From assembly GCF_000203815.1 (NCBI RefSeq), contig NW_004457734.1:7233-71232 (forward strand): DNA of 64,000 bases. Direction: 5' to 3'. Position numbers and translations under genes: made by a program. Positions 1 through 64,000 of this stretch are shown one piece after another. Position 1 is the first letter of the stretch, and every line of letters starts with the position of its first letter. This DNA is from Cavenderia fasciculata (lineage: Eukaryota > Evosea > Eumycetozoa > Acytosteliales > Cavenderiaceae). The notes under the pieces were generated by a model, which searched no databases, was not told the DNA's origin, and saw only the letters and a list, made by a program, of their open reading frames with translations.

Positions 1-690
1 CCTTTGGATTTACTTCAAACTCTACAAAAACTATTTAAATAGTGTAATGTACTCATAAATATACTTATATTTTAGTATGGAGAACACTATAAAATTTTAA
101 ACTTGGCCCTGGCCCTGGTAGCAGCTTATAGAACCCCTAACCCATTGATTACAATCACCCCAATACACTAACACTTTGATGTATATATCAATGTATTATC
201 TGGGAATTGAACTCCCGACCTTTTAGGAATGAATTGAGTATTTTAATTATAGTGTGGAGATAGTAATATTTTTGGTGTTTTTTAAAATAGAATATTACTT
301 TTAATTGAATATTTTGATGAAAGTTGTTTAATTATGTGTATATGTATTGGATATCATCAGAATTAAGTTTTGAATCGAAGTTAAAAAATAGTAATTTTTG
401 TGAGGAGAGTACTTCTTACTTAGAAATATTTTCAAGAATTCTCATTTTTTTAATACTTGAATAATTGTATAATATCCTTCAAAGTGGGATTAAATATGTA
501 TATAATACACTCTAATGTTGTTTTGAGACCTTTTCCATCAAGTTTGTAAGTTTTGAAAAAATTAATATGAGGTGAATACTTGGTACTTATAAATAAACAA
601 ATACTAATTTTTTAAAAAATTGAACATATATTAGGATATAGAGCATGTTTGATAACCTAATAATCATAGTAGTAGTTCGAAAAAGTAGTA
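1..690. other. AT-rich sequence without a supported gene
   Basis: No reading frame here looks like protein. The stretch is AT-rich except for a short patch near 105-125 that repeats the word GGCCCT. A piece resembling the T-arm of a tRNA on the minus strand lies at about 200-222, but no other tRNA arms are visible. The 5' boundary of the retroelement that follows lies somewhere near 690-740 and cannot be fixed without a second copy. Confidence 0.6.
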
Positions 691-699
691 AAAATTCTC

Positions 700-1029
700 A
701 ACCCTAAATCCCAACCATTTTTATTTTCTCTATACCCTATTAACAAGTCTCTCGCCGAGTCCTTCTCGATCAACAAATCGGACACTCCACAACTCATTGA
801 TGAGGTACTACTCAAGAAAGCTAAACAACACCTCAAGATTGAGTCCAAGTTTGAATCTCTCAAGAAGAAGTCCGAGTCCAAGAAGAAGTTCAGACAGCCA
901 TTCAACCATCAGTCGTCCTCATCCCCTGCTCACTACCAGTCTGCACCCTCGCAGCCACACTCTGGTAGCCGCAAGAACCCCCCAAAGCACCACGCCAAGA
1001 AGGGGGGGCGAAGCACCCCCTCCAACTAA
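700..1029 (+). pseudogene. 3' end of DIRS GAG-like ORF1 (5' truncated)
   Basis: Reading frame 1 is open up to a TAA at 1027-1029 and encodes a lysine/serine-rich C-terminus (KKAKQHLKIESKFESLKKK, then His/Gln/Pro-rich sequence ending GGRSTPSN). A basic, low-complexity tail directly before the RT ORF is the expected place and character for DIRS ORF1. No start codon or upstream part of the ORF is present, so this is a fragment. Assignment rests on position and composition, not on a conserved domain. The RT-like frame begins about 3 bases after the stop. Confidence 0.5.
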
Positions 1030-1031
1030 TT

Positions 1032-2340
1032 GGAGGGCGGCTAAACAGCTTCACCCGAGTGTGGAAAAAGATGGGTTTTCCACACTGGGCAGTCAACACT
1101 ACCCGAGGTCTACGGGTAGGCCTACTCCCATCATTCCGGTCTCGTCTCTCAGTTCCGCCCCGAAAGATAGATCCGTCCCAAGAGCTGTGTGTCGATACCG
1201 AGTTGTCCACACAGCTCGAACTAGACGCTGTCGAGGAGGTGCCTCCGCCCACTCGCCTCCAGCGTCTCCGCCACCGCTTGTCAAACTCTCCTCGCCGCCG
1301 CCTGCTGTCCTCACCTCTCCGTCGCCGTCGTCTCCTTATGTCGTACTCTCCAGTGTTCACCGTGCAAGAAGGTACTAGTACCTATAGAGGTGAGAGAGGA
1401 GCTCAACCAGTGGTTGACTCTCCTCAAAAAGTGGAATGGCAAACAAATCACACCAATCATGTCCTACGATTACACCCTCCAGACCGACGCATCGGAATCA
1501 GGTGCTGGCGCCATCCTCCTGGACCGTTCGGAGTCGATTGTAGCCGAATGGTCCTGCCAGTGATCCCCAGCAGAGTCTTCCCTTTCGTCCAACCAAAGGG
1601 AGTCTCTGGCCGTCCTTCGTTCATTCCCCGTTCTATGCCGATCCATCAGACACCGAAAGGTTCTCATCAGGACGGACAACACCACCACCTGTTACTATAT
1701 CCAAAAGCAGGGAGGTTCCATCGAGGGAATCTCCAGGTCAATAGAAACCTTTTGGAAGTGGTGTCTACGAAGGAGGGTAGTCTTGGAAGCGGAGCACATA
1801 CCAGGTGTATACAACTCCCTACCAGACTATCTGTCGAGAAAGTCAGAGATAGACCATCTCAACTCGACAGTACCCTCTCTTCCTGTTCCGTCTCGAAGAG
1901 ATCCATACGGGTGGTCACTCAAGAGGGAGGTCTTCCAAGACCTCATGAACAAGTCAGGTCACAATCTCTCAATCGATTTGTTCGCCTCAAGAGTCAACCA
2001 CAAGCTTCCGTTGTTCTCCACCTTTCGCCAGAATGCTCTAAACCTGGATTGGGCTCAGTGGGAGAAAGTTTACGCCTTTCTCCCGCCAAACTTGATTCCC
2101 AAGGTACTAGAGAAGGTGAGGACAACCCCATCGACGACTGTCGTGTTATTATTCCCTTTATGGATGACAGCACCATGGTACCCTCTCCTCCGTCAACTCC
2201 TTCCAAAGAATTTGAATCCTCAAGTGCTTGGAACGTTCGAGGAGACTATGGATCCAGATTCCATAGCCCACATTCCCCTACGTCAAAGGGAAAAGTGGAA
2301 AATAGGGTACCTAACAGTTTCGTCCAAGCTTTGGATCTGA
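1032..2340 (+). pseudogene. DIRS reverse transcriptase/RNase H/methyltransferase-like ORF, internally deleted
   Basis: The product would have been the DIRS polyprotein that copies element RNA. From 1032 in frame 3 the peptide begins GGRLNSF and continues with two tryptophans and a Val-Glu-Glu-Val-Pro segment, the usual start of DIRS RT. The frame then enters GC-rich, Arg/Pro-rich sequence. Near 1369 the reading resumes in frame 1 at an RNase H start (YTLQTDASESGAGAILL) and is stopped by TGA at 1561-1563. After the stop come the RNase H end (EAEHIPGVYNSLPDYLSR) and the methyltransferase-like region (DLFASRVNHK, then FLPPNLI and LLFPLW), ending with TGA at 2338. The palm domain and its YxDD motif are absent, so the copy cannot encode active RT. 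Confidence 0.8.
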
Positions 2341-3299
2341 TAATATCTGTGTATGACCAGTCGACTCGCAACCTTATCAAGTCGTCCTGGTCTAATAGTT
2401 CACTAGTTACATACAACAACTGTTGGAGTAATTGGGTGGACTATATAAGGTCAAGGAGAAAAAGAAACTGGGATGATTTCTCTTCCCTCAGTGTTTCTTC
2501 TTTCTTAACTTTTCTTTTTGAGAAGGGTTATGCCTCCAAAACCATCACAGTTATGAGATCTTGCATAGCACAAATTGCCAAGATCAGAGACAATCGCTCC
2601 GTCTCTGATGACTTTATGGTACAAAGGGTTATGTCTGGTATCGCTCACCAACGCCCTTCCAAACCCAAATACAACAATATGTGGTGCCCATTACTTATAT
2701 TTGACCACATCCGTGATCAACATGCTGACTCAACCCAATTGAGTACAAAGCAATTACTAGCCAAGTCTGTTGTGCTCATTAAGCTCTTTTGTCTAGCTCG
2801 AGCATCGGATCTTGAAAAATGGTCATTCAGGTCTCTTGACCAGTCAATCACTAATTGTATTAGGGGTACCATTGTCAAGGCAAAGGAACAACGTAATAGT
2901 GACTCCCCATCTGCTCTGGTATTCAAAGGTATTAAGAAACCTTCTATATGCCCCCTTGCTACCCTCAGGGAGTACCTATCAAGGACAAAGGCCAAGCGTT
3001 CAAAGAAGTCAAAAGACGCCGTCTTTATTGACTCTTCCGGTCTCCCCCTTGTCGACAAGGATTTCTCGTCTATCACTTTATCGTTCCTGGATAAAGCCGG
3101 AGTAGATACCAATGTTTATAAAGCTCATTCAACTCGAGCGGCAATGGCCTCATGGTTATTGTTAAACGGTATTTCCCTTCATAGAGTGAAGAAATTAGGT
3201 CGCTGGAGATCAAACGCTGCGCTAGAGAAGTACTATGATATGGAAATTATAGATCAAGATTCAAAAAGGTCTAAAGTTTTTGTGTCAAAGTATTTCTAA
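2160..3299 (+). CDS. DIRS tyrosine recombinase
   Basis: This is a site-specific recombinase of the lambda-integrase fold that inserts the circular DIRS DNA intermediate. The frame is open for far longer (from 1059), but the upstream part is out of frame with RT/RNase H and probably non-coding. The first ATG in a sensible position is at 2160, giving about 379 aa and overlapping the end of the RT ORF, as in known DIRS elements. The catalytic set is complete: Arg in RASDL (codon 2799), His-x-x-Arg in HSTRA (codons 3126 and 3135), Trp/Arg in GRWRS, and Tyr in EKYYDME (near 3231). Full length, in contrast to the broken RT. It could still be expressed, but whether any other copy could use it is unknown. 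Confidence 0.8.
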   Translation: MDDSTMVPSPPSTPSKEFESSSAWNVRGDYGSRFHSPHSPTSKGKVENRVPNSFVQALDLIISVYDQSTRNLIKSSWSNSSLVTYNNCWSNWVDYIRSRRKRNWDDFSSLSVSSFLTFLFEKGYASKTITVMRSCIAQIAKIRDNRSVSDDFMVQRVMSGIAHQRPSKPKYNNMWCPLLIFDHIRDQHADSTQLSTKQLLAKSVVLIKLFCLARASDLEKWSFRSLDQSITNCIRGTIVKAKEQRNSDSPSALVFKGIKKPSICPLATLREYLSRTKAKRSKKSKDAVFIDSSGLPLVDKDFSSITLSFLDKAGVDTNVYKAHSTRAAMASWLLLNGISLHRVKKLGRWRSNAALEKYYDMEIIDQDSKRSKVFVSKYF

Positions 3300-3337
3300 C
3301 CACTTCATATATATATTATAAATATATATTTATTGAT

Positions 3338-3699
3338 AATTAATATTTTTAGTTAAAAATATATTTATCTGTAATAAATATTATTTATAATATAGCACCC
3401 GTCCCGCCCAACCCAAAGTCGGAATTCCATAAAACTGAATTGCTAGTTCGGTCCCTCGTCCCTTTTATCCTTGCTGTCTCGCCTTGTTCCTCAAGTCAAA
3501 CCCGCCAAGAAAGGTCCAAGAACCTTTTTTTCTGCAAATTTTCTTTAAAAATTTTCATTGTTGAACATTCCGAAAAATCTCTTCAATGAAATTTATCTCC
3601 ATTTTTTGGGATTCTCGATAAATAAGACTATTCATTCATATATATATTATAAATAATATTTATTACAGATAAATATATTTTTAACTAAAAATATTAATT
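3338..3699. repeat. 57-bp perfect inverted repeat with 248-bp spacer, DIRS 3' end
   Basis: Positions 3338-3394 and 3643-3699 are exact reverse complements over 57 bases. The 248-bp spacer is much more GC-rich at its left side (CCCGTCCCGCCC near 3400). A shorter direct repeat of about 20 bases (TCATATATATATTATAAATA) also occurs at about 3305 and 3637, just outside the left arm and at the start of the right arm. In DIRS elements inverted terminal repeats flank the ORFs and an internal complementary region follows the recombinase, so this is probably the right end of the element. Which part is terminal repeat and which is internal complementary region cannot be decided without a complete copy. 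Confidence 0.85.
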
Positions 3700-3825
3700 T
3701 AAAATCAAATTTTTCAAAGAAAGAAATTTTACCTTAAAAGTATTAATTATTTTTTGAATGAATTTTATTTAATATTTAAATTGATTTAGGTAATAATGTT
3801 TGAAATCATAATATATAGATAATAT

Positions 3826-4560
3826 CAAACTTTCATATCAATTGAGTTAAATTTAAAGTTTTGGATACATTTAAACAAAAACTTAAAAATTTTAGATTAA
3901 GGTTATTTTGTGGAATACTTTCAACTCCATATCATTTAATACTAATTTTAAAAATAGAATTCAAAGTTTCAAGTAAAATGAGGTAAATTATATTACTTGA
4001 AACTGTTTTTTTAACAATTAAAAAAAACCATGAGGGCACAGATAAAATATTGAAAAAGTTTTTTTTATATAAATAAAATAATACATTTACTTACCAAAGG
4101 AATGTTCAATGGTGAATATCAAAGTTTGAAGTTAATTGGGCTAAACTATAAAAATTTGAAAATCTAAAACCAAACAACCAAATCACTAAATTTTTAATAA
4201 AAAATGTTAGTTTTTTTTGCAAGTTTTATGTCTGCACAAAATTCAGATCATATCCTATCATATTGTAAAGGTTTCAAGTCAATAGACCTAAATGATAAAA
4301 TTTACAAAAAATAAAAAAACAAGTCCCCTCATAGACTCCAATAAATATGAGATGAAGGTTGTTTTTTTAATTCTTTTATTACCACACCATAATAATATCT
4401 ATGTAAAATGGAATATTCATAGTTTTAAACCAACAGAGTTAAACTATAGGATTTTGATCTCTTGTCACCAAATTTTAAAAAACTTAATTTCCAGATAATC
4501 TCAATATATTTCAACGATGATCATTTTTGTTAAATTCTTTAATATAAAATAGTATTAAAC
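3826..4560. repeat. Degenerate tandem repeat, about 145-bp unit, about five copies
   Basis: A similar phrase recurs near 3829, 3962, 4122, 4267 and 4414 (spacings about 133, 160, 145 and 147), with a possible sixth near 4560. The consensus is roughly AATATCAAAGTTTCAAG followed by TCAATTGAGNTAAAYTAT and AAA-TTT. A T-rich patch follows at about 90 bases into each unit. The copies are strongly diverged. I see no coding potential. The array lies directly beside the retroelement. No function is apparent. Decayed satellite DNA is the simplest reading. Confidence 0.5.
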
Positions 4561-4650
4561 ATTAAGTCAAGTGGTATAACCAATGTTTCTAATCAAAAAA
4601 GATATAAGGCTTCCAAAGTATGTAATTAACATTAAAAAAAAAAAAAATAG

Positions 4651-4884
4651 TTGAAAGACACATATTACAATCTAAGAGTTGTATTTTACGATCAAAAGGA
4701 TGGAAAGTATTATAGAAACTTTTCATATTTTATTACATTGGTCATTACAAAGATTCCGATCAGTTTAATCGAAGAACTACTCTATTCAGAGGAAGTACGC
4801 AACCAATTATCGGATTTATTTACTTTTTTATTGACTAATTATAAAAGCTTATTTAATTTCAATTTTCCTTTTAAACAAAAATAA
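4651..4884 (+). pseudogene. Fragment of an ABCG transporter exon (duplicate of the gene at 30435-34670)
   Basis: Bases 4662-4789 match the reverse complement of 32888-33015 with only three mismatches in 128 bases. The encoded peptide (FYDQKDGKYYRNFSYFITLV and the following IPISLIE) is the transmembrane stretch of the ABCG gene in this window. Both ends break off sharply. Upstream is a run of A, and downstream sequence is unrelated to the transporter although the frame stays open to 4884. The piece comes from inside a long exon, so it gives no information on whether RNA or DNA was copied. It has no nucleotide-binding domain and cannot make a transporter. Confidence 0.9.
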
Positions 4885-4906
4885 ATTAGTAAAAGTCAAT
4901 CTCTTG

Positions 4907-6644
4907 CTAAACTATTTTTTCATACTTTAAAGATTGTGCTTGTTGCTTTTTAATTAAACTAGAAATACATTTGACTTCATTTGTAAAGCTTGTGATAAAG
5001 TCTTGATCAGTTGTGTGATTTTGCATATTATCCAACACTAGTTGATGTTTTTCTTCGATTGATGTGATGATTGTATCGAAATATTTGATTAGTTTTGGTG
5101 TTTCGCATTTAATACTGTCAAATTTTAGTTTGCGACAGTCTTTGGTTGGAGGTTTCTAGAAATAAATAAAATAAAAAAATGAATATCATAAATTTAAATA
5201 TATTAATTGTTTTTTTTTACTTACAGAAACCTCTATTAAAAAGTTACCAACTTCTTCAGCTTTACCAGAGATAAAAGAATTTGATCTTTCTAAAAACTTT
5301 TCCTTGCTAGAAAAGATTACTTGATTTGAAATGTTTTGAAGAATTTTCGTGATCAACGTGAGAGAACGGCGAGTCTCATTATTTGGTGGATTGGCAATGA
5401 GTTTGAGAGAGTCGGGACTAAAAAGTGCAGGATTAATGAAACGTAAAAATATAAAACCTCCAACAGATTTTACATTGTTATTTTCAAGTGGGAATTTTGC
5501 TTCTACACAATTGTAAATATGGTTACAAATAAAACGAAGTGGATCTGGGAATTGTAGACCAGAGACTGTGATGGCATCCAAAAAGATCTGGCAGTGATGT
5601 AAAAATATTCCAAAATTGGCTTCGACTTCAGCATCGCTTACACCTTTTGATGGGTCAACTTCAAACGTTATATTATTAATAATAATATTTAAAATATGTT
5701 TTTGTAATGTATCTTTTAAATATGTAAAACCAATTAATCTATCAAATTAATAATAAAATGTTAGGGGGATTAAATTGGCAATCAACAGAAATGTACATAC
5801 TTGAAAAAGGTTACTGTTAATTTAGTTGCCAAAGAGTCAGTTCTAAAGAGGACATTTGGATCAATGGTTGAATTAATTTCGAGTGTCAAAATATCGGAAA
5901 TGACAGAGAGAATACTTGATTGAGTTGACAAAGTATACAATAATGATTTTGTAAATTCATCAGAGATAATTGTTTTGCTAATTGATTTTGGTATAATATT
6001 TTGTTCATGATTTAATAACTACAAGAAAAAAAAAGAAAAAAAGAAATGAATTATTATTTTAATCTCTCATCATCATCATCATAATCTTTTACATACTTGA
6101 ATAAAAGTTTCATATGATTGAAATAATATTTGAAGACGAATGTCTCCTCTGTTTTTTAGTTTCTTGCTAGCCTTTTTTCCTTGTATTGGCAACCATACAT
6201 CCTTCATTCCCTTTCCTCTGTATTCATCAATGTTTATTGAAAGTTGTCCCATTCTGTCATCTTTAGAAAGCTTATCCTCGTCCCATATTTCAATGAAAAT
6301 ACTTGAAGAGCACTTTAATACATCACTACAAAAAAAAAAGGTAAAACATTGTTAATCTCTAACTCCTTCCCTTAATACGGGTACAATATGATTAAGTTAT
6401 TAACATACAATACATATTCTTCACTATGCCATTGTGGGTTTAATGTCTTGTAAATGGTTTCTGTTCTATATATATCAGTAGTACTAGCTTTTGATTTATC
6501 GTATTCTTGTCCTGCTTGTAATAGAGTGATCAAACAGTAGGGATCACTCGTACCTGTGATATCTAATGCAAGTGTGTTTCTAGCCTCTACAATCTTTATA
6601 AATAATTTACCATAGTAATCTTTTGGTAAATCAAAAGATGTCAT
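4907..6644 (-). CDS. C2 domain RasGAP (481 aa)
   Basis: Predicted GTPase-activating protein that switches off Ras at membranes. Exons: 6409-6644, 6097-6325, 5801-6018, 5225-5738 and 4907-5155, summing to 1,446 bases (482 codons), with GTATGT or GTAAGT donors. The start at 6644 begins MTSFDLPKDYYG. Residues about 10-125 are a C2 domain (LFIKIVEARNTL, TSDPYC, LNPQWHSEEYVFDV), probably binding phospholipid or calcium. After a linker, the RasGAP domain carries the arginine-finger motif LFRTDSLATK and the FLRFINPA motif, so it should be catalytically competent. The order C2 then RasGAP resembles C2GAP and SynGAP-type proteins, though this one is short. It is transcribed divergently from the LRR gene at 6824. 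A second RasGAP domain lies at the other end of the window. Confidence 0.93.
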
Positions 6645-6823
6645 CCTCTCTCTCTCTCTATCTATTCTCTCTCTATTTATTACTAATAAATTTTGTAGTA
6701 GCAAAAAAATAAATAAAAAAGATTTTTTCTCGTGCAAGTCGATCAAAAAAACAATCAAACCCTTCATAAAACAGATAAATATATTTATTTTTATTATTTA
6801 TTTATTTATTTATATTTATAAGA

Positions 6824-8482
6824 ATGAATCAATTTATATATGCAATTATACTTAGATATTATTACGATTTTGAAAAGATTAGGTATTTTCAAGATGATGA
6901 GGACTTGAATGATAGTCATCGTTACAAAGAACGTTCAAAGGATAAAATTGTTTCCTTTGGTTACTATGAAAAGAACGAGGTAGAGGTGCAGTATCTTTTA
7001 ATCAAAAAGATATTGCTTCCAATGTCATATGTTTGCAAGGTGTGGCTCAAGATACTACAATCGCTAGTAACTCATTATGCCATCTACTTTGGTGAACTCA
7101 ATTTCAACTATGACCATCGCACATCAAAGCAAAAACACAGCACCATTGACATTTACTATCAAGGCGTCAAGAATCAACTTACCAAGACAATGTCACTTTT
7201 TCAGCTCGATCATATCACTACGTTACTCGTCAAGAAACATTTTTGCTCAGACGACGACAACTGTTGTCAAGAGAGGATATTTGATATTCTCAATTGGTTG
7301 CCAAATCTACAATCTCTAATCCTCTATACAAACAATCAACGCTGGGTAAACTCGGTTGCACATAATTTTCAACATCTTGAAAAAATCCAAGTGAGAATGG
7401 GAGTAGTATGGGTTGACGAAGAGAGTACAAGAGATCTTATTCCTCTCAAACATCCAAATATACAAATGGTGAGCGCACAAATCGAGATACCAGATCGGAT
7501 TCGTGATGGTTCTTCTCCTTTTAAGTTTTATGCACCCATCCTCGACAAATTTATTCGTTACTGGCGCATTACTTCGTTAAACACACAATTTGATGATGGT
7601 CAGGCATTTATTCAAGACACTGGAAAGATCTATCGGAACCCATACACCCAACTATGCCAACACACAACACTCAAACATATACGCATTCGTGAAAAGGTGA
7701 ACCTAACAGAGCTCACACTTTTAATCGATTTGAACCATTCAATAGAGACACTAGAATTTCATATGCATATTGAAATCCTAGTTGAAGCCGTAACAGATAC
7801 GGATCCGTCTACCAAAACCAAAGAATCACAATACACCTACTCTCAAAATACGCTAGACCACTGGAATATTTTTTGTAAATCTCTTTCCAACAACTCAACC
7901 ATTACCAACCTCACCATCAATCAAACAAACCCTATAAACTCGATAGATAATAATAATATAGACTCGACTATTGATTATTCATCAATTACCAATCCCTTTT
8001 CTGCGATTTGGGATATGAATCAAACTATTCAAAACCTTTATTTGGAGATCCCAATCTTTTATTCAACTAGCTTTTTCAAATCAATGACCAACAATCAAAC
8101 AATAAGGCAACTTTCACTCTTCTTTGCTCACGAAATTATATCACAACCTTTCTGCGAAATGATTCACTACAATCAAACTTTGGTAGAACTAAATTTTGAT
8201 TTCTTTTTCAATTTTGGACAAGAACTTTTGGATGCACTCTTGGAAAACAAATCCATTCAAATATTACAAGGCAGGGGTATTGAAAAGGATATTTTAAGGA
8301 AAATATACAACCAAGTAGATAATATTATTTATTTGGGAATCAACAAGAAAGAAAATCAAGGTGAACTAAATTTAATCAAAACACCTTTGGAGACTAAAAC
8401 CATCATTCCTTATCAAGATAAACCTCATTCTCACTCTCGTAGAACATCCATGGGTTATTTTAGTTATTTTGTAAATTATTAA
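6824..8482 (+). CDS. F-box-like/LRR protein of a dictyostelid family (552 aa)
   Basis: Single-exon gene, TAA at 8480-8482. The N-terminus has an F-box-like segment at about residues 55-80 (LLIKKILLPMSYVCKVWLKI), which in true F-box proteins binds Skp1 of an SCF ubiquitin ligase. The C-terminal half has at least four leucine-rich repeat units with the pattern N-N/Q-[ST]-[IL]-x-x-L (for example LSNNSTITNLTI, TNNQTIRQLSL and YNQTLVELNF), probably a substrate-recognition surface. Large families of such proteins exist in dictyostelids, mostly without known function. An A-run follows the stop at about 8494-8520. The start at 6824 is the first ATG, and an internal start is possible. The F-box call is tentative. 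Confidence 0.75.
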   Translation: MNQFIYAIILRYYYDFEKIRYFQDDEDLNDSHRYKERSKDKIVSFGYYEKNEVEVQYLLIKKILLPMSYVCKVWLKILQSLVTHYAIYFGELNFNYDHRTSKQKHSTIDIYYQGVKNQLTKTMSLFQLDHITTLLVKKHFCSDDDNCCQERIFDILNWLPNLQSLILYTNNQRWVNSVAHNFQHLEKIQVRMGVVWVDEESTRDLIPLKHPNIQMVSAQIEIPDRIRDGSSPFKFYAPILDKFIRYWRITSLNTQFDDGQAFIQDTGKIYRNPYTQLCQHTTLKHIRIREKVNLTELTLLIDLNHSIETLEFHMHIEILVEAVTDTDPSTKTKESQYTYSQNTLDHWNIFCKSLSNNSTITNLTINQTNPINSIDNNNIDSTIDYSSITNPFSAIWDMNQTIQNLYLEIPIFYSTSFFKSMTNNQTIRQLSLFFAHEIISQPFCEMIHYNQTLVELNFDFFFNFGQELLDALLENKSIQILQGRGIEKDILRKIYNQVDNIIYLGINKKENQGELNLIKTPLETKTIIPYQDKPHSHSRRTSMGYFSYFVNY

Positions 8483-8487
8483 AATAA

Positions 8488-8521
<34 letters not shown>

Positions 8522-8532
8522 TTGGCGCCAAA
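8522..8532. promoter_or_regulatory. Palindromic E2F-type site upstream of mcm3
   Basis: TTGGCGCCAA (8522-8531) is a perfect 10-base palindrome. With the next A it gives TTTGGCGC on the minus strand, the E2F/DP consensus. It lies 104 bases upstream of the MCM3 start codon, in DNA otherwise nearly devoid of G and C. MCM genes are classic E2F targets, and dictyostelids are known to have an Rb homologue and E2F/DP factors. Binding itself is inferred. Confidence 0.65.
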
Positions 8533-8635
8533 TATGTCGTTTTAGACCACTGATCATTTAGTTTAGATAGATTTTCATTGTTATGTTTATTTAAAGAAGA
8601 AGAAGAAGAAAAAGAAGATAGAAAAGAAAGGAGAG

Positions 8636-11293
<2,658 letters not shown>

Positions 11294-11371
11294 TAATAAT
11301 AATAATAATAATGATAAATAAAATAAAATAGCTTTCTTGTATAATAAATTTTATTATTTCATTTAAATTGT

Positions 11372-14300
11372 TTAGGCAGAAGGTTGGGTAACTTTTTGTT
11401 TAATGGTGATACGTGCACCAAGACTGACAGCAATACCTTGAACCTTTGATCTAATTCTAATATAACCTACAATCTTTCCATCGCTTTGTTGTTTTTCGAT
11501 ACATATATTTGCAAGTGCATGTTCTCCAAATACACTCTTGGCACATAAATTGGCCGACAAGATGCCAGTTTCATTTGATAATTCAATGTTTGGTGTTAAT
11601 ACACCCATATTGGTAATCTTTGAAATGTGTTGTACATATTGAAGAAGATCGCTAAAAAAAAAAAGACAGGATGAGTAAAAGAATATTTTTGTTTTTTTGT
11701 TTTTTTTATACATACGTAATATTTGTATAAACTGGGATCTTGTTTTCCCATTCAAACTCGGCCCAATGCAATCTAAACAAGACGTCTGTGTATTGATGGT
11801 TGATTGGACGAATATAATCAATGATATCTATGTTGATTTCGTTGAGAATGACGCAGTTCTTGTCAGATATTTGGCTGACGGCACCAGCAATGTCGAATAC
11901 GATGGTTCCCATGACAACACCATTGTCGGTTGAAGAAACTTTGATACTGGCCTTGACAACTTGCTTTTCACGTGGAGCCATTGTGAATGGTGGAACTCTC
12001 TCACAAATCTTGAGATCTCCCAAAGTCACAAGTTCAAGAGTGACATTTTGAAGAGTGTCATTGGTTTGATTGAAAACTGAAATCTCCAAAACAATATCAT
12101 ACTGATGAACCTTTACATATGCTTCAGCATAGATTGGATCCGAGAAACCTGTAAGTTGATAAATCTTGTTGTGATCATTTTGATCATTGTTTTCAACAAC
12201 CAAACCAACAGCTCTTCCTAAATCTAAAAAAATAAGATAATAATAAAAAAAAAAAAAGTGAGTTAATTATTGTATTTTTATAAATATTATTTTTGCTTAC
12301 CATCATCAGCATCTTCGATTGGACCAAAAGCTCTTTTAGATTTTAATTGTCTAATTGAAACAATTGAATTTGGTTTGACGACCAATTCCTTGTTGATCTT
12401 TTTCTTGTTTTCATTTTGTTGTGACAATTGTTCATCAAGATAGTTTGAAAAAGATTCTCTACAATCTTTAAGCCAAATTTCCCTTTAAAAAAAAAATTAA
12501 TAAATTAATATATTAATATTAACATAATTATATTAATATTATTATTATTTACATACTTGACAGTTTCATTACGATTTGATAATACATAGAGACAAGAGAT
12601 GATTCTTTCATATGAACCTCTTGATGTGGAAGCGAGTGTCTTTTTGGCTAAATTGACAAACATGACCATAACCAACATGACTTGAGCTCTTAATTTGTTT
12701 AGTGATTCAGTGTCCATATTTAATTCTTCAGCCTTAAAGTATAACTTGCCCAATGATGACGAAATGCAAGAAGCAAGATACCATCCTCCATCAGTAATTA
12801 ATTCTAAAAAAATAAATTAAAAAAACAGGTTAGTTTTTGTTTTGTTTTGTTTTTTTTTTTAAATTTACTTGAAATTGTAACTTGTTGAGGTTGTTTGTTC
12901 TTTGGTTTAATTTCATTTTCGTCGACTGGCTTTGGTTTGATGATATCTTTAATATCTTGGTTGATTGATTCAAAAGCATGGTTTATATCTTCCAAACAAG
13001 AGACATATTCCGATATGATCCAAGTTGCAACACGATAAACCTTTGAGATTTTAATAAGAGACAACGAGTCTATTAATTTTTTGACAACATTGGTGCGAAG
13101 ATCAGGATATGATTCGACAACCTCTCTCACAAACACAACGACATCAACAGCCGATTGCTTGTAGCTGTCACCCAAAAATTCCATCAACAATGGAACAACA
13201 TTGCCCAATGCTTCGGGATACTTGAGAGATGATTGGTGGATGGTTTTGATCAACAAGTGTCTGTAATCCAATCCCTTGTCAAATTCCTTTGATTGAGTCT
13301 TGTTAATCTCCTTTTTCAATACCAAAATGATTTCATCAATATTCTTGGGTGTAATAGAATCCATTACAATATTTAATATCTTTTTGCAAATATCAATGTT
13401 TGGGCTATATATATAGAAATAAAAATAGAACTATTAATATATATTCATTGATATAATTTATCTGTTTCATATTTTTACCTTGATAAAGCTCTTAAAATAT
13501 CCATAACTAGGTCTTGCATTACTTTACTATGATTCTTTTTGATTTCCAAAAGTTTGTCCAAAACGATCATCTTTACATTGTTATCACTTTCGTTGCACAA
13601 CAAATCAATATAGGCCGATGCAGCTCCCTTTACAGCGGTTGGTGCAGATGAAAGTGACAATAGAGTACCAGCACTTTCATATTTAACAGCTGGGGATGAT
13701 GAATTTAATAATGTAAAAATACATTTCATATATTTTGACTAAAAGAAAAAATAAAATAAATAAATTAATGACCTCTCTTATTATTTAATATGTATACATA
13801 CTCTTTCAGATGGGTTAGTCTTGCAAACCTTTCTAATAAGTTCTACAACAATAAATTGAAGCATATCACCAAATGTTGGAACTTGATCCAATACGGTACT
13901 AAGATATTCAACTGCCTTGTCTGGAGCACAATTAAATAACATTATAAATGCATTTCTCTTGCATGATGCATCTCCTTCCTATATAAAAGAAAAGAAAAGA
14001 AAAAGAAAAGAAAAGTTTGTGTGAGAAAACAACAATATCCTATCCTATCCTATCCTATGCTATCTTATTGTTGGGATTACATACGACCAATAAAAAGTTG
14101 TAAACAAGTTCTGGAGCATCTGGGATGAGATATTCAAAACTGTTGTAGATATTGTAAATGGCCAAAACAGCATTTCTTCTGACATAGGCATGTCTGTATT
14201 CTAAATTGTTTCGTACTTGTACAACCAATGGTTCTAATACCTCTGCTTCTCTTAATTTACATAAGAATCTAAGTGTAGAACCTCTAATAAATTCATTTGG

Positions 14301-14722
14301 ATGAGTAAGATCATTCAATAATGAATTGCTAAGAATAGAAAAAAAACGGCGGTTATTAATAAGTTTTGTACAAACTATATAATATATATATCTCTATTGA
14401 ATTCTTACCAAACCAAAATCATTTCAGATTTTAATTTACCGAGATGAGTCTTTTCAATAACCTCCCAATAGATGAGTAATAGTTTTTTGATGTAATGATC
14501 TCTTGATGGCATTACATAGAGGATGATAGGCATAAGAAGCTGTGGGATTGGTTCACCATTGATAGTGTAAAGTATAACCTTTTTTAAAGTCTCTATCTTT
14601 TGTTCGATGGTACCGTGTTCAAAGGTTTGCTTAAACTCGTTGATTTGTGGTGGATCACCCTTGTCATAGTGAATCAATATTGAACAAGGCTTCTCCATCG
14701 ATCCTGAACTAGTTAATGACAT
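11372..14722 (-). CDS. copB: Coatomer subunit beta, beta-COP (915 aa)
   Basis: Core subunit of the COPI coat for retrograde Golgi-to-ER and intra-Golgi transport. Nine exons: 14409-14722, 14085-14328, 13802-13978, 13479-13738, 12869-13404, 12557-12803, 12301-12482, 11716-12223 and 11372-11651, total 2,748 bases (916 codons). Residues 1 to about 530 form the adaptin-like alpha-solenoid (for example [19 protein letters not shown] and [18 protein letters not shown]). After a lysine-rich linker comes the C-terminal appendage ([29 protein letters not shown]). The family is usually about 900-970 aa, so this is full length. It lies 160 bases downstream of the VPS13 stop on the same strand; an A-run of 29 (14819-14847) lies in that gap. 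Confidence 0.96.
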
Positions 14723-14816
14723 ATCTATATCTAATTTAAAACTTTTTAATAATAATTGTCTCTAGAAGCAAGAATGATGATAATGATGAAGTTGGTTGAT
14801 GACTCAATAGATTATT

Positions 14817-14851
<35 letters not shown>

Positions 14852-14881
14852 AAACTTGAAGTTCAAAAAGTTTTATTGTTG

Positions 14882-17800
14882 TTAAAGTGAAGCGTCACCT
14901 GCTCTTTTCAATTCTTCTTCAACTTTTGGTAACATAGTAGTAGTAGTAGTGGTACTAGTGACATTAGAGGGAAGTTGAATTGGTTGAACTATAGGTTTGA
15001 CAGAATCAGCTCCGGTCATCATCTGTTTAAACAACATGTTTTGCATCTCGATTTGATTCTTTTGTAATTGATGCATTTGTTGTATTTGCATTTGTTGTAT
15101 CTGCATCATATTCTGAATACTCTTTTCTAGTTGTGATTGATGTTTTTGTTGTTGCAACATCATCATACTTTGTGGTGACGTTTGTTGTTGATTCTTTATC
15201 GTAGTGGTAGTAGTCATCACACCAACATTGTTGTTGTCAACTCTATGATCATCTATATTGTCTTGTTGTTGTTTGTATTGTTGTAACGAATGTAGTGGAG
15301 TTCTAAACTTGGAACCTGCAGTTTGTTGGTATACAGTTGTAGTTATATGTGGAGTTTTATGTGATAGTCTTTGAGTTTGTGGTGTAGATGGGTATTGTGG
15401 TGGCTTTGGTGTTATTGGAGGAGCGACGACTACCACCGAGGGTTTAGTTGGTGTTTCGTTAGGAGGAATAAACACTGGTGGAGGTGGTGGTGGTTGTGGT
15501 GGCTCGAATCCATGCGTTGATGATAGTGGTGCTGGTGAAGGAGGAGGAGGTGGAGGAGGTGGAGGTGGAGGAGGTGGAGGTGGTGGGGGAGCAATAGGAA
15601 TATTGGTTTTGTATGTACTTGCTGTGGTTGGATTATAATTATATCCAGAATTCTCCATACTTAAAGATTGATGTTGATTTTCCTGTTGGTTAACAAATAT
15701 TTGACGTTGTTGGTGTTGGAATTCAATTGGATGTTGTGAAATATAGATTGGTGCACCAACAGATTTAGGGTCACGATGATTCAATAATAAATGTTGTATC
15801 ATAGGGTCAATCTTTCCAGAATTTTGTTGTACAATAATTGGTTGAATATATCTATCCAAAGGTGACACATTTCTGTATTCTATTATTGGATTTGGATTTG
15901 GAGGATGAACAACAATAGGTCCAATTGGAGCGGCGGCCAGTGTTGTACAACTAGTGGTAGTGGTAGTGGTAGTTTCACCTTTTAATATCTTTTGTTCTTT
16001 TAGTGGATTTACCATTGTATCTGGACTATAAATCTTGAGCATGTCGAGAATCTTTACAAAAATGTAATGCTTGGCAGCATCTTTACATTTAATTAAATGA
16101 CTCTTTCTCTTTTTTGGATGCAAAACTCTAACACGATTACTTTGGTCGACTTTGAGACGGATAGCATATTGTTCCTCCTCGACATAGATGATTGATTCAT
16201 ACTTTACTGCAAATTTAGTACGGAATCCATCTGTATCTTTTAGACAAATGATACGTTTGTTGGTAAACAAAATGGTGCGTCTATTTTTGTAGATTAAATG
16301 TTGAATGTACTTTTCATCTTTTGATATCATCTCTGAGAGAGGCTGGTTAATTTGATCGGGTGTTAGGCGTTTGAGTTTTCCTTCAGATATCATATTGGTA
16401 AGGAACAAGAATTGACCATAGGCTTCAACATCGTCATATGGTCGTAATGGTAGGTCAGAAAAGAGAGGACGAGGGAACCTGATTCTTCGTCGTTCGATAT
16501 TGAGTTGAGTTGAGTTTTTGACACCTTCAGAGAATTTACTAACAAAATCAAATCCTCCAGCTACTGGTTTGAGTACAAGACCAGCAACACCTTTTCCGAT
16601 ACCTTTTATGGCACCAACAGCTCCTTCCTTTTTGGCACCATAATAAGGTAGACGACCAACACCAGTTAATGCTCGATGCAAGGCAATGACAGCAGTCTTT
16701 CCGCCCAAAGCAAACCCTTGAATGACATTGCTTGGTGTCTCTCCAACGATAAACTGTCTTTCTATAATGTATTGAGGATCCATCGACATGTTGGCCAATG
16801 CCTTGGCTCCACTCGACGATAGTCTTGTTCCGCTATCAAAGAGTCCATAGACGGTATGCTTGGCAAGACTCTTTGATCCAGCCGATACACCAGTTCTAAA
16901 GGAAGTTTCTTCGGGTCCAACCAAACCACGTCCAGTGTTTACAAAAAACTCTTTAAATCCAATACCAAAGTTTTTAAACAATCCAATTGGATTACCCAAA
17001 AAGTTGAATGTACCCAAAATCTTGTATGCTTCTGACAAACCTTCAGAGAGATAATGTCTAAAGAGTGGATTGAGAAGCTCTGCATTTGTTCCAAAGGCAT
17101 GAGAGAATTTAAATTGATGCAAAAAGATGTGGGCATTTTGGAAGCTAACTAATACAAATCCAATTCTTCTAAATGCACGAACCATTGGCGCATCCAATGC
17201 TCGAATGGTTGATCCACCAGATTGTTTGGCCAAATCAAAGGTAAGGTAACAACTTATGGGTTCGATTGATAGAGTTTCAAAATACATCTTTTTACCATAG
17301 ATTGATGGTAAAGCACGTTGTATCATTGTGTCTATGAATCCATCACCAATATCTTTTTGATAGATTGGTTTTAACATGTCTACATTGTGCAATGCTTTTT
17401 TGGTTTTTTTGTTTCCTGTCCAAAAAGAGAAATCTAAACTATTAAAGAAATCCAATAATACATAAAGGAATTTCTCTTCTACTCTAATATTTAATTCTTG
17501 AATTCTCAATGAAACATGATGGAAATAATCTATATTTTTCACTGTTATAAAAAATAAAAATAAAAAAATAAATTAATTTTTTGTTGTTTTTCTTTTTCTT
17601 TTCTTTTTCTTACTTTTGTTTGATTTAATTAGTTTAATATGAAGGAATGGTAGGTTTGGATCATTCTTTTCAGAGGCAAAAAGTAAAACAGGATGAGAAA
17701 AGGGATTGACTTTTGAGAGTTGATTGTCAATTTGAAGATTATCCAATTTCATTTCAATCTGTTGAATGAAATTTGAATAATAATAGTCGGTAGAGATTCC

Positions 17801-20800
17801 TTCGACAAAGACATACAACAACTCTGTTGGGTTTGAATTGATGAGCGATACTCCAACACCTCTAATATTCATTCTAATATGTTGTATTGAGGTTTCTTGA
17901 TCTGGTACAACGATAGCTTGGTAAGTTGAATCGGTCAATGTAAGAACTCTTGTCGATTCTTCTGCCTCTACCACTGCTTTAACTATAATTGCTTGACCTT
18001 GATATCCAAAATCAATTGGTTTAAATATTTTAATCCTGTCAACCTTTACAAAGGTTTTACATAAAACTTTGTTGTTTGATGATGACGTTGCTGATGGATG
18101 ATCATTGTTGTTGTTGTTGGTTTGATCAACCAATTCTTCTTCTGTCAGTTTGTGAGAGGCAACATCATCGATTTGTACATTTTGTGAGAAAAAGTGTACC
18201 TCTAAAATGTGTTCGTCCATTGGTTCATCCCAAACAAATGGTATTGATTGTTTGGCACCGACAAATATCGATTTTCCACACTTCTTTTGTCTAACAAGGA
18301 TTGGGAATTGAGTCATGTTGTTAATCTTGTAGGGTGGATCATTCAACTCGGTTGCAATGATAAATAATGTTGCACCTTCCAAACATGTTTGAACTTTAAG
18401 ATATTTTAATTGGTGTGGATTGATTAAAGAGTTGTTTGATTCAGAAGAAGAAAAAGAAGAAGAAGAAGAAGAGGAATCTTGAGTTGCATGTTGTTGTTGT
18501 TGTTGTTGTTGTTGTGTGAGAGAGTCAACAATTTGAGGGTTCTGTTTTCTATAGATTTGATACTTTGATGGCAGATTAAATGAATAATCGGCAACATTTT
18601 CAATCAAAAACCCTGGTGACCAACCATCATCATTATTCCCATCACCATAGTCCATGTCAAGTTTTGTTGAAAGAAGATTTGTTTTTGAACGGTGTTCAAG
18701 GAAATAATAAAAAGGTATTTTCTCTCCAGTGCCTACACGTACTTGATTATCAGTACCCAATTGTTTGAAAATGAGTGGATAAGGGAATTGGTTGAAAAAG
18801 ATATAACGTGGAGCAAAAACAATGATCTTTGTTTTAAGATTAGGTGCAATATCTACTGAAACACCAACATCATATACCCGATCTGAACTTTCACATTTGA
18901 TCTCTTTGGCCATATGTTTTGTGGTGGTAGTGGTGGTAGTGGTGGTAGTGGTTGTGGTCTTTGATCTTGTTGTGAGTGTATTCACAGCCAAAGAAGTTCC
19001 TTGATGCGATTGATGAAATATAGAGTTCTTTTTATCACTAAATACCTCAACTCTTCCTCTGTCACCAATAGCAGCAATCGATACTTTGTTTGACCACTCT
19101 GAATCTTGACCAACTCGCAGACGAATTGAGCTATCAATATCTTTTGTCTTTTTGAATGAAAACATGATTGGATTGACCTTTTGGTTGTGATCTTCATACC
19201 ATTGGTAAGGATCTACAGCTATGGATGTCTTTTTGTTTTGAGGATTAATTTGTTGTTGCTGTTGTTGTTGTTGATGTTGTTGATGATGATTATTATTTAA
19301 ATAAACGGTACCATCATTATATTCTTTTGACTGATAAGTTTTTTTACAGTAAAGATTTAAACCAGTCTTGTTGAATATCCAATATTGATTGTAGAAAATA
19401 ATCTTTCTAACTCCATTAATGGATTCAAATTCCATATTAACATGAAGTGGTCGATCATTATAAGTGATATGAATAGGATGGATATTTTGGTTATCCAATT
19501 GTTCTAGAATAATTTTTTCTTCGCTCCACGTATCTTTTAATTTGAATCGAACTTTAAACTTTTCCAAAACTCCAATGTCATAGACCTCGTCCTTTGTTTC
19601 TGGTCCCAATTTGTGTTCAGTCACATTGTTTGAAAATATTAATGCTGGATGATGACCATGGTGGTGGTGGCGGTGGTGCCCACTAGAGTGGTTGACTGCT
19701 GCTGGATAACTTCCTCCATTTAATTGATAGGTAATTGGAAAGGGTAATAGGTTTTTAACCTTTAGCATTGGACATAATCTAATGATTGAACATCCTCCCT
19801 TTAGTTTTACATGACACTTTACGACAATAGTCTTTTCTCCATCAATTGTGCAAGATGTAAACATGGCAGTATCTTTGGTATTATTGACATCCAATGTTTC
19901 AGTGGACCACTTGAATTCGTTACCAGAGGGTTTAATCTTGATAAGAGCATCCTTCATTCGAGAAGTAGAGGTTGGAGCTCTTACTTGGCGAGACTTTATG
20001 ATTGAAGACATGTTGGGAGGTTGAGCAATGGCAAAGCCAGATGAAACGGTTGCCACATCAACAGAAAACGATGTCATATTTTGAAAGATGATGGGGAATC
20101 TTAGTGTTATAAACTTTGTTCCTTTTTTGATGGAAACGTTTACAAAAAGAGTTGTAGATGTGGTACTGTCCAATTGAACTTGATACTCGTAAGTTTTGAG
20201 TCTATCCATTGGAACGGCAATTGTCTTTTCGATACCCAATAACTCGATAGACATTACCAACTGATTGAATGTTTCCAAAGAGACTTGAACATCGGGAGCA
20301 AATTTGATGGGCATTGATTCACCGGGAATTAAATCAAAATAGATACCATAGCCTTCAACTTGAACCACTTTTTTACCGTCACCACATTCATTCAAGACAC
20401 CATCTACTTGTTTTCCTTCATGAGTCTCTAAACGATAACGAATCCTTGAACCCGTTTGATTACGAACAAAGAATGGTGCATAGGAAGACTTCCAAGCACC
20501 ACTTCCATGTTTCTCGCCAGACGATAGTTTTTTAATCTTTCCAGTCAATACAGTCAACGAGTCTTTAAGTGCTTCCTCACTTGATCGTAAATCCTTTTCT
20601 TGTGGCTTTGCAATCAAGTTCCATGGATAACCAAATTCTTGACTATAGGTAGTGAGGAATAAACTGAGATTGTCCATCATTGGGATGGTGATATTGAGAT
20701 TTAACAGATCCGACGATGAGAGATCGATGGAAAACTCTTTTGAGAATGTCAAAAATGATTTCAACATCCACTGTTCGAGAAAAGGCTCCCAAAAAGCAAT

Positions 20801-23800
20801 ACGATTGTTGAAATAGTCCAATGAAATGACTGCATCTATATCTATTTCTATTTTAGTCTTGATCATCATTTTGATAAATCCATAGGCCATCTTGAAATTG
20901 AAAAGTGGAGTATTCATATGATTCTTTGTCAAATCGTCAACAACTAAAACCTCCATATTTTTAAGACTAATAGAAATTTGGGTAATAGCTTTCTTATGGA
21001 TGGTATTTTGAATTTGTCTTGGTGATAATTCTTCATCAAAATCATCTTCCCAACTACCACTTTCAACCCTATTTCCTGCTGCTGTTGCTGCTGTTGCTGT
21101 TGCTGATGGTAATGAAGTTGTTGTCTTTACTATTCTTGGTGATTCTTCTATTGGTGATTCTATAAATTCATTACTATTTCTTAGACGTGATCTGACTTTG
21201 GTTTGATGAACTCTCAACATTTCAGCTGAACGACATTTTAGATGATATAGTTTGTTCATATCACTATTGACAGTTGGCACAGATTGATTTGATCCAACAA
21301 CTATGCCAGATTCTGTAATTGTTGGTTTTGGAGTGGTGGTAGATTGGTCATCTCTGAGGTGTTGTAAATTGGGTCTTGCCAAAATATTTGGTACTGATGG
21401 TCTTCTTGCACGAGGTGGTTGTGGTAAATTAAGTGACATTGAAGGACTAGTCGTAACGACTGCTGCCTTTGCAATGGGGGTATCAAAAGTTGTTTGTTTC
21501 TTTCGATATGGAATCGGTGTCTTTGATGGAGAACAATTGTTGTTAAACTGGTGAGTTGCTCTCTCGTTGTCAACGACTTGACTGGCTGCGCTCTTGATTT
21601 GTCTATTATAGAGAATAGTTTGCAATGTTTCATAGATACCAAGCAAATAACGATATGATCGACCAGAAAAACTAATGATCAAATTGTTCAATTCAAGGAA
21701 AAAGAATTGGTTTCCATCTGGCAAGAGAGCAATGTGAATGTTGGTACTAAAATCTTCAATAAAGATTCTAGCACTTTTATGAAGAGATTCCCACATTGCT
21801 TCTGTTCGATTGTAGGAATAATGTCGAGAAACAGGCTTTGAGTTGGTACGACCATTGTGGTAAAACAAAGAGGCTGAGGAGGAGTGTTTCATTGCACTAG
21901 CAAGAGGACTTGACACTGTGGTGGTTGATTTGTTTGCCAATAATCCTTTATGACATTGATAAGTGAGTAGTAATTTCATTAAACCATCTGCACCAAATTG
22001 AACAGAAGATGACATTTCACTGCTCATCAACATAACAACTCCCTTTTCATCTACCAAACTACCAATCATTATATTTGCACATTTCACTTTTAATTCAATT
22101 GACATGCTAAGTATCCATTCTTTTGATATTATTGATGGTCTTTGAATATTTGTATACTCTGGATCTGATAATGGTGATAAAAATGTCTAAAATAAAAAAA
22201 TTATAAATAAATAAAACAATTAGTTATCTATCTATATAAATATATATATCTTAAAATTTTTTACTTACAATTAATTTATCAACCCAATTTAAATCAATAA
22301 AGATAAAAAGTCGATTAATTGTTATCGAATTTCTATTTACTGATCCACCATTTGATACTGAAAGAATTCTGAATCTGCCATCAACCATTTCTTGAACATC
22401 ACTACTTGAGATTGAAAGTATTTCCTGGTGTGGTGGTAATGCTTTGTTCTTGTCACTAATTGCTAATCCTCCAACTGAAAATGATATTTCAATATCTCCA
22501 TTGTTATAATAATTTAAAAACCCTAATGGTTTATTCACTATTAAACAAAAGAATTTATCCTCTCTTTTAGAAAAAAACAAAAAAAAAAAAAAAAAAAAGA
22601 TTAATATTAATATCAGTCATTGTTTAATTGTAATATTTTTACATACTTTGTTACTTCATCTTCAAGATTAAGATTAACTGAATCTGTAATATCTAAAGTT
22701 AGACTAACTAATTTACTTTGTCTTTCCTTTGAGTATTGGGACGATAGAGGTGTAGGAATTACATTTTGGTTGATATTTTGATTGAAAACATTTACCAATA
22801 GATTGTATTGGTATTGATTGAGCAATAGTTGAATATATTCAATTCTCATCATAATCTTTAATTCAGAAGATGTCTTTGATGTTTCAAAAAAATAAACAAA
22901 ACTGAGATCAACATTGATTGGTCTTTTAATAATAGCCTAAATAAATTAAATAAAATAAATAAATAAATAACAACATTATTAGAGAGATTTGTTATGTTTT
23001 TTACTACAATTTGTTACATACATTTTGAATATCTAATTGACCATTATATGAACTGACCATAACATCAATGATTTTCATAAAGATTACATCGGCAGCAGGA
23101 TCAGTTTGATCTAACCAAAGTGAAACTTTACCAACACTAAGTATAATCGATTGTTTTGAATTTGGATTCTTTGGAAGAATAAGAGTATGTTCATCGATTG
23201 TAATGTCCAAGTTGGTAATTGATTTTCTTTCAAATAGAATCTCTTTTTGTGGTTGTTCTGATTCAAAGTCACCTCGGTCGGTTTCTTGATTATCTTTGGT
23301 ATCTTTGGGATCTTTGACCTGTTCGATAACATATAGAGTAGGGAAACTTTCTTTGAATGAAGTACTGATATCGTGACAAAATACTCTTACCATACAAATG
23401 GTTTGAAAGAGTAGAGTCAATTGAATCTTTCCAATAGCGACCTGTACAACTCTATTGTGACCCCATTCCTTTTGTTTTTGCATACTGTGACTAACTACAT
23501 GCATCTTTACGATTGGTACTAGCTTTGGATGAGATTGATGTGCAATTAAAATATCTCTATGTAATCCATCCGGTCTAGATAAATCCAAGAATTTCATATC
23601 TCCTAAAGATAACTGTAAAAAGAGTTGTCAATAAAATGGTCTAATAGAGAGTAAAAAATAAAAATAATAATAATAATAATAATGTGGACATACATTAAAT
23701 TCAAACAATGGTAATTGAAATACACCATTAATATCGACCTTGTCAAATTGAAAAGATGCAATATCAAAGTCACTTGCACTGAGAATCAAAGAAAAGCTTG

Positions 23801-26800
23801 GAACCTGTAAGCATATCTTTGTTTTCAGATCATTTGGATCAAATTCTGTGACATCTAAACGGTCAGACAACTTCTTGGGCTTAACCTTTGGTCTGTGTTG
23901 ATGGTGCAGTAGACGAGATAACGAATCTTCATATCTCGAACCCTCGATGGTTAGGATTGACTTTTTCTTTTCGTGGAAACGATTGGCATCTGAAACTGCC
24001 TTTCCAAATATTTGTATCAAAGCTACGATACATTCCTTTGGGAGATTAACTCTAACGTATTGAGTCTTGAGTGACGCAATAAAATCGATATAGTCATAAT
24101 CCAATGAGTTCTTACTAATTGAAGAGAGGTGAAGGACAATTGGATTGTCACACATTCCATTTACCAATTGTTGAGTTGCCATTATACCTCCATTGTAAGA
24201 CTTTTCCAATAACCTGTGGTCACTATCACTTTTTCTTCTACCAAATGGCGATTCTGATCCTAATGAAGATGGTGGCGGTTGTTGTTTTTGGAATGGATAA
24301 GCAAATATGGATAGAATTGGTATGGTTGAATGGGTATCTGTGATGCTAATACTGGCAATATCAAAAATAACCTCCATATACAATAATTTTGCAAGACTAC
24401 GACAACGCATCGATGATATATTTAATGATAATCTTTCTTCTTTTTGATAAAAAAAGTTGATTGATATATCACTTGTTGTAAATAAAAACTTTAACAGTAT
24501 ACTATGTGTCAATTTTTCTTTTGTTTTTTTTCTTGCATGCAATCTATGAAAAGATTAATAGAAATTAGTATAAAAAATTAATATATATATATTTTTTTTT
24601 GTACATACATTGATTTAGTATTTGAAATGACAGATAAATGAATTCCTGATCCTGCACGCTTTGGTTTTTCATTTTTTAATGATACTACATCGTACATTTC
24701 CGATAGCTCTGATGTAGACTTTCTATCCATATCTATAAAATATTCTAGTAGACCATTTCTACCAACTATTCTAGATATATCATAGAGTAATGTATCACTC
24801 AAATCAAAATTGATATTTGATAAATTTGAATGGCATCTAGAAGATAGAATAATGTTAGGGGTGGTTTGGTAAAAAATATGTATTTAAAAATCTGTTGCTG
24901 CTGCTTAACATACATTATTTGAGGAATGTCAAGATTAAAAGGATCAGAACATAATTCCAAAAACATATTAAAACTAAATGGTTTCATAATACTCTGATAT
25001 TGGGACTGGTGGCACATTTTAATTGTAAAATTGGTCAACTGAAATGAAATACCTTCATAGAATTGAGAATTGTTGACATTTATACCATCAAAGTTCCATT
25101 CACTAGATTCAAATGATCCACTTGTCAGATCATCATTTTTGTTGTTTTTAAATGAAGACTGTTCTCCATCCAAATAGTCATCAAAATTCTTTGTTTTCTT
25201 TTCAAATACATTTTCTTGGCCATCTCCTTCCTCCATAACGTTATCATCTTCACTATCAAATCTATCGCTGCCTGATGTACTTGTAGTATCTTGGTTATAG
25301 GGAATTGTTAATGCCTCTTGATCACTATTATTATTATTATTGTTGTTGTTGTTGTTGTTGTTATTATTGAATTCTTGATGACGTTGAAAATATTGACTAT
25401 GTTGATTTAGAGTTGATTTATGTATCTGATTTACTTTAAAGAATTTATCCATGTCAAGTGGAACATTTGTCTGAGGTACTGTACAATTTGCTTTCCACCA
25501 GGCAACACGTTCAGTTAATTCTTTTTTGTATCGAATATATCGCTCATTGTCTTCGTCTGCTTGAAGAATATCTACTATTTTTGAGCAATTCCATCCAGCA
25601 CTGATTGGTTGAGTCTTGAGCAATAGGTGACCAGAATTGATGACCAATAGCTTTTCATAGTCGTGGTCTGGGAATATGATTCCAGGAATGTGTACATCGA
25701 GGTCAATATCTGCAGACTTTTGGTTGCGCAAGAGATGTTTAAGCTCTCTCATTGCCATCTCTTGCAACACTTTGAGGTGTTTGAGGAAGGAATACTTGAG
25801 TGTATCGAGTGCTTCTTGAGATGCATGTGTAAAAAAGGCAATCATAGTATCGACAAATGGCTTACTATTGATAAAGTAGAATGGCGAGAGATGGAGCGAA
25901 AGACTCCAGTCGGTTGCACGGTGCTGATCTGGTGGATTAAGCTCCAACGTGAGATTGATCATCTTGGATCTTGGAGGTTCGTCTGGTATGAATTGGTGCT
26001 TTTGTCTTTGTTGTTGAGACATTCGAATATCAAATCTACGACCATGTTGTGTCGATGATAAGAAACCTTTGCTGTTGGTTGAGGCAGTAGACGAGAATGA
26101 GGCGGTGGAGGTATCTTGGGTAGAAGAGGTTGAAACCGATGATGTAGAAGAGGAAAGATTCATTTCCTCGGTGTGATAATCGTCAAATGGTTGTTTGTCC
26201 AAGATGAGGTTCTCAAAACGAGCGTTGGTGGTAATCTTGTCGTTCAAATGAACAGAGTCTACTAAAAGTTGAATCTTTTGGTTGAATCTTGAAACATAGA
26301 TAGTCATATCGATTTCGTGAATCTCAACATGAGCCAAAGGAACTGGTTCACCAACCAATCTAAAATCGAGTACTTGCATCTGAACCTTTTTAATATTGCA
26401 ATAAAACTTGACCGATACGTCACTTGTAATCTTTTTGTTTGATGATGCATTGAGCATTGATTTTAGATCAATATCTAATATCTTTTCCAACAATCTAAGA
26501 TCCTCTCCACTAATAGACGAGGCACCACAAGATATATTCATATTATTTGTTGATTGTCTTCTTCTACCGAATCCAAACCATCCCAAGTTACCAAGTCCTC
26601 CATAGAGAGAACCTAGCCACCAACCTTCATTTACTTGATGAAATCCAGATACATCAGACTTTCTCTTTTCCTCTACTGCCTTTTCTGATATTGTTCTATA
26701 TAATATTACATCTTCATATGATAACTTTTTTTCAATCTCTGTTATTATTAATTCTTCTACTGGTGATACCTAAAAATAAAATTAGAAATAAGCAAACTTA

Positions 26801-28157
26801 CTCTCTTTTTTTTTTTTTTTTTTTTTTATACCTTTTTGTTTAATAATTTTTGAGAAGCAATTTTAATATAAGTATCTCTCATTACTTTTTCCTTTTCGAC
26901 ATCTTTCCAAGACATTTGTTCTTCTCGTTTGGTTCGAAGATCTGATAGAATAGACTTGTAGGCAAACTTCCACCATATCTTTGCGTTGCCTTTGACACTA
27001 ACTGTTGGACGATGTGACTTGTATCGAAGTACCTTTCTCCAATCATGTACAAAAAATAAGAGATTCAGCATGTCACGATATTGGATATCCATCAATTGAA
27101 TGTCTATTTGTTTTAGGCCAAGAACCATGTCGATCTCTGTCACTAGAGAAGTATGCACACCATCATTTGTGACCTTGTCTCGTTCAACGTCATTGATGAT
27201 CATCTTTATGAAACCACTAACAGGATTGATAATATATTTATGATCGATCTTTATCTTTTGTCTAGGAATTTGGTGCATCAATATGACATCCATATCGGCA
27301 GGTGTAACATATTTGGTTTTACTAAATTGCGAATCCCAATAGACAGACAAGTGAAAGAGTGATATTAATTTAAAACAAGATGAAGATAAAACCGATGACG
27401 ATGATGACGATGAATATGGTTGATCGGATGCAGCGGCTGCAGAAGAAGTGGCAGCAGAGTTTGCAAAATTGTTAGATGATGACGATGATGACGACGACTG
27501 GTGATGATTGGATGCTGGTGACAACAAAGGGATCCATTTATCGTTGGTTGTTTCAAAATTGACACCCTCCAAAGTGATACCAATAGAAAACATTTCATCT
27601 GGTGTTGTTTTAATGTCTTGATAACAAATATGAACATTTGTAACTTTTAATACCAAACACTTGACCACATTTTTTATCATTCTAGTTAGGAAACCCTCCG
27701 TTGGGCCAGATGTCTTTGAAAAGGGAGTGGTTGACGATTGTGATGTCTTGGAAGCAATGTTTGGATCCCCAACGAGTGACTCGTCTATTGACTCTTGAAT
27801 AGATTCTATCTCCTCTCTTGATAATCCTGCCAATGGATTGGCTCCAGATGACTCTTTCTTTGGGATGGTTGTAATTTGATGAAAATCCTTTCTTCCAAAA
27901 AGCAGATACACTCCATCCACTGAAACAGAGATACGCTCCTTTAAAAATCCCAACCAAGGAATGTGTATGACCACCTTTTTTATTACACCTTTTTGTAATT
28001 CGAATGGTAATTCATGTCCAAATATATCTTTTTTTAACTGTAAATTCTCCAATACTATCTCTCCTTTCCAGAAAGGAATTGATAATGAATCTAATCCTTC
28101 TATATAGTTTCCTAATACCTTTTTTAGTATCGATGGTAATATTTTTGATATTACCAT
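14882..28157 (-). CDS. VPS13-family bridge-like lipid transfer protein (4,222 aa)
   Basis: VPS13 proteins sit at organelle contacts and move phospholipids in bulk along a hydrophobic groove. Nine exons: 26832-28157, 24914-26769, 24609-24836, 23694-24543, 23022-23612, 22647-22936, 22269-22563, 17614-22186 and 14882-17541, total 12,669 bases (4,223 codons). The chorein N-terminus is clear (GNYIEGLDSLSIPFWKGEI, HIPWLGFLKERI, VYLLFGR). Middle: repeated groove modules broken by Asn-, Ser- and Thr-rich inserts. From about residue 2,400 (SYAPFFVRNQTGSRIRYRLE) comes the VAB/SHR-binding region, followed by the ATG2-like C-terminal segment (GVGRLPYYGAKKEGAVGAI, KGVAGLVLKPVAGG) and a PH-like end (LHPKKRKSHLIKCKDA). 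Then follows an unusual tail of about 330 residues with 18 consecutive prolines and many glutamines. Which paralogue (VPS13A-F or TipC) it matches cannot be decided by eye. Confidence 0.95.
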
Positions 28158-28662
28158 GATGATGATGATGAAAAATTATATTGATGATGATGATGATGAT
28201 GAGGATTACTCTAAAATATAAATTCAGTCCTTTTTTTATCTATTTTGTAAATTTATATTTATATTTAAATCAGCTAAAAAATGTAAACAAAATAATATAA
28301 CAAAAACTCCTATCAATTTTCACTAAACCCCATTTTTAGTAACTAGTTATCATGATTGTTCCACCATAACCATTTGAGAGGAGAAGGTGGAATAGTAGGA
28401 ATAATTGGTTCAAAAAAAAAATTATCGAAAGATATCTTCAATTCGAGGCATTTCTCCTTGGTAGTTTTTGAAAAATTGTAAACTAATCTAAACCACACAC
28501 CCCACCCCACCAGTTTCAAATTAAATTTATTTATTTTTAATAATGATAATAATTACAACTATCGTTCACAGTCACTGTATAAATTATGTGTAAAACCCCA
28601 TTATGTGTATTAGGAACTATATGGATTAATAAAGAGTTATAATATAGTATTTAGGCAATAAT
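28158..28662. other. Intergenic region: VPS13 upstream and PDE 3' flank
   Basis: About 505 bases with no open frame of interest. It begins with an ATG/GAT trinucleotide run next to the VPS13 start. A 7-base inverted repeat, TTCCACC and GGTGGAA, lies around 28,370-28,395. The rest is AT-rich. It must contain the VPS13 promoter, but I see no recognisable element. Confidence 0.6.
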
Positions 28663-29778
28663 TTATTTTGGGAGTTGTTCCCAGAGTATTCTATTTTTGT
28701 TGATTCTATCAACATATACACTGAGTGAAGGTAATATAATTTGCAATGCTTGATAAGATGGCAATAAAAATTTATCGATAAATGAAACCTGTGTAATATT
28801 CAATACTACTTGTTCACGGAGCATAAAAGGTGTAAGTGGAAGATTTTCTTGTTTCTCGCGATCGCTTTGTGCAAAAAATTCTTCCATCAATGCATGTGCC
28901 CATTTTGTCGATATATCCCATGATCGTATTTCATTTGATATATCTGCCGATTTTAATAACCTAAAAAATTAATTAAATTAATTAAATTAAATTAAATTAA
29001 ATAAATAAAACATTGAATGATTATTATTATTTACATACATTATTAATAATAAATCTCTGTGTTGTTGATCATCCCATGAAAATATTGGTATGATTTCATC
29101 AAACTTTTGTTTGTAGGCAAAATGTTTCTCCATGTCTGTGGCCAAAATCATAATCTTTACTTTTTCAATGAGTGTATGTCTGTCTGTCTCTGTCAATGTA
29201 CAAAGTAGATCCTTTTGATCTCCTAGAATAGAGAGACAGAGTGCGAGATGATGATTCTCCAACACTGATGTATTATTATATTTAACTGCCAATTCACTTT
29301 TACTATTGATTTGGAATCGATTGGTTAATCCTGGATGATCTAGGTCATGTGAGACTGCTGCTATGAGTAATGATAATTTTTCCTAAAGTTTAAAAGGTAG
29401 TAAGGGAATTTGGTTTGCTTTGGTTAGTAAATAGAGAGAGGGAGAGAGAGAGATATTTGAAGTATATATGATATCATACTAATATAGTAAGTTTTTCATT
29501 TAATTCTGAACGTAATATGATAAGGAATACCATTTGAGTGACGGTAACTGCATGATTAAAAGAGTGAAATGGATTATTTCTATAGTTTGTTTGAACACTT
29601 GTGATGTATGATAAAAGTGCATTTCTGTTTACTTGTAGTTCCTTTCCTACGCCCATCTCTTCAAACATTAACACAGAGTATTCGACCAATACCAACGGAT
29701 CTTTCTTCCACGCTGAAAAATCCATTGAAAAGATCTCTTTTTTCTTCTCTTCGTCACTACTATTAATACTGTTATTCA

Positions 29779-29817
<39 letters not shown>

Positions 29818-29884
29818 TTACATGGTTGTTGTTATTGTTGTCTGTTGTGTTCATATTTTGATTAGTCGATGCAGTGATACCCAT
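28663..29884 (-). CDS. Class I 3',5'-cyclic nucleotide phosphodiesterase (348 aa)
   Basis: Hydrolyses cAMP and/or cGMP. Exons: 29480-29884, 29039-29382 and 28663-28960, total 1,047 bases (349 codons). The catalytic HD domain has NPFHSFNHAVTVTQ, VSHDLDHPG, ILATDMEKHF and LLKSADISNEIRSW, supplying the metal-binding His/Asp residues of the PDEase I family. The N-terminus begins MGITAS, which fits the N-myristoylation pattern (Gly2, Ser6), followed by an Asn tract (residues about 15-40). No regulatory domain such as a response regulator, GAF or transmembrane segment is visible, so this differs from RegA. Substrate preference cannot be read from the sequence. An upstream exon is possible, but the myristoylation-like start supports this ATG. 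Downstream of the ABCG gene on the same strand. Confidence 0.92.
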
Positions 29885-29948
29885 TTCCCCTGTTTTATTT
29901 GATCTTTCTCCCTTGTTGTTGTTGTTGTTGTTCTCTTTTGTATTATTA

Positions 29949-29992
<44 letters not shown>

Positions 29993-30434
29993 GATTTAAG
30001 ATGACTGCTTTAATTCTAGTCAATCTCTTTTTTTCTCATTTGACTTGATTGTAAAGTTTGCTTTGTACGATCAACTAAAACTCTGAGTGATAGTTGTTGT
30101 TGTTGTTGTTTCTGTTATTATTTTATGTTGATATCTCTATTGCCTTTCTTTGTTGGGGTGTGAGCGAGTTTTGTTCTTTCTCTTTAAAAAGATCAATCTA
30201 ATTTATAATTACAATACAAAATAATATCTATCAGCAAACGAGACTCCTCACCTTTGAAAAAAAAAAAAAATTAAAAAAAAAAAAAACAGTTTTTTTCGCG
30301 GCTGCAGTCGTGCGTGATGTGTTGATTGTTTAGCCCTTGTAGAATTATAATAATTTATTTATTTTATTATTTATTTTTGGTAATGTGAGAGCTCTTTCCC
30401 TCTCTTTCTTTCTCTCTCTCTCTCTCTCTCCTCT
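29885..30434. other. Intergenic region: PDE upstream and ABCG 3' flank
   Basis: About 550 bases. It contains TTG and TTA trinucleotide runs (29,915-29,995), a run of A interrupted by TT at about 30,255-30,290, and a short GC-rich patch, CGCGGCTGCAGTCGTGCGTG, at 30,297-30,316. A CT-rich run at 30,395-30,432 flanks the ABCG stop. No gene seen. Confidence 0.6.
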
Positions 30435-33400
30435 TTAACGTTTCATGTGTTTGATATATCTAAGAGCAAGACAACCAACGGTAAATAGTCCAATGATATA
30501 ACCAGCCAATATGGCAACATTTTTAAATTGAAACTCTTGATTAAAGCCATAACGAGCGATCATTTGTTCACCACTCTGAATCGGACAATAAGGAATGCTA
30601 GTGGTAGCATTTACTTGTATTAGTACCTCACCTTCTCCATTGGGACAACTAAACTTTTGACCAATCATTTCAGTGAGTGATAGAGTTTCCAAGCCATAAC
30701 GTGTAAAGGCAAAGTAATGCATCCATTTCCATGCCTCTGGTAGATCTGTCTTTGGTATAAAGAATCCACCGAAAAGACCAAGAAAGTTGAGTCCCATACC
30801 ACAGAGAAGAGTGGCAATGGGTGTCGTTGGAAGAACCAATGCAAACATTGTGGCCATGGTATCGTAGCATGCAATGACCATCAAATAGACACCCAACGTG
30901 AAAAAGAACTTCCAACCACCATATCCTGGATCTAGACCAGTGAGCCAAAAGAATGGTATCCAGAAGCAAAAAGCTGTCATCATCATGAGTGGAAGATCGG
31001 TTATAAATGATGCAATCATATATAAATAAGAGGGATAACAACCACTTGCACTGTCACGATAATAAATGGCTCTATCTTGGACGACCAATGGAATCTTTGC
31101 AATAGAGGCCATACCAGCAAACAAAAATGAAAGGAATATCATTGACAATTTGTTTCTTGCTCCAGATTGATCAGAGTCGAGACGAAGGAACATTGTACCT
31201 ACAATGAGTGCAGGAACAATCGATCGGAGGAATCTGATAAAGATTGGTGTTGGTCGACGAATATGATTGAACCATGCTCGTTTAAGAAGTGCACGAAGTT
31301 GAGAGCTCATGGGAGCAGCATAGGTGCCTACATAGGATGGAGGTTCAATAGTTGGTGGAACTACACTATTGGATTGTAATTCTTGTATGACAGACTTTGA
31401 TTGAGGTGATTGGATGTAGGAAGTGATTGGATCGGCACCTGCATGATGTTGCTCTGCAATCTCTAAAATATAGTCACTTGGATTACGATCTTTTTCCTCC
31501 ATGACATATCCAAGTCCTTCAAAGTAGTTGAGGATGGTTTTGCTACCCTCGCCTGTTTCACCAAAGTAAATGACCTCTCCCTTGCACAGCATTAAAAGTT
31601 GGTCAAATTGTTCAAAAATTTGTTGTGATGGCTGGTGAATAGTGCAAATGACGGTACGACCAGTTTCGGCGATACGTCGAATACAATTCATGACCTTGAG
31701 TGCACCGCTGCTATCCAAACTACTCGTTGGTTCATCGAGGAAAAGAAGATGTGGATCCGATGCCAATTCAATACCGATGCTTACTTTTTTACGATTGGCA
31801 AGTGAGATACCCATGGTTGGATTGAATCCAATCTTGGTATGTTGCATCTTGGTGAGGTTGAGAACCTTTAGAATATCGTCAATCATTTGAGCACGTTCCG
31901 AGTTACTGTAACTGCTAGGCAAACGACAATTGGAAGAGAATTCAATGGCCTCACGAATAGTAAGATTGGCAGATAGGATATCTTGTTGTTCAACATAGGC
32001 AGTGAATCTACTAATATTCAAATCGTTAATGTTTACACCATTGACCTTGATCATTCCAGACATGATACCAGCATTCTTTCTCTTTGATAATACATCCAAT
32101 AGAGTTGATTTTCCAGCACCAGATGCGCCCATTAGTGCAGTAAGTCCAGGTTTAATGTAACCATTGATCTTGTTCAACAGTGTAAGAGTAACCTTTTCTT
32201 GTTTTCCAGTTTGTGTATTTTTACGATCTACATTGACCGTATAGGAAAGTTCTTCAAATGTCATATAACAACCTTTCATTTTGTATTGAACCTTTGTACT
32301 TTCACGTTTCTTATCCTTTTTGACCTTGTTGCGAACATTCTTTACGATTGAAGGTGGCTTTTTAGTTTCGAAACGAACAAATCGAATACCCATATAAAAG
32401 ATAAAGAACATTACCATTGAATAGGCAATTGAAATGACAATATCGATCCATCTCCAATAATAGTTTTCATTCATACCAAATATTTCGAGGAATTGATCTC
32501 CATTGGTTCTTGGACATATTTGAACACCATTGTAAAACTGATTGGCAATGTCTGTTGGTGGGATGAGCTCTGATTGTTTACAAGTAAATGTTTGATCGTG
32601 TAACTCGTTACTAGCCAAAGCATCCAATAGATATTTGAGTGGTGACAGATAGTAGACCCATACCCAATACTTGGGGATATTGGGTCCTGGCAACATATAA
32701 CCTGAAAAGACCATAAATGTGACAACAATGGCTGGTGTAACCATCGATGTAACCAATTGAGATTCTGAAAGTGCTGAAACCATTTGGAAAACGGCTTGAC
32801 TGACAAAATTGGTCAACATCATACATAGTACAAATACTATAAACGAGTCGGCTCTTGCTCTAAATCCAGCAGTCCAATAACAGACCACTGAATAGAGTAG
32901 TGCTTCGATTAAACTGATAGGAATCTTTGTAATGACCAATGTAATAAAATATGAAAAGTTTCTATAATACTTTCCATCCTTTTGATCGTAAAATACACCT
33001 CTTAGATTGTAATATTCATCAATCGACCCATAGGTTGTCCATATGAAAAGAACCATAGAAAAGTACATTAAACCGAATCGGTTTTGTGCATCTGCCTGAC
33101 TGTCGTCCATTTGGAAAAAGAGGGATCCAACAACAAATCCCATGAAAAGTGCCTGTAAAAATCTTGTAAAATATTCTTGTCTAATGATCTTCATGATCTT
33201 GATTTGTCTTTTTATCAATAATTTGGTTTCATACCAAATCGGTGGTCTTTCCACTGGATATAGTTTATGATCAACAAATTTTGTATTATTTGCCAAGTTT
33301 GTATATTTTGTTGTTATATTTTGTAATTCTTCATATTCTAAAATTAAATAAACAATCAAAAGGTTAGTATAAATCTCTTTAATATAATATAAATGAAATA

Positions 33401-34670
33401 TATTATATATATATTATTTTTTTTTTTTACTTTTTGATTGTTTAAATAATTGATCCAATTTAATTTGATTGGTTGTTGAATCTGTAGAAATATTCATCAA
33501 TTGTTTTTGGTTGACTTGATACATTTTTGGTTCTTCTAAAACATCTTGCATAAACTCTGCAAGAGGTTGATCTTGTGATGGCTCCAATCCAATTGATTTA
33601 AAGTATGGCAAAACGTTTTCTCTTTCACCAAAATAGGCCATATTACCTTTATCACAAAGCAATAAAACATTGTCAAAAATGTTGGTCAATTCCGGACTTG
33701 GTTGAAGAAGTGAAATAATGACCGAAGCCTTTGCCTCTTGTGCAATAGTCTTTATCTTTGAAATGACACTAAAGGCTATAGCACTATCAAGACCACTAGT
33801 AGGTTCGTCCATTAGAATAAGGTTTGGACATTTGGTAAACTCGGCGGCAATTGTAACACGACGTTTTTGACCACCAGAAATACCTCTAAAAAATTCATTG
33901 CCGACAATGGTATTCTTGGTGTGTGAAAGGCCAAGTTGTTGGAGGATGAGTTCAACACGTTCATCACGAGTTGTTTGGTCAATGTTTGATGGCATGTTGC
34001 ATTGGGCAGAGAAATCCAACGTTTCCTTTACTGTCAACAATGCAATGTGTCTATCTTCCTGTGGTACATAGATGGTATCTGACTGATGAGTACGATGATC
34101 TGCTTGGTGTCCATTGAATAAAAGTGAACCTTCCACAGTACCACCACTTAATCTATCTGCCAATAGTTTTAATAATACACTCTTTCCACTAGATGGTGCT
34201 CCCATTAATAATGTCATTTGTCCTGGCTATAAAAAATTAAAAAAAAAAAAGAAAAAAACAATTAATATTTATAATAATGATATTATTATATATTGTTTGA
34301 TTGATCTTACAATTAAATCAAAATTCAAATTATTTAATAAATAATTTCTTTTTTCCAAGTCGGTTGAATATTTTGGAGCCTTTTTTGGAACATGAAATGA
34401 TAGATTGGAAGCGGTAACATAGATTCCAGTCTTTTCAGTTGGTTTAAATTCATTAATGTGAGACAATAAATCTTGATTGATATTGATGTCGAGAGATGTT
34501 AAACTATTCTGTGGTTCCATCTTTAATGTTGGTTCCCTAATCGATATTGATTGCATCTCTACTCCATCAATGATGTTGTGGTCTTCATTCATATTATCAT
34601 TATTGTTGTTGTTGTTGTTGTTGTGATTGGTAGCTCCATTTGACAATGAGATATTTTCCGAATCAACCAT
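30435..34670 (-). CDS. Full-length ABCG (PDR-type) transporter (1,352 aa)
   Basis: ATP-driven exporter with two halves, each a nucleotide-binding domain followed by about six membrane helices. Exons: 34311-34670, 33431-34226 and 30435-33337, total 4,059 bases (1,353 codons). NBD1: Walker A GAPSSGKS near residue 128, signature ISGGQKRR, Walker B LILMDEPTSGLD. First membrane domain: from about YFTRFLQALFMGFVVGSLFF through PAIVVTFMVFSGYMLPGPNI. NBD2: Walker A GASGAGKS, Walker B LLFLDEPTSSLD. The NBD2 signature is degenerate (ISLANRKK), as is usual in PDR-type ABCG proteins, so one ATP site is probably non-catalytic. An Asn tract near residue 20 is typical low-complexity sequence. Substrate unknown. 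A 128-base piece of its last exon is duplicated at 4662-4789. Confidence 0.96.
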
Positions 34671-35671
34671 GATGATGATGTTGAGGAAATGTAAAATTAA
34701 AAAACTGAGTGCTTGTTAACTGTCAGTTATTTATTCTTTTACTATTAATGTTATTGTTTTTGTTGTCCACAGCCCAGTATAAAAAGGTAGACAAGAGGTC
34801 TCTCGTTCTAGATTGTGTATCTATCTGAAAAACGAAACAAAGAAAGGAACGTTCTGTCTTCTGTTGTTTGTGAATATAAAAAAAAGTTATTTTAGAAGCT
34901 TATGTTCGTTTTTGTTGTTGTTGGCAGCAATTGTTGTGGGTTTGGGACTTCCCAAAGCGCGATTTCTTTTGTTTCGATTACTGGTCCTTGTCCCTGCTGA
35001 TGGTGTTGTTTTTTCGTGAAAAAGTTTAAAAAGCTGAAACCGAATCGAAAAGATCTTTGAATGTAATGTCTTCTTTTATTCCTGAATCATAAACCAAAGA
35101 TGTGTTTGTGGTGCGATATATATAAATATAGTAACTAAGAGAAGAGAATGAATAAGATAAGATGTAAGTCACTTGTGAGGATCGCTCCTTTTAAACAAGA
35201 CAATTAACAAGGACAGATGATGATGATGATGACGATGATAATACGACTTCTACAAGCTGCTTCTTTAACCAAAGAGTCATCGTGTCGTGTTTGTAGATAC
35301 CTTTGGAACAAGACTATTGACTACTTCCATTGTTGTTGATCATTGTTGAAAGAGATTGAACAACAAATTCTGTTGCCGACAAAAATAAATAAATTATACT
35401 AGAATAGTCGCAAACGGGGGAAAATCGGTTAATAACCGCCAGCCGTAGATATTCAAAAAGAATAATAATAAGATTGGAATGTGAACTTTATTGGGATGAT
35501 AAGGAATCATGATTGTTTGGTCCCCACATCACCAACCATGAATATTTAAATATTAAGGGGGGGGGGGGGGGGGGGGTTATTAATTATTAATTATTTATAT
35601 TCAACTATGATTTGTTTTTTTTTTATATATTCAAACTATTCTTGTTATTTTCTACTACTTTAGTATTAAAA
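34671..35671. other. Intergenic region: ABCG upstream and WIPI 3' flank
   Basis: About 1 kb without a supported gene. Near 34,770 lies a TATA-like GTATAAAAAGG on the plus strand, and around 34,800 the near-palindrome AGAGGTCTCT. At 35,430-35,442 CGGTTA-A-TAACCG is a perfect short hairpin. A run of 20 G occurs at 35557-35576. Short open frames (for example 34,813-35,019) look like chance: repetitive hydrophobic residues and no codon preference. Confidence 0.6.
35557..35576 (+). repeat. Homopolymer run of 20 G
   Basis: Twenty consecutive G residues in a stretch that is otherwise nearly all A and T, about 95 bases from the WIPI stop codon. Its transcript or the DNA strand could form G-quadruplexes. 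The length may be unreliable, because long homopolymers are prone to sequencing error. Confidence 0.9.
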
Positions 35672-36953
35672 TTAAGATTCTTCATTCTCCATAAATTGCA
35701 ATGGGTTTTCATCTCTTTTGCATTCACCCTTTGCAAAATCGTATGTATATTTGTAGCAAACACCCGATGCGCAAATGACTATAATCGAATTTGGTGTAGA
35801 GCTAAATGCACAAATTGATCGTGATTCTGGAATTTGAAACTGTACAGCACTCCATTCCGATTTGAAATAATTAGTTGGTAAAATATCACCCATAAAATGA
35901 AAACTATATAAATACAAAAGGAATATAAAATAAATAAATAAAAAAAGTGTGTTAGTGTATTTAATAATTATTGATTATTCAAGTCTGGCTCTCTCTCTTT
36001 CTTTCTTTTGATTGTTTACCTTGATTGTCTATTCTTTACTTCAGATTCTGGTTCTTTTGTGGAAGCAGAACTAGTAGCAGGTGCAGATCTTGAGAGATCA
36101 AAAATATGACCAGTATTTTTATCGGAAGAGACACAGAGAGCAGTAGATTCATTGTTGAAAGCTATAGAATAGATTTCAGCACGATTTGAACCTCTACGAA
36201 CCTCTTTAATTTTCTCACCAGTGGCAGTATCAAATATACGAATAAGTGTACCCTTTTCAGAGGCAGTGGCTAAACGAGTGCCATCCTTGTTGAGAGCTAT
36301 TTGAGAAAGAGCACTTTCATGTGCAGGAATGATTTGTGTCTGCTTGTGATCGTACAACTCTACGTGAACGTAGCCAGGTTTCAAACCTGGACATGCCAAA
36401 ACATTGCTGGCACCTGGACATACTGCACAGATTCCACGTGGGTTATTAGTTGTCTCTAGTTGATGAACCAATTGAAGATCGGCAAAATTATAGACATAGA
36501 CCTTGTTTTCGAGAACCACTACAATACGATCACGACGTAGTTTGACTGCTTTGACCTCTGATTTAAACTCTAATTTTGCAATACACTTATTTTGATAGTC
36601 GTCCCATATCATCACTTGGTTGGGTGTAAACTTTGGTTTGGTTCCTCCTCCTACAATCGCAAGAATATTACATCTAAATAACATTTCAACAATTCCTACT
36701 CCACCATCGAATACTAATAAAAGAAAGATAGAGAAAGAAAGAAAGAAAGAGAGATGTATTTATAGTAATGAGTTTTCTGTTTTCATTCTATATATATAAG
36801 TATATATATACCTCTTCCGAATCTCTCTTTGAATGGATCGCATGAAAAGATTAAGAATCCTTTCTCTGTACCACAAGCAAAGCAGCTATAATCTTGATTG
36901 AAATTTGCAAATAATAGGTTTGAATGTTTCTCTTTACAATTTTGTAAATTCAT
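35672..36953 (-). CDS. WIPI/PROPPIN beta-propeller, WIPI3/4-like (355 aa)
   Basis: Phosphoinositide-binding seven-bladed propeller of the Atg18 family, acting in autophagosome formation. Exons: 36812-36953, 36020-36713 and 35672-35903, total 1,068 bases (356 codons). Blade motifs include [20 protein letters not shown] (blade 3), PRGICAV and [20 protein letters not shown]. The PtdIns3P-binding motif is in [17 protein letters not shown]: the RRG core is kept, with Val in place of the usual Leu or Phe. [14 protein letters not shown] then matches the WIPI3/WIPI4 (WDR45B/WDR45) subgroup better than WIPI1/2. Length agrees with that subgroup (about 345-360 aa). Confidence 0.93.
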
Positions 36954-37067
36954 TTTATGTTGTTGTTGTTGTTGTTCTTTTAATGATTGTTTGTTGTGTT
37001 GTTTGTTTGTTGTCTACTTTATTACTACTTTTTATGCTTTCTCTTGTAGAAATTAATGTGGTTTGTA

Positions 37068-37112
<45 letters not shown>

Positions 37113-37462
37113 GAGTGATATATTTACAAATACTACTGAAACCAAATCTTATCTACTTTTATACCTATATATAAATAATTGAATATCGGTGAATGATAAG
37201 TTGGTTGGTCAACTCAATCCTTCCCCTGGTGTTTTTTTTTGTTTTTTTTTTGGGGCGCCTCTTCTTGAACTTTCTTTGCCTCTCTCTCTCTCCTTTCCTT
37301 GCTTGAATTCTATAATTTAATATTTAATACTTTGTGATGAAATATATAAATGAATGTATTTGATGAAATGGAACATAAAAGTAATGTTTTTGACCCCCCA
37401 CTCTTTGATAAAAAAAAAAAAAAGAATTGATTTTTTTTTAAATTTTAATTTTAATTTTAATT
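36954..37462. other. Intergenic region: WIPI upstream and PLD 3' flank
   Basis: About 510 bases of simple-sequence DNA: TTG runs beside the WIPI start, an ATT trinucleotide run at about 37,068-37,111, T runs near 37,232-37,250 followed by GGGGCGCC, a CT-rich patch near 37,280, and an A-run near 37,410-37,423. No gene seen. Confidence 0.6.
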
Positions 37463-39131
37463 TTATTTACCAAAAGTATTAATAGGCAAAGCGTATGGGG
37501 AATTCCAATCACGATTGAAAATAGATTGTAGTTGAGCAGTAAAATCTTGGTTGACTATATTGTAACTGAGACCACCAGTGTTTGTGAAATAGTCTTGTGA
37601 CCAGTTGGAAGTACCAACGTAGGATTGCTTCTCTGTCACCATGTATTTGGCATGGTTGACACGACTGAATGGAACTTGTGGTTGGAATGGAAGATCTGGT
37701 ACTTGGAACCATCTCACTTGGACATAGTTGAGGACATCCAATGATTTGAGGTATTGTGGAATGACATACATATTGGTGTGATTCCAGTGACTGATGAGCA
37801 TACGAATGTTTACCTTTCGGTTAAAGGCTGCTGCACGTAGTGCATCATCGATGACTGGCCAAAATAGGTTGGGATTGTTATAAAAGGAGGTTGGTGCATA
37901 ATCCATGACAGAGATGCAGACTGATTGATTGGCTGCATTGATGGCAGCAACTAAAGCGTCAATGTCACCTGTACGATCTTTGGATACAAACTGTGGTGGA
38001 GAGACTGCAAGGAACATGCTAATATCCTCACCATTCAACTTGAGTTGTGCTGGATGGGTGCTATTGTATTTGGCCTTGTCTTTGGATGGCCACTTGTTTG
38101 GAAGTTGTGTCATATTGGCTGCCTCCCAGTATTGTTCAAAAGCTGCCTTGGTGTCTTCTACAATGGTTTTACAATTCTCAACAACTACACCAAGTTCTTT
38201 TACTTGAATGAGTGATCTCCAATCATAGTTTGCACTACCAACATATGCATCTAAATAGTGAAATTTAAGAAATATTATTAAATATTTTTAAACAATAATA
38301 TTGTTGTTATTGTTGTTTGTGTTTTCATACTCTTCTTATCAACAACCATAAGTTTGGTGTGTAGAATACCACCACCGACAAGAGATGGCCAATTAATTGT
38401 TCTGAGTTCAACTGCACCCATTTGAGAAAGGTTGGCAGTATCATTTCCTTCTCCACTAGATGGTAGGTTCTAGAAACGACGATAATAAATATTTAACGAC
38501 GTGTTTGCTTCTGTTTGTCTGCTCAAATAATACATACCTGAACGATTCTAATCTTTACACCTCTAGCATGAGCGGCAATGATTTCTTTGTAGATATTCAT
38601 ACCCATATAACCACCATATTCCGATGGAAGATCACCTCCATCTGTTAATGTCATATAAAAGAGACCCATATCAATAGATTCCTTTGCATTGCTAATAAGA
38701 TTCATCCATGCATCATATGTAGTTTGATTGGTTGTAAGATTCAAGTACATTGGAATTGACTCTGCAATATACATTGATCCACTATAAAAATAAATTAGAT
38801 GGATAGATTGATAGATCAGTATCAATATAATATTATAGTATTTGTGATAGGTTTGATCGTATTCTTTTCAAAAGAAGAAGAAGAGGATTATTGTTGTTCT
38901 TTTGAAACTTTTGCTGCATTCTTGATGATAATGATGGATGGATGGATGGATGGATGGATGGATGGATGGATGGATGGATGGATGGATGGATGATTACCTT
39001 GCACATTTATCGTCATTTGAGGAGGATAAGTGATCAGCAGTATACTTGATCTTGTTTGGTAATGCACTTGTCGCAAAAAATGCAATACAAGATAGTAATG
39101 AGATTACTATCAATAGACTAGTAAACTTCAT
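37463..39131 (-). CDS. PLD3/PLD4-like phospholipase D family protein, secreted or lysosomal (434 aa)
   Basis: Member of the HKD superfamily in the PLD3/4/K4 group. Animal members act as lysosomal 5' exonucleases or lipid enzymes, so the substrate here is open. Exons: 38998-39131, 38538-38781, 38331-38469 and 37463-38250, total 1,305 bases (435 codons). A signal peptide is evident ([19 protein letters not shown]). HKD motif 1 is [10 protein letters not shown] followed by [12 protein letters not shown]; it is split by an intron between exons 3 and 4. HKD motif 2 is HAKYMVTEK followed by [12 protein letters not shown], with Glu in place of Asp, as also occurs in PLD3-type proteins. Several N-glycosylation sequons (NLTTNQT, NHT, NQS) fit entry into the secretory pathway. 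Intron 1 holds a long GATG repeat. Confidence 0.93.
38933..38992. repeat. GATG tetranucleotide microsatellite in intron 1 of the PLD gene
   Basis: About 15 uninterrupted GATG units (CATC on the coding strand), starting only a few bases inside the 5' splice site of intron 1. It occupies over a quarter of the intron and is likely to be length-variable between isolates. Confidence 0.95.
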
Positions 39132-39367
39132 TCTTTACAAACAAATATATGTAATGTAACTGTTATTTCTGTGTAATAGAAAATGCAAAGACGATCAACA
39201 TAACCAGCAACTGTGAATTTTCGTTTGCAAAAAAACAAAAAAAAAAGAACCAGATCATTTTTGCTCTGGTTCAGTGAAAAAGAAGTAAGTCACAGATATT
39301 GTATTTATTTAACTAAAAAGAAGCAATTAGGAATAATAAGAAGACAAGATAATGGTTGGTTTCTTTC

Positions 39368-41126
39368 TCATTCTTTATACTTTGCATTCACCAAATTTGT
39401 ATGTTTGTGTGTGAACGTATGAAATACCATGCTTTGGGCTCTATTTGTTTTGGTTTGAAAGACTGGATGTTTACATAATGATTTGGATCCATTGATTACT
39501 ATTAATAAAAAAAGAAAAGAATAAAAGAATATAAGAATAAAAGAATAAAAGAATAAAAGAATATATAATGTTACATTTTTCAAGTAAGAATTTTCTAAAT
39601 TGCTCGTCTTTGTAAAACACTGGAGAAGCTGGAAGGGGTGGTTCATTCAAAGGTATTGTGGTGGCAATGGAAACAATGTATTGAGCTGGTTTTAGTTGAT
39701 TTAGTGGTTGTGATTTTTGTTTTTTTGAGGATGCAGAAGGTGCCAGTCTTGATGAATCTGAATCCTCTGATGGTTCTTGATTGACAATTGGTGTTGATAA
39801 AATTGCAGGTGATGCCTTATTTACATCAGATGATGATGATTTTACTCCTGTATGAAGTTCAAGGTTCTCTAAACTGTATTCCTCTTTTAATGGTTGCACC
39901 AAAATAATGGTTTCTTTTTTTTGTTTTTTTTGTTTTTTAATATTATAGATAGTTAATAAAAAAAGGTTTTTATCAAAATTGTTGTATTTTCTTGTACTTA
40001 CGAGTCTGCTTTGATTTCATACAATTTGGAATATAACTTTGGGGTCCATCTGTAAATACAATCATAATTCTGTCATTGCCAATATGTTTTTTCTTTTCTA
40101 TTTGTTTTGGATCATTTGGATAATGTGGCAACATGGTAGAGACATGAAACATTATTTCGACGTCATTATATTTTGTATACACTGAATGCTTGCCAGAGTT
40201 TCCATCTTATAAAAATAAATAAAAAAAAGTTAATACTATAGTAGTAGTAGTAGTAGTTCTTGTTGGAAAATAATTATTGTTTACAATTTACATCCAGACC
40301 ACCACTATATCCAGAAAATCCTTTTAGCTCAATTCTATCACCAAGAATAGTTAAAAAATCATCATACTCTTTACTTGTGTTGTTTGATGCTAAATAGATA
40401 TTTGGTTTAATAATTGTAAATTATTTTTGGTAAAAAAAACATACTATTTGCCAACATTTCATATTCATTGGTTTGATTTGCTTTACAATACAATAATCCT
40501 ACTTTGATTGCTCGAGAAAACTAATATATTGGTTAATGAATTGTCTTGACAATCCAGATGAATGCTTCAAAAAAAAAAAAAAAAAAAAAACAATTACATA
40601 CATCTGGTTCAAAAACGGCAAGCAATTCGTCTTGAAGCTCAGGGGTTGTTGGTACTCTTGGTAATCGTATATCTTGAAACTTTGGTGTGTATTGATAAAC
40701 ATGATGATAGGATGGATCTTTACAAAACAACATTCTCCAAAAACTCCTAAAGGCAGCCCACCTTGGGATTTCCTTGTAGATCAGACCACTATCTTGTAGA
40801 TATAATACCTTGTAGGTTTCCTCATTTGCGTCATAGTGAACTGTCACTACTATTGGTCCATCTGTACCATAGTAACTAATAATAAAAAAAAAAGTATGAG
40901 ATTATTTATAGTAGTAGTAGTAGTAGTAGTAGTAGTTTATTCTTGAGTGAAACTTGATAACATACGATAAAAATACTTTGTGGTGTCTTCCATAAAAATC
41001 TCTACGATAAATAGAGGGATCAGTTTGATTTGGCTTATATATACTATCAATAAATGGTGATTCTGGCCAATCTTTATGCTCTTCTTTGAATCCCTCGATA
41101 TAAAATCCTGAAACAAAACTAAACAT
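39368..41126 (-). CDS. Rap GTPase-activating protein (429 aa)
   Basis: RapGAP-domain protein, predicted to switch off Rap1, which in Dictyostelium controls adhesion and cortical myosin. Exons: 40966-41126, 40602-40875, 40445-40520, 40285-40389, 40002-40205, 39575-39913 and 39368-39498, total 1,290 bases (430 codons). Domain landmarks: SYYGTDGPIVVTV, then AIKVGLLYCK, ILGDRIELKGFSGYSGGLD and FHVSTMLPHYPND. The catalytic asparagine thumb lies in KKHIGNDRIMIVF. The acceptor of exon 3 (TATATTAG) and the donor of exon 4 (GTAAAC) were chosen because only they keep the conserved frame. After the domain come a Ser-rich segment and a His/Thr-rich tail. No other domain is visible, unlike RapGAPs with RGS or PDZ modules. 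Confidence 0.92.
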
Positions 41127-42058
41127 TTTTTTTTAGTCAAGAAGATATAAATAAATAATGATGATGGATTAGATAAAATATTATAAAAATAATATATTAA
41201 TAATTTAATTACGACAATTATTGTTTGTGTCTAATAATTAAAAGGAGAGAAAAAAAATAAAACAGCTGATCCAGCAGGCAAATCAAATCAGTATATAAAG
41301 TAATGACAATCTTAAAACAACATCAACAACATCACACCACCATCGACATCATCAATCAACCATGTTATCCTAATATATATTTGGCATGCCCTAATTGTAA
41401 TATAGAGGAGTGGTGGGTGGTTATACCAAGTTATCTGGAGGAGGATTGTTAATGATCATAATCACCAACCCACCCAACTACTATTATTAATAATATTAGT
41501 AAGTAGTGGTAGTGATGATTAAGGATGGGGTAAAGTGGTTTAACAATGTTGTATCACTTTTTAAGTGCGAGTGGTGGGTAATTTGACCAAACAAGATTAA
41601 TAGATCGATGGGTTGATGTGATTGGAGGAATCTATGTAAATTGTATTATTAATAACCAGCACATACACGCTCTGTGTCTCTCTTCTTTCTCTATTAAGTG
41701 TTGATTCTGCAGGAGAGATGTTTATACAACTTTATGAATTGTTCAATAACCCTCCTTTTTAGAGAGCATGCAATTATTTTGAGTATGAAAAATCGAAAAT
41801 AAATGAAAAAATTGTTTTTCTCATGAACAATCGACTCACTGTCTCGCTTGCCGTCGTGCAGTGGCATGCCGAGCCAGCAGGTCGATTTTTTTTGTGTGTT
41901 TGAAAATTTAGTTCTTGTATCTTCTAACTTGTATGTCATCAGATAAAATGAGGAGAGAACAGAGAAAAAAAAAAAGAGACGCGATTTAGATTAGCAGTAT
42001 AACAATGTTCTAACATTTTTCACCAACAATAGGTCAGCGTTACTCCTCATAGACAAAG
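41127..42058. other. Divergent intergenic region between RapGAP and the RPSA gene
   Basis: About 930 bases serving as upstream region for both genes. Most is AT-rich. Several variants of the word GTGGTGGGT/GTAGTGGTAGTG occur at 41,410-41,575. A GC-rich patch with a potential RNA fold lies at 41829-41893 and is listed separately. Short open frames here lack coding character. A 5'-UTR intron of the RPSA gene (acceptor AACAATAG near 42,030) is possible but not shown. Confidence 0.6.
41829..41893 (+). ncRNA. Candidate small structured RNA upstream of the RPSA gene
   Basis: AATCGAC (41829-41835) and GTCGATT (41881-41887) pair perfectly over 7 bases and enclose a GC-rich 45-base loop that contains a second perfect stem, CACTG (41837-41841) with CAGTG (41859-41863). 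A run of eight T starts at 41886, as expected for a Pol III stop. The size (about 60 nt), the short closing stem and the GC contrast recall dictyostelid Class I RNAs. I do not see their 11-base conserved motif intact, nor a clear DUSE promoter element upstream. It may instead be part of the RPSA promoter or 5' UTR. Confidence 0.3.
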
Positions 42059-42799
42059 ATGGCTTCCCACTTCCCAGACATCCTCAACCCACACCAAGAC
42101 GACATCCTCAAGATGTTGGCCTGTCACACCCACATGGGTACCCAAAACTGTGACAAGAACATGGAATCCTACGTCTACAAGCGTAAGGACAACGGTGTCC
42201 ACCTCCTCAACCTTGCCAAGACTTGGGAAAAGATCCAATTGGCTGCTCGTGTCATCGTTGCCATTGACAACCCCAAGGACATTTGCATCCTCTCTGCCAA
42301 GCCATTCGGTCAACGTGCCATCCTCAAGTTTGCCAACTTTGTCGGTGCTACTGCCATCGCCGGTCGTTTCACCCCAGGTACCTTTACCAATCAAATCCAA
42401 GCCAAGTTCACTGAACCACGTCTTTTGATTGTCTGTGACCCAGATGTTGATCACCAACCACTCGTTGAAGCCTCATACGTCAACATCCCAACCATTGCTC
42501 TCTGCACCACCGAAAACAAGTTGGACGGTATCGATATTGCCATCCCATGTAACAACCGTGGTAAGAACTCAATTGCTTTGATGTTCTGGTTGTTGGCCCG
42601 TGAAGTCTTATTCCTCCGTGGAGCCATCCCACGTGATCAACCATGGAACACCAAGGTCGATCTCTTCATCTACCGTGATGCCAACGACGACCCAGAACGT
42701 GAACAAAAGGACAAGCAACTCCAACAAGCTGCCTCTGCCGATTTCGACGTTGCTGCCCCAGTTGCTCAACCAGTTGAAGATTGGAATCAAGCCGCTTAA
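42059..42799 (+). CDS. rpsA: 40S ribosomal protein SA (uS2, laminin-receptor homologue; 246 aa)
   Basis: Small-subunit ribosomal protein needed for 40S maturation. Single exon. The uS2 core is clear: [64 protein letters not shown] and [20 protein letters not shown]. The C-terminal tail is short and acidic, with an EDWNQAA end. Codon use is strikingly different from its neighbours: C-ending codons (GCC, TCC, ATC, AAG) dominate, as expected for a highly expressed dictyostelid gene. This is expression-driven bias, not transfer. Confidence 0.98.
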
Positions 42800-43003
42800 A
42801 TCAAATAAAATATTTAATAATATTTACTATTTGTTAATCTAAAAAAAAAAAGAAAAAGAAACTTTAGTATTTGTCTATTTTTTATATTAAATTTATCTTT
42901 TGTTTTTGTTTTTTTTTTTTTTTTTGTATCATGTAAAAGTTGTAAAAATATAATAATTAATATATTATATAAACAACAACGCTAATCTGCACTGACAAGA
43001 ACT

Positions 43004-44297
43004 ATGAGTAGTGGTGGCAGCGGTGGTTACTATAAAGACAAATACTATGATGGCGATGATGATCGCAACCATCATCCTCATCATAACAGATACAATCGAC
43101 ATCATCATCATGTAGACGATCGTTATCAACAAAGCGATCAAAAAGACAAAGATTACTACCACAGAGATTATCATGATCATCATCATCATGATCATCATCA
43201 TCACAATCGTCATTATTATCATCATGACTATCATCACAATATTGGTCGTGAAAGCTACAAGGATGATGACACTGGTTACAGATTGAGAGACATGGACAGG
43301 AATAGGTTTGATGGTAAAAAAAATGACTCTCAAAGCATGAGAGATATGTATAATAAAAAGTATGGTAAAGAGGACTCTTATAACAACAATAATGGCAACA
43401 ATCGCAACAATAACAATAATGGATCGGGATCACTTATTGCCGATGACCAAGAGATTCCTGATAAACCACAGAATAGGGAGACGATCGAATTCCTAAAAAA
43501 TGCACCCTCAAAGGGATTATGGTATGTGTAAACTACTACGACTACTACTACTACTATAAGTATAAATGGACTAGTTACTAAGTAAGTTTAATTCATTTTG
43601 CGGTGGTGGTTGCTTGGTTTATAGGATGCCATTAGGAAAAGAGGTAAAGGTAATGAAATGTTTCAAATGTGGAAATCATGGTCACAGGGCAACAGACAAA
43701 GAATGTCCACTGTTTTTGAGTGGTAATTCAAAGGTTGAACAACAAAGAAGAAATTGGGAAGATCCCATGGCAGGCTCTGAATCAAGGCATCAATATGATA
43801 ACGATAATGATGATGGTCATGATTACCACAGACATCATCACCATCATAATCATCATAATCATCCTCACCACTCTCATCATCCACATCATCATCCATACCA
43901 CCACCCTCATCATCATCATCATTCACATCACCACCATTCATATTCAGATGATAAAAGAAGAGATTACTACCACGATCAAACACAAAAAGTACAAGATGCA
44001 TCACCTGTTGTTGGAAAATCAACCACAACAACAGAGGAACAAATAAGATTACAAGTAAAAAAAGGAAAAAGAGAGGCCAAATTACAGAGGCTTAAAGATT
44101 TATTGGCAAGAGCAGAAGAAAGTGATAGAAAGAAAAAAGAAAAGAAAAGATTAAAAAAGTTAAAAAGAGATTTTAAACATTCAAAAACAAAGAAAGAGAA
44201 GAAAGAGAAAGAGAAAAACAATTCCTCTGACGATTCAGATTCTTCCTCTTTGGATTCATCATCTGATTCGTCGACATTATCATCCAATGAGGATTAG
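43004..44297 (+). CDS. RP9/PAP-1-like zinc-knuckle protein (396 aa)
   Basis: Homologue of human RP9 (Pim-1-associated protein), linked to pre-mRNA splicing. Exons 43004-43521 and 43625-44297 sum to 1,191 bases (397 codons). The conserved core spans the intron: FLKNAPSKGLW, then MPLGKEVKVMKCFKCGNHGH and DKECPLFLSGNSKVEQ, ending NWEDPM. The zinc knuckle has spacing C-x2-C-x4-H-x6-C, identical to human RP9. On either side are extreme low-complexity arms: Asp/His/Tyr-rich before, and a His-rich run of about 50 residues after. A Lys/Arg-rich coiled segment and an Asp/Ser tail follow, like the acidic serine end of RP9. The His arms may bind metal or direct nuclear-speckle localisation (inference). 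Confidence 0.88.
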
Positions 44298-44439
44298 AAG
44301 AGTATGAAAATAAATATAGGAAAAAATGAATGATAATAGTTTATTATCTGCTGTTAAAAATACAGAGGTACTCTTGTTGTTGTTGTTGTTGTTTTGAAGG
44401 TCTTTTTATCTTTAAATTTGGTGGAGTTCTTTGTTGCGA

Positions 44440-45491
44440 TTACTCTGGACCGATTTTTAAAACTTCGACAAGACCAGATGTGGAACCAAATCCAATTCTC
44501 TTCTTGTTAATTAATCTAATCTCTTTCATTACCATTGCTTCTCTTAATGAAATCTTACTGTATATACAAACAAACAAACAAACAAACAAAGTGGTGTTAA
44601 TTAGTATTGAGTCAATATAAATAATTATTGATTGATCTTGTATCCCTGCTGTACATACGCAGATCCAATTTTATCATGAGCACCATTTAAATCATGATCC
44701 ATGACACATAGTCTCAGTGGTCTTTCCAATCCACCGAGTGTATTTAAGGAAATCTTGAATGGAGCCCAAGTTGGATTTTGATTATCACGAATGGTTTCGG
44801 AACGGTAGACAACAGTCCAACCACCACCACTTCCACCACTCTTCTTACTTGATTTGTAACTTGCCAATGAGGTAATACCTGGTCTAGATGGAACACTCAA
44901 TGTAAAGAATGGATCACTAACAAATTAAATAAATAAAAATAAATAAATTGGTTAGTCTGTCTGTCTGTCGTTGTTGTTGTTGTTGGTTGTGATAATAATG
45001 ATCTATCTTTCATTGTTGATTTGTTGTTGTTACCTTTTAGATAAAATATCTTTTCTGTCGAGACGACATCCCTTGAAATGTATGACATAGTTTACATCTA
45101 CTGCCAATAGAGTAGGGGCAGCGATAACAGCAGCTGGGCCAACGACTGGTACATTCATAGCAGGTGCACCATAAGATGGGTAACCAACACCGTATGGTGA
45201 TGGAACGGCACCTGGATAACCTCCGTATGGGGATGGAGCTCCATATGGTGCTTGTGGATATCCATATGGTGATGGAGCTGCTTGTGGGTAACCATAGGCA
45301 CCACTATTCATACCTGGGTATCCTTGTGGAGCTGGTGCTTGTGGAGGGTAGTTATATTGACCTTGTGGTGCTCCATACTGTTGTTGTTGTTGTGGTGGAT
45401 AGTTATTATATTGACCTGGTTGTTGGTATTGTCCAGCAGCTGGTTGTTGTTGTTGTTGTTGATATTGTCCAGGAGCAGGTTGTTGTTGATA

Positions 45492-45523
<32 letters not shown>

Positions 45524-45635
45524 CTAATGAAGTTGGTTGTGGTGGATAGTTATATTGACCTGGTTGTGAATATTGTCCAGCGGAAGCAGCAGGAGGTTGT
45601 TGTGGTGGATAGTTATATTGTCCTGGTTGTGACAT
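44440..45635 (-). CDS. Proline/glutamine/tyrosine-rich protein with copine-type C2 domain (325 aa)
   Basis: Exons 45034-45635, 44659-44916 and 44440-44557 sum to 978 bases (326 codons). Residues 1-165 are built of GQYNYPP, PYGYPQAPYGAP and poly-Gln units, similar in style to the N-terminus of annexin VII and likely to self-associate. Residues about 175-325 are a C2 domain: VIHFKGCRLDRKDILSKSDPFF, WTVVYRSETIRDNQNPTWAPF, LRLCVMDHDLNGAHDKIG and a terminal GLVEVLKIGPE strand. Asp residues in DRKD, SDPF and MDHDLNGAHD fit calcium-dependent phospholipid binding. It resembles the second C2 domain of copines, but no vWA domain follows. Function unknown. Convergent with the RP9-like gene, 142 bases between stops. 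Confidence 0.88.
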
Positions 45636-46068
45636 TATTTAAGATAATATTCAGCGTAACTACAAATAAGTATATAAAAAAAAAAGATAATAAAACAAAT
45701 ACACAATTACAAATTTTTATTGAACAACTCCTCATCAAAGAAGGGGTTGAAAAAAAAAAAAACCTTAGCGGCGTGTTGCAGATTTTTGTGCAAAGATGCC
45801 ACAACATTAAATGGGATTTTAAATTCATCTTAATAAACAAAGAACAAGTATAGAAAAATAATCACCAAGAAGGATTACGTAGATTAAAGATATGTTGTCT
45901 TTAAAATCGTAAAGACAATAAGTAGTTCATGGTGTATCCTCGTTTTTTTTTTTTTTTTTTTTTTTTTAATTTTTTTAATAAAAAAGCAATATGCAGGCCT
46001 AAGCGATGACTGATTGCATTAAAGAGCTTATTCATCATTGTTCATCATCGTAGTAAAAAGCACAGCCC
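45636..46068. other. Divergent intergenic region
   Basis: Shared upstream region of the C2 protein (minus) and the twin-CX9C protein (plus), about 430 bases. It contains a run of about 24 T (45,944-45,967) and a small GC-rich patch, AGCGGCGTGTTGCAG, near 45,768. No gene seen. Confidence 0.6.
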
Positions 46069-46418
46069 ATGGCTAATATCGGTACACAAAAGACAGTAAC
46101 ATCAATGGATACCTCTGATGATATATCAGTTCCTTCTTTCTTCCCAGCAGTGACAGCAGAATGCAAAGAGGCTGCAGCTAAATTCTTTATTTGTATAGAA
46201 AAATCAATGCAACCTCTCAATGCAGAGGTATGTTGCTTAATAATTAATAATTAATATTTTCAATGATTATTATTGTTTATTTAAACTAATACTAATATTT
46301 TACTTTAAAGGATACGGGTGCAGCAAAAAGAGGTTTGAAATTTTGTTTACCAGATATGAAGTTGTACCAACAATGTATGCAAAAATCGTTGGCGAATGGA
46401 TCAGAAAAACTATTGTAA
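46069..46418 (+). CDS. Small twin-CX9C (CHCH-type) protein, probably mitochondrial intermembrane space (88 aa)
   Basis: Two exons, 46069-46227 and 46311-46418 (267 bases). The peptide has two exact C-x9-C pairs, CKEAAAKFFIC and CLPDMKLYQQC, with helix-like spacing between them. This is the signature of proteins imported into the intermembrane space and oxidised by Mia40/Erv1; many are assembly factors for cytochrome oxidase or other complexes. There is no cleavable presequence, as expected for this class. The intron (acceptor CTTTAAAG) falls between the two Cys pairs. I cannot assign it to a named CX9C family. The neighbouring gene encodes a respiratory complex III subunit, but adjacency alone proves nothing. 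Confidence 0.85.
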
Positions 46419-46555
46419 CATATAATATAATAAAGAGAAAAACCTTTCTCCCTCGTATCATCAATATTTCTTTTACTTTTTTTTTTTTGTATTATTATAT
46501 TTTATTTGGAATTATTTAAAAACTATTATTATTATTATTATTATTATTATTTTTT

Positions 46556-48383
46556 TTACAACTTGGTCAATGATTGAACTTGATCCAAAGTTGGTACGTC
46601 TTGAATATTACCACGAACGATCAAGGTTGGTCTGGATTGCAACATCTTTGAAGCGACACGCTTGATATCTTCGGCAGTGACTGAATTGATTTCTTGAACA
46701 AATTCCTCTGGGGTCAATACCTTGGCATTGTTGTACAAGGCTTGTTTACCAACAAACTCCAAAGCTCCACTACGACTGTCAGTTTGTTCCAAGACGGTAG
46801 TCTTTGCAATATTTTTAGCACGATCAAGTTCTTGAGCAGAGACGGCAGACTTGGCAACAGTAGCAAACTCATTGGCAAGATTGGCAATTACTTGACCAAC
46901 TTGAGATGTTTCGGTAGATTCGGCATAGACACCAAAGAGACCGGTATCTTGATAGTTAATGTTGATGCTATCGGTTTTGACAAGAGAGGATTGGTTCTTT
47001 TCCAAAAGAGTAAAGAGACGGGAGGTCTTTCCATTGCCTGGAGCAGTCTTTGGTTGGATTGATCCACCACCCAAGATAGCCTTCAAGACAGCTGAGGCAG
47101 CAACATCCTTGGTGTTCTTGTATGATACACCTTCAAAGGCCAAGACAATGTGATTGTTTCCAGTGACATAGGTGATTTCATCACCACCAACATACTTGGC
47201 AGATTCACCCTTGTTGGCAGCACCACCATTGGTCTTGCCAAACTTTAATTGTTGGGCCTCTTTGACGAGATCCTTGTGGTTCAAACCAACACCGACTAGG
47301 GTCAAGTTAGATGGAGTAAAGGCAGAGTTGGCAACGTCAACAACTTGTTCAGTGGCAAGTGAACCGAGGTTGCAAACTGGTGCAACCAATGGACGACCGA
47401 GGGTACGACCACGGTAAGCTTGCTTGTGGAGTGATTCAAATACTTGAGTGACTGGACAGTGTTCGAGTGATTCAGACTCTTCGATGGTTTGTTCAGTGCA
47501 ATCACGAACTTCGTGGTAGGCCAACTTTGGGTTGGTAATGTTGGACAAACTGGTCAACATTTGCTTTGAGAATGGTGGTAAAACTTCGCTTGAAATCAAT
47601 AGATTGTCTCTTGAGATTTGTGCAAATGCTGTAGATCCAATCTCGGCAATCTCTCTTTGAACTTGTAAATAGATTTTTGATTCATTGCTCTAGAGGAGAG
47701 GAGAGGAGAGGAGAAGAGAGGAGAATATTGATTAATGAGTAAGTTTCTTTGGTTACCAACAATATATATTTTGGTTGTTGTTTAATATTTACTTGGAAAG
47801 CCAAGTTCTTCAAGACTTGGTTGGAACCAGCATTGGTTTGTGACTCGAATCTGCTACCAGTGTTGACAAAGATACCAAGAGCGGCAGCTGGTCCAGTGAA
47901 ACCACCAGAAAGTGATACAACCTTCATTCCATTTTCAAGTGTAGTCAATTCTGCTACTCTCTTGCTTTCGATAAAGCTTGAATACTAGAAAAATATAGAT
48001 AATAAATATAATTAATAATTGTATTATAGTGATGTTGATGATGATGATGATTGTTGTTAGATATTTAATGAGATATAGTCATGTCTGTCTGTCTGTCTCT
48101 CTTTCTCTCTCTTTTGTCAACAGTTAAATCATTCTCTATCTGTGATGAATTCTATTCTTGATAATGGATAAATTGGATATGATATCGTATCACTAACCAC
48201 ATGTGGCAGCACCGCGCACAAACATATCATTACGATGATATATTGATCCAAAATGATACCTGTCTCCAAAAAACGATCTAAAGTGTGATGATGATGATGA
48301 TGACGATTAAACTGATATGGTGATGATGAATGAGCACATACTGAACGAACGAATGGCTTTTTAACGACTAATCTTGAAAGCAT
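46556..48383 (-). CDS. Cytochrome bc1 complex core protein 2 (UQCRC2/QCR2-like; 455 aa)
   Basis: M16-family core subunit of respiratory complex III in the mitochondrial inner membrane. Exons 48342-48383, 47793-47984 and 46556-47689 sum to 1,368 bases (456 codons). The first 14 residues (MLSRLVVKKPFVRS) form a basic presequence. The zinc-binding HxxEH of active M16 proteases is replaced by QVLKNLAF, so it is proteolytically inactive. The region around LGGGSIQPKTAPGNGKTSRLF and DTGLFGVYAEST fits core 2 better than the alpha subunit of the processing peptidase, whose glycine-rich loop would read GGGGSFSAGGPGKGM. Intron 2 begins its 3' end with a GGAGA minisatellite (about 47,691-47,723). MPP-alpha remains a less likely alternative. 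Confidence 0.88.
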
Positions 48384-48622
48384 TGTTATATTGTTGTTGA
48401 TTGATGAGCAAGAAGAAAAGTAAATGATGACTTTTAAATTACTACTAGATAGTGCTGCCTGTCTAGACACCTTGTTGTTGCGCACAGATCTCTCTCTGTT
48501 GCTCCTCCTCGCAAAAAAAATAAATAAAAAAAAATGAAAAAAAAAAAAAGCAACGAGATCAGAACAATTTGAACTTCAGTCTCTATCACATTTAATCATT
48601 AAAGAGATTGTACACTCAGACA

Positions 48623-50161
48623 ATGATGATGATACATTGTAATTATTGTTGGAAAGAGTTCATTGTCAAGGATAATTGCTATATAACATCATGTCTTCAT
48701 TGCTTTTGTGAACCATGTGCAATGCAACAATTCAAAGATAGAATGTGTCCAAAGTGTGATTCTGCTCTCACAAACAAGTACGAACCAAACTACTGTAGTT
48801 TGATCAATTATTGTTGTTGTTGGAGATACGTTAAGATATGATAATAATAATAATAATAATAGAACGTTATCTAGCATAGTAGTCTTGCTTTAAATATTGT
48901 TGTTTTAATCTACTACTAACAAACAATCTCTCTTTCTCTCTCTCTCTCTCTTCCTCCCGTCCATCATTTAGCGGATCAATTTATGGAATCATTATAGAAC
49001 CATCTATTGATAAATCTGTAACTAATATATTCACATCCTTTTATCTCATACATACAGACACCATAACATATTACTAATTCTCTCTCTCTCCATTTGAAAA
49101 AAAATAGATACAACTTTTTGGATTGAATCCAAAAGAAAGTATGACTCATTGTTAATACTATTAATCATTATTTACTAATAATCTTTTGATAGTATTTGAA
49201 ATTGCAGAGAAATCGGTAGATTTTTGGACATATCAAAATAAATTATACCTTGAATGTGAATCAAAGAAACTTGAATATACCCAAGACTATTATCTCAAAT
49301 TGAAAGATACCTTTATGAAAACATCTGAAGAGTATGAATCAAAGTTGGATAATCTTAAGAAACAAATTACAATACTCAAAAAAGATAGTGACAATGACAA
49401 AAAAGAGATTGTTGAACTCTCTGAAAAGTGTGCTGAAAAGACAAGGTAATCTCTCTCTCTCTCTCTCTCTATCATCTAACTTTATATCTATTTTTTCAAC
49501 TACTATTAACTTTATTATTTCACATATTTGTCTCAGACAAAAAAGGAAATTGGAAGAATTATATGAATCTTTGAAAAAAAAAGTTGGACGATGCACCTTG
49601 CAATCCTACTACCAGTTCATCGATTCTGGAGGAAACATCTTCTTCTTTTTTTAAACCAATAGACCACACTGGAAAAGATCATAATAATAATACTAAATTC
49701 CATAGTATGTTTACAACGTCAAATCAACAAAAGGGATTCATGATGGGTTCATCATCATTCAAGTCGCCTGGTGGTGTCTCGATTGGCAACAGTTATATCC
49801 AAAGCCAATTAAAATCACCAATCCTATTTCAAAAATCAAATATTACTACTACATCAAACCAATTTCAGCAGCAAAGGGCAAGGCCAAATCCAACTGTAAT
49901 CCCTTCGCCAGCATTGGGTGGTGATAAATCTTTCAATTCAAACAACTTGAACAATCGCTACGTCGTTGGCAGATCTCAGAGAGTAGGCGCGGATCAACAG
50001 AATTCTTCATTGTCCCCTAGTTTTAAATCAAATTCAAATTCTGATAGTAAGTAAAAGTTGATGGTAATTTATTTTTTAGGTGGTATTGAATCTCTCTTCT
50101 TTCTTTCTCTCTTCTCTCTCTCTCTCTCTTTTCAACAAAGAATTTTCTTTTATTCGAAACC

Positions 50162-50202
<41 letters not shown>

Positions 50203-50235
50203 ACCCCCATTGCCAATCGTAGAACTACCAGTTAG
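48623..50235 (+). CDS. HEI10/CCNB1IP1-like RING E3 ligase, one apparent frameshift (362 aa if corrected)
   Basis: Homologue of the ZMM-type RING proteins that mark meiotic crossover sites. Exons: 48623-48777, 48972-49017, 49108-49138, 49193-49445, 49537-50046 and 50141-50235. RING: CNYCWKEF, then CLHCFCEPC and CPKCDSALT. The diagnostic segment across two introns reads LFGLNPKEIFEIAEKSVDFW-TYQ, matching the human CCNB1IP1 segment with FWTYQ. A coiled coil follows (residues about 85-190), then a Ser/Asn-rich tail and a poly-Gln run. The coil frame and the tail frame differ by one base. The switch must lie at or just after the A9 run (49574-49582), and exon lengths sum to 1,090, one more than a multiple of three. 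Uncorrected, the protein ends at about 49,654 with the RING and coil intact. Confidence 0.82.
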
Positions 50236-50449
50236 CCACTAGCGGCTATTAAATTCCAATTCAATTGATAATTCAAACCAATCGAACTTCAAACCTAAAA
50301 TAAAATTAATTAAAGTTTTTTAAAAAGGGGGTGATGATTCACAAAAACAATACAATTTATTATTACATTTTTTTTTTAGATAATAATATATATACAATCT
50401 TGATTAATAAGAATAGAACAGAAAAAGAATATCACTAACGAATAGAAAT

Positions 50450-51424
<975 letters not shown>

Positions 51425-51693
51425 GGGAATAGAAGAGATAGAAAACAAGAATAGTAATTTAAAAAGATTATATGGATTAAATGGATCAAAACTATACCAA
51501 TCCATATTAATTTACTCTTTTTGATTTATTTGTTTCCAATTTTCGAGAAACATCACAAAAAGTATCAACAACTCTTCTTGGTTTGAATAAATATACATTT
51601 TTATTAATTTTCAAAACAACAACAACAACTATTTGTAGAAATGTGGTAGTTGTTTCAAACAGGTGGATATTGTTACATAATAATAATAATAAT

Positions 51694-54346
51694 TTAAAAT
51701 TTGAATTTGCTAAATAATCTATCAAATGGAGAGGAGAGAGCGTCTCCAAGTGAATAAGATCTTGGCTTTGTTGGGGTGGTGGTTGTTGATTTTAACAAAG
51801 CCTCTTCTTCGGTGCTAGTTGTAGTGGTGGTTGTAGTGGTGGTAGTAGTAGTTGTTGTAGTGGTCGTAGTGGTAGTGGTTAGCTTTGCAGCAGTTTGTTG
51901 ATCAAAAGCAGCTTGCTGATCGGCAGGTACCGATAAAAGTTCTTTGATTGATTGCTTTAAAACAAAGTTATCGGGGGAGATGAGTGAGTTTTTGGAGGCA
52001 TTGGTAAATTGAGGCTTCTTTCCACCAACGACTTGTAGCATTCCAGATTGTTTGGTATGGTTATTTCTTGACCATTTTGGATTAAAGGACAGAGAATTCT
52101 CTGTGATTTGATTAATGACGCTGACAAAATCATTTTTCCAAAGATTTTTTTCTTCTTCTGTTGAAAGGCAAATGACAACTGCACATTCCAGCGTATGTAA
52201 TTTGAAATAAAATCTTTCTCCAGAGTTTTTAAATGGTGAGAATCCTCCAGAATTTCTATCTTTATCAAGATTTTCATTGTTGTTTTGTTGAGGAGGTCCA
52301 ACATTGGAATTGGTTAAAGTTTGTGTTGAATCTTGTTTTTGTAATTTGTTTTTAGCAGAGTGGTCTATAATCGTACTATACTCTAAATTTACAACATTTT
52401 CAACCTAAACAAAAAGATTATATAAAGTTAGTGATTGGTTTCATTTATATTTTAATTTAATAATTTGTTTTTTTTTACCTTGAAAGTAGTTTTCATTTGT
52501 TTAGTAATAATAAAACAATCATTAAAGAGATAAAAATATCTTGGTCTGACGACTGAAAAAGGAGCATTTGAATTTTTGATGGTACCAAATTGAATTTCAT
52601 GATTATTGCCATCGGTTCGAATGATTTTTACCTTTCCCTCACGAATTAGTCGACGATGAGGTTGTACGAGACCCTCGACAGGGGGTTTTAATTTCTTATT
52701 GATTTCAATGACCACCTTTGAATGTTCATCCTCCTTCATCTGTCTGTTTATAAGTTCTGCGATTGCTTCCATTCTCTTTAGTGCATTTGCAATGTTGGAA
52801 TAGTCGTGATGTGTAACCGTTGTAAATTTGATGATCTCTCGGAGTAATAATACATAACGGGGAATACGTTGAATTGGCATACTAACAAATGATTGAATAT
52901 CTCTTTTTCCAACTGCTTCAATAGACTTGCATTGCTGAACAAAGAGCATGTATGATGGTCTCTTTGACGCAGCCTCAAGTACCTTGAGACATTGTGGAAA
53001 ATTGATGATATAATGACTGTATGGAACCTTGAGGAAATCAATCATCTGAAGAAAAACATCACCAATCTTGATGTCATAATTCCATTCATCGTTGATTCTC
53101 TTTTCCAATTTATCTAAAAGTTGTTTGTTGTACAATAGGATGACTTCGATTTGTGAAAATACAATCTTGACCTCGTCCAATGTGAGAGGCGTTTGATCGA
53201 TAAAACTAAAATCACCCTTTTCTCCGATACTACTATTTGTAATAGACATTGCCATCGATGGAGAAGATGATGCAGATAGTTGAGGTGACATATTATTTGT
53301 TGATGATCCAATTTTGATTCCACTTTTGATCTCTTTACTATCTCGATTTGGTGATATTCCTTCAACAAATGTTTTGTCGTTGGTTGAGGAAGAAATAGGA
53401 GGCATAGATGTTGACATTGATGAAGATAAAGAAGGAGAGGGAGAAGAGGATGAGGAGGAGGAGGAAGCCAATGCTTTTAACGGTACAAAATAAACATTCA
53501 AAATGATTTGTAGAAAATGTACATAGTCTCTTTCAGTGACAATTAATTCTTTTAATACTCTTGATTTTAAAACTATAAGAGGGAGGGAGGTTTAATAAAA
53601 AAAAGTTAATATATCAAATTATTATTATTATTATTATTATTAGTCTTACCAAATAAAGTATATTTTCTTCTTTGAGAGTAACCTTTCCAATACTTTTGAA
53701 TAAGAACAGCAGATCTATGTTTCTTTCTATCTTCTTCAGTGATGACGATGGTTGGTTTCTTTTCCTCAAACTCCTTTTTTAGTTTTAGTTGTAGTTGCCT
53801 CTTTCTTTCTTCGTCTGCGTCCATCGTATGAGGAATGTGTTGTAGGTTCTTTTTAGAACCGACCTTGTATTCTTCTTCATCGTCACTTCCACTGCTGCTG
53901 TCATCATCTATTCCATTATTATTATTATTATTAGAAGTAGTAGAGGGAGATGAGGGAGAAAAGTAATCGTCAAATGATAATGTATTTCCCATATCTTGTA
54001 AATAGGCAGTGTCCAATAGTATTGGATAGTTATATTCTGTCAAGTATACTACAGTTTTTGAAGTGTCACTACATCCAATTCCACTACTACTACTACTACT
54101 ATTATCGTTGTTCCCTACAGTGGTAGAACCAACAGATAAAGCTCTATTTCTACCAGCAGCAGTTGTTGTTGATTGATCTTGTTGCTGCTTCTGTTGTTGC
54201 TTTTGTTGTTGTAATTTCTTTTTCTTGTTTCTTTTCCTTCTATTACGATTGTTGTTTTGTTTTTGGTTTCTTTCCTCTTCTAATCTTACAAGATTTAGAT
54301 TCGGTACCAAGAATTTATCTAATCTCTCTATCTTTGATTTCTTTAT
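51694..54346 (-). CDS. IQ-motif RhoGEF with DH-PH domains (at least 833 aa; 5' end unresolved)
   Basis: Guanine-nucleotide exchange factor for a Rho/Rac GTPase. Supported exons: 53650 to at most 54346, 52479-53572 and 51694-52404 (2,502 bases if open from 54346). An IQ motif (VLIQKYWKGYSQRRKY) precedes the DH domain and could bind calmodulin. The DH domain starts VLKELIVTERDYVHFLQIIL, is interrupted by a Ser/Pro-rich insert of roughly 90 residues, and resumes with VKIVFSQIEVILLYNKQLL. Conserved DH helices include FVSMPIQRIPRYVLLLREII. The PH domain ends ERFYFKLHTLECAVVICLST. A poly-Thr tract lies near the C-terminus. An in-frame TGA at 54347-54349 closes the frame, and no ATG occurs upstream of residues already in the conserved style, so a first exon is missing from my model. 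Confidence 0.85.
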
Positions 54347-54647
54347 TCAAGTTGTACAATCGTAGTATTATTTTAAGAGAAGAAGAAGAAGAACGGTTGT
54401 TGTTGTTTCTTCTTTTACTTTAAATAATAAACTATTAATACAAAACTAATGTTCCTACAAGTTTGGTGTGATGGTGATGAGGGTTGATACAGATATTGAC
54501 GTATGTATGGTTGTTTTAAGAATAAAAGCAAAGTGGGGGGTGACTTTTCAATGAAGATGTTTTTTGTCGCCTTAAAACCAAAAAAAAAGATTTCCATCAA
54601 AACTGCCATTCTCCTTTTATTATTATTATTTATGATTATTATTATTT

Positions 54648-55841
54648 CTAAAGGTTTCTTTCAGTTGGAGCATAATATTTTAATCGGATAATGTCAAATA
54701 TCTCTTTTTCACTTTGAACCAATATGTCTTCGCCTGGCTTTCCATCAAACACTTCTCTAATCGAATACTCTGATAGTGTATAACCTGATTTTAAAGCAAT
54801 AGCTCTCATTTGTCTGTTAAATTCATCACTTCCAGTGCTGTACCAATTGAAAAAAATAGAAATATGATTAATACTATCCATAATGGAAGAAATAAATAAA
54901 TATTTTTTTTTGCTTGATTCACATACTTGTGCAAGAGGCCAAAATAATAAGATTCTATTGGAACCAATTTAAAATCAATTCTTCTTACTATTCGTCTCGT
55001 CATAGTCGTCGTCGTCGTCGTTGTTGTTGTTGAGCTTGTTGTTGTTTGTTTTAATTTCTTTTTTTCCAACAATTTTTGTTTTTTTCTTTTCAACTAAAAG
55101 TCTTTCACTTTCTTCATCTTCTGGCTCTGTTTCATCATCATCTTGATCGTCACCATCATTATCATTATCATTATCATCATTATTATTACCATCATTATCA
55201 TCATTTGTTTTTGGTTGTGATTTTGGAGGACATACACAACATCCCATATATTTCATTGGTCCCAAACTTATATCATCGACAATTATTTTTTCCTTTTTTA
55301 AAGCATCTACCAATCGTTCCATAATTTTAAAAGTATTTTTCTTTGTTTTTTGTTGGATCGTATAGTTTGGGTGACTGAGAAGTATATCAATATCTCCACT
55401 ATTCGGTGTTCCTCGTCGATAACTACCACAAGTATCAGCGATTATACTTTTATCTATTGTTTTTAAACATTTTTTAACTATTGCCTCAATCTCTTCAATC
55501 TCTTCTCTTGGTACTCTTTGTTCAATGTCATCAAAATATTTTAAACCAATTTGTTGGTGATGGTTTAGAGTATGAGAAATCTTTCTCAAATCGGCAATTG
55601 TTTTAATATTTTGTTCCATTACTAGGTTTTTAGTCAACTACAGGTCTATATATATATAGAAATCATATGATGATAATTAATTAATATCTTTGTCTTTGTG
55701 GAATAAATACAATTTATAAGATTAATCTTACCCAATACCAGATACCTTACATATTTCATTAATGGCCATATAAATTTCATTTGATTGTAACTTTTCTAAT
55801 CTTTAATAAATAAAACAAATAAAATAAAATAAATAAATTAA

Positions 55842-55876
<35 letters not shown>

Positions 55877-56043
55877 ATTGACATAAAAGATAATGGTAAT
55901 GATTATGATTAATACTTTTTTAATTTACCAGTATCCAGGATTTCTTGAACCTTTTGTGAAATCTTTAAACCAACGCCATCTAATTCTAAGAGTGTATGAG
56001 AATAATAATAGTTGTATGAGAAAATGATTACAAAAGGTAGTAT

Positions 56044-56077
<34 letters not shown>

Positions 56078-56540
56078 TTGTTGTATACAAACTCTTTGAT
56101 TCTTGACCAGATGTAATCTTTTTTGGATAGGATTGAATTGATTGTATAGCTTTTCGATAGGCATTGTATTTATGAGTTGCTCCTTTATTCTTTTCAAATA
56201 TTCCAACTTGCAATAGAATATCAGTCAATAGTTTGTTGTGTTGTATTGATGATCTATCAAATACTGGTAGTGTTGTCAGAGGTGTAAGAGGTTTCTTTAT
56301 AGTTGTTGTTGTTGTACTTTTTTGTTTCTTTCTAGATCTACTACTACTACTATTTTCATCATCGTTGTCATCATCATCATCATCACTACTATATTGTTCT
56401 TGTTGTTTAGAGTTTGAGGATTTGGTTTGTTTGCAGTGCTCTTTTTCCTCCTCTTCCTCCTCTTCCTCCTCCTCTTCTTCCTCTGATACAGTACTATCAG
56501 AATCGTTGTAGTTCTTTTCAGCTTGTTTTCTTTTATTCAT
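54648..56540 (-). CDS. DNA polymerase beta-like family X polymerase, two apparent frame shifts (about 495 aa)
   Basis: Base-excision-repair polymerase of family X. Exons 56093-56540, 55916-55985, 55732-55800, 54927-55637 and 54648-54837 total 1,488 bases. N-terminus: acidic low-complexity extension, then GATHKYNAYRKAIQSIQSYP (dRP-lyase region). Helix-hairpin-helix motifs are LDGVGLKI and VSGIG. The fingers/palm contain TLNHHQQIGLKYFDDIEQ, CGSYRRG, the metal-binding SGDIDILLSHP and RRIDFKLVP, and the end is HNTGSDEFNRQMRA. Two breaks remain. At the exon 3/4 junction (55732 to 55637) one base is missing. Inside the Lys/Asn/Asp-rich insert (about 54,990-55,095) one base is in excess. They cancel in total length. 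All catalytic Asp residues are encoded, so sequencing error is as likely as gene decay. Confidence 0.82.
56044..56076 (+). repeat. CAG trinucleotide repeat (11 units) in intron 1 of the polymerase beta-like gene
   Basis: Eleven pure CAG units (CTG on the coding strand) within the 107-base intron 1, 15 bases from its 5' splice site, which is the unusual GTTTGT. In another frame the repeat would be coding (poly-Cys or poly-Ala), but the conserved frame places it in the intron. Confidence 0.85.
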
Positions 56541-56548
56541 TCTTTAAT

Positions 56549-56582
<34 letters not shown>

Positions 56583-56737
56583 AATATATATATATAGAGA
56601 GAGTAATCTATGTACAATAAATTAGTTGAAAAACAGATCCAGTTTTTCTAGAAAATTTCAATAAACTGGATATTATCTTTTTATTTTATTAATAAATAAT
56701 TTACAACGGTTGATTTATTTTCGTTTCCATTTGAAAG

Positions 56738-57013
56738 TTAATTCTTATAATTGGGGGGAGGGATATTAGCTAACCAAACCAATCTCTCTTTTTTTGAAGT
56801 GTACTGATTGGGATGATATTTTCGCAAATACACTACCGGAATAATGCCAAAACCACCTGTGAATATGATAGTGAATGCTTCTTGCATGTGATATATATAT
56901 TTAAAGGTTTTAAAATATTTTTCTTGAGTATTTGGTTTTCTCCGATGATGGAAAACATTATTGATCTCTTCTTCTTCTTGATGATAGTTTTCCAACAATG
57001 AAACTTTTTCCAT
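56738..57013 (-). CDS. Small single-span membrane protein, unknown (91 aa)
   Basis: Uninterrupted frame from an ATG at 57013. The N-terminal half is charged (Glu-rich, then HHRRKPNTQEKYFKTFKY). One hydrophobic segment, about residues 46-62 (FTIIFTGGFGIIPVVYL), could cross a membrane and is followed by a basic RKYHPNQYTSKKERL region and a proline-containing end. The composition and shape resemble small accessory subunits of mitochondrial respiratory complexes, but I recognise no family. It stands alone between two minus-strand genes, with intergenic gaps of about 200-250 bases on each side, which supports it as a real gene. Confidence 0.6.
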   Translation of the reverse strand: MEKVSLLENYHQEEEEINNVFHHRRKPNTQEKYFKTFKYIYHMQEAFTIIFTGGFGIIPVVYLRKYHPNQYTSKKERLVWLANIPPPNYKN

Positions 57014-57261
57014 TTCTTCTTAATTTCTAGAGGAGATAGATATTTTTAAAATATAATATTATATTAGTATACTTTATTATTAATACTACTTGGGTTTGTC
57101 TAGAGACTGACTTCCTTACAACTCCCAATCGAATCTTGGGGGTGGGATGTGTTTTGTGGTGTAAAATCTAGAACTTCGATTTATTTATTTATAAAGGGTT
57201 GCTTTTTTTTAAAAATACATTTTTTTTTTTTGTGTTTTATATATATATATAATTGTTGTTT

Positions 57262-59851
57262 TTAAAAATCACCCAATTCCTCTGCATCTTGAGATTGAAC
57301 TACAGCATTTCTTTTTTGTAATTTTAACATTAGTTCATTGGTTTCTTTGGAATTGGTAACATGGATTTGTTGTGCTGGTGGTGGTTGATTGACACCTCTT
57401 AATTTTACAGATTTTAATATAGAGTCTGGTGATAATGGACCATCCACTTCCTTTTTTGTTATTGGTGCTGCTGTCTTTAGTTTTTCTCTCATTGCCAAGA
57501 TCTGTGACATATCCAATGCACCTCCCAACGATGCATTGCCACCTGTATTTTTTAGATTTTGTGATGATTTGGATTGGGAAGAGGCAATTGACGATGGAGA
57601 GGAGGAACCATCCATGTTGGTGGTTTGAGGTTTCTTTGGTTTGAAATTCTTGAATCCAAGAATGGGTGGAGGTGGTGGTGGTGGAATTCGTACTCTCATT
57701 GACTTTTCATCATTGTCTTGGTCAATGTCGACATGAACAGATGGACCAAGAACGGCAGTGAGATTGTGAATCATATCTTTGGCATCGTCAACCAATCGTT
57801 TTTGACCTGCCATTTTGTAGTAATTTAATTCCTCTTGTTCCTTTTGAGTGAGGTATTTGTACATTGCAAGACGACCAGTTACACCAAGTGAAGCAATTCT
57901 CATTGACAATGCGGATGCTCTAATACATTCATCAACTGCAATACCAATAATGTGATCAATAATCTCTCTACAACGAACTTCTTTTACCACCTTTGATCTT
58001 TCACTATATTCTTTCCATGAAGATTCAACAACATCTTGAATGATTGATTGAACTATATTTAAATCTAAATGATCCAAAATATTTGTATTAATAAATAAAA
58101 TAAATCTACAATAAATAATAATATTAAATACTTTTTTGTTTGTCAAGAGAAGCTTTTGGATATTTCTTTGCAACCAATCTTAATTTACATTTTCTAAACC
58201 TTGAACCCAATCCATACTTTGTTAAAACTTCATCATCGTTTAGAATGACAGAAGGTGAACCTGCTTGTTGTTGTGGTTCCATCTTTACTGTATAGAGATG
58301 TGGTTTATGAATGTCCATCTTTTTAGCAATTTCCTTTACCAATTGTATGGCAGGCATGTAACCATCGACCTCTATGATACGTTGATGTTTACCTTGATAC
58401 TCTGGTGCCTCTGGGAAATGAACTTCCAATTCAAAGATACCTGCTCTACGTACTTTTCCACGTTCAACCAAACATAATTGCCATTTATCAAAAAATGAAC
58501 CCAATCCATATTCAGAGAGATTGTCATCCAATTGAATTTCACGACCTTTTATCGTACACAGTGAATAGAGATGACTATTTGGTTGTTGTATCTTGGTGCA
58601 AAGGAAATGAACAATATCTTTGCTAGATAGATTGTTTGGTACTCTAAATACTTTTTTACAAACTCCATCTGGTCCATCACCTGCAGGTAAAATAAATTCA
58701 ACAATAAATCTATCATCTCCATCTATCATTAAAAAAAAAAAAGGTCATATTAATAAATAAATATACAATAGCAGTCGTCGACGATCGTCATCTCTTTGAA
58801 CTTACTTAGGACAATAAATTCTTTAACCTTTGAAACAAATAATTTAAGATCAACATCGCCATCCCATAAATCTTGTGCAGAGAAACCCATCAATGATAAT
58901 TCATCCAATAGTTTGGTAACATTTTCTTTTAATTCTTTTTTTTGTATTTGTTGTTCTGTTGCCAACATATTACATCTTCTAATAACTAATGATCCCTAAA
59001 AAAAAAATAATTAAATAAAAGTAAAAGTAAATTAATATATATGTATATATAACTATAGTCATTCAATATTTGACATTTACATTTGATACCAAATCTTTAA
59101 AAGCATCAACAAAACTACCTTCAAATTGATCCAATAGATCTCTTTTTTCAGTGGCAGCAGAAAAGTATAACATATTGTTTTGTATACTATTGATTCGATG
59201 TGGTTGAAGTGCAGCTTGTTTTGAGATATTTAGTTCTATTGAAAAGAGTCCAACATCTGATGAATCGATCAATAGTTCCGATAGTTCATCACGATTGATT
59301 CTTCGTAACAATGTAAATGGATAGGCAGAAGCATCGATCAACAAGAGGACACTGCTGCAAAGTACAATAAAGGTAGGTGATGAATTCTTTTTAAAGAATG
59401 GTTGCCATGATTTGGGTGAGTGTTGTTGTTGCAAATTACCACTTGATGATGGTCCTTTTCTTGATAATACACAATGTACTAAATAATAACTTTTAACTAT
59501 TTCTCCTTCCTATATAAATATATGTAACAAGGTATTAGTTTATCTTTTTTAGAAGAGAGTGTGATCAACTCTTTTTTGATTAAGTACTTTTAAAAAGGAT
59601 TGAAATATTTGATCGAAATCTATAGTAGGTAATCTATGATAATTGATAAAAGAAGTAGATGTAGAATTACTAATAGCAGATGCTGAACTAGTTGACGATG
59701 ATGATAAAAGATTTCCTGATGACGAATAAGCACCACTACCACCACCTAACAAAATCGGTGATACATTAGCACCATTGTTGTTAATAGCAGCAGTTTGACT
59801 AGGTGATAGTTGAACTGATTTTCGAAATAGTTTATTTGTGAATTTATTCAT
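57262..59851 (-). CDS. Tandem ubiquitin-fold (RA/F0-like) protein with polyproline and PH-like regions (758 aa)
   Basis: Exons 59588-59851, 59081-59509, 58806-58995, 58132-58722 and 57262-58064 total 2,277 bases (759 codons). Residues about 80-230 look PH-like (KSYYLVHCVLS, FIVLCSSVLLLIDAS, LFSIELNIS). Residues about 295-490 hold two copies of a ubiquitin-fold module, each ending in the same pattern: LSEYGLGSFFDKWQLCLVE and LTKYGLGSRFRKCKLRLVA. They resemble Ras-associating or talin F0-type domains. Next is a helical segment (WKEYSERSKVVKEVRCREII and MRIASLGVTG), then RIPPPPPPPILG, a profilin/SH3-type proline run, and a Lys/Ser-rich tail with repeated SILKSVKLRG-like basic patches. I infer a membrane or actin adaptor; no named family is recognised. 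The fourth intron acceptor (ATCATTTAG) was chosen because the nearer one gives a 26-base intron and breaks the frame. Confidence 0.8.
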
Positions 59852-60159
59852 TCTCCTCTATCTCTACTCTCTTCTGCACTACTACTTTTGTAATCTACTT
59901 TTGTCATCAAAACGCTTGTACCGATACGAATTTGGGTGACAAAAAAAAAAAAAAAAAAAAAAGAGATATTTTTCATTCTTCATTGAAAAAAGCCTTTTGG
60001 GCTTTGAAAAGGATATCCTTTTAAATGATAAATAGTTTTTTTTTTATTTTTACACATGTATGTGATTGATTTTATATATATATGATGATGATGATGATGA
60101 AGATGATTTTGAGTGATTTTGAGAGTTGTTGATGTGAATGTTAGGGGTATACCCTAAAT
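59852..60159. other. Intergenic region upstream of the tandem ubiquitin-fold gene
   Basis: About 308 bases. It contains an A-run of about 22 (59,941-59,962), two near-copies of the word AAAGCCTTTTGGGCTTTG/AAAGGATATCCTTTT (a hairpin-like AAAAGCC...GGCTTTG at about 59,988-60,008 and the palindrome AAAGGATATCCTTT at 60,007-60,020), and ATGATG runs near 60,082-60,100. No gene seen. Confidence 0.6.
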
Positions 60160-63100
60160 CTATTTGTACATTGAAGCAGTATCACCAAGATATACAAGAA
60201 TTTTTGCGAGTTGGCCAATATTTTCTTTTTGTCTGTAGAGAGCCAATTGTTTGACAACCTTTGAAAGGTTCTTTACAATCAAAACATGAATGTTTCTGAT
60301 ATCCTTTTGAACCTCTTCACGAGAGGATAATGGTACATAGTCTCCCTTATAGTCGGGTACATCGGTTAGTTTATCGAAATATTCATTGAGACGACCGATA
60401 TTACCAATAATAAAACGATTGACAGGGATCATAAATGATTCCTTTTGACCAAACTCTATGCCATTGGCAAGATTTTGAAGTACCTTTCCAATGAGAACGA
60501 GTGCTCTTGTGGCTTCTGGTCCCGGTTGTTCGTCGACAAGACCTGCTGTGAATGGACCGATGATAGCGGGACAAAGGAAACGTAAAAAGATAAATCCACC
60601 AACTGAAGAGTGCTTATTGTCTGGGAATCGCTTGACAACTTCTTGTTGCAGATATTTGCTAATCTCACGCAACGACATGGGCAATTGATGAAGAGAGTCA
60701 ATGATAACGTCTGTGAATTTTTCAGACATTTGAATAAGATTCATCATATTGGTCATCAATTCTTCACTACCTTCATTAATCTTGCTTGGATCGACTTCGT
60801 AGCCGGCAGGATTATCGATAATCTCGCGTACCAATGGTGTAATGACCTTGATGAGATATGGCATACCTTTCATCTTGGTAAAGGCTGTCATGAGTTTGGT
60901 GGCAGTGGTATTGCTACGGAAAAGGGTAGATGGATTGGCTGTTGTTGTTACTTCAGCTTCGATACCAGTGTGAATGATTGGACGTATCTTGTTGAAACTG
61001 TCAAATATTCTGGCAATTGAATCGATCATTCTAGATTGTTCATCTTGTTGACACGGTGAAACGACACATTGAACGACTTGGAGTGATGGACTGGCCAATA
61101 GTTCTACCAGATTGTTGTATTGTTCCTCCAAAAAGGTCTCGGTAAATTCATTGGCAGTGGGTGGATCCAAAATAAAGGACCAATCGGATTGTTCCAATTC
61201 CAACATGATTTGGTGTGGATCAATGTCCTTCTTTTGAACGTTTACTTGAGAGGCAGATGAAGCACCAGCAGTATCGATACCATTACCATCTGGCAATAGA
61301 ACTGATGGTTGAGCTGGACTACCAGTTGCAACCTCACCAATAGCATTGGGAGACATAAATGAAGATGAAGCAGATTCTTGATGTAAATTTTGTGGACCTC
61401 CACCTTGCTTTGACGAACCGGTAGAAGATATGCTACTGTTACTACCTCCAGTTGAAAAGGTGGATACGACAGTTTCAGAGATGGTCTTGGACCATTGTGT
61501 ACGACTTTGTTGACGGAAATGAGAGTCTAACGAGTCAAATGAAGACTTCATGGCTTGGAATCTTTGAAGACCTCTTTCAAAGTATTCTTGTTGTGCCTTC
61601 ATACAAGCATAGAATAGTTTGAGTGATCGGTTTTGAATTTGGACACCTTCCTTGAAAATGGCATCAAATTCAAAGGCAGTCTTGTCTAGAGTCTTTTTGA
61701 GGTTTGAAACATCTCTCTCGGCGTCTACCATCTTTTTGTCGGTTGGTTGGAGATTCTTGGCCATAGAGTAGAGTTTAGAGACAGCACTTTCATATTCAGT
61801 GTGTGCTTCAAAGACACGTTTACGCATTTCAATGATGAGTGGGATGAAACCTTCTAGATCCTCTGATACATTGGCCATTGGTTGGGAAAAGGCGCTATTG
61901 GTTCTTGTTGACAATTCAGAACGCAGATAACCAATCTTTTTGATGGCATTTGAAAAATGATCGAGACTGTTGGAGAGCGAAGTGTCGACGGTTCCTTCAA
62001 ACGATAGTTTGGCCAACACCAAATACTCTGAAAAGTGACCTTGTTCCTTGAAGGATTCTGGTTCTACTTCATAGTATTTCTTGGACGACTTATTCAACTT
62101 TTGACAGGTCTTGTTAAAGTTTCTGAGTGCTTCAATCTTGTTATCATACTCTTTGAGATAGGATGAAGAGTCATCACTGGCAGATGGGAGATTGGCTTGT
62201 GAAGTGATGTAGGAGTTGAGCATGCTTGGATTGTTGATGAGATTGAGAATGTTTTGACATTTGGCATTCTTTTCTTCGAGGAGGTTTTCGAGATCGACCA
62301 AACCTTGATAGTCAATGTGTGTGTTTTTAGTGTACTTTACCATGCCACTAATGTTCTTTTGGTAACGTGGAACAACGAGTAATGGTTCAATGAGAAGGGC
62401 ACGGAGATTAAACTCTTTATAGTCATCATCAGTTTCAACCTTTTTACGTTCCATTGCCAATCTTTCACATTCCTTGAGATAGGCGCATACGGGTGAGTTT
62501 TGTTTCTTGATCATATTGTCCAACATGTAGATGGAGAAGGGAAGTTTGTCAAGATATTGATTAAAGACACCGTCGGTAGACTTGAAGTGGTTCAAGAGAA
62601 TGTCACCAATCTTTTTCTTGTTGTTACTCCAAAGGTTGAGACGATTGTTCATCAGATGAAGTGTGTTGCTGTTGCTGTGGTAGATCTTTTCAATGACATT
62701 AAAGATGGTACGAATCTCTTCTTCCGATAAAAAGATGTATGGCAAGTGTTTCATATTCTCTGGCAATTGTTCACGATCTCTGACGAGCAATGGGTTGAGG
62801 AAAATCGATCTGATAATATTGAGTGAACGGACATAGGTACGTTGGGTTTCGATCAACTTCCAACAAAACTTGTCTCTAAAGGAACGAGTAGTGTCAAAGA
62901 GTGAGGCATTGTGATTCTCACCACAAGAGACAGAGATAAAGGTTGTCTTTAAAAGAGAGTCAATCTTTTTGGGTTTGTTTTGGTCTCCTTGGGCGTGTCC
63001 CAATTGTCCAAATGGATCCTTGCCACAGGTGTAAATCTTTCCAGAATCTGTCAAAAAGGCCATATGACGACCTCCGCAACTGATTTGACGAATCGACTGT

Positions 63101-64000
63101 GATCTCAATCCATCCACCAACTTGGGGTGCAACTCTGATTGATTGGTTCCGTGTCCCAATTCTTGTCCGCTACCCCATGTATATACATCACCACATTCAG
63201 TCAATGCAGCAGTTGAATAATGGCCACATGATAAACGTTCGATATTTAAATGTTTCAATGCTGGCACCATCATTGGAACACTGATAATGTTGGCACTACC
63301 CATGGCAGCTCCATTACCAAATACCAACACCTCTCTTGCATTGGTCAATACTGCACAATGAGTACTGCCACATGCAATTTGAATAATATTGTATTTCTCC
63401 AATGAAGTAACTAACATTGGTGTACAATTCTTTTGGGTATCACCTAAACCTAATTGTCCATATTCTGATGTTCCCCATGTAAATACTTTACCATTTTCTA
63501 ATAAAATAAATAAAAAATAAATAGTGTTAATACTCTGATTCATTTCTACGATCTATTTTTTTTTTTTTTTTTTTTTTAAACATACTAGTTAAACAAATGG
63601 TATGTTTTTCACCACATTGAACTTGAGTTACCCAGTGACTGGTCATTGTTTGGACTACTTTTGGTATGGTTTGATTTAAAACATCACCATGACCCAATTG
63701 ACCATCTTCACCACATCCCCAAGTTAAAAGTTCACCATTTGATTTTAAAGCTGCTGAATGATAATAACCAATTGATACCAATACAACTTCTGATAATGAT
63801 TCAACTTTGGTTGGTAATAATTGATCTAAAATGAAAAAAAAAAAATAAAAAAATAATATTATTAATATTTGTTGTTTTTCTTTTATATTTTTGATGTTTG
63901 TTCTTTAATTTACCTTCAAGACTACCATTACCAAGAGTAGAAAGTGGTGGATTCTTTACACTACCTCTACCCCACATGTAAACATCACCATTCTCTGTCA
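60160..64000 (-). CDS. RGBARG-like RCC1-RhoGEF-BAR-RasGAP protein (5' end outside window)
   Basis: In Dictyostelium, RGBARG is a multidomain protein that coordinates Rac and Ras at the rims of macropinocytic and phagocytic cups. Visible exons: 63914 to the window end, 63586-63825 and 60160-63497; phases agree. In order: RCC1 propeller repeats (VYMWGRG, LLTWGCGEDGQLGHG, VFTWGTSEYGQLGLGD, YTCGKDPFGQLGHAQG); a DH domain (about 62,880-62,100; LIETQRTYVRSLNIIR, LRALLIEPLLVVPRYQKNI); a BAR-type helical region (about 62,060-61,500); a Ser/Gly-rich linker; and a RasGAP domain (about 61,170-60,200) with arginine finger LFRSNTTATK and FLRFLCPAI. The stop is at 60160-60162. All catalytic landmarks seen are intact. 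At least 1,220 residues are in view. The start codon and further RCC1 repeats lie beyond 64000. Confidence 0.95.

Follow-up and report, generated by a model that had tools for sequence, protein, structure and literature searches.

The dictyostelid Cavenderia (Dictyostelium) fasciculata very probably carries an ortholog of HEI10/CCNB1IP1, the predicted gene of which lies on the plus strand at positions 48623-50235 of the window, i.e., of the whole stretch of 64,000 nucleotides that was analysed. HEI10 promotes DNA exchange between chromosomes in the meiosis of animals and plants. The RING finger, the FWTYQ-bearing linker and the coiled coil follow one another on this strand in the order proposed in the preliminary description, and the gene limits given there were likewise borne out, with the start ATG at 48623 and the last stop codon ending at 50235. 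The four-exon model, on the contrary, had to be abandoned; six coding pieces are required. In the splice model, built from the sequence alone, they are predicted at 48623-48777, 48972-49017, 49108-49138, 49193-49445, 49537-50046 and 50141-50235, and are separated by five introns of 194, 90, 54, 91 and 94 bases, all of the GT-AG type.

The first piece (48623-48777) supplies the ATG and the RING finger, recognised by the Pfam model zf-RING_5 above its cut-off (E 1.6e-8), with the eight ligands of a complete C3HC4 set in the arrangement C6-x2-C9-x14-C24-x1-H26-x2-C29-x2-C32-x9-C42-x2-C45. The second piece (48972-49017; GSIYGIIIEPSIDKS), with GT-AG boundaries, an open phase and a codon margin of 9.6 bits, is the linker that aligns with human and Arabidopsis HEI10, while the short third piece (49108-49138; codon margin 3.8 bits) adds IQLFGLNPKE, the linker turn preceding the coiled coil. 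The fourth piece (49193-49445; codon score 28.9 bits) contains the FWTYQ segment with the greater part of the coiled coil, which ends in the fifth one, the core frame of which (RQKRKLEELYESLKKK; 49537-49654) runs shortly to a stop. The spliced core amounts to 177 residues and ends at a run of nine A. For the codon-usage test, trained on 16 long open reading frames of the window (9516 codons), the fifth piece was counted twice because it changes frame, and the predicted frame was the best among the three forward frames in all seven stretches; in the three shortest of them it led by no more than about 1, 4 and 10 bits. As a signal in the opposite direction, introns 4 and 5 each contain one weakly positive forward frame (4.4 and 4.5 bits, respectively), and intron 5 also a reverse frame of 7.1 bits.

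The window, with about one third of G+C, contains a number of other recognisable genes. Next downstream on the plus strand, at 50450-51424, lies a Rab6-type small GTPase in several exons (best match among the PDB sequences Rab6, E 2e-90), and upstream, on the opposite strand, an M16 peptidase at 46556-47689, with an inactive-domain model matched on 46556-47599 (E 3.5e-22), which we take to be probably a mitochondrial processing peptidase or a core subunit of complex III. Farther off, all on the minus strand, are a VPS13-type lipid transfer protein in pieces (14882-28157), with the N-terminal, adaptor-binding and C-terminal models found on four of the scanned frames; an ABC transporter frame (30435-33359), with the ABC2 membrane domain ahead of the ATPase; and a single frame of 1127 residues (60160-63543) with RCC1 repeats, RhoGEF, BAR and RasGAP domains, the predicted product of which would be an unusual signalling protein joining Rho activation and Ras inactivation.

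The assignment to HEI10/CCNB1IP1 made in the preliminary description is supported by searches in both directions. The top match of the core among 177,635 distinct PDB sequences (phmmer) was human CCNB1IP1, 9ges, over residues 3-175 with E 6.9e-21, followed at a distance by PCGF5 (E 4.5e-7), with 52 sequences matched up to E 10. In the reverse direction, human HEI10 was searched against the whole genome of 31.0 Mb (30,995,898 bases in 21 contigs) up to E 10 and gave two matches, both in the HEI10-like gene, with no second locus matched anywhere in the genome. The E values of this search are weak (0.0038 and 0.817) because the genome search goes exon by exon. Thus, the check by reciprocal best matches, with the PDB sequences forward and the whole genome back, connects this gene and HEI10 in both ways. 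The identities of the aligned residues were 53/169 with human HEI10 (31%) and 44/171 with Arabidopsis HEI10 (26%), compared with 47/168 (28%) between the human and Arabidopsis proteins themselves. The domain collections yielded nothing specific for HEI10: only the RING finger was above the cut-off in Pfam, and the three weak NCBIfam matches were far below theirs.

The RING finger by itself does not discriminate, and therefore the identity rests on the linker and the coil. Taken alone, the RING matched PCGF5 best (E 2.8e-5), with 9ges only sixth of 22 PDB sequences, which is what may speak for an unrelated RING and coiled-coil ligase of the PCGF, BRE1 or TRIM type, in which the likeness of the linker would be due to chance. 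The part outside the RING, however, matched 9ges with E 3e-11, the next match among the seven PDB sequences found being at 0.11, so that below E 0.1 it points to CCNB1IP1 alone. The same part scored 161 against human HEI10, a value reached by none of 2000 heptad-preserving shuffles (maximum 68) and by none of 2000 plain ones, and 125 against Arabidopsis HEI10 (0/2000 heptad-preserving shuffles, maximum 71). An unrelated ligase was rejected on these PDB matches and shuffle scores, and its probability is negligible. As to the separate parts, the linker with FWTYQ (from GL-x-P to FWTYQ) scored 69 against the human protein (0/2000 shuffles, maximum 48) and, more weakly, 35 against the Arabidopsis one, which was reached by 2/2000 heptad-preserving and 12/2000 plain shuffles; the coil alone scored 105 and 106, respectively, with 0/2000 heptad-preserving shuffles reaching these values (maxima 83 and 101). 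The putative coiled coil is accordingly collinear with that of HEI10.

A closer relative to be weighed is the RNF212/Zip3/ZHP-3 group of meiotic RING proteins, a member of which would be a SUMO-side partner in crossover control and not HEI10 proper. As described in PMC3405992, both groups share the layout of a RING, a helical segment and a coiled coil, and it is by this published layout that the group was weighed. Nevertheless, the match to human HEI10 extends over the full length at 31% identity, FWTYQ included, the stretch RQKRKL is common to Arabidopsis HEI10, and human HEI10 found no other locus in the genome; membership in the RNF212/Zip3 group is thus very unlikely. In plants, HEI10 is the sole pro-crossover RING protein, as stated in the preprint PMC13174674.

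Retaining the assignment to HEI10 proper, the Cavenderia protein may be compared with its known counterparts residue by residue. With human CCNB1IP1/HEI10 (9ges), it shares the RING, the GL-x-P linker, FWTYQ and the coiled coil, all collinear over residues 3-175, and has kept the residues P82, F95, W96, Y98, L77 and L105 of the human numbering, the first four of which belong to the tetramer core. According to PMC13174674, the human protein uses P82 and W96 for packing at its head-to-head joint and F95 with Y98 for holding the RING against its own coil, and the core of the bundle is built of L86 and L93; in the Cavenderia protein, the latter two are replaced by F and V, respectively. A point against the assignment is that the human residues Y22, R43, R63 and Y72, which make assembly or linker contacts, are changed as well, and at these positions Arabidopsis HEI10, like that of Cavenderia, differs from the human one. 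Unlike the human protein, the Cavenderia one has the canonical C3HC4 ligand spacing of the RING, and its S/N/Q-rich tail sits in another frame. Arabidopsis HEI10 (At1g53490) has in common with it the 44 identical residues of the 171 aligned and the stretch RQKRKL, but reads FYIAQ where Cavenderia has FWTYQ. The proposal of FWTYQ as a mark of HEI10 holds, therefore, for the likeness to the human protein, while the exact motif is not family-defining. Since P82, F95, W96, Y98 and L77 are kept, a tetramer is likely for Cavenderia HEI10 by analogy with the human structure. The Arabidopsis protein is reported to form no fibres in PMC13174674, and foci rather than fibres would be our guess for the Cavenderia one.

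The C-terminal part of the gene is less regular, a point absent from the preliminary description. At the nine A at 49574-49582, the core frame runs past to the stop at 49654, and the S/N/Q-rich tail follows in another frame, predicted at 49575-50046 within a frame open over 49575-50054. This tail frame is coding-like over 472 bases (38.0 bits, the two other forward frames scoring -50.7 and -41.8) and joins in phase the sixth piece (50141-50235; 25.2 bits, the best of three frames), which encodes poly-Q and the tail end TPIANRRTTS with the stop. A coding-like tail is thus present, only out of the core frame. The change of frame may stem from a misassembly, from an intron that was missed or from a truncation. 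A missed intron was sought across it, and five GT-AG candidates of 49 to 181 bases keep the frame open; all of them would cut out tail sequence, and none is compelling. If the frame change present in the assembled sequence were real, the tail would be lost and the gene would be either truncated or a pseudogene derived from HEI10, a loss of consequence to the extent that in human and Arabidopsis HEI10 the tail is required for focus formation, as reported in PMC13174674 (a preprint). Such an outcome is improbable, given the coding-like score of the tail and its joining of the sixth piece in phase, unlike what is left by decay; a long run of A is, furthermore, a usual site for an assembly error, and the five introns that can be drawn would hold the whole frame open, at the cost of tail sequence.

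For an intact HEI10, the function in Cavenderia is inferred from the family, i.e., by analogy with the human and Arabidopsis proteins. By head-to-head pairing of its coiled coils, the protein would form a rod-shaped tetramer with the four RING fingers at the middle; it would collect in foci on the meiotic chromosomes and modify proteins at the recombination intermediates that MSH4-MSH5 hold, a few of which would thereby become crossovers. By a further step of the same reasoning, the macrocyst would be the place where HEI10 does this in dictyostelids, and the DNA lesions concerned would have an origin other than SPO11.

The partner genes of HEI10 were sought in the same genome, which contains six MutS loci. 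By their PDB matches, that at C11 is MSH2 (293.7 bits, with bacterial MutS next at 191.2), that at C5 is MSH3 (234.8 bits, MSH6 next at 179.5), and that at C18:386758 is MSH6 (215.5 bits, MutS next at 178.3), while the locus G000:C18:687956-688516 is of the bacterial MutS type (205.2 bits vs 171 for MSH2), and this sixth gene is possibly of the mitochondrial MSH1 type. The loci at C2 and C19 had no such class match among the PDB sequences (best 130.1 and 66.5 bits, respectively), none of the matched chains being an MSH4 or MSH5. The pieces of C2 gave 156, 44 and 24 bits with Arabidopsis MSH4 and 78.5 with Arabidopsis MSH5, and the pieces of C19 gave 90, 75.5 and 31 bits with Arabidopsis MSH5 and 60 with Arabidopsis MSH4. 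The best single match of both Arabidopsis queries was the MSH2 locus at C11, because it has the longest open stretch. Assigned by match scores, with no tree, C2 and C19 are best explained as putative MSH4 and MSH5, respectively.

Among the other meiotic genes, HOP2 is represented in the genome by one HOP2-type match (E 6e-10), the Rad51 family is represented by one strong and two weaker loci, taken without a tree, and the MLH3 query retrieved three MutL loci that were not told apart. SPO11 had no match in the genome with either of two Pfam models, each of which was positive in 4 of 14 control genomes, and SPO22/ZIP4 had none with its Pfam model in a search that carried no eukaryote control. 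The MER3 query of the genome gave no clear MER3; its best matches were two large helicase frames with two cassettes each, 1831 and 2087 residues long, which by their layout we take to be ASCC3- and BRR2-like and which speak neither for nor against the presence of MER3. Wherever both looked, this set of partner genes agrees with the 2008 Dictyostelium inventory as given in Table 2 of PMC2488364, in which Hop2, Mnd1, Msh4, Msh5 and Mlh3 are listed and Spo11, Dmc1, Mer3, Hop1 and Rec8 are left blank, a blank standing for putatively missing data.

A dictyostelid HEI10 as such has been in print since 2012: D. discoideum, a member of the same clade, is among the aligned HEI10 proteins by the legend of Figure 8A in PMC3405992, and that paper counts amoeba among the groups in which HEI10 orthologs are likely. 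The finding of HEI10 in Cavenderia is, for this reason, no surprise. In the literature on HEI10/CCNB1IP1 and Dictyostelium, with subscription papers outside the search, no account of its function in dictyostelids was found. The interest lies rather in the setting, in which the choice of crossovers is kept where SPO11 has been lost. Spo11-independent meiosis has reportedly been reviewed by Bloomfield (2016, 2018). The statement of the preliminary description that dictyostelids perform meiosis without Spo11 accords with PMC6369745, where recombination at high frequency without Spo11 is described for D. discoideum, SPO11 is said to be lost in dictyostelids and no break maker to be known, and with the SPO11 search of the Cavenderia genome. 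The retention of HEI10 alongside MSH4 and MSH5 indicates that dictyostelids probably still possess the later half of the usual pathway, in which crossovers are chosen, and HEI10 provides a means of marking crossover sites as well as a target for knockout. There is about an even chance that dictyostelid crossovers are designated by a reduced set of class I factors, namely HEI10, MSH4-MSH5 and MutL proteins, without SPO11, DMC1, MER3 and ZIP4, and with such a set HEI10 would therefore act on breaks of unknown origin. If this is true, the HEI10 foci would mark the crossover sites and may lead to the unknown break maker.
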